Shown: positions 1-64,000 of the stretch, piece after piece
Layout: each line of letters opens with the position of its first letter
Position numbering within the stretch: the first letter of the stretch is position 1
Assembly: GCF_002224645.1 (NCBI RefSeq)
Contig: NZ_CP022121.1
Location: forward strand, 558,001 to 622,000
DNA from: Dehalobacterium formicoaceticum
GTDB lineage: Bacteria; Bacillota; Dehalobacteriia; Dehalobacteriales; Dehalobacteriaceae
Reading direction: 5' to 3'
Length of the DNA: 64,000 nucleotides
Notes under the pieces: generated by a model
Database searches by the model: none
Seen by the model: the letters and a program-made list of their open reading frames with translations, nothing else
Told to the model about the DNA's origin: nothing
Translations under genes and position numbers: made by a program

Positions 1-228
1 CTTTTTATGTGTAAATTCAGCCAGACGAATGCGATTATGCCGCGAGGCTTCCCGACGAGCATCACATTCCTTCTCCAGTAACTGCGCCAGAAATGCTTCA
101 TAACTGGCATCCTGCTGCGTTGACTCCCGAACTTGCTCATCCAAATGCTTACGAATCATAGGGAGTCTCAGTTCTTTGCTATATTCCAATATCGCTTCCT
201 TAAACGCCTTGCGCGGCGCGTTACTCAT
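1..228 (-). CDS. istB: IstB-type transposition helper ATPase, N-terminal part (copy A)
   Basis: These are the first 76 codons of the IS21 helper ATPase, running off the window edge. The sequence corresponds to 16580-16807 of the complete copy, which encodes a 259-residue protein with Walker A and B motifs. The fragment contains only the N-terminal region before the ATPase core. The start ATG at 228 overlaps the end of istA by 4 bases, the usual translational coupling in this family. IstB binds DNA and activates the IstA transposase at the target. Confidence 0.88.
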   Translation of the reverse strand, partial: MSNAPRKAFKEAILEYSKELRLPMIRKHLDEQVRESTQQDASYEAFLAQLLEKECDARREASRHNRIRLAEFTHKK

Positions 229-1814
229 GCAACGTCCTCCTTTGCTTTTGGTGTATGGGTATCAAACATGTCATCGTACATGCGAAGCTGCTGTGCTGAC
301 CGCTCTACAATCTCTTTTCCCGTTTTCGAGAGATTTGGTTGAACAACAGGCATCGCGTCACGATTCCTAGCACAAAGCACTTTAATTTTATCCGTAGTCA
401 CTTGAGCCGGATGAATTTTCTCCAGCTCCCGAATAGCTTGCTCGACTTCCGCAAATGGGACATCGTCTCGAATATATTGCAATAGCTGTATAAATTCCTT
501 GTCTTGTTTGGTATAATATGTTTCGTATATTTCTTTTATCCTTTTAGGAGCCTGCTGCCATGCCGCACTACCGGCAAATGCACCAGGTTTTTTCCTTAGC
601 GTATCCAAATAATGATTCAGATCAAGCCGCCACTCGTGGTTGCCGGTTAATCGCACATGCTCCGCTACCAAGGATTCCTGATGGAAGCATCGCACCCGGG
701 TCGCATATGCTTTAATCATGATCGATTCACCTACCAAATGATCCGGTACTGAGTAACGATTCTGATCAACGATGATGGTGGAATATTTGTTCACCCGTCC
801 ATAAATCACGCGAGCTGCATCAAATGGTGGAAGGGTGGGCAGCAATGCGGGGCGCTCTTCTTCCAATCGTTCCTCCGCCGTCTGGCCGTTGTACTCATCA
901 TGGGACTTACGATTACGCTTAGTGCACACATCCTGCAAATATTGATTTGCCTCCTCCAGGGATTCAAATTCGTCCCGAAAAGCGAAGGCTTTTCGGCGAA
1001 CGACCTCGACGCTTCGCTCCACATGACCTTTTTCGTTGCCCTTGCGAATATTGCAAAACCGATACTGAAAACCATAGTAGAGCGACAATTGAAGCAATCC
1101 TTGCGTCGGCTCCTTCTCCGTTCCAATAAACCTTTTCACCGCGACTTTCATGTTATCGTACACCATGGTACGATACACTTGGCCGATATGCTGGAAAAAC
1201 AGGGCGTGTGCTTCCTGAAAACACTCTGTTGTTTGTTTGGTGAACAGATAAGCAAAGCGATAGTTCCCGTAAGCCGTTGTGAATACGGCCATCTGAAAAA
1301 CTTGAAATTTTCCATTAATTTTTAGTTTAACCTCACCCCAATCAAATTCGCAAATGTCTCCAAGTTCATACAGAGCCTTAATAAACGCTTCCTTTGGTTT
1401 CCGTTCCAAGCTTCTAATGGTTCGAAGAACGGTACTGTAACTTAGTTGAGTACCCTCGGCTTCCAGTGCTTCAAAGATATCAATGGCTTTTTTTTGCTGC
1501 TTGTGCCGCCCCTGATTTCGCTTAGTTTCATTCTCGTCAAGATAGAACTGGATCCTGTTCACAACCTCGTCAGTCATTTTTCTTTTGGGTCGAATGCCCA
1601 CAGTATACTTGGGGGCAGAAGTGAGGGTGTCGACTAGTGCCTGGATATCTGCCGACCCGCTCGACAATAATTGCTGTCTCCCTTCCTCATATTGTCCAAT
1701 GTACTTTCCTACGGTGTCCCGATTGATCCCTGTTATTTTCGCAATTTCCCGGCGCGATTTCCCTTCATGAATATGCATCATTAAAATTTGTTGCTTGATG
1801 TTCATTGTGATCAT
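225..1814 (-). CDS. istA: IS21-family transposase IstA (copy A)
   Basis: A 529-residue IstA transposase. The N-terminus (residues 1-45) holds a helix-turn-helix with the pattern SRREIAKITGINRDTVGKY. The rve/DDE integrase core follows, with acidic positions visible in CEFDWGEV (about residue 158), MVYDNMKVA (about 218) and KGHVERSVEVVRR (about 265). The C-terminal part is the usual IstA tail. The protein is identical to that encoded at 16804-18393, which implies recent transposition or duplication. It overlaps istB by 4 bases. Start and length fit the family. Confidence 0.93.
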   Translation of the reverse strand: MITMNIKQQILMMHIHEGKSRREIAKITGINRDTVGKYIGQYEEGRQQLLSSGSADIQALVDTLTSAPKYTVGIRPKRKMTDEVVNRIQFYLDENETKRNQGRHKQQKKAIDIFEALEAEGTQLSYSTVLRTIRSLERKPKEAFIKALYELGDICEFDWGEVKLKINGKFQVFQMAVFTTAYGNYRFAYLFTKQTTECFQEAHALFFQHIGQVYRTMVYDNMKVAVKRFIGTEKEPTQGLLQLSLYYGFQYRFCNIRKGNEKGHVERSVEVVRRKAFAFRDEFESLEEANQYLQDVCTKRNRKSHDEYNGQTAEERLEEERPALLPTLPPFDAARVIYGRVNKYSTIIVDQNRYSVPDHLVGESIMIKAYATRVRCFHQESLVAEHVRLTGNHEWRLDLNHYLDTLRKKPGAFAGSAAWQQAPKRIKEIYETYYTKQDKEFIQLLQYIRDDVPFAEVEQAIRELEKIHPAQVTTDKIKVLCARNRDAMPVVQPNLSKTGKEIVERSAQQLRMYDDMFDTHTPKAKEDVA

Positions 1815-1916
1815 CTCTCCCAGCCCCTACCTGTTGAATTTCCTCTCAAGTAGGTTAATCTATTGTGGCCGGTTTTTCAATGACTACGGTGGCCTACTAT
1901 TAGATTACCATAGACA

Positions 1917-2567
1917 CTAAGATCTGCGATACTCGGAAAAACTGTCCACACACCAAAAGCCAAAGTTCCAAATCGAAAAAATCCAGGTAAGATCAATCTT
2001 CTGGTGGACATCCAAGCCAAACTTCAAGCCGGAAAAGGTCCTGGCTACGAGCGCTGGGCGAAAGTGTTCAATCTGAAGCAGATGGCTCAGACCATCAATT
2101 TTCTGACGGAGAATAACATCACTGACTATGAAACCCTGGTTGAAAAAACAAAAGCTGTAACGGATCGTTATCACGAGCTGTCACAGCAGATCAAGGACCT
2201 TGAAAAGCGGATGGCCGAAATCACTGAGTTGAAGAAACATATCATCAATTATGCGAAGACAAAGGATGTATTTGCGGCATATCGACAATCCGGATATTCA
2301 ACAAAATATTATGAGTCGAACACCGAAAACATTCTGCTTCACCAATCAGCCAAGCAAGGTTTTGACTCGATTTCATCAAGCAAGATCCCTTCAATGAGAG
2401 ACCTCCAAGATGAATTCAACACATGCCTGGATTCTAAAAAATTCATTTTAAAAGACTATGTAAAACAAAAGAATCTGATGAAAGAATCGCTGACGGTACA
2501 ATCAAACGTTGATCATCTATTTTCTCAAAAACAGAAGGACAAGCTCATAAACAAAGATGAGAATTGA
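1917..2567 (+). pseudogene. Relaxase C-terminal fragment, cut by IS21 copy A
   Basis: The frame is open from the first base after the IS end (1917) to the stop at 2565-2567, about 216 codons without a start of its own. It includes the stretch LLVDIQAKLQAGKG followed by YERWAKVFNLKQMAQT and a long charged helical region (LSQQIKDLEKRMAEI). This is the typical C-terminal tail of the relaxases of Tn1549-like ICEs. The catalytic N-terminus should lie left of the IS, outside the window. A GTG at 2004 could start a shorter product, but nothing suggests that it is used. The last ~94 codons are repeated at 7190-7467. It is the best evidence that everything up to the integrase at 32271 was one ICE whose conjugation module lies further left. 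Confidence 0.8.
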
Positions 2568-2772
2568 TAACATCAATAGGAATTAGCCGCCGGTTTCTAT
2601 TATACGTTTTTAAGATCCCCGTTTGCTCATATCAACATGTTTTGAGAGGTCTTGATAGCTGTCAAAACGGCGTTTTAGTTCTATTTTTACCTACTCTCGA
2701 ACTTAGGAACATATCCACGCTCGTAAATGGAAACATATCCAAGATTGACTCTCGTTTATGGAAAAATATCAA
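2286..2772 (+). repeat. Direct repeat, copy 1 (relaxase tail plus 3' flank)
   Basis: About 487 bases that recur in the same orientation at about 7192-7668. The match covers the last ~94 relaxase codons, the 130 bases after the stop and a set of CTCGT-type motifs. Most of it differs at only a few positions. The stretch around 2650-2695 is much more diverged. Between the two copies lie hsp20, an IS21-type element and a CmpB-family gene, so the repeat brackets a cargo module. Confidence 0.85.
2696..2772 (+). repeat. Three-fold 22-bp repeat resembling multiple IS ends
   Basis: Three related 22-base units start at 2696, 2720 and 2751, on the pattern CTCGTAAATGGAAACATATC. They are spaced by 2 and 9 bases. 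The same three units, slightly diverged, stand at 7592-7613, 7616-7637 and 7647-7668. Repeated short units near a terminus are common at the ends of IS21-family elements, where they bind transposase. I infer that these may be solo remnants of such an end. No transposase gene is attached. Confidence 0.5.
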
Positions 2773-2806
2773 AGTCAAATTTAAATAAAAAATTCTCAAA
2801 AATATA

Positions 2807-2837
2807 TTGACAAGTGGAACATTCTGTGTTATATAAT
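2807..2837 (+). promoter_or_regulatory. Probable sigma-A promoter of hsp20
   Basis: TTGACA stands at 2807-2812 and TATAAT at 2832-2837, with a spacer of 19. A TATATA at 2830 would give a 17-base spacer. The CIRCE operator begins 2 bases after the -10, so a repressor bound there would cover the transcription start. Confidence 0.75.
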
Positions 2838-2839
2838 AA

Positions 2840-2866
2840 TTAGCACTCAACAATCGAGAGTGCTAA
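2840..2866 (+). promoter_or_regulatory. CIRCE operator (HrcA binding site)
   Basis: A perfect CIRCE inverted repeat: TTAGCACTC at 2840-2848, a 9-base spacer, then GAGTGCTAA at 2858-2866. CIRCE is the HrcA operator that normally controls groESL and dnaK in Firmicutes. It lies between the promoter and the hsp20 start, so this cargo gene should be switched on by heat or protein misfolding through the host's HrcA. No hrcA gene is present in the window. Confidence 0.95.
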
Positions 2867-2897
2867 CAAAAAATAAATTGAAAAGGAGTTGTTATTT

Positions 2898-3347
2898 ATG
2901 GCTGGATTAGTACCTTTTAACAAAAAGAACAAAGAAATCTCTACAAACACTGGCTTTGAGGACTTCTACAACGTACTTGATGACTTTTTTTCCAATGACT
3001 GGCCTTTTAGAAGAACCCTCACACATGACACTTTCAAAGTTGATGTCGAAGATAATGGCAATGAATACCTAATTGAGGCTGAAGTGCCAGGTATAGATAA
3101 AAAAGACATCAATGTTGAACTTAACGATGGAAAACTTATGATTTCTATTACTAGGGATGAAAACAGTGAATCAAAGAAAAAGAATTTCATCCACAGAGAG
3201 AGACGTTATAGTTCTATGAGTCGTTCAATTTATTTGGAAGATGCCAAGCCAGATGGTATTAAAGCAAAACTGGAAAATGGTTTACTTAAAGTTGTAGTTC
3301 CTAAAGAAGAAAAGCCAAACAACAGCATTACAATTGATGTTGAATAA
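2898..3347 (+). CDS. Hsp20-family small heat shock protein
   Basis: A 149-residue alpha-crystallin-type chaperone that would hold unfolding proteins in the cytoplasm until refolded. The crystallin domain spans about residues 45-140. It contains the typical pattern EVPGIDKKDINVELNDGKL and the C-terminal strand pattern LENGLLKVVVPK. A short C-terminal tail (SITIDVE) carries the I-x-I type motif used in oligomer assembly. The ATG at 2898 is chosen because AAAAGGAG lies 8-10 bases upstream; a TTG at 2889 overlaps that site. The gene stands alone between its own promoter/CIRCE and a terminator. It is cargo inside the ICE, bounded by the duplicated relaxase tail. Confidence 0.95.
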   Translation: MAGLVPFNKKNKEISTNTGFEDFYNVLDDFFSNDWPFRRTLTHDTFKVDVEDNGNEYLIEAEVPGIDKKDINVELNDGKLMISITRDENSESKKKNFIHRERRYSSMSRSIYLEDAKPDGIKAKLENGLLKVVVPKEEKPNNSITIDVE

Positions 3348-3350
3348 GGC

Positions 3351-3393
3351 AAAATAAAGCACATCGGGTTATTCACCCATGTGCTTTATTTTT
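3351..3393 (+). terminator. Rho-independent terminator of hsp20
   Basis: A long stem, AATAAAGCACAT with GGGT pairing to ACCC and ATGTGCTTTATT, is followed by a T-run. It lies just after the hsp20 stop codon. Confidence 0.9.
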
Positions 3394-3479
3394 TATACTA
3401 TCAATTGCTTTTTTTATTTTTCTTGTTTGTGTTCATTTTATTGTTACTGGCAAGTACTTTTGCATGTTTTTTGGCAAAT

Positions 3480-3723
3480 AAAAATACAACTTTTTTATCC
3501 GCCCGTTTATTCTTTCCCTTCAGGTTTGCGTATACATTCACTTTTTATGGGCTCTGCCCATACCCGCCCTCGCCGGTAGGCAGTTGGTCATGCTTTGCAA
3601 GACCAACTAACAATAGGGTATTATACGGGGGCAGTAAAGGGTAAAGCTGCGCCTGGCTAACGCCAGCCCTTGACTGCCAGCATAGGCTCGAAGTACTAAT
3701 CCAGGCTAGTTCTATAACTAGTT
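3480..3723 (+). other. Non-coding left flank of the second IS21-type element
   Basis: Some 240 bases inside the element without a gene. It contains several self-complementary stretches: AGTTGGTC with GACCAACT around 3580-3608, GGCTAACGCC near 3655, and ACTAGTTCTATAACTAGT near 3707-3724 beside the istB stop. A folded RNA or DNA structure at the istB 3' end is likely. I see no known RNA family. Confidence 0.4.
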
Positions 3724-4476
3724 TTAATTTTTGCCTAAGAATGAACTTCTGTGTTCTAATCGATAACTTTTTCCTTCTAGTGAAATCATATCGCAACGGT
3801 ACGTAAGTCTGTCCAAGATTGCGGTAGCTAATGCCGCATCTCCTAAAAACTCTGTCCATTCCTCAAAACCTTTGTTTGATGTTATGATTATAGATGCCTG
3901 CTCATGCAAATCTGATATTAACTGAAAAAAAAGGTTTGCATCCGTTCTTTCTATCGGAAGGTACCCAACTTCATCAATTACAACAAGACTGGACTTATAT
4001 ATCCTGTTAATCTTAGTTTTGCTTCTTCTGGATATCTCCTGGGTCCTTAGTATCTGTACCAGGTTACTCATAGTGGTGAAACTTACCTTATAACCTTCCT
4101 GTGCTGCCTTATAGGCCAATGCTATGCTAAGATGCGACTTTCCAACACCCGGAGGGCCTAAAAATATTAGATTATACATTTGTTCAATCCACTTAAGCTC
4201 AGCAAGTTGCTTTAGTTGTTTCTCGGTAATCGAATACTGAAAACTGACGTCAAAATCTTCCAGTTTTTTTATGTAGGGGAAACCAGCCTCCTTGATTCGT
4301 TTCTCCTTTGCTCTGTTTACTCTATATTTTAGTTCTCCTGTTAATACAGCTGAAATAAGCTCGGTATAAGTCTGATTCTTTTCTTCTGCGACTTTTATGA
4401 GTTTATCGATGCTGTCCCTCGTATTGATTAAACCTAGGCTGTACGCGTCCGCTTTTATATCTTTCATGTTAATCAT
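3724..4476 (-). CDS. istB: IstB-type helper ATPase of the second IS21-type element
   Basis: A 250-residue AAA+ transposition helper. Walker A is GPPGVGKSH and Walker B is VVIDEVGYLP, with the usual ITSNKGFEEW sensor region after it. The ATG at 4476 is taken as start; an upstream GTG at 4485 would add three residues and there is no strong ribosome site for either. The gene overlaps the end of istA by about 8 bases, so translation is probably coupled. It is clearly different in sequence from the copy A/B IstB. Confidence 0.9.
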   Translation of the reverse strand: MINMKDIKADAYSLGLINTRDSIDKLIKVAEEKNQTYTELISAVLTGELKYRVNRAKEKRIKEAGFPYIKKLEDFDVSFQYSITEKQLKQLAELKWIEQMYNLIFLGPPGVGKSHLSIALAYKAAQEGYKVSFTTMSNLVQILRTQEISRRSKTKINRIYKSSLVVIDEVGYLPIERTDANLFFQLISDLHEQASIIITSNKGFEEWTEFLGDAALATAILDRLTYRCDMISLEGKSYRLEHRSSFLGKN

Positions 4477-6055
4477 CAGCCACACATCCCTTCATTGCTC
4501 TCTTGTATTCATTGATATCCCTTACCTTAGGATTGTTGCCCTTATATTTTGACGGTATTTGGGATATCTTCAATGGTGATGCTTTATGTGGCTCCTGTTG
4601 CAATTCCTTAAAATATTCCATACTTGACCTAAAGTCACCCGCTGACCAAAGTTTTTTCTCAACACAGTAATGTAGTGCCTGTCTTATGACATAAGGATCA
4701 AGTATCTCTTCACATATCCTCAGTATTACGCCTAATTGGTCTTTAAAATACCGTGGTTTATCTTTCTTTATAGCATCAAGCAGTACTCTTGCCTCATCAA
4801 GATAGAGCAGAGATTTAAAAGCTTTTTGATAGAGCAGTTCCTGTTTATTATTTAAATCTCTCTCCTGATGGTTTATTGAAATTAATTTACCCTTGTCAAT
4901 AGATATCTTATGTCTTGCGTATATTTCACCCGTTTCCACATCTGCAATTACCATACTGCCCTTGTCGATTAGTAAATTTACTTTTAGACCAGGTTTATAT
5001 GTTCCCTTTGGAACCCTATATCGGTTGGACTTATATAAAACTGTATTGTCTTTTCTGACGATATAAGGTAAACTTTTACTGGAAGATATGTTTTTATATG
5101 CAGGTACCGGCATCAGGTGTTGTTTTTCAAGGGCGAACACTTCTGCTGGTATCTTTTTTGTAATTTCATGAACCTTTGCATTGCCTGTTCTTTCAAGCCA
5201 AGCAAGACAAAGCTGGTTAAAGTCATCTATATTATCAAATATGCGATGCTTGGCAAAATTATATTTTGCATATTTCACAACGGCTTCGACTCGTCCTTTG
5301 GTCTCTGGATCAGCACCCTTACACAAATAAACCTTAAATTTCATTATACTTGTATAATGCTGAAATCCTTCGGTGTAGATGATATCACCACTATTTTCAG
5401 ATACTGCCAGCACTTTATCCTGATCATATACAATCTCTTTTGGCTTGCCCCCAAAGTAGGCAAATGCTTTGTTATGAGCATTCACAAACATCTGTGTAGT
5501 AAAGGGCCGGTCAGTCCAGTATACAAACTTGTACCGTGAGTGAGACAGCACCATTGCAAAGCAGTATACTTGTGTTCGTTTTCCGTCAGCCTTTTTTAAC
5601 CATATCTGGCCCATATCTACCTGCGCTTGATAGCCCATTGGCGGGTCTTCTAGCGCTTCATATTGTCTGAAATTTGCCCTCTTTGGAATGTTGTACTCTA
5701 TTCTTAAATGCGCTACATAAAGTCTTAATGTTCTGTCAGAAAGCTTCGCGTCACCATGCCGCTCTTTGAGCCAGTCATAAAGCTGCGCTGAAGACATATC
5801 AGGATTATCTTTTAGCCAACTGACAAGCTCTTCCTCATAAATATCGCCTTTTTTGCATCTTGTACGGGTATCCTCTAGAGTAAGCGCGTACTCATCCGGT
5901 GGCATGTCCCAATATTTGTTTACTGTTCTGAAATTAATGCCTAGTTTTCTAGCTGCCTGGGTCTTTTTAAAACCCTCTTTTTTCTTTTGTTGAATTTCAC
6001 TATACATTTTCCAATCTGTCATCCTTTCTGTCACCCCCAAGGAAGATTGTACCAT
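4469..6055 (-). CDS. istA: IstA-type transposase of the second IS21-type element
   Basis: A 528-residue DDE transposase. A helix-turn-helix is seen near residues 30-50 (TQAARKLGINFRTVNKYW). The catalytic core shows QVDMGQIWL (about residue 148), IVYDQDKVLA (about 210) and KGRVEAVVKY (about 255), which supply the D-D-E residues. The start at 6055 follows AGGAGAAGA. An internal ATG 33 bases downstream is possible. The sequence is intact, so the element may still be active. Confidence 0.92.
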   Translation of the reverse strand: MVQSSLGVTERMTDWKMYSEIQQKKKEGFKKTQAARKLGINFRTVNKYWDMPPDEYALTLEDTRTRCKKGDIYEEELVSWLKDNPDMSSAQLYDWLKERHGDAKLSDRTLRLYVAHLRIEYNIPKRANFRQYEALEDPPMGYQAQVDMGQIWLKKADGKRTQVYCFAMVLSHSRYKFVYWTDRPFTTQMFVNAHNKAFAYFGGKPKEIVYDQDKVLAVSENSGDIIYTEGFQHYTSIMKFKVYLCKGADPETKGRVEAVVKYAKYNFAKHRIFDNIDDFNQLCLAWLERTGNAKVHEITKKIPAEVFALEKQHLMPVPAYKNISSSKSLPYIVRKDNTVLYKSNRYRVPKGTYKPGLKVNLLIDKGSMVIADVETGEIYARHKISIDKGKLISINHQERDLNNKQELLYQKAFKSLLYLDEARVLLDAIKKDKPRYFKDQLGVILRICEEILDPYVIRQALHYCVEKKLWSAGDFRSSMEYFKELQQEPHKASPLKISQIPSKYKGNNPKVRDINEYKRAMKGCVADD

Positions 6056-6152
6056 TCTTCTCCTAGGTGATGTTACTTGACGGATTGAAAAGTTGTATTT
6101 TTATTTGCCAAAATCACTGCACTATTGTTTGCCAAAATCATTGCACTTTATT

Positions 6153-6941
6153 TTACCATTCACATTTATTTACTGCTTTTAAATTAATTAGTGTTTCTTT
6201 ATGTAATTTTGACGTTATATTGGGGAAAGCAGCAAATACTCTTTTCACAAACTCTTTATTTTGTTTTGATATATCATTAAATTTTTGGTTAAGCTCATCG
6301 ATTTTATTTGTTAATACCCTAATCTGAGACAGTTCTTCGTCAGATTGTATTGATTTTAATTTTATAAAAAATTCCTCTGACATCGTCTCTTTGATTTCAT
6401 CCGCAATCATATGAAGCTTCGATAGGTTGGTATTCAATTTTAAAGCATTTAGAGTAGATATTATATTATCAGTCAAGAATATGGATAGTAATATTAAACT
6501 TGATGTGTAACGCATGCTTAATGGCAACTTGTTAATCATATTAAGTAAAATAGGATTTAGAAAATATATTGCGATTAATGATAATCCTCCAAAAATCAAC
6601 GAATTATGTAATACGACTCTTCCATGAATATTCAACTTATAATTTGAATAATCCCACCATTTTAAATGGTATATTCGTTCTAATAAATATCCCGTAACAT
6701 ATTCCAAAAGACTAGTTACAATCACTGCAAGAAAATAAACTATTATAGGATTATCTGAAAAAGGTGTCAAAATATTTATGACTGCAAGTGCTCCAAAGCC
6801 ATAAATAGGACAATACGGGCCTATTAAAAACCCTCTGTTCACAAACTTTTTATCCGGAAACGAACAATATATTACCTCACATACCCAGCCAATAAAGCTG
6901 TATGTTAAAAAAAGCAAAAATTCTTTTATTATATACTCCAT
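6153..6941 (-). CDS. ABC_trans_CmpB-family membrane protein
   Basis: A 262-residue protein of the putative ABC-transporter type IV / CmpB family (COG4905). The N-terminal half is membrane-embedded, with about 5-6 hydrophobic helices and the family patterns FIGWVCEVIYCSF, NRGFLIGPYCPIYG, SLLEYVTGYLLE and WWDYSNYKLNIHGRV. The C-terminal ~90 residues are charged and helical. Function is unknown in the family. The start ATG at 6941 follows AAAGGGAT. The stop lies 13 bases from the end of the second IS21-type element, so the IS may have trimmed the C-terminus. The gene belongs to the module bracketed by the duplicated relaxase tail. Confidence 0.85.
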   Translation of the reverse strand: MEYIIKEFLLFLTYSFIGWVCEVIYCSFPDKKFVNRGFLIGPYCPIYGFGALAVINILTPFSDNPIIVYFLAVIVTSLLEYVTGYLLERIYHLKWWDYSNYKLNIHGRVVLHNSLIFGGLSLIAIYFLNPILLNMINKLPLSMRYTSSLILLSIFLTDNIISTLNALKLNTNLSKLHMIADEIKETMSEEFFIKLKSIQSDEELSQIRVLTNKIDELNQKFNDISKQNKEFVKRVFAAFPNITSKLHKETLINLKAVNKCEW

Positions 6942-7189
6942 AACGATCCCTTTCTATAATTCAATATTATTCGAGAAACTTTTTCCTAATCCGCATTTTG
7001 TCTCAACAACTCTTTTAAAGCTTTCCTGTTCGATATTAGCCATACAGATGAAAAAATCTCTGATTTAAAAGCATCCGAAAAGCTCTCGGACTTAATAAAG
7101 CAAAGGATCACCAGCTGCCAGGCGAGATTCAAATGTGCGAAAAATCCTTGACACTACCCGCACAAGTGGCTCTAAAAAAACGCGTTACG

Positions 7190-7467
7190 CACAATCCGGA
7201 TATTCAACAAAATTTTATGAGTCGAACACCGAAAACATACTGCTTCACCAATCAGCCAAGCAAGGTTTTGACTCGATTTCATCGAGCAAGATCCCTTCAA
7301 TGAGAGACCTCCAAGACGAATTCAACACATGCCTGGATTCTAAAAAAGTCATTTTAAAAGACTATGTAAAACAAAAGAATCTGATGAAAGAATCGCTGAC
7401 GATACAATCAAACGTTGATCATCTATTTTCTCAAAAAACAGAAGGACAAGCTCATAAACAAAGATGA
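7190..7467 (+). pseudogene. Second copy of the relaxase C-terminal tail
   Basis: The frame repeats the last ~92 residues of the fragment at 1917-2567 (SGYSTKFYESNTENILL to the end). Upstream the similarity stops abruptly after CGCGTTACG. There is no start of its own and no catalytic region, so this is a relic. An insertion near the end shifts the last few residues compared with copy 1. From 6942 to 7190 I see no gene and no recognisable feature. Confidence 0.8.
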
Positions 7468-7668
7468 GAATTGATAACATCAATAGGAACTAGCCGCCGG
7501 TTTCTATTAGACGTTTTTAAGATCCCCGTTTGCTCATATCAACATGCTTGGAGAGGTCAGAATACCTGTGAAAACTGCATTTTGAACCCCTTATGTTATT
7601 GGGAACATATCCACGCTCGTAAATCGAAACATATCCAATATTGGCTCTCGTTTGCAGGAAAATATCAA
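7192..7668 (+). repeat. Direct repeat, copy 2 (relaxase tail plus 3' flank)
   Basis: This matches 2286-2772 in the same orientation, including the three CTCGT-type units at 7592-7668. Its right edge coincides with the stop codon (7665-7667) of the gene at 7665-9161. The recombination that made the repeat may therefore have set the C-terminus of that protein. Confidence 0.85.
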
Positions 7669-9161
7669 CATAGAAAGAATTTATCAATTTCATCTTCATT
7701 TTTGAGAATGCTTTTTGCTGGAACTCCTACTGACTTCGCTAAACAAATAGAAGAAACAAATCTTAATTGAACATTGATATTGAAGTCAAACGCGTATTGC
7801 TGCAATTCTCCAAGTTTATGATATTTATTCAAAAGCTCATCTAGTTTAATTTGGTATTCTTTGTCCAATTCATCAACAAATGCGATAATTCTTTCTTGAT
7901 AAAGGTTTATAACTCCTATTTCGTGTTTGTTTAGAACGCCTTTTCCAAGACTGAGTGCTGTGGTTGCAACAATTGAGCCAATCAAAGCACCAACAACTGG
8001 AATTGGTATTACTGTTTGCCCTATTGCAGCGCCAATAGCGGCCCCTGTTGCATCTATAGCGTTTAAAGTGACTAAATCAATAAATCCATCTGTATCAACA
8101 TCGCCTTTTCTATATTTGACGATGGCATTGCTTAGCCCAAAAGTTCCTGAAGTAATTGCACCAGCACTTGGTGCAGCAAGGTGACAAACGTTGGTTAATC
8201 CATATATTGCATATCCTGAAATTCCACCTTTAATAGCGCCTTTAGCTGTATTTACTCCACATTCTTTCCAGTCTTCAATATCAAAATCCCATATTTCTTT
8301 TCCATTTTTATGTTTTTGATAGACAAAGATCCCAAGATTAAGCCCACCTTGAACGGCAGCACCAATTCCAGCAACTTTAGATGCTTCTCCAAAACTTGGT
8401 TGTGCTTCTTGTTGAGCTCTTAGTCTATCGCTATCTGCTTCATTTTTGATATTAGTTTTTTGTTGAGTAGTTTGTCTATTTACATCATTTACTTCTCCTG
8501 ATAACGTTTGGTCAATTGCTCCTTTTTGAACATCCTTATATTTAAGAACTGAAGATTCCAACCATTTATCATAAGAAACACCACGCAGAGCGCTCTCATC
8601 TTCAATAGCTTTTCTAATATTATTTATTTGGGAGCCTGATAAGACATTTCCATTGAATTCTACAGTTTTTGCTCCGCTCATAATTTTTTCTATAACTTCC
8701 ACATGATCTCTTGGGAAAAGCATACTCATTTTATCGTAATTGGATGCTTGCTTAATCTCTTCCAAGATATTGGCATAAAACTTCATTTGCACTTCTTTGC
8801 CTTGAAGCAGAATATCCGCAGGTCCATTATTATTTAATAGCACTACACTCTTTTGTAGCCCTTGATAAACAACTCTAGCATTTCTTATACCGGTTTCAGC
8901 AAATTCCGAAATAAAACCATGTACGCCAGTATCACCGCCACGATTACTGTCAATAAGATTATTGATTTCTATTTTAGCCCAATCTAGATTTGACAATGCA
9001 TTTGCTGACTTGATAGCTAAGTCTGATAATTTATCTGTTTCATTTGTAAGAATTGATTCTAATGTATTCATAAGATCCGTTAATCGGATATTGTTTAAAT
9101 AATCGACATATGAAGCAATCCCTTGTTCAACATTATTATCAATGGTCTGTTCACTAATCAT
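7665..9161 (-). CDS. Putative PD-(D/E)xK-like nuclease with hydrophobic glycine-rich C-terminal half
   Basis: A 498-residue protein that I do not recognise as a named family. About residues 70-140 carry a pattern like a divergent restriction-endonuclease fold: FISEFAETGIRN (Glu helix), then GPADILLQGKEVQMKF, which gives D...QxK. Residues ~190-260 are charged and helical. Residues ~260-430 alternate Gly/Ala-rich hydrophobic segments (VAGIGAAVQGGLNLGIF, AIGAAIGQTVIPIPVVGALI), which suggests membrane insertion. The start ATG at 9161 overlaps the stop of the upstream gene by 8 bases, so the two are surely co-translated. The stop falls at the edge of the duplicated repeat, so the C-terminus may be truncated. 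The nuclease call is inference from motif only; a defence role is suggested by the Thoeris genes just upstream. Confidence 0.5.
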   Translation of the reverse strand: MISEQTIDNNVEQGIASYVDYLNNIRLTDLMNTLESILTNETDKLSDLAIKSANALSNLDWAKIEINNLIDSNRGGDTGVHGFISEFAETGIRNARVVYQGLQKSVVLLNNNGPADILLQGKEVQMKFYANILEEIKQASNYDKMSMLFPRDHVEVIEKIMSGAKTVEFNGNVLSGSQINNIRKAIEDESALRGVSYDKWLESSVLKYKDVQKGAIDQTLSGEVNDVNRQTTQQKTNIKNEADSDRLRAQQEAQPSFGEASKVAGIGAAVQGGLNLGIFVYQKHKNGKEIWDFDIEDWKECGVNTAKGAIKGGISGYAIYGLTNVCHLAAPSAGAITSGTFGLSNAIVKYRKGDVDTDGFIDLVTLNAIDATGAAIGAAIGQTVIPIPVVGALIGSIVATTALSLGKGVLNKHEIGVINLYQERIIAFVDELDKEYQIKLDELLNKYHKLGELQQYAFDFNINVQLRFVSSICLAKSVGVPAKSILKNEDEIDKFFLC

Positions 9162-10014
9162 TTAATTTTAACTCCTTATTGATTAGTTGTGCCAAAGTTA
9201 AAGTTGAATTCACAAGCAGTCCAGCCTGTAGTTTTTCATCTTTGGAGAATTGACTATAATCACTTCCAATCAAAGCTTTCTCTGCCCTAGATATTCCAGA
9301 AATTTGAGTATTGGTAGTTTCAATCAATGCCTTGACTTCTGCGTTCATGTTGTTAAACTTTCTAATTATTTTCTCGAGATTTTCTCTCTCTCCAATTAGC
9401 TTGTTCGCAGTTTCTTTATTTTTATAACTGGCAAACAAGCCTGATCCAACTGAACCCGCTAACATAACACCAGCAATTGTCCAACCAACTGGTCCTGCTA
9501 ACGCGAGGAATGCACTGCCTGCAGTCATTCCGCCACCACCAGCTGCTAATGCACCACCACCAAGCCATGCCAATGCTGCATTAGTCGCAGCGGCACCTGA
9601 TAAGGTAGAGATAGCAGTACCTGTTGATGCAACACCAAAAGTAGTTGCAATACCCATTGCTGCTGTTGGACCCATCGTCGCTACAGCAACTCCAAGAGCA
9701 CTTAAAGTTGCACCCGCTCCAGAACCTCCAGCAGCTGCCTTTGCTTCAACTTCTGCTTTTTTAATTTCTTGTTGTTTAATCTTGAAATTTTCTACTTCAA
9801 TTTCAATTTTTTGAAGTGTTACTTTGAATTCCTTTGGAGTGTTTGCTAATTGATTAATTCGTTCTTCAATAAATTTAACAAGCTTTAAAGCTTTTTCACG
9901 TTCTTGATAAAGAAGATTCGTGTTTTCTCCTAAAATATTGGCGACTTTTTCATAGCGTTCAACCGCAGTATTATAATTGTCGATTGCATTTTTTCTTAAC
10001 TTTGCATTAAACAT
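9154..10014 (-). CDS. Coiled-coil protein with central Gly/Ala-rich hydrophobic hairpin
   Basis: A 286-residue protein of unknown family. Residues 1-95 are helical and charged (coiled-coil likely). Residues ~95-205 are strongly Gly/Ala-rich and hydrophobic, for example AALAWLGGGALAAGG and FLALAGPVGWTIAGVML. The last ~80 residues are charged helices again. Helix-hydrophobic hairpin-helix is the layout of some pore-forming or membrane-remodelling proteins, but that is only an analogy. It is the first gene of a two-gene unit; the next gene overlaps it by 8 bases. The 229-base gap to the TIR gene upstream suggests a separate promoter, though none is obvious. Confidence 0.55.
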   Translation of the reverse strand: MFNAKLRKNAIDNYNTAVERYEKVANILGENTNLLYQEREKALKLVKFIEERINQLANTPKEFKVTLQKIEIEVENFKIKQQEIKKAEVEAKAAAGGSGAGATLSALGVAVATMGPTAAMGIATTFGVASTGTAISTLSGAAATNAALAWLGGGALAAGGGGMTAGSAFLALAGPVGWTIAGVMLAGSVGSGLFASYKNKETANKLIGERENLEKIIRKFNNMNAEVKALIETTNTQISGISRAEKALIGSDYSQFSKDEKLQAGLLVNSTLTLAQLINKELKLND

Positions 10015-10243
10015 GTTAATACCTTCCCTAATAGTGTAATTTCTGAAGTAGAGTTTTTATCTTGGATTCATGAGCAGATACCCTCATTAATACTACATCA
10101 ATCAAGATTATTCACCCCTGTAAAATCAAATAACATCAAACCAACAACTCGCCAGTGAGGATCAAACCAACCCACATGCTAACTCTAAATTTTACCAAAA
10201 TGTTCTTTGGGGTGCGACCCTGGACACTTACTCCAGCCACTAC
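10015..10243 (+). other. Intergenic stretch between the TIR genes and the two-gene unit
   Basis: About 229 bases with no gene. It contains AACATCAAACCAACAACTC followed 13 bases later by GATCAAACCAACCC, two related short motifs that could be remnants of an insertion. I cannot identify a terminator or promoter with confidence. Confidence 0.3.
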
Positions 10244-10747
10244 CTATTCTCTTGGTGGTTTGTTTGATATAGCATCTTCTATCAACTGCTCAATATTGTT
10301 CTTGATATCATCATATACATACTGACTAGAGGAATATGATGAATCAAAGCATGTAACGTATTTTGATAATCGTTCTTTATTTTTCCCGATTAGAAAATTA
10401 TAAAAAGGGTTGCTTCCTTTTGAAACCTGATCACCATTCTGATTCTTCAATTTATGAACATGAATACCGACGATCCCCTTATTTAGCTCATAGGCTTTTT
10501 CAATCTCATAGTTAACCCATTTACGACTTGATGTTGTTGATCCAACTAAAACTACAAGGCATGAACGTTTTGCCAATTGATCATTAATCCATTCCTTAAT
10601 TTTTGCATCGCTTTTTTCTTTTACTTCTTCCCAGTCGTTATCCGAAAAAGTTGAGTTGCTGTCTACCTTGCCCATATTTCTGACTTGCGACGCACGCCAC
10701 GAATCTTTATTATACTCAAAACTGAAAAACACTTGTCGTTTAGCCAT
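10244..10747 (-). CDS. thsB: ThsB-type TIR protein 2 (Thoeris)
   Basis: A 167-residue protein with a TIR-like fold (DUF1863/ThsB family). It opens with RQVFFSFEYNKDSWRA and has the core LVVLVGSTTSSRKWVNYEIEKAYE, in which the Glu of WVNYEIE is the expected catalytic position. In Thoeris, ThsB proteins sense phage and convert NAD+ to a cyclic ADP-ribose signal. The start ATG at 10747 follows AGGAGGCAAAG. It is the last gene of the block thsA-thsB1-thsB2. It is only distantly similar to the neighbouring TIR protein, so the two probably recognise different triggers. Confidence 0.88.
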   Translation of the reverse strand: MAKRQVFFSFEYNKDSWRASQVRNMGKVDSNSTFSDNDWEEVKEKSDAKIKEWINDQLAKRSCLVVLVGSTTSSRKWVNYEIEKAYELNKGIVGIHVHKLKNQNGDQVSKGSNPFYNFLIGKNKERLSKYVTCFDSSYSSSQYVYDDIKNNIEQLIEDAISNKPPRE

Positions 10748-10794
10748 CTTTGCCTCCTAATTTTTATTACCAATATTTGGTAAATGAATTAAAT

Positions 10795-11406
10795 TTATCT
10801 TGTTTTTGTTAGGTCATATCCCGCCGCATCATTTTCACTTTTGTCATATGCATTATCAATGTATTTCTGGGGATCTGATAAAAAAGTTTCTTCCTCAACA
10901 TAAGCGATGTAAGATCCCGTTAAAGCATTCACCGTTTTACAAGTATCACAGCTATATTTTTTAGGATTTTGATTAAATCTGTTATTATTTATTATAGAAT
11001 AGACCTTGGATTCATCATAGCTTGAGGAAGTACAACCATCACCATTTGTTGATGTCCTTTTCAGCCAACTATACCCCCCGTTAAATTTCATTATCACCCC
11101 GACCACTCCGTTTGTGTGAGATGTTCTACCTTTTCGTGTTATGTTTTTAAGGCTATATTCTATTTCCCAATCAATCCAATTACTGTTTTTCATATTAGGG
11201 GAGATAATAACTATAGTGACAGAGGTGTCGTACATCATATCAGTTAAATTCTTTTTAATATTTTCAGTTGAGGTATCTGACAGATCCGGAGATGAGCTTG
11301 TTTCCCCTTGATAATAAATTGCATCATCACCCAGAGCATCTATAATTGAATTCCTTAGATTTCTAGCCTCACTGTATTTATATGAAATGAATGTTTTATG
11401 TGACAT
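10795..11406 (-). CDS. thsB: ThsB-type TIR protein 1 (Thoeris)
   Basis: A 203-residue TIR-like protein (DUF1863/ThsB family). It opens with HKTFISYKYSEARNLRNSII and has the core VTIVIISPNMKNSNWIDWEIEYSL with the conserved Glu. The C-terminal third has two closely spaced cysteines (SCDTCKTVNA) not seen in the second TIR protein and could be a recognition region. The start ATG at 11406 follows GGGGGGATATT. It lies 11 bases after thsA and 47 bases before thsB2, so all three form one operon. It would produce the nucleotide signal that activates ThsA. Confidence 0.9.
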   Translation of the reverse strand: MSHKTFISYKYSEARNLRNSIIDALGDDAIYYQGETSSSPDLSDTSTENIKKNLTDMMYDTSVTIVIISPNMKNSNWIDWEIEYSLKNITRKGRTSHTNGVVGVIMKFNGGYSWLKRTSTNGDGCTSSSYDESKVYSIINNNRFNQNPKKYSCDTCKTVNALTGSYIAYVEEETFLSDPQKYIDNAYDKSENDAAGYDLTKTR

Positions 11407-11417
11407 AATATCCCCCC

Positions 11418-12836
11418 TTAAATAATCTGAAGTCTTTTTATAATCTCATTAATCAGTTTAACGAGCTTATCCTTATCAGTTACGGTGGCCAAATCATTGA
11501 GGTATCCCTCCAAATATGGATAATCAGAAGCACTTTCATTAACTTGGTCAAATATTTGAGAAGCAGCCCCCCCGGTACTTCCTACAGGTATAATAACTTT
11601 TCCTAACTGTTTTGCTATGTCAAACTCCTTAAGCATGCCGTCAGCAATCACTATTTTGTCAGCTACTTTCTTATTCCCAAAAATAAATACGGCGATTCCG
11701 GCCTGAGAAATCATATCTTCACGGTATTTCTTCCACAATTGGTCACGTGAAATAGTTCCAGAAAAAACTTGAGGGAAGGGGCGTAGGCACAGGTGTTCAT
11801 CAACATGTTTATACTTGCTTTGCATAATTTCTTCTAAAGCACCATTAATAATTGTTGATCCAATACCAAGTCCAAAGCCCGAAATTATTTGATAATTATT
11901 TTTAACTAATTCTTTGGCAAGATTATGTGTGAAGAGAACAACACTTTCCTCGTTCCATGGGGACTCATATTCGGCCAAACTTCCGGAAATAAATATATTT
12001 TTAAACAAGTAACCTTTTTCGACTGATTTTAAAATATTGGTTATTTCATCATAGCTATCCAACAGAATTGCCTGAATGCCATATCTTTTCAAATCTTTAA
12101 TGCGTAAATCTTGTTTAGCTACGTTATAAATAAAATCTTGCTCACTTTCTCCCTCTTTTTGTTTGATTTTCTCGAAGAAGCAATAGTGATCTCGTTCAGA
12201 TTCACCTAATAAAACTCGTATTTGGCTAAGAATATATTCCAAATTTGGATCTTCAAAACTGAAACCAATGAATAGAAATGTTTTTGATATTAAATCACCT
12301 TGAAGAGCTGTTCTAAACAATGGTCGTTCATTTCCATAGATCTCATAATCTTCTTTTGTAATGACCGCTTGAGCAGGATTTCTTACATCTCCGTGCATTT
12401 TATACACAACAGCATCTCTGTCGTATATATTACTCGCTAATGAATCTTGAGTTGTCTTAACATCCGTCTTTCTATTATTTTCCTTTAATGTTGTTTCTAA
12501 CAACTCATCATAGTTTGTCGTCCAATATGTTTGGATTGGCAGTCTTGTAAGTATTTCTATATTTTCATTTCGAGTAGTGTCTTTTGTAAATTCATTTAGT
12601 ATTTTTTGATTAATTGATGATCGTGTGCCACGTTCATTGCGATAATACTGTGTGATAGCTACCAAATCATTTTCTTTTTCAACATCTAAGCCAATATCAT
12701 TGGCCAAGGGTCTTACAAGTTCCTTCCAATTTGTATAACCAGAACCACGCGATAATCCAGCACCCGCAAAAACTGCAGCATATCCTTGGGATACAGCTCT
12801 TGCATATTCTCTAACAAATTCTTGAGCACTTGCCAT
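11418..12836 (-). CDS. thsA: Thoeris effector ThsA (SIR2-SLOG NADase)
   Basis: A 472-residue effector. The SIR2-like NADase domain (about 1-265) shows AAVFAGAGLSRGSGY, TYWTTNYDELLE (catalytic Asn) and VYKMHGDVRNP (catalytic His). The SLOG ligand sensor (about 270-472) shows ISGFGLGIGSTIINGALEEI and LRPFPQ, matching the ligand-binding Arg region of Bacillus cereus ThsA. When bound by the ThsB product, ThsA destroys NAD+ and halts infection; this is established for the family. The ATG at 12836 is chosen for its AAGGAGGATCAAT site; an ATG at 12878 has none. All key residues I can check are present, so the system looks intact. Confidence 0.95.
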   Translation of the reverse strand: MASAQEFVREYARAVSQGYAAVFAGAGLSRGSGYTNWKELVRPLANDIGLDVEKENDLVAITQYYRNERGTRSSINQKILNEFTKDTTRNENIEILTRLPIQTYWTTNYDELLETTLKENNRKTDVKTTQDSLASNIYDRDAVVYKMHGDVRNPAQAVITKEDYEIYGNERPLFRTALQGDLISKTFLFIGFSFEDPNLEYILSQIRVLLGESERDHYCFFEKIKQKEGESEQDFIYNVAKQDLRIKDLKRYGIQAILLDSYDEITNILKSVEKGYLFKNIFISGSLAEYESPWNEESVVLFTHNLAKELVKNNYQIISGFGLGIGSTIINGALEEIMQSKYKHVDEHLCLRPFPQVFSGTISRDQLWKKYREDMISQAGIAVFIFGNKKVADKIVIADGMLKEFDIAKQLGKVIIPVGSTGGAASQIFDQVNESASDYPYLEGYLNDLATVTDKDKLVKLINEIIKRLQII

Positions 12837-12920
12837 ATTGATCCTCCTTACTGTTTGGGTTGGGGATGGGGACCCCAAACATAATTCGCAAGTGTATAAA
12901 CACTTGCATTGCTTGCCAAT

Positions 12921-13769
12921 TTACTCTCCGCGTCTTAATTCCTGAATATCTTTGAAGAAAATCCACCCGTTTTGTGCTGCACCCGAAATAAAGGCAGCTG
13001 CTGACGAAATGCTTGAAAAAGGTAGTTTAACTAAAGTTCTACAAGTTTCACCCAGATCTTCGAGTTTCTTATCATCAATCAGAGAATTGATATCATTGGT
13101 CAACCGCTGATAGAGCCTTCCTTCATCGCTCCAATTTTTCAGTGCTTCTTTTGGCTTATGAACAACAGCTCCTGCCTCCACTACAAAACTTCCATCTTGG
13201 AAATAAACCTTTGCATTGTAATTCTTACTCTTTGGCAAGTAGTATTTGACGTCAGGTTTCTTTTCTCGCTCAATGAAATTGATACCTTCAGCCTTAAGAA
13301 GAAACTCAATCTGCTGAATGTATGTCTGATAAGTTGTCTTATCGAATGAACTTAAATTAGGCTCTTTATTCCGCGGTTCGGTGTTATCCAGAGTATATAC
13401 ACTAGATTTTTTTAATAGGTTGATAAAATGGAACTCCATGTAGTCAATGACATTAGCATCAAAAATATTATTGTCGCTCACGAACATGATGCAGTACGTC
13501 CAAAAATCCTTGTTTTTATCATGGTTTCCAATTCTACCTGCGCCAAGTTTTGATTGACCTATGTATATTGTCTTGAAGCCATTGGTATCCGCTTCATCAC
13601 TAAAAAGGAAATAGACAGCATAATTTGTAGCATAGTCTTCTTTTGCCACATCTTTTAGATAATCTCGCTTGAAATAGAATCCTCTGATCTGACTACTTCG
13701 ATCTTGAAAAACCTTTATGGCAGAAGGATTATTTTCATCAGGATAGTAATATGTTATTGTCCTCGGCAT
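12921..13769 (-). CDS. GIY-YIG nuclease-domain protein
   Basis: A 282-residue protein. The N-terminal GIY-YIG-like domain (about 45-130) shows NYAVYFLFSD and KTIYIGQSKLGAGRIGNH, followed by a Glu in DYMEFHFINL; these are the expected catalytic elements. The C-terminal region (about 195-275) has KVYFQDGSFVVEAGAVV, resembling DUF4357, a domain often appended to nucleases of restriction loci. The start ATG at 13769 follows GGAGATTTAATT. It lies 32 bases after res and 84 bases before thsA, in the same direction. It probably belongs to the restriction operon as an auxiliary nuclease, but could equally serve Thoeris. Confidence 0.8.
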   Translation of the reverse strand: MPRTITYYYPDENNPSAIKVFQDRSSQIRGFYFKRDYLKDVAKEDYATNYAVYFLFSDEADTNGFKTIYIGQSKLGAGRIGNHDKNKDFWTYCIMFVSDNNIFDANVIDYMEFHFINLLKKSSVYTLDNTEPRNKEPNLSSFDKTTYQTYIQQIEFLLKAEGINFIEREKKPDVKYYLPKSKNYNAKVYFQDGSFVVEAGAVVHKPKEALKNWSDEGRLYQRLTNDINSLIDDKKLEDLGETCRTLVKLPFSSISSAAAFISGAAQNGWIFFKDIQELRRGE

Positions 13770-13801
13770 AATTAAATCTCCTCATTAAATTCACTTCCGG
13801 A

Positions 13802-15823
13802 TCATCCTTGAACAAGTTCCCATAGCTTGTCGTAACTACTCACCACATCATATTTTATATTTTCGCCACTGATGGCACGGAAATGCTCTCGGGCACAGTG
13901 AGCTTTCGCTTTTTCAATTTCTCTGAGTTCCATAGAGGACATGTCACCTTTGGTTTCAGCAACAAAATAAATATGTTTGACTTTACCCTCATAGAAAGCA
14001 ATTGCCCAGTCGGGATTGTATTTTCCAACAGGTGTGTTTATATAGAATCCTTTTGGCAGTTTGACATAGACTTCAACTTCTTGTGAATGCGTCTCTAGCT
14101 GATTAGCGAAGTCTCTCTCATTGGTCGAGTCGTAGATTACATAGTCATACAAATGCCGTTTTGCTTCTATAGCATTGACACCCAAAGCACCTTTCTTGAG
14201 ATCCGGCTCAGTAAATATATTCGTGCTAAATTTAGATGTCAGCTTATCGTAGGTAATATGCTCAATAATCGCTGTAGCTTTCTGCTCGTTGATAATATTT
14301 GCTGCTCGCAGGATAAACTCTTCAGGATTATTCCCAAACTGGTCAAATATCGATTTTTCAATACCAACTAAAATTGAAGCCACCGTTTTGCGTGTCATCC
14401 CAGTTTCGGAAACAATCTTTCCAACCAGATCATACCGTACCGAACTGCTGGCCTTCATCTCCAGGTAAGAGGAAGCCTCCTCTCGTACCATATCAGCTCG
14501 AACAAAAGCCTCTCCGGCTTGCAGCTGAGCTTTGGATTCGATCTTTTGGGTTTGTTCGCCTTTCTCCACCTTGAAATATATCTTCGATACACGCAATTTG
14601 GAATTCAGCTCAGTGATGGCTCTTTTTATCAGCTCATCCTCATCAAAGCTTACGGTATAGTAGCTTCGGCTGTTGATTCTTGACCAAAGTTCCTGGAATG
14701 CGCGGCTATTCAATTTATCTTTATCGAGCGTCAAATTGACTGTATTTTTACGAGCGTTCTCTGGTTTATTAATATTAGGATCGTAGACAGAATCAAGCAC
14801 AGAGATTACTTCCTGGATATGTCCAGATATTTCCTCAGGCACTTCAAGAGAACCATTTTGCTTTGCTTCATAATACTTTTCTGTCAGTTCACCGCGTTTA
14901 ATATAGCCGTTCTCTATCAGACTCTCATAAATAACCAGTGCGGTATCTTCGCCAAATTTCTCTTCAAACAGCTTGGCTTGAACCTTACGCGGACGATCGG
15001 CAACTGCTTCTGCAATTTCGCTTTGCAATCCTTTTGCAAAACTGTCGTAGCTTTCATTGGCAATAACAGTCAGAACGTTGACATTGTGAATCTCTTCGTA
15101 AGAAAGGACATTCTCATCCATTCGCTCACCAACTTGGTTTACAGAGAGACGCAAACCTCGTCCAACTTCCTGTCGCTTGCGAACATCGCTGCCACTTTGT
15201 TTCAATGTACATATCTGGAATACATTGGGGTTATCCCATCCTTCACGCAGCGCTGAGTGGCTGAAGATGAACCGGACTGGTTCGCGACGATCCAGAAGCC
15301 GTTCTTTGTCCTTCATGATCAAGTCGTAGGCATCAGCATCATCGGATGTACGTTCTTTCTTATCGCCAAGCTTACTGTCGATTATTCGACCGCTTTTCTT
15401 GTCTATTGAGAAATACCCAGCATGTGTCTGATCTTCAGATATACTTTCAAGGTACGTAAGGTATCCCTCTTCATCATCAAGAGAAAGCTGTATATTTCCA
15501 ACTATAGCCTTATACTCCTCTTCAAATATCTGAGCATAGGTGCCACCCGTGGCATTTCCCGGAGCATCGTATTGTCTATATTTTGCTACCTCGTCAATAA
15601 AGAACAAAGACAGTACCTTGATGCCCTTGGTAAACAATTGACGTTCTCTTTCAATATGGGAGAGTATAGTTTCTCTTATTTGAATTCGGCGCAACTGTTC
15701 CTCACTGACCGAACCAATCACATCACCTGCATACAATTTTTTACCATTCGTGAATTCCACAGATGAATCACGTCCATCAATACGTAAAATCGTATGCCCA
15801 TCTTTGTACTCAGCAAGTTCCCC
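13802..15823 (-). pseudogene. res: Type III restriction subunit Res, C-terminal part (split by IS21)
   Basis: About 671 residues continuing the frame of 18496-19506. Visible are the helicase motif region FSHSALREGWDNPNVFQIC and RQEVGRGLRLSVNQ (motifs V-VI). The C-terminal endonuclease domain shows YNPDWAIAFYE and FVAETKGDM, a PD...ExK site. Joining the two parts across one copy of the target duplication restores about 1,008 residues, a normal Res length, with no other damage. An ATG at 15857-15859 inside the IS end opens in frame, but there is no good ribosome site before it. Res needs the helicase front half, so restriction is predicted to be off. Confidence 0.93.
15818..15823 (+). repeat. 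6-bp target duplication of IS21 copy B, left
   Basis: TTCCCC directly before the IS end TGTATTTGTC. The same six bases follow the other end at 18496-18501. Removing the IS and one copy rejoins the res frame as ...NSGELAEYK.... Confidence 0.95.
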
Positions 15824-15964
15824 TGTATTTGTCAACTTAAAATTAGGCCATATAGTCATTTAATTTTCGGCCACTAAGAAAAAAAAATTTAGTCGTTTCA
15901 TAAGCATATTTAGTTTTCAAAGAGCATTGTTTCACGATGAATGCTAACGCGCTATCGCTTGTTA

Positions 15965-16012
15965 CACCCTGTATAAATGTTTATCAAAAACATGATAAAC
16001 CTTTATACAGGG
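15965..16012 (+). terminator. Strong hairpin at the left end of IS21 copy B
   Basis: A 21-base stem (ACCCTGTATAAATGTTTATCA against TGATAAACCTTTATACAGGGT, few mismatches) with a 6-base loop. On the plus strand it is followed by TATTGTTTTTTT. It would stop outside transcription coming from the left, antisense to istB. On the istB strand there is no T-run. Confidence 0.7.
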
Positions 16013-16027
16013 TTATTGTTTTTTTCT

Positions 16028-16807
16028 TCATGCCAGTTGCTGTTGTTGTAACCACTCCTTCGTTTCTTTCATGCGGTACGAGTTTCCATTCATGTTGACG
16101 ATGTATGACTGATGCGTCAACCGGTCAATCATGGCCGCCGTCATCACGGGATCCTGAAAAATTTCACCCCATCGTTCGAAGGATAAGTTGGTTGTGATGA
16201 TTGTCGATTTGCGACCAGCCCTCAGCGACAAATGGGTAAACAATAATTCAGATCCTTCCTTATCAAAAGATATATAACCCATTTCATCGGCAATAACCAA
16301 ATCATATTTTTCAAAGCGGTTCTGGAAGGCTCGAAGAGTTTGCTCTGCTCGGCATTCTTTAATCCGGTTAATGAGGAGGGGAACAGTTGTAAACCATACT
16401 TTATATCCCTCCAGGCAGGCCTTTAAGCCTAGCCCAATACTCACATGCGTCTTGCCTGTTCCCGGGTTCCCCGCCAGAATAATGTTGCGCCCCTCCTGAA
16501 TAAACTCTAATGTTTTCAGCTGCTTTAACTTCTTTTGGGCATCATCTGGCAAATCCGCGATGACCAAATCTTCAAGGTACTTTTTATGTGTAAATTCAGC
16601 CAGACGAATGCGATTATGCCGCGAGGCTTCCCGACGAGCATCACATTCCTTCTCCAGTAACTGCGCCAGAAATGCTTCATAACTGGCATCCTGCTGCGTT
16701 GACTCCCGAACTTGCTCATCCAAATGCTTACGAATCATAGGGAGTCTCAGTTCTTTGCTATATTCCAATATCGCTTCCTTAAACGCCTTGCGCGGCGCGT
16801 TACTCAT
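16028..16807 (-). CDS. istB: IS21 helper ATPase IstB (copy B)
   Basis: A complete 259-residue AAA+ helper. Walker A is ILAGNPGTGKTHVSI (about residue 110) and Walker B is YDLVIADEMGYISFD (about 173), followed by TNLSFERWGEIF. The ATG at 16807 overlaps the end of istA by 4 bases. IstB assembles on DNA and recruits IstA to the target. Confidence 0.95.
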   Translation of the reverse strand: MSNAPRKAFKEAILEYSKELRLPMIRKHLDEQVRESTQQDASYEAFLAQLLEKECDARREASRHNRIRLAEFTHKKYLEDLVIADLPDDAQKKLKQLKTLEFIQEGRNIILAGNPGTGKTHVSIGLGLKACLEGYKVWFTTVPLLINRIKECRAEQTLRAFQNRFEKYDLVIADEMGYISFDKEGSELLFTHLSLRAGRKSTIITTNLSFERWGEIFQDPVMTAAMIDRLTHQSYIVNMNGNSYRMKETKEWLQQQQLA

Positions 16808-18393
16808 GCAACGTCCTCCTTTGCTTTTGGTGTATGGGTATCAAACATGTCATCGTACATGCGAAGCTGCTGTGCTGACCGCTCTACAATCTCTTTTCCC
16901 GTTTTCGAGAGATTTGGTTGAACAACAGGCATCGCGTCACGATTCCTAGCACAAAGCACTTTAATTTTATCCGTAGTCACTTGAGCCGGATGAATTTTCT
17001 CCAGCTCCCGAATAGCTTGCTCGACTTCCGCAAATGGGACATCGTCTCGAATATATTGCAATAGCTGTATAAATTCCTTGTCTTGTTTGGTATAATATGT
17101 TTCGTATATTTCTTTTATCCTTTTAGGAGCCTGCTGCCATGCCGCACTACCGGCAAATGCACCAGGTTTTTTCCTTAGCGTATCCAAATAATGATTCAGA
17201 TCAAGCCGCCACTCGTGGTTGCCGGTTAATCGCACATGCTCCGCTACCAAGGATTCCTGATGGAAGCATCGCACCCGGGTCGCATATGCTTTAATCATGA
17301 TCGATTCACCTACCAAATGATCCGGTACTGAGTAACGATTCTGATCAACGATGATGGTGGAATATTTGTTCACCCGTCCATAAATCACGCGAGCTGCATC
17401 AAATGGTGGAAGGGTGGGCAGCAATGCGGGGCGCTCTTCTTCCAATCGTTCCTCCGCCGTCTGGCCGTTGTACTCATCATGGGACTTACGATTACGCTTA
17501 GTGCACACATCCTGCAAATATTGATTTGCCTCCTCCAGGGATTCAAATTCGTCCCGAAAAGCGAAGGCTTTTCGGCGAACGACCTCGACGCTTCGCTCCA
17601 CATGACCTTTTTCGTTGCCCTTGCGAATATTGCAAAACCGATACTGAAAACCATAGTAGAGCGACAATTGAAGCAATCCTTGCGTCGGCTCCTTCTCCGT
17701 TCCAATAAACCTTTTCACCGCGACTTTCATGTTATCGTACACCATGGTACGATACACTTGGCCGATATGCTGGAAAAACAGGGCGTGTGCTTCCTGAAAA
17801 CACTCTGTTGTTTGTTTGGTGAACAGATAAGCAAAGCGATAGTTCCCGTAAGCCGTTGTGAATACGGCCATCTGAAAAACTTGAAATTTTCCATTAATTT
17901 TTAGTTTAACCTCACCCCAATCAAATTCGCAAATGTCTCCAAGTTCATACAGAGCCTTAATAAACGCTTCCTTTGGTTTCCGTTCCAAGCTTCTAATGGT
18001 TCGAAGAACGGTACTGTAACTTAGTTGAGTACCCTCGGCTTCCAGTGCTTCAAAGATATCAATGGCTTTTTTTTGCTGCTTGTGCCGCCCCTGATTTCGC
18101 TTAGTTTCATTCTCGTCAAGATAGAACTGGATCCTGTTCACAACCTCGTCAGTCATTTTTCTTTTGGGTCGAATGCCCACAGTATACTTGGGGGCAGAAG
18201 TGAGGGTGTCGACTAGTGCCTGGATATCTGCCGACCCGCTCGACAATAATTGCTGTCTCCCTTCCTCATATTGTCCAATGTACTTTCCTACGGTGTCCCG
18301 ATTGATCCCTGTTATTTTCGCAATTTCCCGGCGCGATTTCCCTTCATGAATATGCATCATTAAAATTTGTTGCTTGATGTTCATTGTGATCAT
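16804..18393 (-). CDS. istA: IS21-family transposase IstA (copy B)
   Basis: 529 residues, identical in protein sequence to copy A at 225-1814. It has an N-terminal helix-turn-helix and a DDE integrase core (CEFDWGEV, MVYDNMKVA, KGHVERSVEV). About 100 bases lie between its start and the right IS end. Confidence 0.95.
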   Translation of the reverse strand: MITMNIKQQILMMHIHEGKSRREIAKITGINRDTVGKYIGQYEEGRQQLLSSGSADIQALVDTLTSAPKYTVGIRPKRKMTDEVVNRIQFYLDENETKRNQGRHKQQKKAIDIFEALEAEGTQLSYSTVLRTIRSLERKPKEAFIKALYELGDICEFDWGEVKLKINGKFQVFQMAVFTTAYGNYRFAYLFTKQTTECFQEAHALFFQHIGQVYRTMVYDNMKVAVKRFIGTEKEPTQGLLQLSLYYGFQYRFCNIRKGNEKGHVERSVEVVRRKAFAFRDEFESLEEANQYLQDVCTKRNRKSHDEYNGQTAEERLEEERPALLPTLPPFDAARVIYGRVNKYSTIIVDQNRYSVPDHLVGESIMIKAYATRVRCFHQESLVAEHVRLTGNHEWRLDLNHYLDTLRKKPGAFAGSAAWQQAPKRIKEIYETYYTKQDKEFIQLLQYIRDDVPFAEVEQAIRELEKIHPAQVTTDKIKVLCARNRDAMPVVQPNLSKTGKEIVERSAQQLRMYDDMFDTHTPKAKEDVA

Positions 18394-18495
18394 CTCTCCC
18401 AGCCCCTACCTGTTGAATTTCCTCTCAAGTAGGTTAATCTATTGTGGCCGGTTTTTCAATGACTACGGTGGCCTACTATTAGATTACCATAGACA

Positions 18496-18501
18496 TTCCC
18501 C
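18496..18501 (+). repeat. 6-bp target duplication of IS21 copy B, right
   Basis: TTCCCC directly after the IS terminus ATAGACA at 18495, matching 15818-15823. Confidence 0.95.
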
Positions 18502-19506
18502 AGAGTTATCAAAAAGGTTGTATCCTTCAGTGACGATCCTGGAAACCTTCCGAATACCTGTTTTCCCTTTGATGTCAAATTCTATTGTTGCAGTCGGATT
18601 GCCCTTAGAGAGGTTGATGCTCTGAATATAGATATAGCCCTCAGTTGCAGTGCTCCCTGAAACAGAGATCCCCTTTACGGCGATTTTTTTAACGAGCTTT
18701 TTGTTGTAAGCTTCAAGGGCATCGAGGCGATAAATCATATTGTAGACACTGTCCGCCCGATGCGTTGCTGAATACCGCAGTGTTGCCAAAGGAGTGAACT
18801 CTTTCAGTCTTTCTTTGGTTGCTGCACCTTCTACTGACTGTGGCTCATCGATTATCAGAATCGGATTCGTTTTAGCTAAAATATCAATTGGACGGCGGGA
18901 ACGAAAATCATCGAGTTTCATATAAATACGCCTTGCGTCTTTTCCTCTGGCATTGAACGCTTGGCTGTTGATAATCATGGCGTTAATTGAACTATCAGAT
19001 GCAAACCGATCGAGTTCAGTTAGCTGGGCAGAGTTATAAATAAAGTAGCGGATCTTTTTACCGTAATCTTCAGCAAAATGATCCTCTGTCATTTGAAATG
19101 ACTTGTAAACACCTTCACGTATGGCAACACTAGGGACGACAATGATAAATTTACTCCATCCATAACGCTTATTCAGTTCGTACATTGTCTTGATATAGGT
19201 ATAAGTTTTACCTACACCGGTTTCCATTTCAACGGTCAAGTTATAACGCCCATCAAGTGATTCTGATGGCTTGATTTGCCCCGATCTCTGTATATTACGG
19301 ATATTCTCAAGAATTTTATCGTCGCCAATAACCACTGGTGCATTATTGAAACCAGTAAAGCTACGAGCATCTTCCAGGCCGATTTGTCCTAATCCTGGAT
19401 CTATCATATAGGTCGGTGAGTGAAATGGCTGACCATTAAACACTTCACAAATCGCATTTGCAGCATCAGACTGAAATTTTTGATGCCTGAATTGTAATCT
19501 CATCAT
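18496..19506 (-). pseudogene. res: Type III restriction subunit Res, N-terminal part (split by IS21)
   Basis: The first 337 codons of Res. They contain the translocase motifs MQTGVGKT-like ETGVGKTYTYIKT (Walker A, about residue 93), IDEPQSVEG (DEAD-like box II, about 218) and RYSATHRADSVYN (motif III). Reading into the IS adds only three residues before a stop. The start lies 8 bases after the mod stop; the two are one transcription unit. The type III Res-Mod complex uses ATP to cut unmodified DNA; the cutting domain is in the separated C-terminal part. Confidence 0.93.
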
Positions 19507-19514
19507 CGCACCCC

Positions 19515-21449
19515 CTAAATCACTCTTACAGTGGTATTTGGTGCGAGAAGCTTGAATATCTCGACCACATTTATTTTCTCTGGCGAACTGGTAAAGCTGC
19601 TGTCACGGAACACCACACGAAGAGGCTGACGACTAGCAATCTCTCGGATAACCTTCTCAGTAATACGCTCCTCAAAACAAGCTATTAAGTCACCTTCGTT
19701 ATACGTGTGAACTGTGAAGCCCTCTATCTTTTCATGAGTGTGAGGTAATGAAAGAGGAAGTCCCCAGTCAAGGAGACACCCAAACAGAAGATCCATATCC
19801 GTTCGATCTTCCTTAATGTTTGACTGCAGCATTGAAATCATGTCCTGTGTGTAGTCGCCTGCAGCATAGTAAACATCATTCATGTTTGTGTCGTCGAGTT
19901 TTAGGACACGGAAACCAATATCGAGATTCAACGCAGTCAACCCCGCCTCAGCTTTGATTTTATCACCGGCACGGCGGATACGTTCTTTACCAATTTCACA
20001 AATTGTGGTGAACTCGCTATCTTCGACAGGTTCTGGTAATTGAACCATTACAAATTTTCTTTTACCACCATCATCGTAATTTTGTAACATTACCGCATGT
20101 GCAGTACTGGCGGAACCGGAAAAGAAATCTAACACTAAACAATTTTTATCTCCAACAATATCAAGGAATTGGCGAATCATTTTTGTTGGTTTCTTCCCAG
20201 CCCGAAAATCGACGCCTCCCTCATGCCTTATATTTCCAAAATCCCCGCTCATATCGTAAAAGTTTACGATTGGCTTATATTTTCGAGAACTACCGGCATT
20301 TAACTCTTCTACTCGTGTCAACGGAACACCCGAATAGAACTGGCCTTTTGTCGCACTCTCTTTTTTAGGGCCGGTAAAGTAACGATACCCTATCCCATCT
20401 TCGCCAATACCCTCAACTTTATATAGGCATCCAATACCATCTATATCTTTTCTGGTACCGAGATATTTATCAAAAAACTTTCCAGATGTGTTGCCCGTTA
20501 ATACACTCCCTGATGCCCATGTGTCTTTTAGCAGTCCAATTCTACCTTCTGAATGTTGAATTATACGATATTGTCCGGGTTTGAAAATTGTGACAGTTTT
20601 ACCTCCGAGAACAATCGTTTCTCCTTGTGCGTCCTCAACAATCTCGTTTCTAAACTTGCCTACGTCATACTCTTCAAATGGTTTATTAGGTACAAAATCG
20701 CTTTTAGATTTAGCGTAAACCAAAACCTGTTCGATTAGTTTTTGAAAATCATCTTTCTCATTTAGAGACTTGCTTGCATACCTTACTTGAATATAGAACA
20801 CATCAATCAAATTTTCCGAACCAAAAACTTCATCGCATATTTTTCTAAGGTTATGTGCTTCGTTATCATCAATGGAAACGAAAATCACACCATCGTTCGA
20901 CATTAAATTTCGTGAAAGCAGAAGTGTTGGGTAAATTGAAGAACACCAAGCTGAGTGATACCGTGGGTTAGCCGTGTTGTTTTCCTTAAAATTCCGTAAT
21001 CCGTCATCATCATACACTTCTACAGCTTCTTCATATTCATCTTCAGTCATAATATGTTTATCACGATATATGAAACTATCCTTCCCTGTATTGTATGGTG
21101 GGTCAATATAGATCATCTTCACCTTGCCAAGGTAGCTTTCTTGCAACAATTTCAGCACATCAAGGTTGTCGCCCTCTATGTAAAGATTCTCGGTTGTGTC
21201 CCAATCTTTGCTCTCTTCCATGCAAGGTCGGAGTGTTTTGCGTATAGGTCTACCGGTCTCGGCAATGGCAGCTCGCTTTCCCACCCATGTAAACTCATAG
21301 GCTTCATCTCCAAAAATATCCTCGCCAAGCATGGTGCGCAACAGGTCAATATTGACCTTTCCCTCGGTAACCGCACCGGGAAAAAGCTCGGCAATCTTCG
21401 CAACATTCTCGGCGGTAAGGTTTGGGGTTTCGAATTTCATTTTATCCAT
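19515..21449 (-). CDS. mod: Type III DNA adenine methyltransferase Mod
   Basis: A 644-residue N6-adenine methyltransferase. The catalytic motif IV is MIYIDPPYNTGKDSF (about residue 113) and the AdoMet-binding motif I is LVLDFFSGSASTAHAVM (about 443). Motif IV before motif I is the beta-class order typical of type III Mod. The variable region between them (about 215-400) would hold target recognition. The start ATG at 21449 follows AGGAGGATAATTG. It methylates host DNA and guides Res. It is intact while Res is split, so the locus may now act as a solitary methylase. Confidence 0.95.
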   Translation of the reverse strand: MDKMKFETPNLTAENVAKIAELFPGAVTEGKVNIDLLRTMLGEDIFGDEAYEFTWVGKRAAIAETGRPIRKTLRPCMEESKDWDTTENLYIEGDNLDVLKLLQESYLGKVKMIYIDPPYNTGKDSFIYRDKHIMTEDEYEEAVEVYDDDGLRNFKENNTANPRYHSAWCSSIYPTLLLSRNLMSNDGVIFVSIDDNEAHNLRKICDEVFGSENLIDVFYIQVRYASKSLNEKDDFQKLIEQVLVYAKSKSDFVPNKPFEEYDVGKFRNEIVEDAQGETIVLGGKTVTIFKPGQYRIIQHSEGRIGLLKDTWASGSVLTGNTSGKFFDKYLGTRKDIDGIGCLYKVEGIGEDGIGYRYFTGPKKESATKGQFYSGVPLTRVEELNAGSSRKYKPIVNFYDMSGDFGNIRHEGGVDFRAGKKPTKMIRQFLDIVGDKNCLVLDFFSGSASTAHAVMLQNYDDGGKRKFVMVQLPEPVEDSEFTTICEIGKERIRRAGDKIKAEAGLTALNLDIGFRVLKLDDTNMNDVYYAAGDYTQDMISMLQSNIKEDRTDMDLLFGCLLDWGLPLSLPHTHEKIEGFTVHTYNEGDLIACFEERITEKVIREIASRQPLRVVFRDSSFTSSPEKINVVEIFKLLAPNTTVRVI

Positions 21450-21541
21450 ATCAATTATCCTCCTATTTGTGGCAGTTTCTCAATGATCGGTTGAGCCAAG
21501 TTCCAAACAACCGTGGCGTAACCTGATATATTTGCAAGAGT

Positions 21542-21937
21542 TTATGCATCTTTGATTGTTTTCTTTATCCTGCCCATAACCTTGGTATAGACTGATTTCG
21601 CTTCGGCTTGATTTTTTGCCTTGGCGATGGTTAATACCTCGGCAATTATCTCAATTAACACATCTTGCTGCTCATTGCTCTTGCTGATAAGGTCAACAAG
21701 TGTATAGAGGTTAGTCGTGTTCTGCTCAATGGCGCGGAGACTTCGGATTGTTTCTTCACGATAGGCAGCTTCTGCTGCTTCTTTTCGTTCGCGTTCTCTT
21801 TGGACATCTCGCAGTGACCGCTCCATTTCACGTTGATTTACAGCAATCGAGTCAACCACAGAATTAGCAAGGTGATTTGTTGTTGACAAATCTATTCTCG
21901 GCATATTTGCCGGATCAAACTTCAATCCATCACTCAT
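21542..21937 (-). CDS. Small coiled-coil protein of the restriction locus
   Basis: A 131-residue, highly charged, mostly helical protein. A long heptad-like stretch spans about residues 35-115 (MERSLRDVQRERERKEAAEA). No family is recognised. The start ATG at 21937 overlaps the end of the DUF4391 gene by 4 bases and follows GGAGGAACTACA. A gap of about 90 bases separates it from mod. Its fixed place between helicase, DUF4391 and mod suggests a structural or adaptor role in the complex, which is inference. Confidence 0.6.
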   Translation of the reverse strand: MSDGLKFDPANMPRIDLSTTNHLANSVVDSIAVNQREMERSLRDVQRERERKEAAEAAYREETIRSLRAIEQNTTNLYTLVDLISKSNEQQDVLIEIIAEVLTIAKAKNQAEAKSVYTKVMGRIKKTIKDA

Positions 21938-22545
21938 TGTAGTTCCTCCAGTTTTTTATTAAGTCGTTTCAACTCCCCATTCAACTCAACTTGTTTATTA
22001 AACTGCTTTTCCCGCACTATTTTCTTTTCCAGTCCAGCAATCTCGCGTTCAAGTTTTTGCCGTAGTTTGTCTTTTTCAACCGCTTCGGCTATATCTCCCT
22101 CTGTATCTAATCTTCCGCCAGCTATATGGCGTGCAAGATTTTCATAAACGGTATCTAGATTTAATCCGTCAAGCTTTAGCGTGCTTCCATCAATTCGAAA
22201 CCAGTCAGAGTTGTAGTATGTACCTGATGCTTCGATCCAAGTTTGAGCAACATTTTCAAAAGTCAGCACGAATAAAATTTTGTATGGGATTGCCTTATTT
22301 ATAGCCGTCAAAACACGTTTATCCAAGCCGCGCTGCCGCAAGGAAATTTCAAATACTTGTATTTCTTTAACATCCTCACCGGGAGCCAAGCCCACTGTTG
22401 TATCAGAAAGTTTATTTCTCCAGATAATCGATTCAATTTGATTTTTTATAATGTCGCGCAACTGGGTAGTCATTGTTGTGTTAGCATAAATTTTTTCCTT
22501 TGCCACACGCCGGTTGACTTCAGTTGAACGGGGTAATCCTAACAT
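21934..22545 (-). CDS. DUF4391-like protein
   Basis: A 203-residue protein resembling DUF4391 proteins that accompany type III-like restriction and helicase loci. The first ~150 residues contain VFEISLRQRGLDKRVLTAIN and IPYKILFVLTFEN, typical of that family. The C-terminal ~45 residues form a coiled coil (EREIAGLEKKIVREKQF). It lies 4 bases after the helicase gene and overlaps the next gene, so it is co-translated within the operon. The biochemical role is unknown. Confidence 0.75.
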   Translation of the reverse strand: MLGLPRSTEVNRRVAKEKIYANTTMTTQLRDIIKNQIESIIWRNKLSDTTVGLAPGEDVKEIQVFEISLRQRGLDKRVLTAINKAIPYKILFVLTFENVAQTWIEASGTYYNSDWFRIDGSTLKLDGLNLDTVYENLARHIAGGRLDTEGDIAEAVEKDKLRQKLEREIAGLEKKIVREKQFNKQVELNGELKRLNKKLEELQ

Positions 22546-22549
22546 ATCT

Positions 22550-25500
22550 TCACCTCACCACCAGGAAGCAAATCATTTCAAAGTCATCCAGACCGCTTAT
22601 CTTGTTATTTAAGGCAGAGGTGCCGCCTATATTAAAAAGACTGTCAATGTCGTTTTCCTCTTTCACTTCAATGATGGATGTTATTGCATCTGTAAGAAGG
22701 GTTGAGATACTTTGCATATCCCGGCCATCTTTTGTCTCAGTATTAAACTCACGGCAAACATCCATTACCGGGGTGTTTATTCCTTTGCACAGTGACCTGA
22801 ATTTATCGAGAAGATCCTTAGGGGAAAGATGATCACAGATAACTTCCCCACCCGTTCCCACATAAACCATATAAAATGGGTGAAGTCGGTTTTGCATGTC
22901 TATATTTACACTGTTATTCAGGTTCTTGAGAACAAACACGACTCCAGGAGGGCAATCCTCTGAAGCGGGAACCACAGCATGAAGTCCGTAGGGGATCGTA
23001 TCCATGTCGCCGTTTTGCTTTACATATTCAAGTAGATCGAGCCGGAATTCATTCAAACCCAAGTCCATAATGGATATCCCTGATTGCATATCTTCGATAT
23101 CCACAACTTCTTCCTGAAGTCGTTTAAGTTGTGCTTTGCGGTATTCGAGATCGCCCTTTTCTTCTGCATTGATTAGATCATCATCGCCAGTGGCTGTCAT
23201 GATCGAAATGCGCATCCTGGTTTCAACTCGCCCTTTAAGAGAGAGATACTCATCCAGATCCACATCCGGCCAGAAATTAACAAGTTGAATTACAGCATTA
23301 TGGCTGCCTATTCGATCGATTCGTCCAAAGCGCTGGATAATGCGAACTGGATTCCAATGAATGTCATAATTAACACAGTAATCACAGTCTTGGAGGTTCT
23401 GGCCTTCTGAAATACAATCTGTTGCAATCAAAACGGAAATATCATCTCGATTGTTTGGCATCAACAAGTTCTTATCCTTAGAAATCGGCGAAAACAATGT
23501 CAGCACATCATTCATGGACGCTTTTTGGCCCTTTATGGTGGTCCTGCCTTCTACACTTCCCGTAATTATTGCTGAGTCCAAGCCAAACTGAGACTTTACG
23601 AAAGCGCTTACGTTTTTGTAAAGATACTCGGCTGTATCGGAGAAAGCTGAAAAAATCAGGATTTTTTGATTCCCTTCGTTAATTGGATTATTTAGTTTGC
23701 TCTCAATCAACCCTAAAAGAGTTTGGAGCTTGGTATCATGTTCAGGTGTGATATCATCTATCATGATTTTAAGAAGTCCTAGCGTTTCAGCATCTTCGGC
23801 GAGCCTATCTCGCCAAGACTTGTAATCCATATCCGCTAGATCAATTTTATACTATGTTCAGCCGCGAAATACTCTGTATTGCGGTCATCATCATCGAAAT
23901 CAACATCATCACCAACAAGTTCGCGCCCTTTGATAACTGAGCCACCCCCTGATGTGAACGCATCGATTTCATCAATTGTATCGTCAATGAGCTTCTTAAC
24001 GCGACCTAAGGTCAATCGAAAGGACTCCACAGAGCTTTCAAGTCGTTTTAAGAGGTTAATGCTCATCAAACGGCGTATTCCCATTTCTCGCCCTGCACGG
24101 TTTATATTAATCGACGTGTCGACATACTTGCCCAATTGGCTCGGGAAGATGAAGTCGGTTGGTATATATACCGAGAGGTTTAGTCTCATCAATTGCTCAT
24201 AAATCTCACTGTAGTTGATTGTTCCTTCCAAGTTGCTGAGGCGCGGACGAAGAGAAAGAGGCTTTAATCGTTCCGGAAAAGAACCAATCTCATTCATGTT
24301 GTAATATTTCTCGATGTGTTTACGAGAACGAGCAATGGTTACGCTGTCAAGCACTTCAAAAAAGTCAAAATCCAGAGATTTTAGGAGCATCTCCGTAGTT
24401 CGTTCGCCATCATTCTGTTTATTCCAATAGTTAAATACCTTCTGTGCATTTCGAAATATCTCATCAATCGGTCGTTTCGTTCCAAGCTTGTCATTAATAA
24501 GGCTTGGATTACCTTCGTAAGCCAGTTCAAGCTGATTTCTCAGGTCAATAAAGCGGTTGTTGACCGGGGTTGCTGAAAGCATGAGGACCTTTGTCTTAAC
24601 GCCGGCACGAATGACACGGTTCATAAGTCGAAGGTAGCGATTTTCACGTCGATCATCACCATAGACCTCTCCGCCGTTTCTGAAGTTATGAGATTCATCG
24701 ATGACGACTAGGTCATAGTTGCCCCAGTTTAGTCTGCTCAAATCCAATCCATTTGATTTTCCTCGTTCTCTGGAGAGGTCAGTATGGTAAAGGACGTCAT
24801 ACCTTAATCGATCTGCTGCAATGGGATTATTGACATAGTTATCTTTAAAAGTATTCCAGTTATCTGACAGTTTTTTCGGGCAAAGGACAAGTACAGAGCG
24901 ATTTCGGTTCTCGTAATATTTCATGACAGCAAGTGCGGTAAATGTCTTACCAAGTCCTACGCTATCAGCGAGGATGCATCCATTGAATGTCTCGAGCTTA
25001 TTGATTATTGCAAGGGCTGCATCCTTCTGAAATGTATAAAGCTTATTCCAAATCTTGCTGTCCTTAAATCCGGTGGCTTCATTTGGCAGTACATCCTCAG
25101 AAATATCTTCCAGAAATTCATTAAAGATATTATAGATTGCAACAAAATATATAAATTCCGGAGCATTTTCGTTATAAGCAACGGTAATGCCGTCAATGAC
25201 TTGCTCAGTCACATCCTGCATCAGATTTTTGTCATTCCAAATCTGGCCAAACATGCGAACATATTCGTCTGAAAGGGGCGCAAACATCTTATTGACCGGA
25301 TTGATAATGTTGTTACCGCGTTCACACCCGATGTCAGCAGTTGTGAAACTATGGAGTGGCATATAAGTTTTGGGCTCTTCGCCAATTACATTCATAAAAC
25401 CGCTAATGTTTCCACCAGTTAAGTTTGAGCGGAATTTCACTTTCTTGCGAATCCAATCCGCACATTCGCGAGCAATCGCTTTTTGTGTCAATTCATTGCG

Positions 25501-25782
25501 TAGCTTCACTTCAAATTCAGTACCATACAGGGAGCGCTCACGATCCAGGCGAGGAATATAAAACTCCCGTTTTTCTTTTGGAGCTTTCTCGTGTAGAAAT
25601 GTCGGAGAAGTGAAAATAAAGCGCAGCTCATCAATGCCATCAAGCTGTTTCTTGAGGGCCTGGTATGCGTATATAGAAAAACATGCCGCCGCTATGGACA
25701 GCTTGTCTCCTTTTTTTATTGTAACCATCAAATCGTCTTTGACAGTTCTGCTGACGTTATCCAACAATTCCGGCATTTGCAT
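22550..25782 (-). pseudogene. PLD-domain SNF2/DEAD helicase, frameshifted
   Basis: Two adjacent reading frames (23836-25782, 648 residues; 22550-23830, 426 residues) make one helicase of about 1,078 residues. The front has a phospholipase-D-like region (about 1-180), then Walker A ILADSVGLGKTFTALAVM, DEAH box VVIDESHNF and MLSATPVNNRF. The back has ATDCISEGQNLQDC and IIQRFGRIDRIGS (helicase C motifs V-VI). The break is at the T-run 23845-23848 (A4 on the coding strand). One more A would restore ...SIKIDLADMDYKS.... Either a real -1 mutation or a sequencing error. It is the first gene of the extended restriction operon and probably a DNA translocase or helicase for the defence complex. Confidence 0.88.
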
Positions 25783-25927
25783 AATTTTCCCTCATTTCTA
25801 AGAGTATTTTGATCCTTAAATTTCGTTGTTTGATTATTCGAACGATTTTACACATTTATTAACCTTGTTTATTTCCAAGTTAAATTATAACGACAAAATT
25901 ATTCTCTCAAAGCGCATGTAATAATGC

Positions 25928-26137
25928 CTACTTTTGGGTAGGCACAATTTCCATAATGTCCCCAAAATCACAATCAAGCACTCGGCAGATCTTAACGAGC
26001 ACTTCCATGGAAACATATTCGTTATTCGAAAGTTTAGTGAGGGTGTTAGGACTGATTCCTGTAGCAAGTCGAAGATCCGTTTTTTTCATGCTTTTATCGA
26101 TCAGAAGTTTAAAGAGTTTGTTGTAGCTGACATCCAT
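25928..26137 (-). CDS. XRE-family regulator of the restriction locus
   Basis: A 69-residue Cro/CI-type DNA-binding protein. The helix-turn-helix lies at about residues 18-45 (KKTDLRLATGISPNTLTKLS). Single-domain regulators of this kind are common next to restriction operons, where they delay expression after transfer. The start ATG at 26137 follows GAGGTGTGAATT. It lies about 145 bases before the helicase start, in the same direction. Targets are not visible. Confidence 0.88.
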   Translation of the reverse strand: MDVSYNKLFKLLIDKSMKKTDLRLATGISPNTLTKLSNNEYVSMEVLVKICRVLDCDFGDIMEIVPTQK

Positions 26138-26310
26138 AAATTCACACCTCGTTTATAAGGATTACAATACATTGCCTATCCATTCGATTATATCACGTTG
26201 AATTCGCGAATGGCAGAAAAATATATAGACATTTGCGAATTTCTCTTTGAAAATCGTTTTTTCTATATAGGATTACGATTTTAGGTGTGAACATCCATTG
26301 ACAAGGCATT

Positions 26311-26340
26311 AAAAAAGCCGATCAGAAAGACTTCTGCCGG
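26311..26340 (-). terminator. Terminator after the ImmA operon
   Basis: On the minus strand GCCGGCAGAA pairs with TTCTGATCGGC around a short loop (with a small bulge) and is followed by TTTTTT. It lies 27 bases after the stop at 26367. The remainder of 26138-26310 is AT-rich upstream DNA of the XRE gene with no other feature I can name. Confidence 0.75.
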
Positions 26341-26366
26341 CATTATTGGTTTCTCGTGAGAAGCTA

Positions 26367-26636
26367 TTATTTTCGTTCCACAAACCATTTTCCAAGGTGT
26401 GTCCCGCTGATATTTGGACTTCGCTCAAAGAAAAGATAACTCTGATGACCATTGATTTGGACTGTATAACGGTCACCTTGCCCTCCAGCTTTCAGCGCAG
26501 CTGCAGGACGGACATCCAGGATCTTTTCGATGGAATATTCACGGCCATCTTCCCAGCGGAGGCGTCTTGGGAAAAGATGTCCGTCTTCGGAGAAGGAAGC
26601 AATGACGGCAACATATACTTTAGCCTGTGAAGTCAC
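26367..26636 (-). CDS. Conserved small protein of the ImmA/polY cassette
   Basis: An 89-residue protein of unknown function. The pattern RRLRWEDGREYSIEKILDVRPAA followed by GDRYTVQINGHQSYLFFE recalls small proteins encoded near Y-family polymerases (DUF6504-like), likely a beta-barrel. It overlaps the end of the ImmA gene by 4 bases. The last ~10 residues (GKWFVERK) follow a short insertion-like stretch. It is the last gene before a terminator. Confidence 0.65.
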   Translation of the reverse strand: MTSQAKVYVAVIASFSEDGHLFPRRLRWEDGREYSIEKILDVRPAAALKAGGQGDRYTVQINGHQSYLFFERSPNISGTHLGKWFVERK

Positions 26637-27178
26637 GTGTCCTCACCTCTATCCGACAGGTGTTTAAGGAAATTGCTGTTGGACTGGATAGGAGATTCGA
26701 TCTGCCAGCCTTTTCGCTTGAGAATCCGAAATTTGAAGTCAAGCAGCTCAGGAGGTACTTCCAATTCCTTGGCAACAGAGAAGAAGAAGGTGTCCTCACT
26801 GAGTAGTTCTGTGACCTCGTCATCTTCCAGCAGGTATTCGGCAGCAAACAGATTTGCTTCATACTCCATCTGGGAGGATGTATCATATAATGCAAAATCA
26901 TGGAAGGCCTTCATCTTTGCGGCTTCATGATGAAGAACAGCGTGACCGATTTCATGGGCTAGGATAATCCGTTGAATTGGCTCTGGCAAGTCGCTGTTGA
27001 TTGTGATGTGCTTTTTTCTTGATTGTCGCAGAAAGAACCCTTTGCAAGATTTCTCTGTACTGCCAAGCGGCATTACTTGAACGATGATCCCCATGGCTTC
27101 AGCCAGCTTCCAAGGATCTGGCTCATCATATTTTCGCATTATGCGGGATACTTCCCGGCAAATTATCTCTATCGACAT
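26633..27178 (-). CDS. ImmA/IrrE-family metallopeptidase
   Basis: A 181-residue zinc protease. The active site is ILAHEIGHAVLHHE (HExxH, about residue 74), with a downstream Glu in YEANLFAAEYLL. ImmA-type proteases cleave XRE repressors and so lift repression; this is established for ICEBs1 and phages. The start ATG at 27178 follows GAAGGTGATTAC. The repressor gene lies 142 bases upstream in the same direction, so protease and likely substrate are paired. Confidence 0.92.
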   Translation of the reverse strand: MSIEIICREVSRIMRKYDEPDPWKLAEAMGIIVQVMPLGSTEKSCKGFFLRQSRKKHITINSDLPEPIQRIILAHEIGHAVLHHEAAKMKAFHDFALYDTSSQMEYEANLFAAEYLLEDDEVTELLSEDTFFFSVAKELEVPPELLDFKFRILKRKGWQIESPIQSNSNFLKHLSDRGEDT

Positions 27179-27320
27179 GTAATCACCTTCAAATGATATA
27201 AAATCAAATACTCATCCTGCTAACGATCCCTCACTATCATTAAATCAAAGTGTCGGTACAAAAATACGGACAGTGAACGATAAAATGGTCGGCCGGTTGG
27301 AAATAAGAACGAAGAAATCC

Positions 27321-27758
27321 TTAATCCATTTCCTTTTTTCGGCCATAGGTTTTCCGGGCTTCTTCCTTACACTTCAAATACGCCTTCATGACGGCTTCAA
27401 AAAAAGCATCCTTGGCTTCCTGATCCAGGGCTCCGCCAGCAAACAAGGCCACATTCTGCTCAAGGAGAACATCCATTTCCTTAGCTGCCTTTGGTCCCAG
27501 CCGTTCCCGAGCTTCCTCAATGTAGGGAGCTTTTTCTATACCGTATTTCGGGTCTGTGATCTCATCATTGAGCAGATAGTCTACGGATACCTGCAGAGCT
27601 GCAGCCAGTTTTCTAGCGATATTTCCACGAGGCTTGGTGTCCGTTGTTTCGTATGCAGCAATGGATCGTTTTGAAACTCCGACAAGCTCACCCAGTTGCT
27701 GCTGATTGAGCTTCAATTCCTCCCGAGCTTCTTTGATCTTCTCTGAGAAAGTTTTCAT
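27321..27758 (-). CDS. XRE-family repressor (ImmR-like)
   Basis: A 145-residue repressor. The N-terminal helix-turn-helix (about 1-62) shows REELKLNQQQLGELVGVSKR and VSVDYLLNDE. The C-terminal half is helical and may be the dimerisation and cleavage region. The ATG at 27758 is chosen because GGGAGGCAAGGAA lies just before it; the frame stays open to an ATG at 27821 without a ribosome site. It is divergent from polY; six AACTTC/GAAGTT boxes lie between them and are the likely binding sites. Confidence 0.9.
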   Translation of the reverse strand: MKTFSEKIKEAREELKLNQQQLGELVGVSKRSIAAYETTDTKPRGNIARKLAAALQVSVDYLLNDEITDPKYGIEKAPYIEEARERLGPKAAKEMDVLLEQNVALFAGGALDQEAKDAFFEAVMKAYLKCKEEARKTYGRKKEMD

Positions 27759-27782
27759 TTCCTTGCCTCCCGTAATGAATAT

Positions 27783-27899
27783 AACTTCGTCAACTTCATT
27801 TTTGTATTGACTATTCTTCATTATCCTGTTAATATTGAGCTACAAGATGAAGTTAACTTCATTATACCTTCGCAAACTTCATCTGTCAACGAAGAAGTT
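27783..27899 (+). promoter_or_regulatory. Operator cluster between repressor and polY
   Basis: A perfect 16-base palindrome, ATGAAGTTAACTTCAT, stands at 27847-27862. Two direct AACTTC boxes lie at 27783-27788 and 27792-27797. A further inverted pair, AACTTC (27875-27880) and GAAGTT (27894-27899), lies closer to polY. The boxes flank the polY promoter on both sides, which fits repression of both divergent genes by the XRE protein. Confidence 0.8.
27807..27835 (+). promoter_or_regulatory. Promoter of the Y-family polymerase gene
   Basis: TTGACT (27807-27812), a 17-base spacer, then TAATAT (27830-27835). The operator palindrome begins 12 bases after the -10, at the expected transcription start. 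Confidence 0.75.
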
Positions 27900-27928
27900 A
27901 TAGAAACCTTTGGAAGGAGTGGCTTTTT

Positions 27929-29173
27929 ATGAGTAAGGACCGCGCACTACTGCATAGCGACTTAAACAGCTTCTATGCGTCCGTAGAAATCATGCTGAAT
28001 CCAACACTGCGAGATAAAGCCATCGCAGTCTGCGGATCAACAGAGGACCGCCATGGCATCGTCCTGGCCAAATCCGAAAAAGCCAAGAAAGCCGGGATCA
28101 AGACCGGCATGGTCAATTGGGAAGCCAGGCAGAAATGCCCAGGTCTCATCATGGTTCCACCGCAATATGAGCAGTATCTGAAATACTCAAAGCTTACCCG
28201 AGAGATCTATCAGCGCTATACGGATCAGGTTGAGCCCTATGGCATGGATGAATGCTGGCTGGACGTGACCGGCAGTCTAGGCGTCTGTGGAAGTGCTCTC
28301 TCCATTGCGGAGGAGATCCGGCGCACCACCCGAGAGGAGTTAGGTCTTACCGTCAGTATCGGCGTGTCCTATAACAAGATCTTCGCTAAGCTTGGCAGCG
28401 ACATGAAGAAGCCTGACGCTATCACGGTCATCAATCGCTGTGACTATCAAGAGAAGGTCTGGCCGCTGCCGGTTTCTGATCTCTTCTATGTAGGACGAGC
28501 AACCGACAAGAAGCTTAGCCGTTACGGCATCAGGACCATCGGAGAACTGGCCAGGGCACCGCGAGACTTTTTGAAGAGCACCTTGGGCAAGAACGGAGAG
28601 ATGCTCTGGTTCTTTGCCAACGGCGAGGACTTATCCCGAGTCATGCCAAACGACTTTCAATCACCGGTAAAATCCATCGGTCATGGCACGACCTGCATCT
28701 CAGACCTGGAAACCAATGATGAGGTTTGGAAAGTCATGCTACACCTGACCCAGGATATCAGCCATCGGCTTCGAGTCCATGACATGAAAGCTAATGGCGT
28801 CCAAATCACAGTGAAGGACAATACCCTATCCTATCGTCAATATCAGACGCAGCTGCCCATGGCGACCCAAAGCCCCATGGAGATTGCCTCAGCGGCACGG
28901 CATCTGTTTGAAAATAACTACGACTGGCATACATTTGTGCGGGCAGTAACTGTTCGCGCCATCAACCTCGAACCCAAATTCATGCCACAGCAGCTGATGC
29001 TCTTTGATGATGCTGCCAGACGGGCCAGACTTGAAAAACTGGATGATACCATCGAGACCATACGAGGTCGCTTTGGAAAATGGTCCATCTATTCAGCCTC
29101 CCTGTTAGGCAGTATGAAAACATCTGGAGACAGCAGTCATGAGGTCATCATGCCCGGCATCATGTACGCCTAG
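27929..29173 (+). CDS. Y-family DNA polymerase (UmuC/DinB-like)
   Basis: A 414-residue translesion polymerase. The catalytic residues are in LLHSDLNSFYASVE (first Asp) and YGMDECWLDVTG (Asp-Glu pair, about residue 107). The thumb and little-finger regions follow, with SIGVSYNKIFAKLGSDMKKP and a YGIRTIGELA helix-hairpin-helix. A C-terminal QLMLFDD resembles a beta-clamp binding motif (QLxLF). It would copy damaged DNA and raise mutation. The start follows GGAAGGAGTGGC. Its promoter is surrounded by repressor boxes, so it is likely induced when the ImmA-type protease is activated. Confidence 0.95.
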   Translation: MSKDRALLHSDLNSFYASVEIMLNPTLRDKAIAVCGSTEDRHGIVLAKSEKAKKAGIKTGMVNWEARQKCPGLIMVPPQYEQYLKYSKLTREIYQRYTDQVEPYGMDECWLDVTGSLGVCGSALSIAEEIRRTTREELGLTVSIGVSYNKIFAKLGSDMKKPDAITVINRCDYQEKVWPLPVSDLFYVGRATDKKLSRYGIRTIGELARAPRDFLKSTLGKNGEMLWFFANGEDLSRVMPNDFQSPVKSIGHGTTCISDLETNDEVWKVMLHLTQDISHRLRVHDMKANGVQITVKDNTLSYRQYQTQLPMATQSPMEIASAARHLFENNYDWHTFVRAVTVRAINLEPKFMPQQLMLFDDAARRARLEKLDDTIETIRGRFGKWSIYSASLLGSMKTSGDSSHEVIMPGIMYA

Positions 29174-29190
29174 TACAGGAGGGATACCCA

Positions 29191-29502
29191 ATGAGAACCG
29201 TCCAGATCAAATGCAATCGAGAAAGAAGACTCTTTGACACCATAGAAGGCTCAAAACTGAAGATTCTGATCAAGTGCAGCAATACAAAGGTCTGCCCCTA
29301 CAAGTCTGACTGTCTGAGGACCACAGAGATCGTCCTTGGAGCAGAAAAGGAAGCCTTTGACGAATTCTACAAAGCCATCAACTGTCCCCATTGTGGGAAG
29401 CGACTTTTCGATGTCACTACTGACAGCGTAGGCATTGTCACCATCAAATGTGAGATGTGTGGAAAAGTCGCAACCATTCCGGTCATCGCAGACCAGGGAT
29501 AA
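29191..29502 (+). CDS. Small cysteine-rich (zinc-ribbon-like) protein
   Basis: A 103-residue protein with Cys pairs in NTKVCPYKSDC, NCPHCGKR and IKCEMCGKV, a pattern typical of zinc ribbons. No family is recognised. It starts 17 bases after polY with GGAGGGATACCC before the ATG, so it belongs to the polY transcript and may be co-induced. A link to polymerase regulation is inference. Confidence 0.7.
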   Translation: MRTVQIKCNRERRLFDTIEGSKLKILIKCSNTKVCPYKSDCLRTTEIVLGAEKEAFDEFYKAINCPHCGKRLFDVTTDSVGIVTIKCEMCGKVATIPVIADQG

Positions 29503-29626
29503 ACTCATTATCTGATTATGGTGCACCGGCGCACTTTTCGAAGTAGCGACCACCGCACGAGCAGGTAATGAACAACTGAATATCAATCGATACCGAGCAC
29601 CGGAGCCGATTCACTGAGCTACCACC

Positions 29627-29669
29627 GCCGGATGATTACTCAATTGAGAGGATCATCCGGCCTTTTTTA
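29627..29669 (+). terminator. Terminator after the polY operon
   Basis: GCCGGATGAT pairs with ATCATCCGGC around ACTCAATTGAGAGG-type loop sequence, followed by TTTTTT. Confidence 0.85.
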
Positions 29670-29702
29670 TTCAGTAATCAGCTTTTTGGCAGTGCATCAC
29701 CA

Positions 29703-29745
29703 ATGACAGGCTCCCCGCCAAAAGGAGCCTGTCATGTTTATTTTT
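29703..29745 (+). terminator. Second terminator, upstream of the sigma gene
   Basis: ATGACAGGCTCC pairs perfectly with GGAGCCTGTCAT around CCGCCAAAA, followed by a T-rich stretch. Apart from the two hairpins, 29503-29849 has no gene that I can support. Confidence 0.75.
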
Positions 29746-29849
29746 AGCCAAATGAATAGAGCTGGCTGTCTTGTCTCACCGAGATGCCGCAGCCCGCCGC
29801 CTCCTTCTTGTTCGCCGCTAACAAGCCAACAACGAGAAGGAGAATAAAA

Positions 29850-30275
29850 ATGAAAAAGATTAATCTGCGGGAAGTATACCCGTTCTATGAGAATGACTGT
29901 TTTGTCATGGTCGATGATGAGATCGCTGAGATCTTTGAAGAATCCAAACGCAAAGAGCTGAATTATCAACGAAAGGTCTACTGGAACAAGGCTCACTACT
30001 CCTTGGATCGGGACGACGGGATCGAGCATGACGCAATTTTTGTCTCCCTGTCACCCTATGAGATCTATGAGCGGAAGATGACGAAGCAGGAGCTTCATGC
30101 TGCCATTGCCAAGCTGCCGGATATCCAGGCCAAACGAATCTATGCCTACTACTTTCTGGAGATGAGCAAGACTGAGATTGCCCAAGCAGAAGGCGTCAGT
30201 GTTATGGCTGTCTGCAAGTCCATTAGCCAAGGACTGAAGACTTTAGAAAAAGAATTGAAAAATTTTGAGGAATAG
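29850..30275 (+). CDS. Sigma-70-like regulator of ICE excision region
   Basis: A 141-residue sigma-factor-like protein, as found upstream of xis-int in Tn916/Tn1549-type ICEs. Region 4 at the C-terminus (about 95-140) is a helix-turn-helix: FLEMSKTEIAQAEGVSVMAV. The pattern KQELHAAIAKLPDIQAKRIYAYYF is the usual start of region 4. The ATG at 29850 is chosen for the GAGAAGGAGAATAAA site. It probably controls transfer or excision genes. Confidence 0.85.
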   Translation: MKKINLREVYPFYENDCFVMVDDEIAEIFEESKRKELNYQRKVYWNKAHYSLDRDDGIEHDAIFVSLSPYEIYERKMTKQELHAAIAKLPDIQAKRIYAYYFLEMSKTEIAQAEGVSVMAVCKSISQGLKTLEKELKNFEE

Positions 30276-30657
30276 GGTTTATAAATGACCTTCAAATCTC
30301 ATGGCTTATGAGAGGGACTTTTATCTTCTCATAAAATCGATCTTTGACAACTTCATATAGGAGAACCGGATACTTTTGGTGCACGAGCCGGAAGGACAAG
30401 CCAGGCAGCAGGTACGCCATGACCTTCGTTTAAGAAGAGAGCGAGACATACCCATGCTGCAGGTCGATCTTGGCAGATCGGCTGGCCATGACCTTGTGCA
30501 TCAGATAATGATACTTCCGTATAGTCACAGTCCGAGCGTGATCAAACCGTCGCAGGCAATGAGTACGGCCCGCCATCAGAATGGAGGGAGGTGAAAGTCC
30601 TATGAGAGTGTAAGCCAATGCTTGTCCGGTCCATCCAAAGAACCAGAATCAAATATA
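30276..30657 (+). other. Non-coding region between sigma and excisionase genes
   Basis: No convincing gene. An inverted repeat TTATGAGA...TCTCATAA lies near 30306-30335. TTGACA at 30344-30349 could be a -35 with a weak -10 (GATACT at 30369). The part near 30590-30640 contains GGAGGTGAAAGTCCTATGAG, which resembles the conserved 5' domain of some group II introns. No intron protein or domain V is visible. It may be a remnant or a regulatory RNA. Confidence 0.35.
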
Positions 30658-30721
30658 ACAGCCGCACCTGGTAATCCCGCATATTAATGGCGGAACGATT
30701 GATTCAGGTGCGGCTGTTTTC
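30658..30721 (+). terminator. Hairpin before the excisionase gene
   Basis: ACAGCCGCACCTG pairs perfectly with CAGGTGCGGCTGT; inside it CCGC and GCGG form a second stem. A TTTT follows. It would end transcripts coming from the sigma region, or act as an attenuator 25 bases before the xis ribosome site. Confidence 0.8.
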
Positions 30722-30745
30722 TATTAAATGAAGGGAGGTTTTTGC

Positions 30746-30976
30746 ATGAACACAACTTTATCCAGTAAAGACGCCTATAGCCTCATGCTCAAAGATTATC
30801 CCGACGTCATGAATATTGATCAAATGTGTGAAATCCTTGGTGTCAGTACCAAGACGGGTTATAAGCTCCTGAAAAACGGTGACGTGACCTTTATCAAAAT
30901 TGGGCGAAACTATCGAATCCCAAAAGCACACATCATATCGTATCTCAGAGTCGGAAATGAACAGCCGTCCATTTGA
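30746..30976 (+). CDS. xis: Excisionase-type HTH protein
   Basis: A 76-residue protein with the excisionase-family winged helix: MNIDQMCEILGVSTKTGYKL, then FIKIGRNYRIPKAHIISYL. Such proteins bend the att site and favour excision by the integrase. The ATG at 30746 follows AAGGGAGGTTTTTGC. It sits 93 bases before the integrase, the usual order in these ICEs. Confidence 0.88.
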   Translation: MNTTLSSKDAYSLMLKDYPDVMNIDQMCEILGVSTKTGYKLLKNGDVTFIKIGRNYRIPKAHIISYLRVGNEQPSI

Positions 30977-31069
30977 ACCTCCACAACATTGCACGACGCA
31001 ACTTGCCTATGATACGTTCTAAGTGTCAACGGCAGGTAATCGGAGCTACAAGCAAAGGAGGTTTTTATA

Positions 31070-32271
31070 ATGGTAGCAGGACACCTGCAAGAAAAGAAAG
31101 GCTATTTCTACATGGTACTTACCTACAAGGACCATGAAGGAAAACGCAAGAGCAAATGGATTACGACCGGTTTAACTGTTAAAGGGAATAAGAAGCGAGC
31201 CCAAGATCTACTCCAAGAAGCCAAAAAAACTTTGTTCCTGATATCCCTGTTCCTACGGAGGATATGCTTTTTCATGATTTCCTTAAGCAGTGGCTGGAGA
31301 TTGCCAAGAGCACGATCCAACTAACCACCTATTCAAGTTATATAGGTATGTCAAATTCAGCCATATTACCGTATTTTAAAGAGAAGAAAATCAAGCTTAC
31401 TGACTTGAAGCCTAAGGATATCCAGGACTTCTATACTTTGCAGCTAAAGCGAGTGAAGGCTAGCACCGTGATTCACTATCACGCCATCATTCACAAAGCC
31501 CTGAAGTATGCTGTTAAGATTGACCTGATCCCAACGAATCCAGCCAGCAAAATTGAACGCCCTAGGCAGGAACGGTTTGTAGGAAGTTTCTACGACACCA
31601 AAGAAATGAATCAATTATTTGATGTGGCTAAAGGAACTAACCTGGAAATTCCAATTCTTCTTGGTGCCTTTTACGGACTTAGAAGAAGCGAAGTGGTCGG
31701 TCTAAAATGGAGCGCAATCGACTTTGAAAATAACTCATTAGTAATTAAACACACTGTTACAGCCTTTAATCTTGATGGCAAACATATCATTCAAGCAAAA
31801 GATTCAACAAAGAATAAATCCAGTATGAGAACTTTGCCTCTAGTGCCAGCTTTCAAAGAAAAGCTGTTAGCTATGAAGGAAAAACAGGAGTTTAACAGAA
31901 AGCTATGCGGAAGATCCTATAGCAAAGACTATCTGGATTACATTTGTGTCAATGAGCTAGGGGTTAGACTTCGTCCTGGGCATATCACTACAGCTTTTCC
32001 TAAGCTATTAGAAGATCATGGCTTAAGAAGAATTCGCTTCCATGATTTGAGACACAGCTGTGCCAGCTTGCTGCTGGCAAACAATGTTCCGATGAAGCAG
32101 ATACAAGATTGGCTTGGACACAGTGATTTCTCGACAACGGCCAATATCTATGCACATCTGGACTATAACTCAAAAATCTCATCAGCTCAGGCTATGGTCG
32201 ATGGATTGAATTTCGTCATTGAAACATCGAACGAGGTTGAACAGAATAATGGCTCTATCCAACCAAAATAA
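31070..32271 (+). pseudogene. int: Tyrosine integrase of the left ICE, frameshifted
   Basis: The frame from ATG 31070 (after AAGGAGG) encodes the arm-binding domain, with KKGYFYMVLTYKDHEGK and KRAQDLLQEAKK. It breaks in the A7 run at 31223-31229. One more A would continue as NFVPDIPVPTEDM.... The rest reads on to 32271 with a SAM-like domain and the catalytic domain. The catalytic residues are in FYGLRRSEVVGLKW (Arg), RFHDLRHSCASLL (His-x-x-Arg), WLGHSDFSTT (His) and ANIYAHLD (Tyr). The restored length is about 400, normal for Tn916-type integrases. It lies 75 bases from the tRNA-Ser fragment, its likely attachment site. Confidence 0.9.
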
Positions 32272-32309
32272 TGACAAAAAACAAGTCTTCTCTGCAAGCA
32301 AAGAAAAAA

Positions 32310-32346
32310 GCGGCTTCCCTCAAACTGAGGAAAACCGCGGGTTTTT
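32310..32346 (+). terminator. Terminator after the integrase
   Basis: GCGG and CCTC pair with GAGG and CCGC across an internal loop, followed by TTTTT. It lies between int and the tRNA remnant. Confidence 0.75.
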
Positions 32347-32402
32347 GGCGGAGGGTTAGGGATTCGAACCCTAGGTCCCTTTCGGAACACGACTTTTCGA
32401 GT
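32346..32402 (-). other. 3' half of a tRNA-Ser (CGA type): attachment site at the ICE-ICE junction
   Basis: On the minus strand it reads CTCGAAAAGTCG (anticodon loop side), then a long variable arm with TTCCGAAAGGGA, then the T-arm TAGGGTTCGAATCCCTA, then CCCTCCG and an encoded CCA end. The T-stem and variable arm fit tRNA-Ser. The 5' half does not follow at 32403 onward: no D-arm, and nothing pairs with the acceptor strand. The break at the anticodon loop is the usual crossover point for tyrosine integrases. The tRNA gene was therefore cut by an element extending to the right. Confidence 0.75.
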
Positions 32403-32566
32403 GCAACGATGAAATGAGAATTTAGTGGAAATTAGCAGTAAATCCATGTAGATAAAAGCTCCCGAAAATCTTGTAGAATCAGGGTTTCCGGGGATTTTTT
32501 TCGTGTCTGCAAGGAATGTTGAGCACTCCAAAAAATCAACGAAAAAATTGCATCCCAACCCGTTTT

Positions 32567-32588
32567 GGATAGAACTCGGATAGAACTC
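32567..32588 (+). repeat. Tandem 11-bp repeat near the right ICE end
   Basis: GGATAGAACTC occurs twice without a gap. It lies about 165 bases inside the right ICE end. Short direct repeats at such a place often bind the integrase arm domain or an excisionase; this is inference. The rest of 32403-32666 shows no gene. Confidence 0.5.
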
Positions 32589-32666
32589 GAAAATTCTATC
32601 ATTATTAATACAAAGATATGCTTTCACCACTTGCCGTTGACAAATTTAAGAAAGTGAGTGAAGCAA

Positions 32667-33245
32667 ATGAATTTTAATGAATATTGTTCTTCGGAAATTG
32701 ATCGTTATCCTGAATATGTCACGCAGAAAGAAATGTGTGCCATCTTAGGTATTTGCAAATCAACAGCCTATTCAATTCAGAAAAAAGGCATGATTCCCTT
32801 TGAATATGTAAGCACATCAGAAGGAAGAAGGCAACGGATAAAGATTACAGACATTCTGCTATATCAATATGAAAAGATGTGCTTTGACGAAATAGAAAAT
32901 GAATATATTGAAGGTTTGCGCCGTTATTATCAAAAACAATTGCATGACTTTCCCCAACTGCTATTGGTTCCTGATATAATGCGTTTTACCGGATATTCAA
33001 AATCAGCAGTAAACAATTGGATACTGCGTAATGAATTGAAACCTTTAAGCTATAAAAACAAGCGGCTACAATCATTCCACCGAGGTAAAGGAACGCTTAT
33101 AACGAAAGATTCATTCCTTGATTTTTTGACCGGCCTGTATTATCGAAGCACAACAAGAAAATCAGCCGTACATGAAGAGCAAGCCAAACAATATGAGCAG
33201 CTCTTTGGCACTTTCATGTCAAAGCGAGGTGCTGTTAATGTCTGA
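32667..33245 (+). CDS. Double-HTH protein 1 of the right ICE
   Basis: A 192-residue protein with two excisionase-like helix-turn-helix units. The first lies at about residues 15-60 (VTQKEMCAILGICKSTAYSI), the second at about 100-150 (VPDIMRFTGYSKSAVNNWI). A GTG at 32658 could add three residues. It overlaps the next gene by 8 bases, and that gene has the same double layout, so the pair probably arose by duplication. Likely DNA-binding regulators or accessory excision factors. Confidence 0.7.
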   Translation: MNFNEYCSSEIDRYPEYVTQKEMCAILGICKSTAYSIQKKGMIPFEYVSTSEGRRQRIKITDILLYQYEKMCFDEIENEYIEGLRRYYQKQLHDFPQLLLVPDIMRFTGYSKSAVNNWILRNELKPLSYKNKRLQSFHRGKGTLITKDSFLDFLTGLYYRSTTRKSAVHEEQAKQYEQLFGTFMSKRGAVNV

Positions 33246-33786
33246 CTATAGCTTTCTAATAAATAGGTATCCCGAATTTGTAACGAAAGATCAGTTTTAT
33301 AGGATATGCCATATAAGCAAAAAAACAGCGCTGTATTATCTGGAGAATGGCGTTATTCCCTGCATTGATTCTGGAAAAAAGACACGCAGGTACAAAATTG
33401 CAATAAAAGATATTATTTTCTTTCTACAAGACAGAGATAAAAATCCTGAAAAATATTATCTGCCGAATCATTTTAACAATCCTTTTTTGCCGAGCGAAAT
33501 TAGGCAATATAAGGCCAAACCGCGCCCTGATAGCTATAAATATGTTTACAAGCTAAAAGGCATAAAAGAGGTCAAGGATTATCAGAAATATCTTGAACAG
33601 CAATTTGCAGATTATCCGGATATGATGACCAGTTTGCAAATACAACAAGTCACCGGACATTCAAAAAGTACACTAGTATCATGGTGCAAATCCGAAAAGG
33701 TAAGATATATCAGGCATCATAATGCTTACCTTCTACAAAAGAAGAGTGTTATTGCCTATTTATTCAATCGGGAGTTGCAACAATGA
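33238..33786 (+). CDS. Double-HTH protein 2 of the right ICE
   Basis: A 182-residue paralogue of the preceding protein. HTH 1 is at about 12-55 (VTKDQFYRICHISKKTALYY), HTH 2 at about 130-175 (SLQIQQVTGHSKSTLVSWC). The ATG at 33238 overlaps the previous stop and is preceded by GCGAGGTG. Co-expression is expected. Two closely paired proteins of this kind may bind as a heterodimer at the ICE end; this is inference. Confidence 0.7.
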   Translation: MSDYSFLINRYPEFVTKDQFYRICHISKKTALYYLENGVIPCIDSGKKTRRYKIAIKDIIFFLQDRDKNPEKYYLPNHFNNPFLPSEIRQYKAKPRPDSYKYVYKLKGIKEVKDYQKYLEQQFADYPDMMTSLQIQQVTGHSKSTLVSWCKSEKVRYIRHHNAYLLQKKSVIAYLFNRELQQ

Positions 33787-33850
33787 AGATTGAGCCATTT
33801 GTTCTGTTATAGAGCAAGTGGCTTTTTTATATGAAAGGAGGAAATTAAAA

Positions 33851-34675
33851 ATGTCTAAAGTAATCGCCCTCGCCAATCAGAAAGGCGGTACAGGGAAAAC
33901 CACGACGACGGTCAATCTTGGGATCGGTCTTGCGGCCCTGGGTAAAAAAGTTCTACTTGTAGACGCGGACGCACAGGGGAATCTGACGGATTCATTGGGT
34001 TATCAGGAGCCGGATAATCTACCTGTTTCACTGGCTATCGTACTGAACAAAATAATTGATGAAAAGTTCAGTAAGCCGGACGAAGGTATCCTTCACCATG
34101 CGGAAGGTGTTGACCTGATGCCTGGCAACATTGAACTGTCTGCTATTGAGGTATCACTGGTCAACACTATGAGCCGGGAAACGGTACTGCGCACATATAT
34201 CAACACGGTTAAAGACAAATATGATTATGTGTTGATCGACTGTATGCCCTCACTTGGTATGATGACCATCAATGCCCTTGCTGCTGCGGACAGCGTAATT
34301 ATTCCAGTTCAGGCTCATTATCTGCCCGCTAAAGGAATGACACAGCTTTTGCAAACCATTGCCCGTGTGAGAAGGCAAATCAATCCCAGGCTTACCATTG
34401 ATGGTGTGCTACTAACAATGGTGGATAACCGCACCAACTTTGCAAAGGATATTTCCTTTATCCTGCGGCGGGACTACGGCGACAAGCTGCGAGTATTTCA
34501 AACGGAAATCCCCCTGTCCATCCGGGCGGCTGAAACAAGCGCGCAGGGAAAAAGCATTTATGCGTTTGACCCGCACGGAATAGCTGCCAAAGCCTATCAA
34601 GCCTTTACAAAGGAGGTGCAGGACATTGGCGAAAAACGACGTGCGAAACAGCATCAAGCTGACCTCAGTAGATGA
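33851..34675 (+). CDS. parA: ParA/Soj-family partition ATPase
   Basis: A 274-residue ATPase. The deviant Walker A is LANQKGGTGKTTTTVNLG, with VLLVDADAQGNLTDSLG and DYVLIDCMPSLGMMTINAL following. ParA proteins position or stabilise plasmids and excised ICE circles. The ATG at 33851 follows AAAGGAGGAAATTAAAA. parB overlaps its end by 50 bases. Confidence 0.93.
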   Translation: MSKVIALANQKGGTGKTTTTVNLGIGLAALGKKVLLVDADAQGNLTDSLGYQEPDNLPVSLAIVLNKIIDEKFSKPDEGILHHAEGVDLMPGNIELSAIEVSLVNTMSRETVLRTYINTVKDKYDYVLIDCMPSLGMMTINALAAADSVIIPVQAHYLPAKGMTQLLQTIARVRRQINPRLTIDGVLLTMVDNRTNFAKDISFILRRDYGDKLRVFQTEIPLSIRAAETSAQGKSIYAFDPHGIAAKAYQAFTKEVQDIGEKRRAKQHQADLSR

Positions 34676-35567
34676 ACTTTTTTCCACAGAGGAGAGCCGC
34701 GCAGATAGCCAACGAGAAAAGGTGCTGGAAATTCCTCTTTCGGAAATCAGCGATTTTCCCAACCACCCTTTTAAAGTGAAAGCGGATGAAGCCATGCTGG
34801 AAATGGCCGATAGCGTAAAACAGTACGGTGTTTTAGTCCCCGGCCTTGTGCGACCGAAACCGGATGGCGGCTATGAAATGGTTGCCGGACATCGGCGCAA
34901 AAAAGCAAGTGAGCTTGCAGGCAAGGAAACAATGCCCTGTATTGTCCGTGAATTAGACGACGATGCCGCCACAATTATCATGGTTGACAGCAATCTACAA
35001 CGGGAAAGCATACTGGCGAGCGAAAAAGCCTTTGCATATAAGATGAAACTGGAGGCCATGAAGCGACAAGCAGGCAGGCCAAGTAAAAATTCCGCCCAAG
35101 TTGGAAGTAATTCTTTTGGCAAAGAATCCAGAGAAATTCTTGCAGAACAAGTAGGCGAAAGTCGTAATCAAATTTCCCGCTATATACGCCTCACTGAACT
35201 TACACCGCCACTTCTTGAAATGGTGGACGAAAAGCAGATTGCTTTTAATCCGGCTGTGGAGCTTTCCTACTTAGCCGAAAAGGAACAGCAGGAACTATAT
35301 AACACCATGCAGTCGGAGGACTGTACCCCATCTTTGGCACAGGCGCAAAGGATGAAAAAGCTCAGTCAGGACGGCAGGCTAAGTGTAGATGTCATCTTTT
35401 CCATTCTTACCGAGGAAAAGCCTAATCAAAAAGAAAAACTCAATATCCAGCGTGAACGCATCGACCGCTTTTTCCCTAAGAACTTTACCGAGAAGCAAAA
35501 GGAGGACTTGATTGTCCAGCTGCTGGAAAGCTGGTATAAGAAGCGGCAGCGGGAGCAGGAACGATAA
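34626..35567 (+). CDS. parB: ParB-family partition protein
   Basis: A 313-residue protein. The ParB/Srx nuclease-like N-terminal domain shows IPLSEISDFPNHPFKV and MVAGHRRKKASELAG (the GxxRxxA box). The helix-turn-helix lies near residues 165-195 (EILAEQVGESRNQISRYIRL). The TTG start at 34626 lies 10 bases after AAAGGAGGTGC. The overlap with parA suggests coupling. It would bind parS-like sites on the element; none was identified. Confidence 0.92.
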   Translation: MAKNDVRNSIKLTSVDELFSTEESRADSQREKVLEIPLSEISDFPNHPFKVKADEAMLEMADSVKQYGVLVPGLVRPKPDGGYEMVAGHRRKKASELAGKETMPCIVRELDDDAATIIMVDSNLQRESILASEKAFAYKMKLEAMKRQAGRPSKNSAQVGSNSFGKESREILAEQVGESRNQISRYIRLTELTPPLLEMVDEKQIAFNPAVELSYLAEKEQQELYNTMQSEDCTPSLAQAQRMKKLSQDGRLSVDVIFSILTEEKPNQKEKLNIQRERIDRFFPKNFTEKQKEDLIVQLLESWYKKRQREQER

Positions 35568-35651
35568 AACACAATATGATCGTGACACATGCCAATTCGT
35601 TCTCATGAATGAGGACGTTTTTTTATGCCCTTTTTGAAAGGAGGTGCTTCC

Positions 35652-35828
35652 ATGTACTTTACAGAAGGGCGGCTGCGCGCATACGAGCGCATAATGCAGG
35701 AAAAACCGAAGCATGACCATGAGCTTTCTGCAAAACCAGTGAGGGATGAGGATTGTAAGCAATGCCGATACTTTGACAAGCATAGTGGGAAATGCAGCAA
35801 AGAAAAATGTGTCATACCTGAAGATTAA
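35652..35828 (+). CDS. Small cysteine-rich protein
   Basis: A 58-residue protein with EDCKQCRYF and GKCSKEKC, two CxxC-like pairs fit for one zinc ion. The start follows GAAAGGAGGTGCTTCC. Small proteins of this type recur behind parB in Clostridia ICEs; the function is unknown. Downstream, an inverted repeat CCAGCCGAAA...TTTCGGCTGG (35930-35968) may be a weak terminator. Confidence 0.65.
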   Translation: MYFTEGRLRAYERIMQEKPKHDHELSAKPVRDEDCKQCRYFDKHSGKCSKEKCVIPED

Positions 35829-36002
35829 CGAGGTGATTTTACACCAAGGGGGTAGTCTGTCCTTTTGCTTGCAGGCGTCGCATAGCGGCCTTGCGCCTTC
35901 CCCCTCCCCACACCCCTCCCCTAAAAATTTACCAGCCGAAAAAGAAATATTTCCGCCTTTCGGCTGGTAATACCATGAAATTCTATATGGAAGGAGCCCT
36001 TT

Positions 36003-36161
36003 ATGAAACAGACAACACAAAAGAAACCCAAAACCTTCCGTACCTTGATTCGGCGAATCCACATCACCCGCAAAGCAGTATGGGAGGAAAGTAATGAGTC
36101 TGCTGTAAGGAGAAAGGACGAAAAGCAGAAAAACCACCCGCCTTTCTTTTTCGGCCCGTAA
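36003..36161 (+). CDS. Small basic protein, 52 residues
   Basis: A short, strongly basic protein (TFRTLIRRIHITRKAVWEE) with a good ribosome site, GGAAGGAGCCCTTT, before the ATG. No family is recognised. It stands in front of the Tad locus and could be a small DNA- or RNA-binding protein. The TTTTTT behind GCGCTTTCTGTG...CACAGGGAGC (36163-36195) may end its transcript. Confidence 0.5.
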   Translation: MKQTTQKKPKTFRTLIRRIHITRKAVWEESNESAVRRKDEKQKNHPPFFFGP

Positions 36162-36227
36162 TCGCGCTTTCTGTGAAAACACAGGGAGCTTTTTTAATTC
36201 ATCACAACGGAAGGAGGCAAAAAGAGT

Positions 36228-36938
36228 TTGAAGATATTGAAAAACCGGATATTTCTAAGTGCCCTCTGCATCATTGTGGCAGCAGCCGTTTCCTTTGTGC
36301 TTCTGCCAAGGTTTTACGAGAATAAGGACGCAACCGTAATGGTACTGCGGGCAGCAGAGGACATCCCAGCAGGCACCAGGATAGAGGATAAACACCTTGT
36401 CCAGGCAGAGGTTGGAAAACTAGGCTTGCCGGAGGACGTAATCAATGACAAGTCCCAAATTGTCGGTAAAATCGCACAGACCGACATTTTCAAGGGGGAC
36501 TATTTTTCCCCAAAAAAGCTCGGCGAATATCTTGCCGATGAAAAGCTGGACCATATAGCCAAAAACAATCAGCGCCTTATCACCATCAGCGTACCAAGCA
36601 TCGCCGCAGGGCTTTCCTCCCATCTGCAAAGCGGTGATATCGTGACGGTGGCCGTGTTTATAACTAAGGCATCCGACGGTCAAAGCGCCTCTCCACAGGT
36701 AATCCTATATCCTGAACTGAAAGGACTGGAGGTTTACAGTGTGGAAAATGCCCGTACACAAAGCACTACTCAAGTCCGGGAGCAACAAGCGGAAGGTCAG
36801 TCATCCTCCGGTGACCCCGTACCTAAAGCCGTAACCCTAGTTGCCACCGAAGCCCAGGCCACAAAGCTCATCGAAGCCGAATATACGGGAAAATTGCATC
36901 TAATCTTTGAGAAAAGGGGTGCAAGCCATGAGCGGTAA
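36228..36938 (+). CDS. cpaB: CpaB/RcpC-like SAF-domain protein (Tad pilus)
   Basis: A 236-residue protein. An N-terminal membrane anchor (about 8-28) is followed by a SAF domain: VLRAAEDIPAGTRIEDKHLV and GKIAQTDIFKGDYFSPKKL. RcpC/CpaB proteins sit outside the membrane and assist pilus assembly. The start is TTG at 36228, 10 bases after GGAAGGAGG. It is the first gene of the Tad operon and overlaps the next by a few bases. Confidence 0.85.
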   Translation: MKILKNRIFLSALCIIVAAAVSFVLLPRFYENKDATVMVLRAAEDIPAGTRIEDKHLVQAEVGKLGLPEDVINDKSQIVGKIAQTDIFKGDYFSPKKLGEYLADEKLDHIAKNNQRLITISVPSIAAGLSSHLQSGDIVTVAVFITKASDGQSASPQVILYPELKGLEVYSVENARTQSTTQVREQQAEGQSSSGDPVPKAVTLVATEAQATKLIEAEYTGKLHLIFEKRGASHER

Positions 36939-37665
36939 AATCATTGCCGTTTGGGGAGGAAGCAATAGCGGGAAAACCACCTTTGCAGTGAATCTGGCCT
37001 GCGCCCTTTCGACCCGTGACCGTCTGGTGGGCCTTGTATCCTCCAATTTGACCTGCGGAGATCTTCAAATCTTTTTCGGTCAGATCATTCCCCCCCAAAA
37101 GGGACTGTTTCAGGCTTTGAATGAGGATAATCCCAACATCGGAGAGAAATTTACGGAATACGGGGAAAGCAAAAATTTGTTTTTCCTGTCCGCACCCACC
37201 CACTATACCGGGCTTCTCTGCGATGCCGTTACTCTCCGGGAAGCGGAACGGATGATGAATGCCGCATCCCTGGTTTTTGACATTCTCATCGTGGATGGAG
37301 CCGCAGAGGTGACCAATCCGTTATCCGGCGTGGGACTGTGGCTGGCCGAAAGGATATATACCCTGCATAAGCCATCCATGGCGGCGCAAATGTGGCATGA
37401 AGGCGTTTCGGATTTTGTACAGGAGCTGCATATTGCCGACAAGCAGACCCATATCCTACAGCTTCCTAACGGCGAGTTTGATGACAAGACCTATCGAAGC
37501 ATGACGGAACTTCCTTTTGCCTATGAGCTGCCCTATATAAAACGGGCAGGTGAACTGGAAAACGCCGGGACGCCTATCTATTTCTTTCAAGACAGAACAT
37601 GCAAGCGCTACGGCAAGGTACTGGAGCAAATAGCAAAGGGAATCTGCGGGGGTGAAGCATCGTGA
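36928..37665 (+). CDS. cpaE: CpaE/TadZ-like ParA-type ATPase (Tad pilus)
   Basis: A 245-residue P-loop protein. Walker A is IAVWGGSNSGKTTFAVNLAC; FDILIVDGAAEVTNP is the Walker B region. TadZ/CpaE proteins place the pilus machine at a site in the cell. The ATG at 36928 follows AAAGGGGTGCAAGCC. The gene overlaps cpaB by 11 bases and cpaF by 4. Confidence 0.82.
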   Translation: MSGKIIAVWGGSNSGKTTFAVNLACALSTRDRLVGLVSSNLTCGDLQIFFGQIIPPQKGLFQALNEDNPNIGEKFTEYGESKNLFFLSAPTHYTGLLCDAVTLREAERMMNAASLVFDILIVDGAAEVTNPLSGVGLWLAERIYTLHKPSMAAQMWHEGVSDFVQELHIADKQTHILQLPNGEFDDKTYRSMTELPFAYELPYIKRAGELENAGTPIYFFQDRTCKRYGKVLEQIAKGICGGEAS

Positions 37666-39065
37666 ACAGCAGATTTTCCGTCAACGACCTGATTTACCGG
37701 GCCAACAAGCGGCGCTCCGACAGCGGAGAAAGCAATTTGGAAGCCCAGGACTACGGCGAAATTCTGGATAAGCTGCAACGGATCATAGCCAAGAACCATT
37801 CCGCAGAACTGGCACAGGTGCTGTATTCGGAAGAAGCCGAGGGCAAGCTCAAGGACCTGATCATGCGCTACCTGAACAGTGAGCATATGGTGGCAAAGGG
37901 CATTCAGAACATTTCCGAGTTGGTGGATATGATCTACGATGATATGGCCGGCTTGGGGCTTTTATCCCCCTACCTCCAGGACAGTGACGTGGAGGAAGTC
38001 AACGTTAACGGCTATAACGGCATCTGGGTGCTGTACAAGGACAAAAAGGTGCGGCTGTCAAACACCTTTGGTAGCCCGGAGGCTTGCGCCAACATCGCCA
38101 AAAAAATGAGCCGGTTCGGGAATGTTATATTGGACGGCAGCAAGCCCATCGGAGACAGCTTTATCGCGCGGGGCATCCGCATGTCGGGAGCCATTGAGCC
38201 CTGTGTCGATCCCGATGCCGGAGCCATCGCTTCGGTCAGAAAGCAAAAGCCGTCCTACATCACAAGGGAAAACCTCATCGGCTGGGGAACAGCCACGCCG
38301 GAGGAATTAGACCTGCTTACGCTCTGCGTCAATAACGGCATATCGGTGGCCATTGCCGGAGCCACCGGCAGCGGGAAAACCTCCGACATGGGATATATTT
38401 TGAGCTGCATCTCAAAGGACAAAAGGATAATTACAATTGAAGATACCCGTGAATTGACCCTGGCGCAGTATGATGATAACAATGTGATGGTAAACGACGT
38501 AATTCATCTTCTCACAAAGGAAGAACCCAACCCCATTACCATGCTGGATTTGTTGAAGCTCTCCCTGCGGCTTCATCCCACCGTTCTTGTTCCCGCCGAA
38601 ATGAGAGGAAAAGAAGCCTTGACGGTGCAGGAGGCCGGACGGACGGGACACACCATCGTCAGCACGCTGCACGCCAACAGCGCCAGAGCCGCTTATGACA
38701 GAATTCTTACCATGTGCCTGGAGGCCGGGACCTCCCTGTCGGAGGAAAGACTCTTGAAAAACATCGTGGAAGCCTTTCCCATCATGCTTTTCAAAATGCA
38801 GCTCCCCGACAAATCCCGTAAATACATGGAAATCTTTGAAGCCACGGGGGTAAAGGACGGCGAGGTCACCGGCAGCACCCTTTTCAAATTTGCGGTAGAC
38901 CACTATGAAAAGGATGAAGCCGGATGGATTACAAAGGTCGTGGGAAGCCACCGGCGTATGGAGAACATCTCTCCTGCTCTTGCCGAGCGACTGCTGGTTA
39001 ATGGCGTTGAACTAACAGATATCCGCCGTTTTGCAGGCAACGGGTACAGACCGGAAGGAGGTTAG
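37662..39065 (+). CDS. cpaF: CpaF/TadA secretion ATPase (Tad pilus)
   Basis: A 467-residue type II/IV secretion ATPase. It shows GLLSPYLQDSDVEEVNVNGY in the N-terminal domain, then Walker A AIAGATGSGKTSDMGYIL (about residue 233), ITIEDTRELTL (Asp box), RLHPTVLVPAEMRGKEAL (Walker B) and VSTLHANSARAAYDR (His box). It powers pilin assembly and retraction at the cytoplasmic side. The start is GTG at 37662 in a 4-base overlap. Confidence 0.95.
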   Translation: MNSRFSVNDLIYRANKRRSDSGESNLEAQDYGEILDKLQRIIAKNHSAELAQVLYSEEAEGKLKDLIMRYLNSEHMVAKGIQNISELVDMIYDDMAGLGLLSPYLQDSDVEEVNVNGYNGIWVLYKDKKVRLSNTFGSPEACANIAKKMSRFGNVILDGSKPIGDSFIARGIRMSGAIEPCVDPDAGAIASVRKQKPSYITRENLIGWGTATPEELDLLTLCVNNGISVAIAGATGSGKTSDMGYILSCISKDKRIITIEDTRELTLAQYDDNNVMVNDVIHLLTKEEPNPITMLDLLKLSLRLHPTVLVPAEMRGKEALTVQEAGRTGHTIVSTLHANSARAAYDRILTMCLEAGTSLSEERLLKNIVEAFPIMLFKMQLPDKSRKYMEIFEATGVKDGEVTGSTLFKFAVDHYEKDEAGWITKVVGSHRRMENISPALAERLLVNGVELTDIRRFAGNGYRPEGG

Positions 39066-39067
39066 CA

Positions 39068-39979
39068 ATGGGCATTCAAATATCCCTTATCTTGGTATTT
39101 GCTCTCATCAGCGTGTCGCTTTTCCTCCTGTTGAGACTGAACCCCTTTACAGCAGAGCAGAGCCCGCTGAAAAAACGACGTCTATACCTGGCGGGGGCAA
39201 AGCTGAAAATCACCGAGCGGATTGCCATCCGGTTTCAAACCCTGTTCAGGCAAACTGGATGTACTCAAAAGAAATATTTAGTTATGACAGGCGCGTCAGT
39301 AGCAGGCGGATTTTTGGCCGGGCTTATGCTGTTTAACAGTGTCGAGCTGGCGGCAGTAATGTCGGTATGCCTGACCCCTGCCCCCTTCTTCTACCTGACC
39401 GTAAAAAGCGCCACAGCCGCGCGGGAGGAAATCGAGGGTCTGGAAAACACCATGTCTATCATCACCAATGCCTATGCAGGGTGTGACGACATCATCAAAG
39501 CCGTGGAAACTTATGTGGAAGAAAAAAACCGGTACATCCCGGCTCACCTGAGAAGTCCGACGGCCTTTGACGAATTTGTATCGGAAATCAAGCTCATCAA
39601 TCCGAATGTAGAACACGGATTGTACCGTTTAGCGGCAAAGATCAAAAACCGGTATTTTGCCGAGTGGACAAAAATGCTCATCCTCTGCTATCACGACCGG
39701 CGGTTGAAATTTGCTTTGTTTCCCATCATCAAAGCCATGAACGACGCAAAGTCCATGCAGATCGAAAGCGATGGCATGATGGTTAGAGTCTGGCGGGATT
39801 ACCTGATGACGGCTGGATTAATGTTCAGTGTCATCCCCATGATGCGCTTTTCCAACGCCGAATGGTTTTCCATCCTGACCCAAACCACCATCGGCAAGCT
39901 GCTGATTGTTATTATGCTGCTGACCGCCCTGGCGACGGCATTTTATGTGATGAAGATTACTAAGCCTGTTAACAGATAG
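39068..39979 (+). CDS. tadB: TadB-like inner membrane platform protein
   Basis: A 303-residue T2SSF-like protein. Hydrophobic helices lie near the N-terminus (about 5-25), at about 78-115 and at the C-terminus (about 240-300). The cytoplasmic part lies between (REEIEGLENTMSIITNAYAG). It starts 2 bases after cpaF with GGAAGGAGGTTAGC. Together with TadC it would form the membrane platform for the ATPase. Confidence 0.82.
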   Translation: MGIQISLILVFALISVSLFLLLRLNPFTAEQSPLKKRRLYLAGAKLKITERIAIRFQTLFRQTGCTQKKYLVMTGASVAGGFLAGLMLFNSVELAAVMSVCLTPAPFFYLTVKSATAAREEIEGLENTMSIITNAYAGCDDIIKAVETYVEEKNRYIPAHLRSPTAFDEFVSEIKLINPNVEHGLYRLAAKIKNRYFAEWTKMLILCYHDRRLKFALFPIIKAMNDAKSMQIESDGMMVRVWRDYLMTAGLMFSVIPMMRFSNAEWFSILTQTTIGKLLIVIMLLTALATAFYVMKITKPVNR

Positions 39980-39990
39980 GAGGTTCCAAG

Positions 39991-40896
39991 TTGTTTTATC
40001 AGCTCATCGTCTTTGTCCTGCTGACTGCAGCAGGATTTTTAATTTGCCGGCAACTGCTTAAAATTCCGAAGCTGAGCATGAAGAAAAATATCAAAAATCT
40101 GCAAACCAAAAAGGAGAAAACGGGCCAAAAGCTGTTAAACCGCTTTGTCATGCCCCTTGTCAAGCCGGTATCCCGATGGATCAGGCTTGATCCGGCAAAG
40201 GAAGCGAAGCTGGCGTCCACGCTAAGACGCGGAGGGATTGACCTCACACCAAGGGAATATCGAGCCAGGGCACTTATCTGCGCTTCCTTCACCCTTCTGC
40301 TCCTGGTTCCGCTTTTGGCAGTCGGGGCAAAAAGCATCGCGCCCGTCGTTCTCATTTTTTCCATTGTGGTCTATTTCCATTTTACGACGGACTTTAAAGA
40401 TAAACTAAAAACAAAAAAGGCACTTATCGAAGCGGAACTTCCAAGCTTTGTCCGTTCCATCCTGTATAAGCTGGACGATATCCGGGAAGGCAGCCAAAAA
40501 ACAGTCGTGCAGGTGGATTTGATCCAGATATTCGAGGATTACCTAATGGTTGCAAGCGATGTGTTCCGCTACGATGTTTCGGTTTTGGTCATGGAGATGA
40601 AGGCCAAGAATATTGAAACAGCCCTTCGGAATTTCAATGAACGCATCGGCCTTACGGACGTGTCCTTTTTGGTCAATGCCCTTATCGGACTGTACCGAGG
40701 CGAGCATCAGGGCGAAGCGCTGGCCTATCTTGCCCGAGATATGGACGTCAAAGCTAAGGAAGCCTTAAAGAAAAAGCTGAATAAGCTGCCCGGCAAAATC
40801 AAAATAGCGTCCATCCCATTGGTGGCTGTAACCCTGGCCACCTTGCTCTACGTTATCGGCTCCCACCTAATCAGGTCAATGGGGGGCCTTTTTTAA
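39991..40896 (+). CDS. tadC: TadC-like inner membrane platform protein
   Basis: A 301-residue T2SSF-like protein. The N-terminal helix (1-20) and two central helices (about 95-130) are followed by a cytoplasmic region containing ALIEAELPSFVRSILYKLDD. The C-terminal helix (about 275-295) ends the protein. The TTG start at 39991 follows AGGAGGTTCCAAG. It lies 11 bases after tadB. Confidence 0.82.
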   Translation: MFYQLIVFVLLTAAGFLICRQLLKIPKLSMKKNIKNLQTKKEKTGQKLLNRFVMPLVKPVSRWIRLDPAKEAKLASTLRRGGIDLTPREYRARALICASFTLLLLVPLLAVGAKSIAPVVLIFSIVVYFHFTTDFKDKLKTKKALIEAELPSFVRSILYKLDDIREGSQKTVVQVDLIQIFEDYLMVASDVFRYDVSVLVMEMKAKNIETALRNFNERIGLTDVSFLVNALIGLYRGEHQGEALAYLARDMDVKAKEALKKKLNKLPGKIKIASIPLVAVTLATLLYVIGSHLIRSMGGLF

Positions 40897-41002
40897 TGTG
40901 AAAACGGGGCAACCCTTTTTCAAAATACATTTTCAGGAGGTATTACACATGGAAAACAAAACAAACGCAATCCAAATCACCGGAGAAAGGAGGGAAAATT
41001 CC

Positions 41003-41200
41003 ATGAAGAAAAGAATCGCCAGCACTCTTTCAAGTGCCAGAGGACTTCTTAAAAGTAAGTCCGGCGACCAGATGACCGGCTGGCTCATTGTTGTGCTGGT
41101 TGTCGTAGTAGTGGGTGCTGTGTTCATGACACTGTACCAGGGTTCAATCACCGACATTTGGAACAGCATCGTTACCAAAATCACCAGCCTTTTGAGCTAA
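41003..41200 (+). CDS. Flp-like pilin 1
   Basis: A 65-residue pilin-like peptide: a basic leader (MKKRIASTLSSARGLLKSKSG), the processing site G|DQMTGW, then a ~20-residue hydrophobic helix (LIVVLVVVVVGAVFM) and a short tail. A prepilin peptidase is encoded at 45947. Unlike standard Flp pilins, position +5 after the cut is Gly rather than Glu. The start at 41003 follows AAAGGAGGGAAAATTCC. An in-frame ATG at 40949 also has a strong site (CAGGAGGTATTACAC) and would lengthen the leader by 18 residues. Confidence 0.82.
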   Translation: MKKRIASTLSSARGLLKSKSGDQMTGWLIVVLVVVVVGAVFMTLYQGSITDIWNSIVTKITSLLS

Positions 41201-41232
41201 CAATACTTGCAGCCGAAAGGGTACGGCAACCG

Positions 41233-41251
41233 GGGGAGAATCGTTCTCCCC
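41233..41251 (+). terminator. Hairpin between pilin genes 1 and 2
   Basis: GGGGAGAA, loop TCG, TTCTCCCC, followed by CTTTTTCTTTT. It could attenuate transcription or protect the pilin 1 mRNA end. Related stems stand at 41541 and 41884. Confidence 0.75.
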
Positions 41252-41298
41252 TTTTTCTTTTAATCCAAAATCAAAAAAATGATCTGGAGGTATTTGTT

Positions 41299-41508
41299 AT
41301 GATGACTACTTTAAAAAACAAAATTCAGAGGATGGGACTAAAAACAAGAAAGATTCTTGCAAGCAAGTCCGGCGACCAAATGACCGGCTGGCTCATTGTT
41401 GTCCTGATCGTGGTAGTTGTGGGTGCAGTATTTATGACGCTGTATCAGGATTCAATCACCACTATCTGGAACAATATCGTCACTAAAATTACCGGCCTTT
41501 TGAGTTAA
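41299..41508 (+). CDS. Flp-like pilin 2
   Basis: A 69-residue paralogue of pilin 1, nearly identical from the cleavage site onward (KSG|DQMTGWLIVVLIVVVVG). It differs in the leader (MMTTLKNKIQRMGLKTRKIL) and in a few tail residues (Asp in YQDSITTIWNN). GGAGG precedes the ATG at 41299 by 8 bases; an ATG at 41302 is the alternative. Confidence 0.85.
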   Translation: MMTTLKNKIQRMGLKTRKILASKSGDQMTGWLIVVLIVVVVGAVFMTLYQDSITTIWNNIVTKITGLLS

Positions 41509-41540
41509 CAGTATTTAAAACCGAAAGGCAAAAACACCGG

Positions 41541-41557
41541 GGGGAGCATCGCTCCCC
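41541..41557 (+). promoter_or_regulatory. Hairpin between pilin genes 2 and 3
   Basis: GGGGAGC, loop ATC, GCTCCCC, followed by TTTCCC. The T-run is weaker than after pilin 1, so partial read-through is likely. Confidence 0.6.
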
Positions 41558-41602
41558 TTTCCCATGAAAGCAAGATAAAAAAACGATATGGAGGTATTTA
41601 TT

Positions 41603-41812
41603 ATGATGGCAACTTTAAAAAACAGAATTCGCATGGCAGGACTAAAAACCATGAACGTATTGGCAAACAAATCCGGCGACCAGATGACCGGCTGGCTTAT
41701 CGTCGTCTTGATTGTCGTGGTAGTAGGCGCAGTGTTCATGACATTGTATCAAGGCTCCATCACCACCATCTGGAACAGCATCGTCACCAAGATCACCGGC
41801 TTATTAAGCTGA
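41603..41812 (+). CDS. Flp-like pilin 3
   Basis: A 69-residue paralogue of the previous two pilins with the same KSG|DQMTGWLIVVL processing region and tail. The leader is MMATLKNRIRMAGLKTMNVL. ATGGAGGTATTTATT precedes the ATG at 41603. Three tandem copies suggest dosage or hetero-polymer pili. Confidence 0.85.
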   Translation: MMATLKNRIRMAGLKTMNVLANKSGDQMTGWLIVVLIVVVVGAVFMTLYQGSITTIWNSIVTKITGLLS

Positions 41813-41858
41813 TGGCAGCATTGCCGGGTATATTTACTCACAGGGGAGGTGCAAGCAG

Positions 41859-42344
41859 ATGAACAGGAAGCACCGGGGCATATGGGGGAGAAATTCTCCC
41901 CCTCAGCCTTTCAAAAAGCTGCTTTTGGGTAGAAAGGGCAGCGCCTATTACGAGCTGATTATCAAGACGCTGGTGGTGATTACGCTCATGGCCACAGTGA
42001 TGTCCTTTCTGAGTATCTTTACCGCCTATTTGAACTTGAACCATATGTGCCGCCGTGTTGTCCGGGTGGTTGAGCTGGAGGGACAGGCATCGAACAACGC
42101 CTACGACGTCTTTTACCGGCTGAAGGAGCAGACCGGCCTTTCGCCGGAAATGACCATCGAGAATGTGGAGTATTGCGACGGAAGCCAAAAAATCCAACTG
42201 CGGGATACCTTTACTGTGACGATGACAGACAGCTATGCCTTTACCCTATTCAAACCGTCCTTTACGCCGCCTGTTCAGATCAATATTCCCATGAAGGTAA
42301 GCATCACCGGTATGTCGGAAAAATACTGGAAGCTATCGGAATGA
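41859..42344 (+). CDS. TadE-like pseudopilin (DUF4320 family)
   Basis: A 161-residue protein. A basic leader ends in GRKG, then SAYYELIIKTLVVITLMATV gives a TadE-like cleavage site with Glu at +5 and a membrane helix. The outside part follows. The 5' coding DNA contains the palindrome GGGGGAGAAATTCTCCCCC (41884-41902). The start follows GGGGAGGTGCAAGCAG. It probably primes or anchors the pilus. Confidence 0.8.
   Translation: MNRKHRGIWGRNSPPQPFKKLLLGRKGSAYYELIIKTLVVITLMATVMSFLSIFTAYLNLNHMCRRVVRVVELEGQASNNAYDVFYRLKEQTGLSPEMTIENVEYCDGSQKIQLRDTFTVTMTDSYAFTLFKPSFTPPVQINIPMKVSITGMSEKYWKLSE
41884..41902 (+). promoter_or_regulatory. Hairpin inside the start of the DUF4320 gene
   Basis: GGGGGAGA, loop AAT, TCTCCCCC, 25 bases after the start codon. 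It has the same GGGGAG/CTCCCC stem as the inter-pilin hairpins, but here it overlaps coding sequence. It may lower translation of this minor subunit. Confidence 0.55.
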
Positions 42345-42369
42345 AAATGCCGGAAAGGAGGGAAAACCT

Positions 42370-42855
42370 GTGGGCAATTTCAAACGCATTATGAACAACC
42401 AGAAGGGCGACGCTTTTGTGTTTATCCTTATCCTCGTCTTTTTTATTCTCACCCTTGCCGCTATCCTGATCGAATACTTCCGCATGGAAAGTCTTTACCA
42501 GCAAGTGGAATACGTGCTCCAGCGCGGGGTAAACGACTCTGTAGAATACGCCATGCTCGACGAATACCGAAGAGACGGCTATTCACGGATGGACAGCGCC
42601 CTTGCCGAGGAAACGCTGTACGAATATTTGCACGAAAGCATGGGACTGAACCCGGAAATGGACAAATATGCCAATGGGCAATGGGTTTATGAGCTTGAAA
42701 TTGAAAGTCTGGAGGCCACCGATGACCCACCCCGGCTGACGCTGAAAGGGACACTGAAAACCCGCAGCATTTTCGGCTTCCTGACCGGCGAGGTTCGGCT
42801 TCCCTTTACCATCTCCAGCGTCAACAACAGAATCGAGAAAGGAGGTTCCGAATGA
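42370..42855 (+). CDS. TadE/TadF-like pseudopilin
   Basis: A 161-residue protein with a short leader (MGNFKRIMNNQKG), then DAFVFILILVFFILTLAAIL as a membrane helix and an outside domain rich in Glu and Tyr. The position behind the other pseudopilin and before a secreted protein fits TadF. The start is GTG at 42370, after AAAGGAGGGAAAACCT. The stop overlaps the next start (ATGA). Confidence 0.78.
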   Translation: MGNFKRIMNNQKGDAFVFILILVFFILTLAAILIEYFRMESLYQQVEYVLQRGVNDSVEYAMLDEYRRDGYSRMDSALAEETLYEYLHESMGLNPEMDKYANGQWVYELEIESLEATDDPPRLTLKGTLKTRSIFGFLTGEVRLPFTISSVNNRIEKGGSE

Positions 42856-45800
42856 AACGAAAGTATATTTTAGCCATGCCGCTTGTATTTATATGCTGTC
42901 TGCTCTTTTCCGTCAAGGCGTTTGCCGCATCGAACAGCGACATTGAAATCAATGTCACTTCTCCCATAGACAGCCTGCAAAGCGAAAGTGGCGTGGTTGC
43001 CGTGGAGCAATTCCCGGCACAAATTCCCGTGAGCGTCACAGCAAAAACCGGTACGCTCACAAGGGTTCAATTGGAGTATGGCGGCCATAGCCGGGAGATA
43101 ACGCCGGAATATATTCTGACCGTCGAAAGCAAGGAGGCTTCCGGTCCTTATACCATCACCGCCAAAACGGACCAGGGAGCCGTCCTCACCGTCACGGCCA
43201 ATGTGGTATTTCAAGTCAAAGCCATTTATGACACCCGCTACCGCACCATAGGCATGAACGTAAAGGAAATCTATGAGGGCAAAACACTGCTGAAATCCTT
43301 TCAAGAGCCACAGCGTATCGATCTTGTGAACGCCAATACCGTTGCCGACCACGAGCAGGAACGGATTGCCGGTTGGATTGATAAATATGACGGAGGTACT
43401 TACACGCTAAAGGGTAGTCTGGTCGTGGAAATTTACGGTTTTTCTTCCGGCAAGCTCTATGGAACCTATGATACGAACATGGATTTTGAACCATTGACTA
43501 CCAGCTATGGCTGGACGGAGAAAGCCCTCATTGCCTTTGAAACCATGCGAAACACGGAAATCACCTATCAGGCTCCGGTAAAAATCAACATTGATGCAAC
43601 CTGGTGTGATGAAAGCAAACAAGAGGTTTATGGAAAGCTCTCAGCCCAGGACAAGGGAGTGCCGGAGCTTCTTTTCCCATATCAGACTACCTCCGTCACC
43701 TTTTCCAAGGACGACATCCTCCTGTCCCGCAATTTTATCTATTGCGGTCTTGAATGGGACTACACGCCGGAGAGCGCCGAATATACCGATGGAGAAAGTA
43801 GTACACAGACCTCTATTACGCAAAAAATTAATTACAAAATTCCCGACGCAGACTTCTATTTCAAGTTCAAGGCTTGTGACGGAAACGACCTGTCGGTTGC
43901 CATCCGCGCCCCTGCCACGGTTTACCGGGGGGACAGCTATTCCTTCACCGTAGTTTTTATGAACAGCGGAAATAGTCCGGCTTATGATGTACCACTCAAA
44001 GGCACGGTGGACGATGACCTGATCAAAGAGATTCCCGCCGTGCAGGACTTCTCACCCAATGAGAGCAAAACCTACACCATCAAACGCAAGGCCGACACTT
44101 CTGCTGATGTGATAAACCTGTGGGCGAACATCGGTGTACCGGAGGGCTTTACCGACGGCAATCTCGCCAACAACACAGCCACGGCAATCATAAAAATCAT
44201 TGAGGAGCCTGAAAAAACGCCTGACCCTGGCAATAATCCCGATCAGCCGGATATCCCGAATAATCCCCCGGATCAGCCGCCTGACTCACCGAAGCTTTGC
44301 GACTTGTCGGCAAGCATTCTTGCGCCATCCACCGTATACGAACATGAGAACTACAGCTATACCGTGAGCTTTACCAACCAATCCGGTACGGAACTGAAAA
44401 ATGTGCTGCTGCGGGGGACAAACAACGATACCGCTTTGGCACAAATTCCGAAAACTTACAGTTTCAATCCCAGAGAGACAAAATCCTTCACCATTACAGG
44501 CACGGCGGGAAACGTGGGCGAGATATATAACCTGTGGGCCAATATTACAACGCCGAACGGCTTCCGGGACGATAATCCGGCCAACAACACCGCCGTTTCA
44601 AAAATCACGGTAGTGAAAAAGCCTTCCGGCAATCCTGACAATCCGCCTGATAATCCCGACAACCCTCCGGATAACCCGGACAATCCCGATAACCCAGACA
44701 ATCCGGATGTACCTTCGAAAAAGCTGTGCGACATATGGGCTAACTTATCCTGCCCGCCCATGGTTTACGAGCAGGAGGAATACAGCTTTACTGTGTATTT
44801 TGCCAATTCCACGGACAAAGCGCTGTCGGGAGTGAGCTTGAACGCTTCCATTGACGGCAAGGCGGTTTTGACAGTGCCATCCACTGCAAATTTCAAAGCC
44901 TATGAAACCAAAGCTTACGTAGTCAAAAGCACGGCGGGAGAAAAAGGCACAACCATTCATTTGGCGGCACAGGTATCACCGCCTACAGATTACAGAGATA
45001 GCAACACCAGCAACAACCAAGCGGCAGCGGAAATCATGGTGGTAGAACGTCCCTATGACCTGGATGTACAGCGGATAACGCCCGATCAATACAAGGAAAA
45101 CCAAACGGTCATCAGCACCATCAAGGTATCCAACAAAGGAAGCCTGGACTTTACGCCGGGGCAAAAGGTTTCCGTCCTGTTTGAAATCCCGGAGCTTTCG
45201 ATCAAAAAGCGTGTTGATGCCGTGGTCATGGAGCAAGACACCTGGAACATCGTATCGCTCAAATGGAATACCCCCAATGTCCAAGCTGATAAAAACATCA
45301 CTCTGATCGCCACCATCAACCCCGATAAAGTATTAGACAATGAAACCACTGCCGCCAACAACACCTATACCCAAAATGCCGTCATCAATAATGTAGCCTA
45401 TGATGAGCAGGAAGAAAGCAGGACCGTCCCCACACCGCCGCAAAGAAGCGACCAGCCAAAAGTGTCGTGGTGGGAGCAACGCTATGAAAACGGCCAATTT
45501 GTATGGCGGCAGTTTTATGCCGAACTGAAAGTCACCGCTGTGCTGGACTATGACACCAGGGCAAAGGGCTATCTCAAGTCGGGCTACGGCTTTACCATCA
45601 GCGTTACTGCCACCGTAAACACCAATTACGATAATCCGGAGCTGATTACCGCCGCCCAGACGGCGGAAGTCTATCTGCCGCAGTACCGCTATGAAACATC
45701 CGTACCGTTGATGTCCGACAGTACGAATCATTGTACTTTCCGGGAGAATCCCAGCTCACCGTTCCGGTACAAAAAGCAATATGTTCCAACCTGGTTCCCG

Positions 45801-45944
45801 GACAACACGGATTATATCGTGCAGCTTTTGGTTACTGACGTGCATACTCCCGGAGGGACTCTGTCCAAATGGATAACCGGAGGAGAACTAAAAATATTTG
45901 TGGTTGACAGCATGTACGATGATGATGTCACCACGGGGAATTAA
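42852..45944 (+). CDS. Secreted CARDB-repeat surface protein of the Tad locus
   Basis: A 1,030-residue exported protein. A signal peptide (about 1-26) is cut after AFA. An N-terminal region of about 330 residues is followed by three CARDB-like Ig-fold repeats (about 345-450, 480-590 and 625-735). Each has a YSFTVVFMNSGN-like strand and ends in a NLANNTA-type turn. The repeats are separated by Pro/Asp/Asn-rich linkers (NPDNPPDNPDNP). A further CARDB-like region (about 738-840) and a C-terminal domain follow. No LPxTG anchor is seen. It probably decorates the pilus or mediates contact between cells. Confidence 0.82.
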   Translation: MKRKYILAMPLVFICCLLFSVKAFAASNSDIEINVTSPIDSLQSESGVVAVEQFPAQIPVSVTAKTGTLTRVQLEYGGHSREITPEYILTVESKEASGPYTITAKTDQGAVLTVTANVVFQVKAIYDTRYRTIGMNVKEIYEGKTLLKSFQEPQRIDLVNANTVADHEQERIAGWIDKYDGGTYTLKGSLVVEIYGFSSGKLYGTYDTNMDFEPLTTSYGWTEKALIAFETMRNTEITYQAPVKINIDATWCDESKQEVYGKLSAQDKGVPELLFPYQTTSVTFSKDDILLSRNFIYCGLEWDYTPESAEYTDGESSTQTSITQKINYKIPDADFYFKFKACDGNDLSVAIRAPATVYRGDSYSFTVVFMNSGNSPAYDVPLKGTVDDDLIKEIPAVQDFSPNESKTYTIKRKADTSADVINLWANIGVPEGFTDGNLANNTATAIIKIIEEPEKTPDPGNNPDQPDIPNNPPDQPPDSPKLCDLSASILAPSTVYEHENYSYTVSFTNQSGTELKNVLLRGTNNDTALAQIPKTYSFNPRETKSFTITGTAGNVGEIYNLWANITTPNGFRDDNPANNTAVSKITVVKKPSGNPDNPPDNPDNPPDNPDNPDNPDNPDVPSKKLCDIWANLSCPPMVYEQEEYSFTVYFANSTDKALSGVSLNASIDGKAVLTVPSTANFKAYETKAYVVKSTAGEKGTTIHLAAQVSPPTDYRDSNTSNNQAAAEIMVVERPYDLDVQRITPDQYKENQTVISTIKVSNKGSLDFTPGQKVSVLFEIPELSIKKRVDAVVMEQDTWNIVSLKWNTPNVQADKNITLIATINPDKVLDNETTAANNTYTQNAVINNVAYDEQEESRTVPTPPQRSDQPKVSWWEQRYENGQFVWRQFYAELKVTAVLDYDTRAKGYLKSGYGFTISVTATVNTNYDNPELITAAQTAEVYLPQYRYETSVPLMSDSTNHCTFRENPSSPFRYKKQYVPTWFPDNTDYIVQLLVTDVHTPGGTLSKWITGGELKIFVVDSMYDDDVTTGN

Positions 45945-45946
45945 TT

Positions 45947-46375
45947 ATGCATACAGTGCTGCTTTGCGCTGTCCCAATTCTTTGGGCAGCGATAACAGAC
46001 TTTAAAAAGCGGATTATCCCTGATTGGATATGGATTGCAATCCTTCTGACCGGCGGGATATCCGCTTTCTTGCTAAAAACGCCTTATCCTCCCTTGTTTG
46101 AGAGGGTTATGGGATTCTTGCTGCCGGGATTGTGCCTGTTTTTCCTTGCCGCCAAGTTTGGAGGTGTTGGAGGCGGCGACATTAAGCTCACGGCGGCAAT
46201 GGGCTTTTGCTTTGGCCTGTACTCTCTTGCGGTCATTCTCTTTATTGCTTTGCTTCCCGCCTGTATCTATGCAAAGGCGACAAAGCAAAAAAGCGTCCCG
46301 TTGGCCGTATTTCTGAGCATTGGTTTCTTCACGTATGCCGTGGCTCTTTTGATATACGAACTGATTTGCTGTTAA
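45947..46375 (+). CDS. tadV: Prepilin peptidase, TadV/CpaA type (A24)
   Basis: A 142-residue membrane protease. The two catalytic Asp are in AAITDFKKRIIPD (about residue 17) and GVGGGDIKLTAAMG (about residue 76). Four or five helices are visible. It would cut the leaders of the three pilins and two pseudopilins. It starts 2 bases after the surface protein gene. Confidence 0.92.
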   Translation: MHTVLLCAVPILWAAITDFKKRIIPDWIWIAILLTGGISAFLLKTPYPPLFERVMGFLLPGLCLFFLAAKFGGVGGGDIKLTAAMGFCFGLYSLAVILFIALLPACIYAKATKQKSVPLAVFLSIGFFTYAVALLIYELICC

Positions 46376-46393
46376 GTAGTAGGAGGTGATTTT

Positions 46394-46483
46394 GTGGAAC
46401 TGAAAGCGATACTGGCCATCGTGCTCTGTCTTGTAATTGTCGGTGGTGCGGTGTATTTGCACATCAAGCGGAAAAAGAAATAA
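46394..46483 (+). CDS. 29-residue single-helix membrane peptide
   Basis: MELKAILAIVLCLVIVGG then AVYLHIKRKKK: one membrane helix with a basic end. The GTG start at 46394 follows a strong AGGAGGTGATTTT site and the gene is the last of the Tad operon, just before a terminator. Too short for family assignment; perhaps a small assembly factor. Confidence 0.6.
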   Translation: MELKAILAIVLCLVIVGGAVYLHIKRKKK

Positions 46484-46495
46484 CGGCAGGATGGC

Positions 46496-46521
46496 AAAAG
46501 GGACGGCAAACCGTCCCTTTT
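46496..46521 (+). terminator. Terminator of the Tad operon
   Basis: AAAAGGGACGG, loop CAAA, CCGTCCCTTTT, perfectly paired. It separates the Tad operon from the conjugation genes. Confidence 0.85.
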
Positions 46522-46553
46522 CGTCTGCCTCATAGATTGGAGTGGAAATATCG

Positions 46554-47162
46554 ATGTATGAAGAAAAACGCATGGTGGATACCTACGAGGTAAAACACGC
46601 CATTCATGTTGGAGATAAAGAAATCCTTTTTGCGCTGGATGATACCAAAACCGATTATCCGTACATGGTATGCAATTGCACCTGGGATAACCCGTTGGGC
46701 ATCGATCACTATTTTAATGCCTCAGCAAGTGCGGACTACGTGGAAATGATGACAGAATTTACCGACCGCGTACAGGCGCAGCTTGAAGCGATCAAAGCGG
46801 AACGGGACAAAATCACTGTTCCCCTGCAGCCTTTCGTGCTGGAGCATTGTATCCCGAATGATTACGGAGAGAGTATTGAAAACAAGGTGGCGGTCATCCG
46901 TCCGGAGCGCCTGCGTCCTGAATACCGTACTGCCGACAAACAGCTCGTGCTGGCCACAGGCGGCTTTGGCTCTCATGCCAATTCCCGGGGCCGCGCAGTC
47001 TACACCGTCAACCTATACTCCGGAAAGGAATCGCGCTGGAACCGGGAGGATATTTTGGGCACCATCAAGCCAGAACATATGCCCGATTGGGCAAAGGAAC
47101 GGCTCAAACAGATACAGACCGAAAGGCAGGTAAAGCAGAAAAAATATGAGCAGGAACGTTAG
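46554..47162 (+). CDS. Conserved ICE protein of unknown function
   Basis: A 202-residue soluble protein of a type found in Tn1549-like elements directly before the giant helicase. It shows DTYEVKHAIHVGDKEILFAL and MPDWAKERLKQIQTERQ near the end. The first half may be an alpha/beta domain; the C-terminus is a charged helix. The ATG at 46554 follows TTGGAG; a GTG at 46542 overlaps that site. It runs with the next two genes in one transcript. Confidence 0.65.
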   Translation: MYEEKRMVDTYEVKHAIHVGDKEILFALDDTKTDYPYMVCNCTWDNPLGIDHYFNASASADYVEMMTEFTDRVQAQLEAIKAERDKITVPLQPFVLEHCIPNDYGESIENKVAVIRPERLRPEYRTADKQLVLATGGFGSHANSRGRAVYTVNLYSGKESRWNREDILGTIKPEHMPDWAKERLKQIQTERQVKQKKYEQER

Positions 47163-47173
47163 GAGGTTTGAAC

Positions 47174-47473
47174 ATGGAAAAGGAAATCAATGCAGGTTAT
47201 GTCATCACCGACCGGCTGACCGTGGGAAATGCGGAATTTGTAATCGGTCAGCGTGATGAAGCACCCGCAAACTTTGTGACGTGGAAATGCAGAAAGGGTG
47301 AAAAGGAATATTTCTGGGGCCATTACATGAATGACCGCCTAACCGCCCTTGAAGACTTATGTAATCGTGCGCTGGATGAAGTCCATTATTTAAAAAGTCT
47401 CCAGCAGGAAAAGGATACACCCGAAAAACCGGTACAGCAGCCCCAAAAGAAAAGGTACGAGCCGGAACGATAA
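47174..47473 (+). CDS. Small conserved ICE protein
   Basis: A 99-residue protein of a type recurring in Tn1549-like ICEs: INAGYVITDRLTVGNAEFVI and EYFWGHYMNDRLTALEDL are its characteristic parts. The function is unknown. The ATG at 47174 follows AGGAGGTTTGAAC. It ends in a Lys/Gln-rich tail (RYEPER) similar to that of the preceding protein. Confidence 0.65.
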   Translation: MEKEINAGYVITDRLTVGNAEFVIGQRDEAPANFVTWKCRKGEKEYFWGHYMNDRLTALEDLCNRALDEVHYLKSLQQEKDTPEKPVQQPQKKRYEPER

Positions 47474-47486
47474 GGAGGGATAAACG

Positions 47487-50400
47487 TTGGCAACGAAGCT
47501 GCAACTGATTACAGAGCTTTCGGAAAGGACGGCTCACAGCGCCACAAGAAATCCTGTCAACTGGACTTCCTTTCTGAAAACGGCAGCATGGAATTACAAA
47601 TATCCGTTTCAGGATCAGCTTTTGATTTATGCGCAGCGTCCCGATGCGACTGCCTGTGCTCCCATTGAGCTATGGAATCAGAAGTTTGGCAGATGGGTAA
47701 ACCGAGGCGCAAAGGGCATCGCCCTCATCGACGACAGCGGAAGCCGTTTAACTTTGCGACATGTGTTCGATGTGTCGGACACCAACAGCCGCTATAACCG
47801 CCCCGTTGCGCTTTGGGCGATGCAGGATAGATATGCGGAGTCCGTGAAGGAAACGTTGGAAAGCACCTTTGGTGAGCTTGAAGAAAAAAAGATATTGTGA
47901 CCGCCTTAATCTCTGCCGCCCGCAATGCCGTGGATGATAATTTCCCCGACTATCTCTCTGATCTGATGTACTTTAGGGAAAATAGCTTTTTGGAAGAGCT
48001 GGACGACCTGAATGTGGAAGTAATCTTCAAGGAAATTCTCAAGATTTCCGTGGCTTACATAGCATTAGTCCGCTGCGGCTACCCTGCCGATAAATACCTG
48101 AGCTTTGAGGATTTTCAAAGCATAGTGAATTTCAATACGCTGGATACCATTTCGCGCTTGGGTGCGGCCACAAGTGATATTTCCGAAATGGTTTTAAAGG
48201 AAATCGGGGCAACGGTCAAGGAACTGCAAAAAGCGGAGAAAAAACAAAACCGTACCTTTGCAAAAAATCAGGATGTACATCACAATGAAAACGTAAAGCA
48301 AAACAGTAATTCTGAAAGGGATGGTAAATATGGAACTGACCTACACGCAGAAGGGCAATTATCTGATACCCGACCTGATGCTGCCGAAGGAAGAAACGTA
48401 CATCGGCAAATATGGGATGTTGCGCAAAACATATCTGAAAAACTACCGGAAAGGAATGTACGCAAGCCTGATGCTGTCGGGCAAACTGAACAGTCACCTG
48501 TCGGAAATCGACCGGACAGCGAAGGAGCGCATCGAACAGATCACAGCGAAGCTCTTACAGAGCAGTCCCGCGCCGGACAAGGCGACCGACCCGATGGGCT
48601 GGACAGGACACATGAACAACCTACGGCACTCAGCGGAGGAGTCGGTGCTGGCGGAGCTGATTTACAATTAACATGGTACGACAGAGAAACGGAGGACAAA
48701 AGTCTTCCGTTTTTTCATTCTACGCCGCTTATCAATGAACTCCTGCGCTCTACCCCGCACTTGAAGGCAACAAAGCAGGAAATCGTAGACTTTTATACCA
48801 TTCACGAGGATAGCAACGAGCGTACCGAATACATCAAAAACATTTTTAATAATGACTACACAGAACTGAAAATCAACGGAGATCATCGCGTCGGGTATAA
48901 GACCTACCAAAATGTTCTCCATCTTTGGGAGGGCAGCTACGCCGCAAGAACATCACAGAGCTACTATGATTGGGGCGTCATTGCCGGTCACTTCGGCAGT
49001 ATGATTCTGCTGGGTGAATTCCTTGATGAACCGCTGGCATTGCCGTCAGTGCAGCAGCAAATTACCTTGATCGAACAGACGGAGGAAGAAAAATCCTCCG
49101 CTTTTTCTATTCCCCAGGAAGCCATTGATACGGTTTTGCGGCAGGGAAGCGGTGTGCAGGACGGTAAGTACCGGATTTATCTGCACTATCAAACCAATGC
49201 TTCCGCGAAAGAGAATGTCGATTTTCTGAAAAATGAGTACGGTATCGGCGGGCGTGCACCTGTTCTGACAGGCACCGATATTCATGAATGGCATGACAGC
49301 AAGGGCATTACCCTCACCAGCGGAAAAATCATGGGACCGGATGCAAAAATTGTATTGCCCTGGTCAAAGGTACAAAAACGCCTTAGCGAGTTGATTGCCG
49401 CCAACCGCTACTTAAACAGTAAGGAAAAGGAATACCTACCCGTTTATGAACAGCAGATGGAGGAACGCCGCCAACAGCTTGCCGAGCAAACCTATGCCCG
49501 CGAAATCCTGAACCGGGAACCGGCTCCCTCCGAACCAAAGCCGCCGTCACGAAAGAATGCGAAATATGCCTTCTCACTTGGCGACACGGTGTATCTCGGC
49601 ACGGACGAATACGAGATTTTATCCTTTGACAGTGGCAAGGTGCTGCTCCGCGACATCAGTTTTCCGCTGTTCAGCAAGGAACTGGTGCGGGATGACTTTG
49701 ACCGGATGCTGCGGGAAAATCCCTTCAATGACCATCTTATTGCAGCCGGGGAAGCACCGGAGCAACCAGCCGAAGAAAAAACGGGAACACCATCCCCAAG
49801 CGCGCTGTACCAGACGTATCTGCCTCTAATCGTAAATAAGATACGAACTGACGAAATCTACCCCTACCTGAGAGACAGAGATACCGACCCTGACAGTGCC
49901 AAACGAGAGCTAGGCAGTGCCATCGACCGCATTGCCCTTTCCATGCGGAAGGAGCATCCGACTTTTTATGAAGCCTATACCACCCTGCCGCAGTTTAAGG
50001 AATGGCTTGACGAGGATGTGTTTCAGCGGTCCTACCAGGACTATCTGACGGAAAAAAGGGACAGCGTTACTCTTCATGCCGATGATCCCGCAGCAACGGA
50101 ATGGGTGTGGGCAACTGGCGATGTGACCATCACCCGCAAGGGAGATACCGTCACCATCGACAGCGACGGCGAGAGCGAAAAAACTTATGCGGAGTTTGAC
50201 CTGGAGCTTCCGGATGGTCAAACAGGAGAAATGGAAAAGCAATCAGCCGAAAAAGAAATAAACGTGGGCCTGGAGCTTTCCATTGAGGACCGGCGCTATA
50301 CCATTGATGCTATTGACGAGAAAGTCGGTACAGTCAGTCTGCGGGACATCACCTTCCAGCGCGGTACGGGCTTCCCTATTTTCCGCAGCGAAAACATTGA

Positions 50401-53400
50401 GTTTATACGCAGCATTTTGGAACAGGCTAAAGAACCCATATGGCAGAAAACACAGACTGGCGAAATATCTAAAGTCATCATTGACCTTGTGCCGGAAACA
50501 CCAAAGCAACCCCGCATCAATTTTACTATCATCGACGATGAATTAGGTCGTGGAGGCGCAAAGAGCAAATACGGCTGGAATGTCGCCGCCATCCGGCTCT
50601 TGAACCAACTGGAAGAACAAAATCGCCTCGCAACTCCGGAGGAACAATCAATCCTGTCCTTGTATGTTGGATGGGGCGGTATTCCACAGGTGTTTGATGA
50701 GCAAAACAGCCAATGGGCCAAGGAATACGCCGAGTTGAAGGAACTGCTCACTGATGAGGAATATACGTCCGCGCGGGCCTCCACACTAAATGCCCATTAT
50801 ACCTCCCCCACCGTCATCAAGGCCATGTATGCCTGTTTGGAAAATATGGGTTTTCAGAACGGTAATATTCTGGAACCTGCTTGTGGCATCGGCAACTTTT
50901 TTGGCCTTGTGCCGGAGAGCATGGAAAACTCAAAATTGTATGGCGTGGAGCTGGACAGCATCACGGGCCGGATTGCCAAACAGCTATATCAAAACGCCAG
51001 CATCGCAGTGCAGGGCTTTGAGGAAACCAACCTGCCCGACAGCTTTTTCGACCTGGCTATCGGCAATGTGCCCTTTGGCAGCTATGGCGTGTCAGACAAA
51101 AAGTACGACAAATACAAGTTTTATATTCACGACTACTTTTTCGCCAAAACACTGGATAAGGTGCGGCCCGGAGGTATTGTTGCCTTTATCACCTCTAAGG
51201 GCACGATGGATAAGCAGAATTCCGAAGTCCGCAAGTACATTGCGCAGCGGGCCGAGCTTCTGGGAGCCGTCCGGCTTCCCAACAATGCGTTTTTTGCCAA
51301 TGCCGGCACGGAAGTCACCACCGACATCCTGTTCCTGCAAAAGCGTGACAGGGTAATCGACATTGAACCGGATTGGGTGCATCTCTCCACCACCAAGGAC
51401 GGCATCCCCGTAAATCGCTATTTTGCCGACAATCCCGAAATGGTACTGGGCACATTGGCCTACGACGACCGGATGTACGGCAACAAAAGTGAAACCACCT
51501 GTATGCCCTATGAAGGTGCCGACCTCGCAGAGCTCTTGCGCGAGGCGCTGGAAAACATCCATGCGGAAATTACCGAGTATGAACTGGAGGATGTAACCGA
51601 GGATGTGGGCACCTCTATCCCGGCAGATCCGAATGTCCGCAATTTCAGCTATACCATTGTAGACGGCGCAATCTACTACCGCGAAAACAGCCGTATGAAC
51701 CGCGTGGAAACTTCCGTTACGGCAGAGGGCCGGATCAAGGGCATGATTGCTATCCGGGACTCAGTCCGTGAACTCATAGAATACCAGACCGAGGATTACA
51801 GCGACGAAATAATCCAGGAACAACAGTGCAAGCTGAACCGTCTATATGACGCTTTTGTCGCAAAATACGGCCTCTTGAACAGCCGCGGCAACAACATGGC
51901 ATTTTCCGACGACAGCTCCTACTGCCTGCTCTGTTCCCTTGAAATTCTTGACGAGAACGGCGAGCTGGAGCGTAAGGCGGATATGTTCACCAAACGCACC
52001 ATCCGACAGCGCACGAGCGTTACCCATGTGGATACCGCCACCGAAGCATTGGCGATCTCTATTGCGGAAAAAGCCTGTGTGGATATGGGCTTCATGCAGA
52101 GCCTGACAGGGCTTTCCGAGGAACAGCTTGTAAAAGACCTGGAAGGCGTCGTGTTCCTCAATCCTGAAAAGCTAGACAATACAGGAAAGCCGATGTTTGA
52201 AACGGCGGATGCTTATCTCTCCGGCAACGTCCGGGAAAAACTCAAAACCGCCCGGCAATTTGCCGAAATGCACCCTGACACCTACGGTGTGAATGTTACG
52301 GCACTAGAAGCAGTGCAGCCAAAGGACCTGAACGCCTCTGAAATTGATGTACGCCTCGGTGCGACCTGGCTTCCCCCGGATGTGGTTAAGGACTTCATCT
52401 TTGAGCTTCTGGAAACTCCGTATATGTACAGGCGCTACATCGATGTTTTTTATTCCACCTATACCGCCAACTGGAACGTCAAGGGCAAAAACGACGACCG
52501 CAGCGGAAACATTAAGGCCGTTATGACCTATGGCACCAGCCGTATTAATGCCTACAAGATAGTCGAAGAAACCCTCAATCTGCGGGATGTGCGGATCTTT
52601 GATGCCGTATATGAGGACGGTGTTGAGAAGCGTGTACTGAACAAAAAGGAAACCGCCATCGCCCAGCAAAAACAGGAGACCATCAAGGAGGCATTCCAAA
52701 GCTGGATATGGAAAGACCCTAAACGCCGGGAACGTCTGACAAGGCTCTACAACGACCGCTTCAACTCCATCCGTCCCCGCGAATACGACGGCAGTCATAT
52801 CCGGTTTACAGGTATGAATCCGGAAATCACCCTGCGCAAACACCAGGTAGATGCGGTGGCGCACATCCTATATGGCGGCAACACCTTGCTGGCTCACTGC
52901 GTGGGTGCGGGCAAGACCTACGAAATGACGGCTGCAGCAATGGAAAGCAAACATCTGGGGCTTTGCAACAAGAGCATGTTTGTGGTGCCGAACCACCTGA
53001 CCGAACAATGGGCCGGAGAGTTTTTGCAGCTCTACCCGTCTGCTAACATCCTTGTGGCGACGAAAAAGGACTTTGAAACTAAAAACCGCAAGAAGTTTTG
53101 TGCAAGAATCGCCACTGGCGACTATGACGCGGTGATTATAGGCCACAGCCAATTTGAGAAAATCCCCATCTCTGTGGAGCGCCAAAAACAGCAGTTGCAG
53201 GAGCAGATTGCGGAGATTACCAGCGGGATTCAGGAACTGAAAGAGGAAAAAGGCGAGCGTTACGCCATCAAACAGCTTGAAAAAACCAAAAAGACTCTGA
53301 AATTAAAGCTGGATAAGCTCAACGATACCAGCCGAAAAGACGATGTGGTAACGTTTGAGGAATTGGGCGTTGACCGACTCTTTGTTGATGAGGCAGATTT

Positions 53401-55324
53401 TTATAAAAATTTGTTCCTCTACACCAAAATGAGGAACGTGGCGGGTCTGTCCCAGACCGAGGCGCAGAAGTCCTCCGATCTGTTTGCCAAATGCCGCTAC
53501 CTGGATGAATTGACCGAGGGGCGCGGTATCATCTTTGCCACGGGAACACCTATTTCCAACAGTATCACCGAGATGTATACCATGCAGCGGTATCTGCAGT
53601 ACGAAGCTCTGCGTAAAAACGGACTCCAACATTTTGATTGCTGGGCAAGTACATTCGGGGAAACCGTTACGGCCATTGAGCTTGCGCCGGAGGGAACTGG
53701 CTACCGGGCCAAAACGAGGTTTGCACGGTTCTATAACCTCCCGGAACTCATGAACATGTTCAAGGAAATCGCGGATATCAAAACTGCGGATATGCTGAAT
53801 CTTCCTGTACCGAAAGCTAACTACCACAATGTGGCTGTGAAACCCAGCGTATTCCAGCAGGACATGGTGGCCGAGCTTGCCGAGCGCGCCGAACGGGTAC
53901 GCGCCAAGCTGGTAGAACCCTATGAGGACAATATGCTTAAAATCACCAACGATGGCCGCAAGCTGGCCCTTGACCAGCGACTGGCCAATCCCATGCTGCC
54001 AGACCACGAAGAAAGCAAGGTAAACGCCTGCGTGGACAATATCTTCCGCTTCTGGCAGGAAAACAGCGATAAGAAATTGACGCAACTTGTGTTCTGTGAC
54101 CTGTCCACACCTAAAGGTGACGGAAATTTCAATGTGTACGAGGATGTGCGCCAAAAACTCATCGCACGTGGAATCCCCGCCGACGAGGTTGCCTTTATTC
54201 ACGATGCCAACACGGAGACCAAGAAAAAGGAGCTGTTTGCCAAAGTCCGCAAGGGACAGGTACGTGCCCTGTTAGGCTCCACCTTTAAGATGGGGGCTGG
54301 AACCAATGTTCAGGACCGATTGATTGCGCTTCATGACCTGGATTGCCCGTGGCGGCCAAGAGATTTGGAGCAGCGCTCCGGACGTATTGTGCGGCAAGGC
54401 AATAAAAACGACGAGGTGCATATCTTCCGGTATGTAACGGAAAACACCTTCGATGCTTACCTCTACCAGATACTTGAGAACAAGCAGCGGTTTATCAGTC
54501 AGATTATGACCAGCAAATCCCCTGTAAGAAGCGCCGAGGACATTGACGAAACAGCGCTTTCTTATGCTGAGGTGAAGGCGCTGGCTACTGGCAATCCCTA
54601 TATAAAAGAGAAGATGGATCTGGATATTCAGGTGTCTAAGTTGAAGCTTTTGAAGGCGAATCATTTAAGCCAGCGTTACGCTTTGGAAGACCGGTTGCTC
54701 AAACACTACCCGCAGCAGATCAAATCCACCGAGGAACGGATTGAGGGTTATGAAAAAGACCTTTCCCTGTATGAGCAGCATAGCACATTGAAAACTATCG
54801 ATGGCACCACAGAGGAAAGCAAATTTGCGGGCATGACGGTCAAGGGAGTTTCGTACACCGAAAAGGCACAGGCGGGCGCGGCCATCCTTGAAGCCTGCAA
54901 GCTGATGACCACGCCGGAGCCGCAGGAGCTGGGCAGCTACATGGGATTTCCGATGCTGTTTTCCTTTGATGGATTTAATAAGCAGTATCAAATCACCCTA
55001 CGGGGCGCTCTCAGTCATACGTTCACTTTGGGTACAGACATCCACGGCAATATCACAAGACTCAATAACACTCTTGCCGAAATACCAAAGAAGCTGGAAT
55101 ATTGCCAAGAACAGTTAAAAACGCTCCACCAGCAGATGGAAACGGCTAAAGAGCAAATCGACATTCCCTTTGAGAAGGAGCAAGAGCTTCAAACCAAATC
55201 TGCGCGGCTTGCAGAGCTGAACATTTTGCTCAACATGGATAAACATGAAAACGAGATGATCGACGGCGAGCCGGATGAGGACATAGATGTACCGGAAAAG
55301 AAAGCCGTGGGCTACGAAAGATGA
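47487..55324 (+). pseudogene. Giant DNA methylase-SNF2 helicase, frameshifted near the front
   Basis: About 2,612 residues if joined. The front (47487-47900; TTG start after AAGGAGGGAT) is an ArdC/LtrC-like region: DQLLIYAQRPDATACAPIEL. It breaks in the A7 run at 47884-47890; one more A gives EEKKDIVTALI and joins the frame 47897-55324. That part has a low-complexity linker (codons ~135-255), then an N6-adenine methylase (ILEPACGIGNFFG and IGNVPFGSYG, about 990-1060). The SNF2 helicase follows: LLAHCVGAGKTYEMT (about 1664), LFVDEADFY (about 1829) and QRSGRIVRQGN (about 2160). Coiled coils end it. In Tn1549-type ICEs it is thought to serve DNA processing or protection during transfer. Confidence 0.9.
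48330..48671 (+). CDS. TnpV-like protein encoded inside the helicase gene in another frame
   Basis: A 113-residue protein in the +1 frame relative to the giant helicase. It has the TnpV features: ELTYTQKGNYLIPDLMLP, IGKYGMLRKTYLKNYRKG, LSEIDRTAKERIEQI and a C-terminal AEESVLAELIYN. The ATG at 48330 follows GAAAGGGATGG. In the helicase frame the same DNA encodes a Gly/Arg/Asp-rich linker with no fold, so TnpV is the constrained reading. TnpV is known from Tn4451-like transposons and ICEs; its function is not settled. Confidence 0.8.
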   Translation: MELTYTQKGNYLIPDLMLPKEETYIGKYGMLRKTYLKNYRKGMYASLMLSGKLNSHLSEIDRTAKERIEQITAKLLQSSPAPDKATDPMGWTGHMNNLRHSAEESVLAELIYN

Positions 55325-55335
55325 GGTGAAAAAAC

Positions 55336-56286
55336 ATGCCTTATGTAACACCGGAGCAGATTGAGCGCTCAAAGCGAATGGATCTGCTGACTTACCTGCA
55401 ATATTATGAGCCGCAGGAGCTGGTGCGCTTTTCCGGCAACGTCTATACCACACGTACCCATGACAGCCTGAAAATCAGCAATGGGAAATGGTGCTGGTGG
55501 TCGCGCAACATCGGCGGGCGTTCTGCCCTGGACTATCTCATCAAGGTACGGGGCATGACGCTCCCGGAAGCGGTACTTCAGATAGACGGACAGTCAGCGG
55601 TCATGCCGCCTGTTTCGCCAAAGGTGCAGAAACCTGTTGAGCCTAAAAAACTGCTCCTGCCTGAGAAAAATGAAAACAATGACCACGTGATTACCTACCT
55701 CATGGGGCGCGGCATTCACCGGGAGATTATAGACTACTGTATCCGGACCAAACAGCTATATGAAAGCCGTGATTATCACAACGCCGTCTTTATCGGTTTT
55801 GACCGGCATGGCGTTCCCAAATATGCTACTCTCCGTGGAACTTTTGGCAAACGGTTTATGGGGGAAGTGAACGGAAGTGACAAGCACTTCTCCTTCTCTA
55901 TCCCAGCCAGGAACGAATGCCGCAAACTGCACTTATTTGAAAGCGCTATTGATTTATTATCCCATGGTACGTTGGAACTGCTTTCCGGTAAGGACTGGCA
56001 GCAGGAAAATTGCCTGTCCCTTGCGGGAATCTATATGCCGAAAAAGATTATTGAGGAAAGCACCCCACCTGCTGCACTCATGCAATACTTAAAAGACTTC
56101 CCACAAATAAAGGAAATCGCTTTACATCTGGACAACGACACGGCTGGACGGCTGGCAGCAAAGACTATCAAGACCCTTCTTTCCTCCTCACTTACCGTTT
56201 CCGATGAGCCGCCAAAGCGTGGAAAGGATGTGAACGACTATTTGAAAATTACCTCAAAGATGCGACAGCTACGGGAACGTGAATAA
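55336..56286 (+). CDS. DUF3991/Toprim primase-like protein
   Basis: A 316-residue protein. The N-terminal zinc-finger-like/DUF3991 region shows LKISNGKWCWWSRNIGGRSA. The C-terminal Toprim_2 fold shows LHLFESAIDLLSHGT (Glu) and IALHLDNDTAGRLAAKTI (D-x-D-like), then GKDVNDYL. Such proteins probably prime replication of the transferred strand. The start follows GAGGTGAAAAAAC, 12 bases after the helicase stop. Confidence 0.88.
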   Translation: MPYVTPEQIERSKRMDLLTYLQYYEPQELVRFSGNVYTTRTHDSLKISNGKWCWWSRNIGGRSALDYLIKVRGMTLPEAVLQIDGQSAVMPPVSPKVQKPVEPKKLLLPEKNENNDHVITYLMGRGIHREIIDYCIRTKQLYESRDYHNAVFIGFDRHGVPKYATLRGTFGKRFMGEVNGSDKHFSFSIPARNECRKLHLFESAIDLLSHGTLELLSGKDWQQENCLSLAGIYMPKKIIEESTPPAALMQYLKDFPQIKEIALHLDNDTAGRLAAKTIKTLLSSSLTVSDEPPKRGKDVNDYLKITSKMRQLRERE

Positions 56287-56438
56287 GCTGAAAGTTTTAT
56301 TTTCGGCATGTTATCGCTGAAATAAAAGCGATAGCGGGAGAAAAATAAAATAATAGCAGCAATCTTTTATGCAGTTTTAGCAATTTACACAGATAAGCAT
56401 CCTCAATACAAGTAAATTGAGGATTTTCCTCAATCGCA

Positions 56439-56467
56439 TTGTATTATATTAGGAAATTGGTTATAAT
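56439..56467 (+). promoter_or_regulatory. Promoter of the RloA/RloB-like cargo operon
   Basis: TTGTAT (56439-56444), a 17-base spacer, TATAAT (56462-56467). Just upstream CCTCAAT (56401), ATTGAGG (56416) and CCTCAAT (56428) form an inverted and a direct repeat that may be an operator. Confidence 0.7.
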
Positions 56468-56514
56468 ATAGATAATGAATTACGGAATTATAGCAATCTT
56501 AAGGAGGATGCTTT

Positions 56515-57816
56515 ATGCTGATAAAGTATGTATTTCAAAACTTCCGCTCCTTCAAGGGCAAGACCCAACTGAATATGGGAGCAGGACCACAGCGGACTTT
56601 GGACGAAAATCTCATCCGCGAAAATGGACTTCGTATCCTTCCCTCTGCTGTCATATATGGTTCAAACGCCAGCGGAAAATCAAATATTATTATGTCCCTG
56701 GCACTGATGCGGGAGATCGTATTACAAGGTTCTCTTGATGCTTCGTCTCCAGATTTGAATAATCTTGAATTATACCCCTTCGCCCACAGTCCGAAACAAA
56801 ACCCCATGTTATTTGAAGTGGAGTTTTCAAACGAAGGCTCTCATTTTCTATATTCCTTTGAAGTCATGACCAAGCTGTTTGACAAGGGAAAACGCCAGAT
56901 TACATCGGAACAGCTATGGATAGACAGCAACAAGGGAATGATACAGATTTTTGAGCGCGACCTGCAAAAGGTTACTATCAAACGGGATAAGAAAGTGCTT
57001 TCCCTTATACAGTATAATGAAAAGCTGCTGGCAGAATTTGAAAACAAAATCAATAAAAACCTTGACCCAGCTGAGTTATTTTTAACACATGCGTTCAAAA
57101 CCGTTGTCAGCAGCGAAATTGCCGATAAAGTAATTGATTTTTTTAAAAACAAGCTGATTGTGGTAAGTGATTTTACCCTTAAGAAAGCAAACCTGACATT
57201 TTCTGCGACCGATATGCCGGATAAAGATTTCCTTGCATGGAACAAAACACTTGACGGCTTTGTAAAAAACGCGGATTTCGGCCCTCAGCGAATCCTGTTC
57301 AAATCCCAAAAATCGGAGGATGAGCATTCCGCCGATATGCAGCTTGTTTCTATCTACAAGTCCGGCAAGCGGGATATAATGGTTTCCGCTGAATTGATGG
57401 AATCAAGGGGAACCTTGAAGCTTTTGGATTTTGCCATTCCCTTTGAAAACTTATTCACGAAGGGAGGCATATTCGTACTGGACGAATTTGATGCGGCAAT
57501 CCATCCTGAATTGATAAAAGGCATCATCGCTCTTTTCAATGATCAATCAGTAAATAAAAAAGGGGCACAGCTTATTTTTACTACACATAACCCGATTTAT
57601 CTGAGCAACAAGATATTCCGGCGTGATCAAATCAAATTTGTCGAAAAAGATAAGGACACCTTTGAAAGCACCGTTTATTCGCTGGCTGATTTCGGTTCCA
57701 CAGATGTCAGGAATGACCAGAACTATCTGTTAAATTATTTTAAAGGAAAATACGGTACACTTCCGTATATTGACTTTTCCAAGCTTTTTAACGAAGAAGC
57801 AAAGGAGGAAGAATGA
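56515..57816 (+). CDS. RloA/AbiL-type AAA ATPase
   Basis: A 433-residue SMC-like/OLD-like ATPase. It opens with LIKYVFQNFRSFKGKTQLNM. Walker A is VIYGSNASGKSNIIMSL (about residue 47), Walker B is IFVLDEFDAAIHPELIKGI (about 325), then LIFTTHNPIYLSN (H-loop). Proteins of this kind pair with RloB or AbiLii proteins in phage abortive infection. The ATG at 56515 follows AAGGAGGATGCTTT. It overlaps the next gene by 4 bases. Confidence 0.88.
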   Translation: MLIKYVFQNFRSFKGKTQLNMGAGPQRTLDENLIRENGLRILPSAVIYGSNASGKSNIIMSLALMREIVLQGSLDASSPDLNNLELYPFAHSPKQNPMLFEVEFSNEGSHFLYSFEVMTKLFDKGKRQITSEQLWIDSNKGMIQIFERDLQKVTIKRDKKVLSLIQYNEKLLAEFENKINKNLDPAELFLTHAFKTVVSSEIADKVIDFFKNKLIVVSDFTLKKANLTFSATDMPDKDFLAWNKTLDGFVKNADFGPQRILFKSQKSEDEHSADMQLVSIYKSGKRDIMVSAELMESRGTLKLLDFAIPFENLFTKGGIFVLDEFDAAIHPELIKGIIALFNDQSVNKKGAQLIFTTHNPIYLSNKIFRRDQIKFVEKDKDTFESTVYSLADFGSTDVRNDQNYLLNYFKGKYGTLPYIDFSKLFNEEAKEEE

Positions 57817-58427
57817 TGTACCGTAAAACTTACTTTTGCGTCTGTGACGGCCAGCAGGAAGAAATGTACCTAAAGCATGTTGCATTTCTTTTGAAAATAT
57901 TTCCGGAACGGGTTGTTACCTTCAATACGACACGCGGTTCCGCTGAAAGACTTAAGAAAAACTACACAGAGTATGATAACGCCGCTCTGTTTGACTATGA
58001 TTTCAAGGACACGGAGTTTCGTCAAAACATAATAATATGTGAACAGCTCCGAAGAAAAAGCCGGAGAGAAAAGGGAAAAAATGTTTACCACGCATACAGC
58101 AATGTGAACATAGACTTGTGGTTTATTCTTCATAAAGAGGATTTTAACAGACCGGTTGCTTCAAATGGTGCTTACGTTGTTGATGTACGCAGAATATATG
58201 GGTTGAACCGAGAGGCGGATATTAAAGAAAGGGCTAATCTTGAAAGGATACTAAGGCAGATTACCCTTGAAGATGTAAGACATGCAATCAGGCGGGCAGA
58301 TCAAATCCGGGCCGGGAAATTGGAATCTGACTGCTTTATGGTAGATTCTGTCGCCTGCTATGGCAATCCGGACTTTTCCCTTCATGATTTTCTAAAAATT
58401 GTCCTTCAGGATTGCGGGGAACTATAA
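57813..58427 (+). CDS. RloB-like (AbiLii-type) protein
   Basis: A 204-residue protein with the RloB layout: the N-terminal strand FCVCDGQQEEMYLKHV takes the place of the usual C-E-G-x-x-E site, the middle has HAYSNVNIDLWFILHKEDF, and the C-terminus carries more conserved patches. RloB resembles Toprim/OLD nucleases. Here the usual Glu appears as Asp in CDGQQEE, a variation to note. Together with the upstream ATPase it is a probable anti-phage pair. ATG at 57813 (or 57816). Confidence 0.82.
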   Translation: MMYRKTYFCVCDGQQEEMYLKHVAFLLKIFPERVVTFNTTRGSAERLKKNYTEYDNAALFDYDFKDTEFRQNIIICEQLRRKSRREKGKNVYHAYSNVNIDLWFILHKEDFNRPVASNGAYVVDVRRIYGLNREADIKERANLERILRQITLEDVRHAIRRADQIRAGKLESDCFMVDSVACYGNPDFSLHDFLKIVLQDCGEL

Positions 58428-58491
58428 AAGCAAAGAAGATGCGAGAATTTAATTATTTATAGGTTCATGTCGTGAGAAAGGTGCTTATTAT

Positions 58492-59301
58492 ATGACCAAT
58501 TTTATTGATGTATTGACAAAAGATATAACTATAAATGTACTAATAGGTTTCTTCTACTCTGCTTTATTAGGACTGTTAGTATTCATTTTGACTGATATAA
58601 ATGGAAAACGAAACAATATTAGAAGAATGGAAATAGATTTAACAAAATATACATTTGTTTCACAGTCGATAAATAATTCGTTAACGAACATTTCGCAAAT
58701 AGATGGAGCCGATTATCGTCGCTTTTTTGGAGATATTTTAGACGGAAAACAAATTCAAATGTCAGATTATAAAAATGTTTACGAATTTATTATATTTGAT
58801 AAGATTCCTGAATTACCTGCTTTAGGCGATTATCTTGTAAGTAAATTTATAGACAAAATGGAAAACAGTATAGAAGAAAATAAAATTGAAGAACTCCTTG
58901 ATTTATTAAAGCAAACTAATAAAGAAAAAGAAAACTATATTAATAAGCGTAATTTGTTTCTTATAAGGTATGAGGATATAAATAGGAGAATAAAAAGACT
59001 AAACGAAAGATTAGATTACTATAGATTTTTAAGCAAACAATTAATTGCTTTTGAGAATCCTAATAAGAATAATGAATCACAGATAGTAAGACATTTACAT
59101 GTTTTCAGATATTGTACGGATTCGATAATACAAGAAGCAAAAACTATTCTAAAAACATTACAACTGCTAGACGATGCTATAATGAGTAAAAAGCGTGATA
59201 TTAAGCAGGAAATAAATCAAATAGATAAGAATTACAATATTGTCTTTAAAATATTGGTTGGATGTTTGATAGTATGTGGAATTTTGTTATTGGTTGCTTA
59301 G
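58492..59301 (+). CDS. Two-helix membrane protein with cytoplasmic coiled coil
   Basis: A 269-residue, AT-rich gene of unknown family. A membrane helix lies near the N-terminus (INVLIGFFYSALLGLLVFIL), another at the C-terminus (ILVGCLIVCGILLLVA). Between them about 210 charged residues are helical (NKEKENYINKRNLFLIRYED). The start follows AAAGGTGCTTATT. Codon use is far more AT-rich than the conjugation genes, so it came in separately. Likely cargo; a defence role is a guess from position. Confidence 0.6.
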   Translation: MTNFIDVLTKDITINVLIGFFYSALLGLLVFILTDINGKRNNIRRMEIDLTKYTFVSQSINNSLTNISQIDGADYRRFFGDILDGKQIQMSDYKNVYEFIIFDKIPELPALGDYLVSKFIDKMENSIEENKIEELLDLLKQTNKEKENYINKRNLFLIRYEDINRRIKRLNERLDYYRFLSKQLIAFENPNKNNESQIVRHLHVFRYCTDSIIQEAKTILKTLQLLDDAIMSKKRDIKQEINQIDKNYNIVFKILVGCLIVCGILLLVA

Positions 59302-59344
59302 ACTGATGTCAGGAATATAAAATTAATAACTGAGGAATTAAACT

Positions 59345-60097
59345 ATGATGAAAATACTAGATATTGATTTGGACTTTTTTTTAAATAAAATTGCATATGA
59401 TGTTGATGATACATGTGGGCTGAGATTAAGCTCAGAAGAATATTTAGTTGATTCTAAGGAAAATGTGAAACTGTTTTTAGAGAAGCAATGCGGATTATCA
59501 TTGGAAAATAAAGTTCCAGGTAAAGTAGTAAATCACCATAATGAGGCATTATACGTATGGAATGAGATGATAAAAAATCACTTATTAAAAAAACCTTTTA
59601 ACATTACTCACGTTGACGCACATCCAGATCTTTGGTTTGGAGATTGTTCAATAACTTATATTATGACAGAACTTACAAGATTACCTTTAGCTAATAGAAA
59701 CTATATTGAAGATGTTGACGAGAGTAAAATCAAATGTGGAAACTATTTAATTTTCGCTATAGCTTTAGGGTGGGTTGATTCATTGGAATTTGTATATCAT
59801 GAAAAATGGGAAGGTGAAGATTTACATAAATGGTTTTTTAAAGATTTTGACTTTAGAACATTACAAATAGAACTGAAAAACTTTAGTTATGAGGTTTATA
59901 GAGATAATATGGATAGGCTAAAACAAATTACTCCGTTAAATATTGACCCCGCTATTCCATTTAAGGCCGTACCAAAACAAAGTTTTTTAAATAACGATAA
60001 ATACGATTTTGTTATATTAAGTAAATCTCCAGGTTATACTCCCGAAACAGCAGATTCTTTAATTCCAGTTATTCAAGAGTATTTCACGGACATTTAG
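59345..60097 (+). CDS. UPF0489-family (arginase-like fold) protein
   Basis: A 250-residue protein. ILDIDLDFFLNKIAY and THVDAHPDLWFGD are the metal-site patterns of UPF0489 proteins, which share the arginase/deacetylase fold. FVILSKSPGYTPE is conserved near the end. The substrate is unknown. The start is ATG 59345 or 59348 after TGAGGAAT. It is as AT-rich as its neighbours and lies in the same cargo island. Confidence 0.8.
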   Translation: MMKILDIDLDFFLNKIAYDVDDTCGLRLSSEEYLVDSKENVKLFLEKQCGLSLENKVPGKVVNHHNEALYVWNEMIKNHLLKKPFNITHVDAHPDLWFGDCSITYIMTELTRLPLANRNYIEDVDESKIKCGNYLIFAIALGWVDSLEFVYHEKWEGEDLHKWFFKDFDFRTLQIELKNFSYEVYRDNMDRLKQITPLNIDPAIPFKAVPKQSFLNNDKYDFVILSKSPGYTPETADSLIPVIQEYFTDI

Positions 60098-60143
60098 TAT
60101 AAGAACGTTCTTAATGTGAATGTGATTAAAGGGGGGAGATATA

Positions 60144-60893
60144 TTGAAAAAACCGAGTATCGAAATTTCTCGCATGGGAGTTCCACAAGTAAAAAAGAGT
60201 TGTTTGAGGGAAATTATAAAAATGTTTGTTTATGTTGCAGTTGCAATTATATTCTGTATATTATTTTTTTATTCATTCAAGTATTTAGAATTGTATATCA
60301 GAAATATATATAGTGTAAAACCTTATAATGAAGCTAATACTGCAACTTGGATTAGTTCTGTTGCATCATATTGGGGTGGAATAATTGGTGGAGCAGTATC
60401 TGGGATGATTTCGCTGGGTGGAACATTCATAATAATTAATTACTACAGAAAATCAGATATATCTAATAGACAAATCTCAAATCAACCATTCTTAAATATA
60501 AAGCTATTAGATAATTATTCTAATAAGCCAGCTAATATAAATGATTTTCTGCATCTATGCGATATCGGGAAAGGTGATAGAATTATTTATACGCATATTG
60601 AGCTAAAAAATGTGGGTAAAAGCTTTGCAAGAACAGGTGTGTATTATAATGGTAGCAATTTTGGAGGAAATGCATTTCAATATATTGTGGAGGCTGGTGA
60701 GACTCTTGAAAAAAAAGTTTTGATAGGAATTAAATACAGCAATCAAGATGTGGAAGCAAGCCTTGGAATCATGTTCTTCGATTGTTTTATGAATGAGTAT
60801 ATACAAGTGTTTAATTTTAAAGTAGATGGTAATACGAAAAACGTTAATGTTGAAGCTGATTATCCGAATTTAACCCAATCAGCTTTTAAGTAA
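60144..60893 (+). CDS. Membrane protein of the AT-rich cargo island
   Basis: A 249-residue protein of unknown family. Helix 1 lies at about 27-48 (MFVYVAVAIIFCILFFYSFK), helix 2 at about 75-100 with the glycine-rich GGIIGGAVSGMISLGGTFII. The rest (about 105-249) is soluble and probably beta-rich (HIELKNVGKSFARTGVYY). The TTG start at 60144 follows GGGGGGAGATATA; a first ATG lies 30 bases in. This layout is seen in cargo and defence regions of other bacteria, without known function. Confidence 0.6.
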   Translation: MKKPSIEISRMGVPQVKKSCLREIIKMFVYVAVAIIFCILFFYSFKYLELYIRNIYSVKPYNEANTATWISSVASYWGGIIGGAVSGMISLGGTFIIINYYRKSDISNRQISNQPFLNIKLLDNYSNKPANINDFLHLCDIGKGDRIIYTHIELKNVGKSFARTGVYYNGSNFGGNAFQYIVEAGETLEKKVLIGIKYSNQDVEASLGIMFFDCFMNEYIQVFNFKVDGNTKNVNVEADYPNLTQSAFK

Positions 60894-61010
60894 TACAATC
60901 TTTATTATTATTCTTAATAATCAATGTTTTAATAAAGTAGTTAAAGGTGTTGATAAAAGAAACAATGCCTTTTTCTTTTGCCCAAAAATAAAGAAAGGAG
61001 CTTTGCTTTT

Positions 61011-61127
61011 ATGAAAACCTATCAGGTGGAATCAAAGAAACCCTTTGCCAGTGTGGAGTTTGCTGCACAGGAAAAGAAAGTGTACTCACGAAACAGAAAT
61101 AAGAAGCACTGTGGCTTGGAGCGATGA
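61011..61127 (+). CDS. 38-residue basic peptide before oriT
   Basis: A short basic peptide (KTYQVESKKPFASVEFAAQE) with GAAAGGAGCTTTGCTTTT before its ATG. Small genes of this kind often open the mobilisation region in Tn1549-like ICEs. The function is unknown; it could also be a leader peptide. Confidence 0.5.
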   Translation: MKTYQVESKKPFASVEFAAQEKKVYSRNRNKKHCGLER

Positions 61128-61182
61128 CCTCCGGCCTTTTCTTTTCGGCAGGTTTTTTTTAAGAACAATCGTAACCCACACC

Positions 61183-61260
61183 CAACACAAGACCGATGTC
61201 TTGTGTTGCAGCAAGCACTGAATAATGCCAGCATTATTCGCTTGTCAGGGATAATCCCTG
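61183..61260 (+). other. oriT: Candidate origin of transfer (oriT)
   Basis: Three inverted repeats stand close together before mobC. The first is CAACACAAGAC, loop CGAT, GTCTTGTGTTG (61183-61208). The second is GAATAATGC, CA, GCATTATTC (61220-61239), extended by CAAGC and GCTTG. The third is CAGGGA, TAA, TCCCTG (61246-61260). A cluster of hairpins directly upstream of mobC and relaxase genes is the usual place for oriT. The nick site cannot be named. Confidence 0.65.
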
Positions 61261-61288
61261 AAACCCTTAACAGAACAGGAGGTTCTAT

Positions 61289-61660
61289 ATGCTCAAAAGA
61301 AGCATCAAAATAACGTTTCGATTGAATGCCAAAGAACAGCAATCTCTTGTTAAGCAGGTAAAAAAATCCGGACTTTCACAGGAGGCTTTTATTCGTTCCC
61401 TTATTAACGGCTACATACCCAAGGAATTGCCCCCTCCCGACTATTTTTCCATGCTGCGGGAACTTCACGCCATCGGCAGCAACTTGAATCAGATTGCAGC
61501 AAAGGCCAATGCCACCGGGCATATCGACAAAACGGTGTTTCAATATGAAGCCAACCGACTCAGAAAGGCGGTACAAGATATTATAGAGGCGGTTACAGCG
61601 CCTGAAAGGAGGGCTGACAATGGCAACCACAGCGATATGGGATGTAACCGACCGCCTTGA
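61289..61660 (+). CDS. mobC: MobC-like relaxosome protein
   Basis: A 123-residue protein with a ribbon-helix-helix-like front (ITFRLNAKEQQSLVKQV, then LSQEAFIRSLINGY) and the MobC core LRELHAIGSNLNQIAAKANA. It opens oriT for the relaxase. ACAGGAGGTTCTAT precedes the ATG. The relaxase gene overlaps its end by 41 bases. Confidence 0.9.
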   Translation: MLKRSIKITFRLNAKEQQSLVKQVKKSGLSQEAFIRSLINGYIPKELPPPDYFSMLRELHAIGSNLNQIAAKANATGHIDKTVFQYEANRLRKAVQDIIEAVTAPERRADNGNHSDMGCNRPP

Positions 61661-63017
61661 CCGGGTAATCGACTACGCCACCAACCCTCAAAAGACAGAG
61701 AACCTTGACTTTTCCAGTCCTGACTTTCGAGGCTTGCAAAATGTCTTAGCATACACACAGCAGGATACCAAGACCGAAAAGCAATTCTATGTAACCGGCA
61801 TCAATTGCGACCCGACCACTGCTTGTGAACAAATGTCGCGGACAAAGCTCCAATTCCAAAAAACAGACGGCATTCTCGCCTTCCACGGCTATCAGTCTTT
61901 TGTTCCGGGAGAAGCTACACCGGAAACTGCCCACGCCATCGGTGTGAAACTGGCGCAGGAACTGTGGAGCGAACGCTTTGAAGTGATAGTTTCCACTCAT
62001 CTTGACAAGCATCATCTTCATAATCATTTTGTCCTCAATTCCGTATCCTTTACGGACGGCAAGCGGTATTACGACAACAATGCCACTTATACCCTCATGC
62101 GGCAGACCTCCGACCGTCTGTGCCGGGAATACTCTCTATACGTTATCGAAAACCCGCAAAAAGGCAAATCCAGGCATTACGCCGAATGGAAAGCCGAGCA
62201 GGAAGGCAAACCCACCTGGCGTGGCCTCATCCGCGAGGATGTAGATAAAGCAATCTCAGCGTCCATGACCTTCACGCAGTTTATTGCCACCCTCCGCAAA
62301 CAGGGCTATGAGGTGAAAACTGGAGTGAAATACATGGCGGTGCGTCCTGCGGGCAAGGAGCGTTTTGTCCGCTTGAAAACTTTGGGAGACAATTACACCG
62401 AAGAAGCCATAAAGCAGCGTATTCTTCAAAACCGTGCCCCGAAGCGGCCACAAGCCCTGCCCGAACCTAAGAAAAAACGTTATACTATTCGAGGCGGTGC
62501 AAGCCTTAAAAAAGTAAAAAAGCTTACTGGCTTGCAAGCGCTCTATTTTCACTACCTTTACAAAATGGGCATCTTGCCCAAGCACCGCGCGTCCAATAAA
62601 CGGACGCATTTTTTATTGCGCGAGGATATCCGGCACATGGAAGAAATCACCGCTCAAACCAAACTACTCTGTACACACCGCATTGAAAACAAAGAGCAGC
62701 TTCTCACATTTCGAAACAGCCTGGAGCAGGAAATGGCAGGCTTGTACGACACCCGGAAATCTCTTTACAGCCGAATCCGCCGATGCAAAGACGATGAACA
62801 GATAACGGTATATAAGGAACAGATCGCCGGACTTTCGAAAAAGCTGTCCCTGCTCCGGAAGGAGGTGAAGCTATGTGCGGGCATCCTGTCCCGTTCTGAA
62901 GAAATGAAGCAGAAACTGCATCAAATAAAACAGGAAGAAATCCAGCAAAGAAAGGAGGAAAAGGCATATGAACAGCGGAGCCGACGCAGCGGACCAAATC
63001 ATCAATATGAGTCTTAA
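61620..63017 (+). CDS. Relaxase (MobA/VirD2-type) of the right ICE
   Basis: A 465-residue relaxase. The three-His metal motif is HLDKHHLHNHFVLNSVSF (about residue 125). A candidate catalytic Tyr lies in RVIDYATNPQKTENL near residue 19. Residues ~290-465 are helical and charged. It lacks the long tail seen in the fragment at 1917-2567, so it is a different relaxase from that of the left ICE. It nicks oriT and leads the strand into the recipient. The ATG at 61620 follows GAAAGGAGGGCTGAC. Confidence 0.92.
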   Translation: MATTAIWDVTDRLDRVIDYATNPQKTENLDFSSPDFRGLQNVLAYTQQDTKTEKQFYVTGINCDPTTACEQMSRTKLQFQKTDGILAFHGYQSFVPGEATPETAHAIGVKLAQELWSERFEVIVSTHLDKHHLHNHFVLNSVSFTDGKRYYDNNATYTLMRQTSDRLCREYSLYVIENPQKGKSRHYAEWKAEQEGKPTWRGLIREDVDKAISASMTFTQFIATLRKQGYEVKTGVKYMAVRPAGKERFVRLKTLGDNYTEEAIKQRILQNRAPKRPQALPEPKKKRYTIRGGASLKKVKKLTGLQALYFHYLYKMGILPKHRASNKRTHFLLREDIRHMEEITAQTKLLCTHRIENKEQLLTFRNSLEQEMAGLYDTRKSLYSRIRRCKDDEQITVYKEQIAGLSKKLSLLRKEVKLCAGILSRSEEMKQKLHQIKQEEIQQRKEEKAYEQRSRRSGPNHQYES

Positions 63018-63786
63018 AGGGATTGAGGTGATGGCTAAAATCTCCGGCGAGGGAGCAAAAAACCTTGCCACTTATCTCTATGCCGTTTTGAAAGACCAAA
63101 AAAAGACTAAGGGAAAAGCCCGTCTGGAAGCACTTTTGCGCAGCGGCAAGGAACTGAAAGTCTTTGCGGTCAAGAACGAAGACCTGAAGAAATTCACTCA
63201 GGAGGCTAAACGCTACGGCGTCCTCTATTGCGCCCTCCGTGACAAAAATGACACGGACGGCATGTGCGACATCATGGTACGGACCGAGGATGCCTCCAAA
63301 ATCAACCGTATTGTGGAACGCTTCAAGCTGGCCACCGTGGATACGGCAAGCATCAAGAGCGAAATTGAAAAATCCAGAGCCGCCAAGCAAGCGGAAAAAG
63401 CAGCCGATGAAAAAGCTCCTACCGAAAAAGGAACGCCCGCTGAAAAAAGTGCAGATGATTTTCTGGACGAACTCATGGCAAAGCCCGAACAGCCGGAGCC
63501 GGTAAAGGAGCAGCCCGACAACCCAAACCCCACGACGGCGACGACGGAGAAATCCCATCCGTCCGAGCCTACCTCAGAGCGCAGCGGGAAAGCCGCCGAG
63601 GGTGCTATTGAGCCGCCAAGGAGATCCGTCCGCCAAGAATTATGGGAAATTAAGGCCACTCAAAAGGAACAAGCGGCACAGCCCAAGCGGGAGCCTGCCC
63701 GAGAACAGCCAAAAACCACAAAACAGAATGTCAAACCCAGCAGGCAGCAAAACAAATCCAAAAAACCAAAATCGAAAGCGAGGTAA
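62968..63786 (+). CDS. PcfB/DUF3801-like transfer protein
   Basis: A 272-residue protein. The first ~145 residues match the PcfB/DUF3801 type: GIEVMAKISGEGAKNLATYL and LLRSGKELKVFAVKNEDLKK. The rest is a low-complexity, Lys/Glu/Pro-rich tail ending in a basic stretch. PcfB binds the coupling protein and links the relaxosome to the transfer channel. It overlaps the relaxase gene by 50 bases; AAAGGAGGAAAAGGCAT precedes its ATG. Confidence 0.85.
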   Translation: MNSGADAADQIINMSLKGIEVMAKISGEGAKNLATYLYAVLKDQKKTKGKARLEALLRSGKELKVFAVKNEDLKKFTQEAKRYGVLYCALRDKNDTDGMCDIMVRTEDASKINRIVERFKLATVDTASIKSEIEKSRAAKQAEKAADEKAPTEKGTPAEKSADDFLDELMAKPEQPEPVKEQPDNPNPTTATTEKSHPSEPTSERSGKAAEGAIEPPRRSVRQELWEIKATQKEQAAQPKREPAREQPKTTKQNVKPSRQQNKSKKPKSKAR

Positions 63787-63791
63787 GTTTT

Positions 63792-64000
63792 ATGAGTAGT
63801 TTCGATGATCTTTTCCGGCAGAAAAACGAACAGCCTGCTTCCCGAAACGACCAGCCTTTTGACAAGGAGGCATGGAAACAGCAAAAGCAGGAACAGCGGG
63901 AAACGGTTTACGCCATGATCGACGATACAGCACTAACCGTGGCACAAGATGGTGCTGCCTTCCAGAAGTACCTGGATGTGCAAAGCCGTTTTGACCGCTA
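63792..64000 (+). CDS. ArdC-like ssDNA-binding/antirestriction protein, N-terminal part
   Basis: The frame runs off the window after 69 complete codons. The pattern KQEQRETVYAMIDDTALTVA and FQKYLDVQSRFDRY matches the start of the ArdC-like N-terminal domain of ICE proteins (LtrC-like). It begins 5 bases after the previous stop. Such proteins protect incoming single-stranded DNA. The length and the second domain are unknown. Confidence 0.7.
   Translation, partial: MSSFDDLFRQKNEQPASRNDQPFDKEAWKQQKQEQRETVYAMIDDTALTVAQDGAAFQKYLDVQSRFDR

Follow-up and report, generated by a model that had tools for sequence, protein, structure and literature searches.

Two overlapping genes are found on the reverse strand of the window, i.e. 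the whole stretch of 64,000 nucleotides that was analysed. Gene A (9154..10014) encodes a protein of 286 aa and gene B (7665..9161), immediately downstream, a protein of 498 aa; both were delineated from their ORFs, PADLOC matches and structural models, together with hydropathy in the case of A. As had been proposed by an earlier, sequence-only reading of this DNA, both ORFs are intact and overlap by 8 bases (9154..9161, same strand), which points to co-translation, and each is preceded by a Shine-Dalgarno-like motif legible in the DNA (GGGAAGG for A and AAGGAG for B). That reading also placed the pair directly downstream of Thoeris, and indeed a ThsA gene with a STALD domain (11418-12878) and two TIR-containing ThsB genes (10795-11406 and 10244-10747) precede it on the same (-) strand, the last of them being separated from A by 229 bp. 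Upstream of Thoeris lie PDC-S14 (12921-13769), a candidate defence gene of the GIY-YIG/DUF4357 type, and the two parts (13802-15859 and 18484-19506) of a type III restriction enzyme gene, which is split by an IS21-like element that consists of a transposase gene (16804-18393) and a helper ATPase gene (16028-16807). An identical 529-aa transposase is encoded at 225-1814. A near-identical protein segment (YSTK-YESNTENILLHQSAKQGFDSISSSKIPSMRDLQDEF...) is present in two copies, at 2004-2567 and, truncated and just downstream of gene B, at 7135-7467, a duplication that points to recombination at the island's border.

The sequence-only reading assigned the pair to an unknown family, which has to be revised since both genes belong to a candidate already listed, albeit unnamed, by PADLOC. 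Protein A matches the PDC-M09A HMM with an E of 4e-108 (positions 1-280 of 282) and the adjoining protein B matches PDC-M09B with an E of 1.7e-173 (positions 3-479 of 480). With the same two genes in the same order, the same lengths and whole-length matches, the pair does not differ from PDC-M09 and is a member of it. These whole-protein matches and the conservation across phyla described below show that the pair is real, far beyond chance. The PDC series corresponds to unpublished candidates (PMC11811056), and no name, mechanism or test of PDC-M09 was found in the open-access literature or in PADLOC, nor was a family for A or B found in Pfam and NCBIfam.

Protein A is best described as a membrane-type partner, as the sequence-only reading had anticipated when it recognized a helix-hydrophobic-helix protein. 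Its predicted model consists of two long helices (residues 4-54 and 61-96), an uncharged stretch (93-197) and two further helices (192-247 and 258-278). The 105 residues of the uncharged stretch include no D, E, K or R, and 59% of them are G, A or S. No other part of A is as well conserved; in A homologues the longest uncharged stretch has a median of 98 residues. In Streptococcus and Lachnospiraceae, A is extended at its N-terminus by amphipathic repeats or by a further domain that has no Pfam match. Long helices with a Gly-rich hydrophobic tip are also a feature of the Leo/BDLP bacterial dynamins, which differ in being GTPases, whereas no Dynamin_N domain is present in A or B, and a profile comparison with a neighbouring dynamin of Lactococcus lactis was negative. 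A Leo-type (LeoBC) dynamin pair is encoded elsewhere in the same genome, outside the window (G000:C1:3472682-3476286, L158), with one of its genes matched through two in-frame TAG codons.

From N- to C-terminus, protein B displays a coiled region, a nuclease-like domain, a Gly-rich domain predicted to reside in the membrane and a C-terminal tail. The GPAD...QMK pattern picked out by the sequence-only reading is readily located (GPAD at 113-116 and QMK at 125-127), and the residues E86, N94, D116, Q125 and K127 are identical in all 76 B homologues, while H81 is identical in 75 of them. Plasmid-borne copies identified by tblastn keep the residues of the H81-E86 region as well. Since the loci were found partly with a pattern covering H81-E86, conservation there is somewhat favoured by the search, unlike that of D116, Q125 and K127, which were part of no pattern. 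In the helix-dominated AlphaFold model of B (mean pLDDT 81, pTM 0.59), these residues fall within a block at 76-158 (8688..8936, reverse strand) whose pLDDT is mostly 88-96 and in which DSSP delineates a helix (76-99), three strands (106-108, 117-119 and 122-126), a helix (132-142) and a last strand (146-149). This is the alpha-beta-beta-beta-alpha-beta order of PD-(D/E)xK nucleases, with the D before the second strand and the QxK ending the third, and the acidic residue, D and (D/E/Q)xK that define such enzymes follow one another in the right order in the 76 proteins (E86, D116, Q125 and K127). These invariant residues and the predicted core around them make it likely that the domain is a divergent PD-(D/E)xK nuclease of the E..D..QxK type. 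Its resemblance to nucleases with a QxK site such as Mrr extends to the order of E, D and QxK and to the predicted topology; it differs from Mrr-type enzymes, however, in the additional N94 and H81 and in having no detectable similarity to the Mrr_cat profile (hhalign) or fold match. A Pfam scan of the 76 proteins identified no significant nuclease family, PDB sequence searches with B returned no known nuclease, and Foldseek with the full-length model against PDB and BFVD gave nothing under E 0.001. The divergent nuclease proposed by the sequence-only reading is hence backed by motif and predicted core but not by a fold or profile match to a known nuclease. The Gly/Ala-rich segments ascribed by the same reading to the second gene are present in B as three hydrophobic, charge-free stretches at 263-282, 312-348 and 371-406 (residues ~263-406, 7944..8375, reverse strand), but the longest one is in A. 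Tim17/23-like rows for B 255-386 (Z about 6) were within the stated noise for helical models and were rejected.

A scan of one genome per species yielded 251 relatives, of which 79 loci, distributed over Bacillota, Actinomycetota, Cyanobacteriota, Bacteroidota, Pseudomonadota and others, were retained. All 11 A1/A2 members have gene A immediately upstream of B, as do the 79 genome loci with the exception of L038, a contig-edge fragment, and L065, a cyanobacterial locus. The 90 relatives, which span many phyla, thus share this order almost without exception; in L047 the matched A reading frame is short. Pairwise identities of A and B are correlated (r 0.87 over 72 loci), to which shared ancestry of the hosts contributes. 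For the sequence-only reading, homologues occurring mostly alone and outside mobile or defence regions would have refuted its proposal; what emerged instead is near-obligate pairing in a mobile and defence-rich setting. The pair is infrequent in the phylum of the present genome: among 398 genomes sampled there, three contain a strong match to the nuclease-like domain. B of the present genome is 89-92% identical to that of Neobacillus, Mesobacillus, Bacillus and a Eubacteriales MAG, whereas the RpoB segment compared for the same hosts is only about 70-72% identical, which indicates recent horizontal transfer. In addition, B was detected by tblastn in 60 plasmid records from Lactococcus, Klebsiella, Rhodococcus, Curtobacterium, Leptolyngbya, Niallia and Raoultella.

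A search for co-occurrence in defence islands had been recommended by the sequence-only reading. At E up to 1e-10, the 142 dereplicated neighbours of A/B match 303 PADLOC families, whereas 124 genes taken from random regions in other genomes of the phylum match 20; these counts are of families rather than proteins, one restriction protein can match many models, and the host mix differs between the two sets. WYL, type I methyltransferase, Hachiman HamB, Dpd, Gabija GajB and defence reverse transcriptases are among the top families. In E. coli, the copies sit in CP4-like islands (AlpA, CbtA/YeeU, RadC, integrases). Of the three that were inspected, two have a WYL/WCX-type regulator directly upstream of the pair, and BREX and TrlF or a SIR2 gene nearby.

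An anti-phage system to which the pair can be related is Bunzi (BnzA/BnzB), which likewise combines a Gly-rich membrane partner with a larger second protein. When the Gly-rich segment of A was used as a query, ten lactobacillus plasmids without B were retrieved, and in the three that were inspected the A-type gene follows another gene, which in one of them (L170) matches BnzB with an E of 3.2e-100. The A-type protein of this plasmid (369 aa) is 43% identical to A of the window and matches PDC-M09A with an E of 2.1e-70. The BnzB of L170 and B share one C-terminal tail (SVTLAEVRNVPVNRILKSKPDIDKYF against SSICLAKSVGVPAKSILKNEDEIDKFF), for which the score is 24.2 bits, while 1000 local shuffles reached 8.1 at most; this evidence, for both pairing and tail, comes from one plasmid lineage only. 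On plasmids, A-type genes thus occur with B or with BnzB, and their pairing with the BnzB of Bunzi on lactobacillus plasmids is new in this analysis. Among all fetched ORFs, the best matches to the A profile after the A-type proteins themselves are two genes directly upstream of BnzB, in L174 (38.2 bits, shuffle maximum 25.4) and L175 (33.8 bits, shuffle maximum 22.5). The L175 BnzA-like gene encodes an A-type stretch and a TerB domain above the Pfam cut-off, TerB being listed for Bunzi (PMC10952713). Beside the BnzB of a Lactococcus locus (L180), a BnzA-like protein contains a Gly-rich stretch and a segment that looks TerB-like on visual inspection; this canonical BnzA gave no A-profile score above shuffles, and the BnzB has no B-type tail. 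The BnzA-like gene of L173 was rejected as a relative of A, its match being no better than shuffles.

A and B are nevertheless not Bunzi, for they are without TerB and without BnzB. TerB is absent from A and 72 homologues at E up to 0.01, and A compared with BnzA gives an E of 0.017 only. The BnzB models do not match B at E up to 1, B having the E..D..QxK nuclease-like domain instead, and the C-terminal tail is the only part in common. The shared partner and the distribution of the tail indicate that A and BnzA have corresponding roles, that some A-type proteins serve BnzB directly and that the tail goes with an A-type partner; the tail of B (residues ~463-498, 7668..7775, reverse strand) might thus be a docking tail for A, and the pair probably works like Bunzi. 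A wider proposal, which we put forward tentatively and hold to be somewhat less than evenly probable, is that PDC-M09 and Bunzi belong to a single modular class of anti-phage systems anchored in the membrane, where the Gly-rich membrane partner is interchangeable and recruits either the nuclease-like B or BnzB via a short transferable C-terminal docking tail. In a divergent locus (L005:335-3376, reverse strand), a B-A pair in reversed order comes after a TerB gene, an arrangement that is intermediate between PDC-M09 and Bunzi. On an IncHI2-type plasmid (L181:3127-5017), a BnzB-like gene is preceded by a gene for a 165-aa Gly-rich membrane protein, and similar BnzB-like matches are found in hundreds of enterobacterial plasmid records, where they are annotated as hypothetical.

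The pair probably protects bacteria from phages. In the scenario that we favour, with roughly even chances of being correct, A and B would constitute a mobile, Bunzi-like two-component system directed against phages (or mobile elements), with a membrane partner and a docked PD-(D/E)xK effector that cuts nucleic acid on infection. The Gly/Ala-rich stretch of the helical protein A would insert into the inner membrane, where A may hold or gate the effector, and B would dock to A, the contact probably being made by the C-terminal tail of B together with its Gly-rich membrane domain. Once infection is sensed, the putative nuclease (E86, D116, Q125 and K127) would cut nucleic acid, DNA close to the membrane being the likeliest target. 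An unnamed but widespread candidate defence system thereby gains a concrete, testable mechanism and is tied to Bunzi by a shared membrane partner. Should the predictions on nuclease and docking tail be true, the system would illustrate how bacteria exchange effectors while keeping a common membrane platform, and a defence that cuts DNA would be located at the membrane, the site of entry of phage DNA.

The main competing explanation, unlikely in our view, is a pore-forming suicide pair in which A would kill by inserting its Gly/Ala stretch into the inner membrane, in the manner of an alpha-pore-forming toxin or a dynamin paddle, and B would be a sensor or lock whose nuclease-like fold binds nucleic acid rather than cutting it. 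A charge-free stretch of ~100 residues between long helices would suit such a role, as would the weak Foldseek rows of A to ClyA and AhlC, a weak PADLOC match to LeoBC (E 1.3e-8), a sub-threshold ApoL match in a divergent A relative and the Gly-rich paddle of LeoA (PMC4159319). The fold matches to PDB are, however, at noise level (best Foldseek E 0.12), and the ClyA/BAR-like rows (ClyA Z about 6) had to be discarded as being within the stated noise for long-helix models, while the invariance of E, D, Q and K in B argues for catalysis. It is more doubtful still that the pair is a module for plasmid or island maintenance, competition or stress (toxin-antitoxin or tellurite-type stress) rather than phage defence: Klebsiella accounts for 46 of the 60 plasmid records and both of those inspected are near ter genes, but chromosomal copies sit in defence islands and the partner is in common with BnzB of an anti-phage system.

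Least plausible by far is that A/B is an accessory of the adjoining Thoeris, with a membrane nuclease working alongside NAD depletion, the functional combination that the sequence-only reading entertained. Position and strand in the window would fit such a partnership, but no relative of ThsA or ThsB was found in the flanks of any other A/B locus, including hosts in which B is 89-92% identical; the partnership was therefore rejected, and the proximity to Thoeris is ascribed to chance within a defence island.

As to further components, no universal third gene emerged among the loci: WYL regulators recur, and in several clostridial loci a DUF697 gene is found a short way downstream. A dynamin was rejected as a third component, since two dynamin genes flank the pair on one L. 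lactis plasmid and the other loci have no relative of them. A related gene recurs in six clostridial loci (L036, L037, L058, L077, L084 and L091), with DUF697 in the two that were scanned (L036 and L058) and a distance to the upstream B within 30 bp in the three that were measured (L058, L084 and L091), and a three-gene variant is possible there. Finally, in an E. coli island (L157:16328-18850), the pair is followed by a third gene encoding a protein of 840 aa, possibly a second effector; the C-terminal half of this protein has a weak match to B that takes in EIQTK, a stretch resembling D..QxK.
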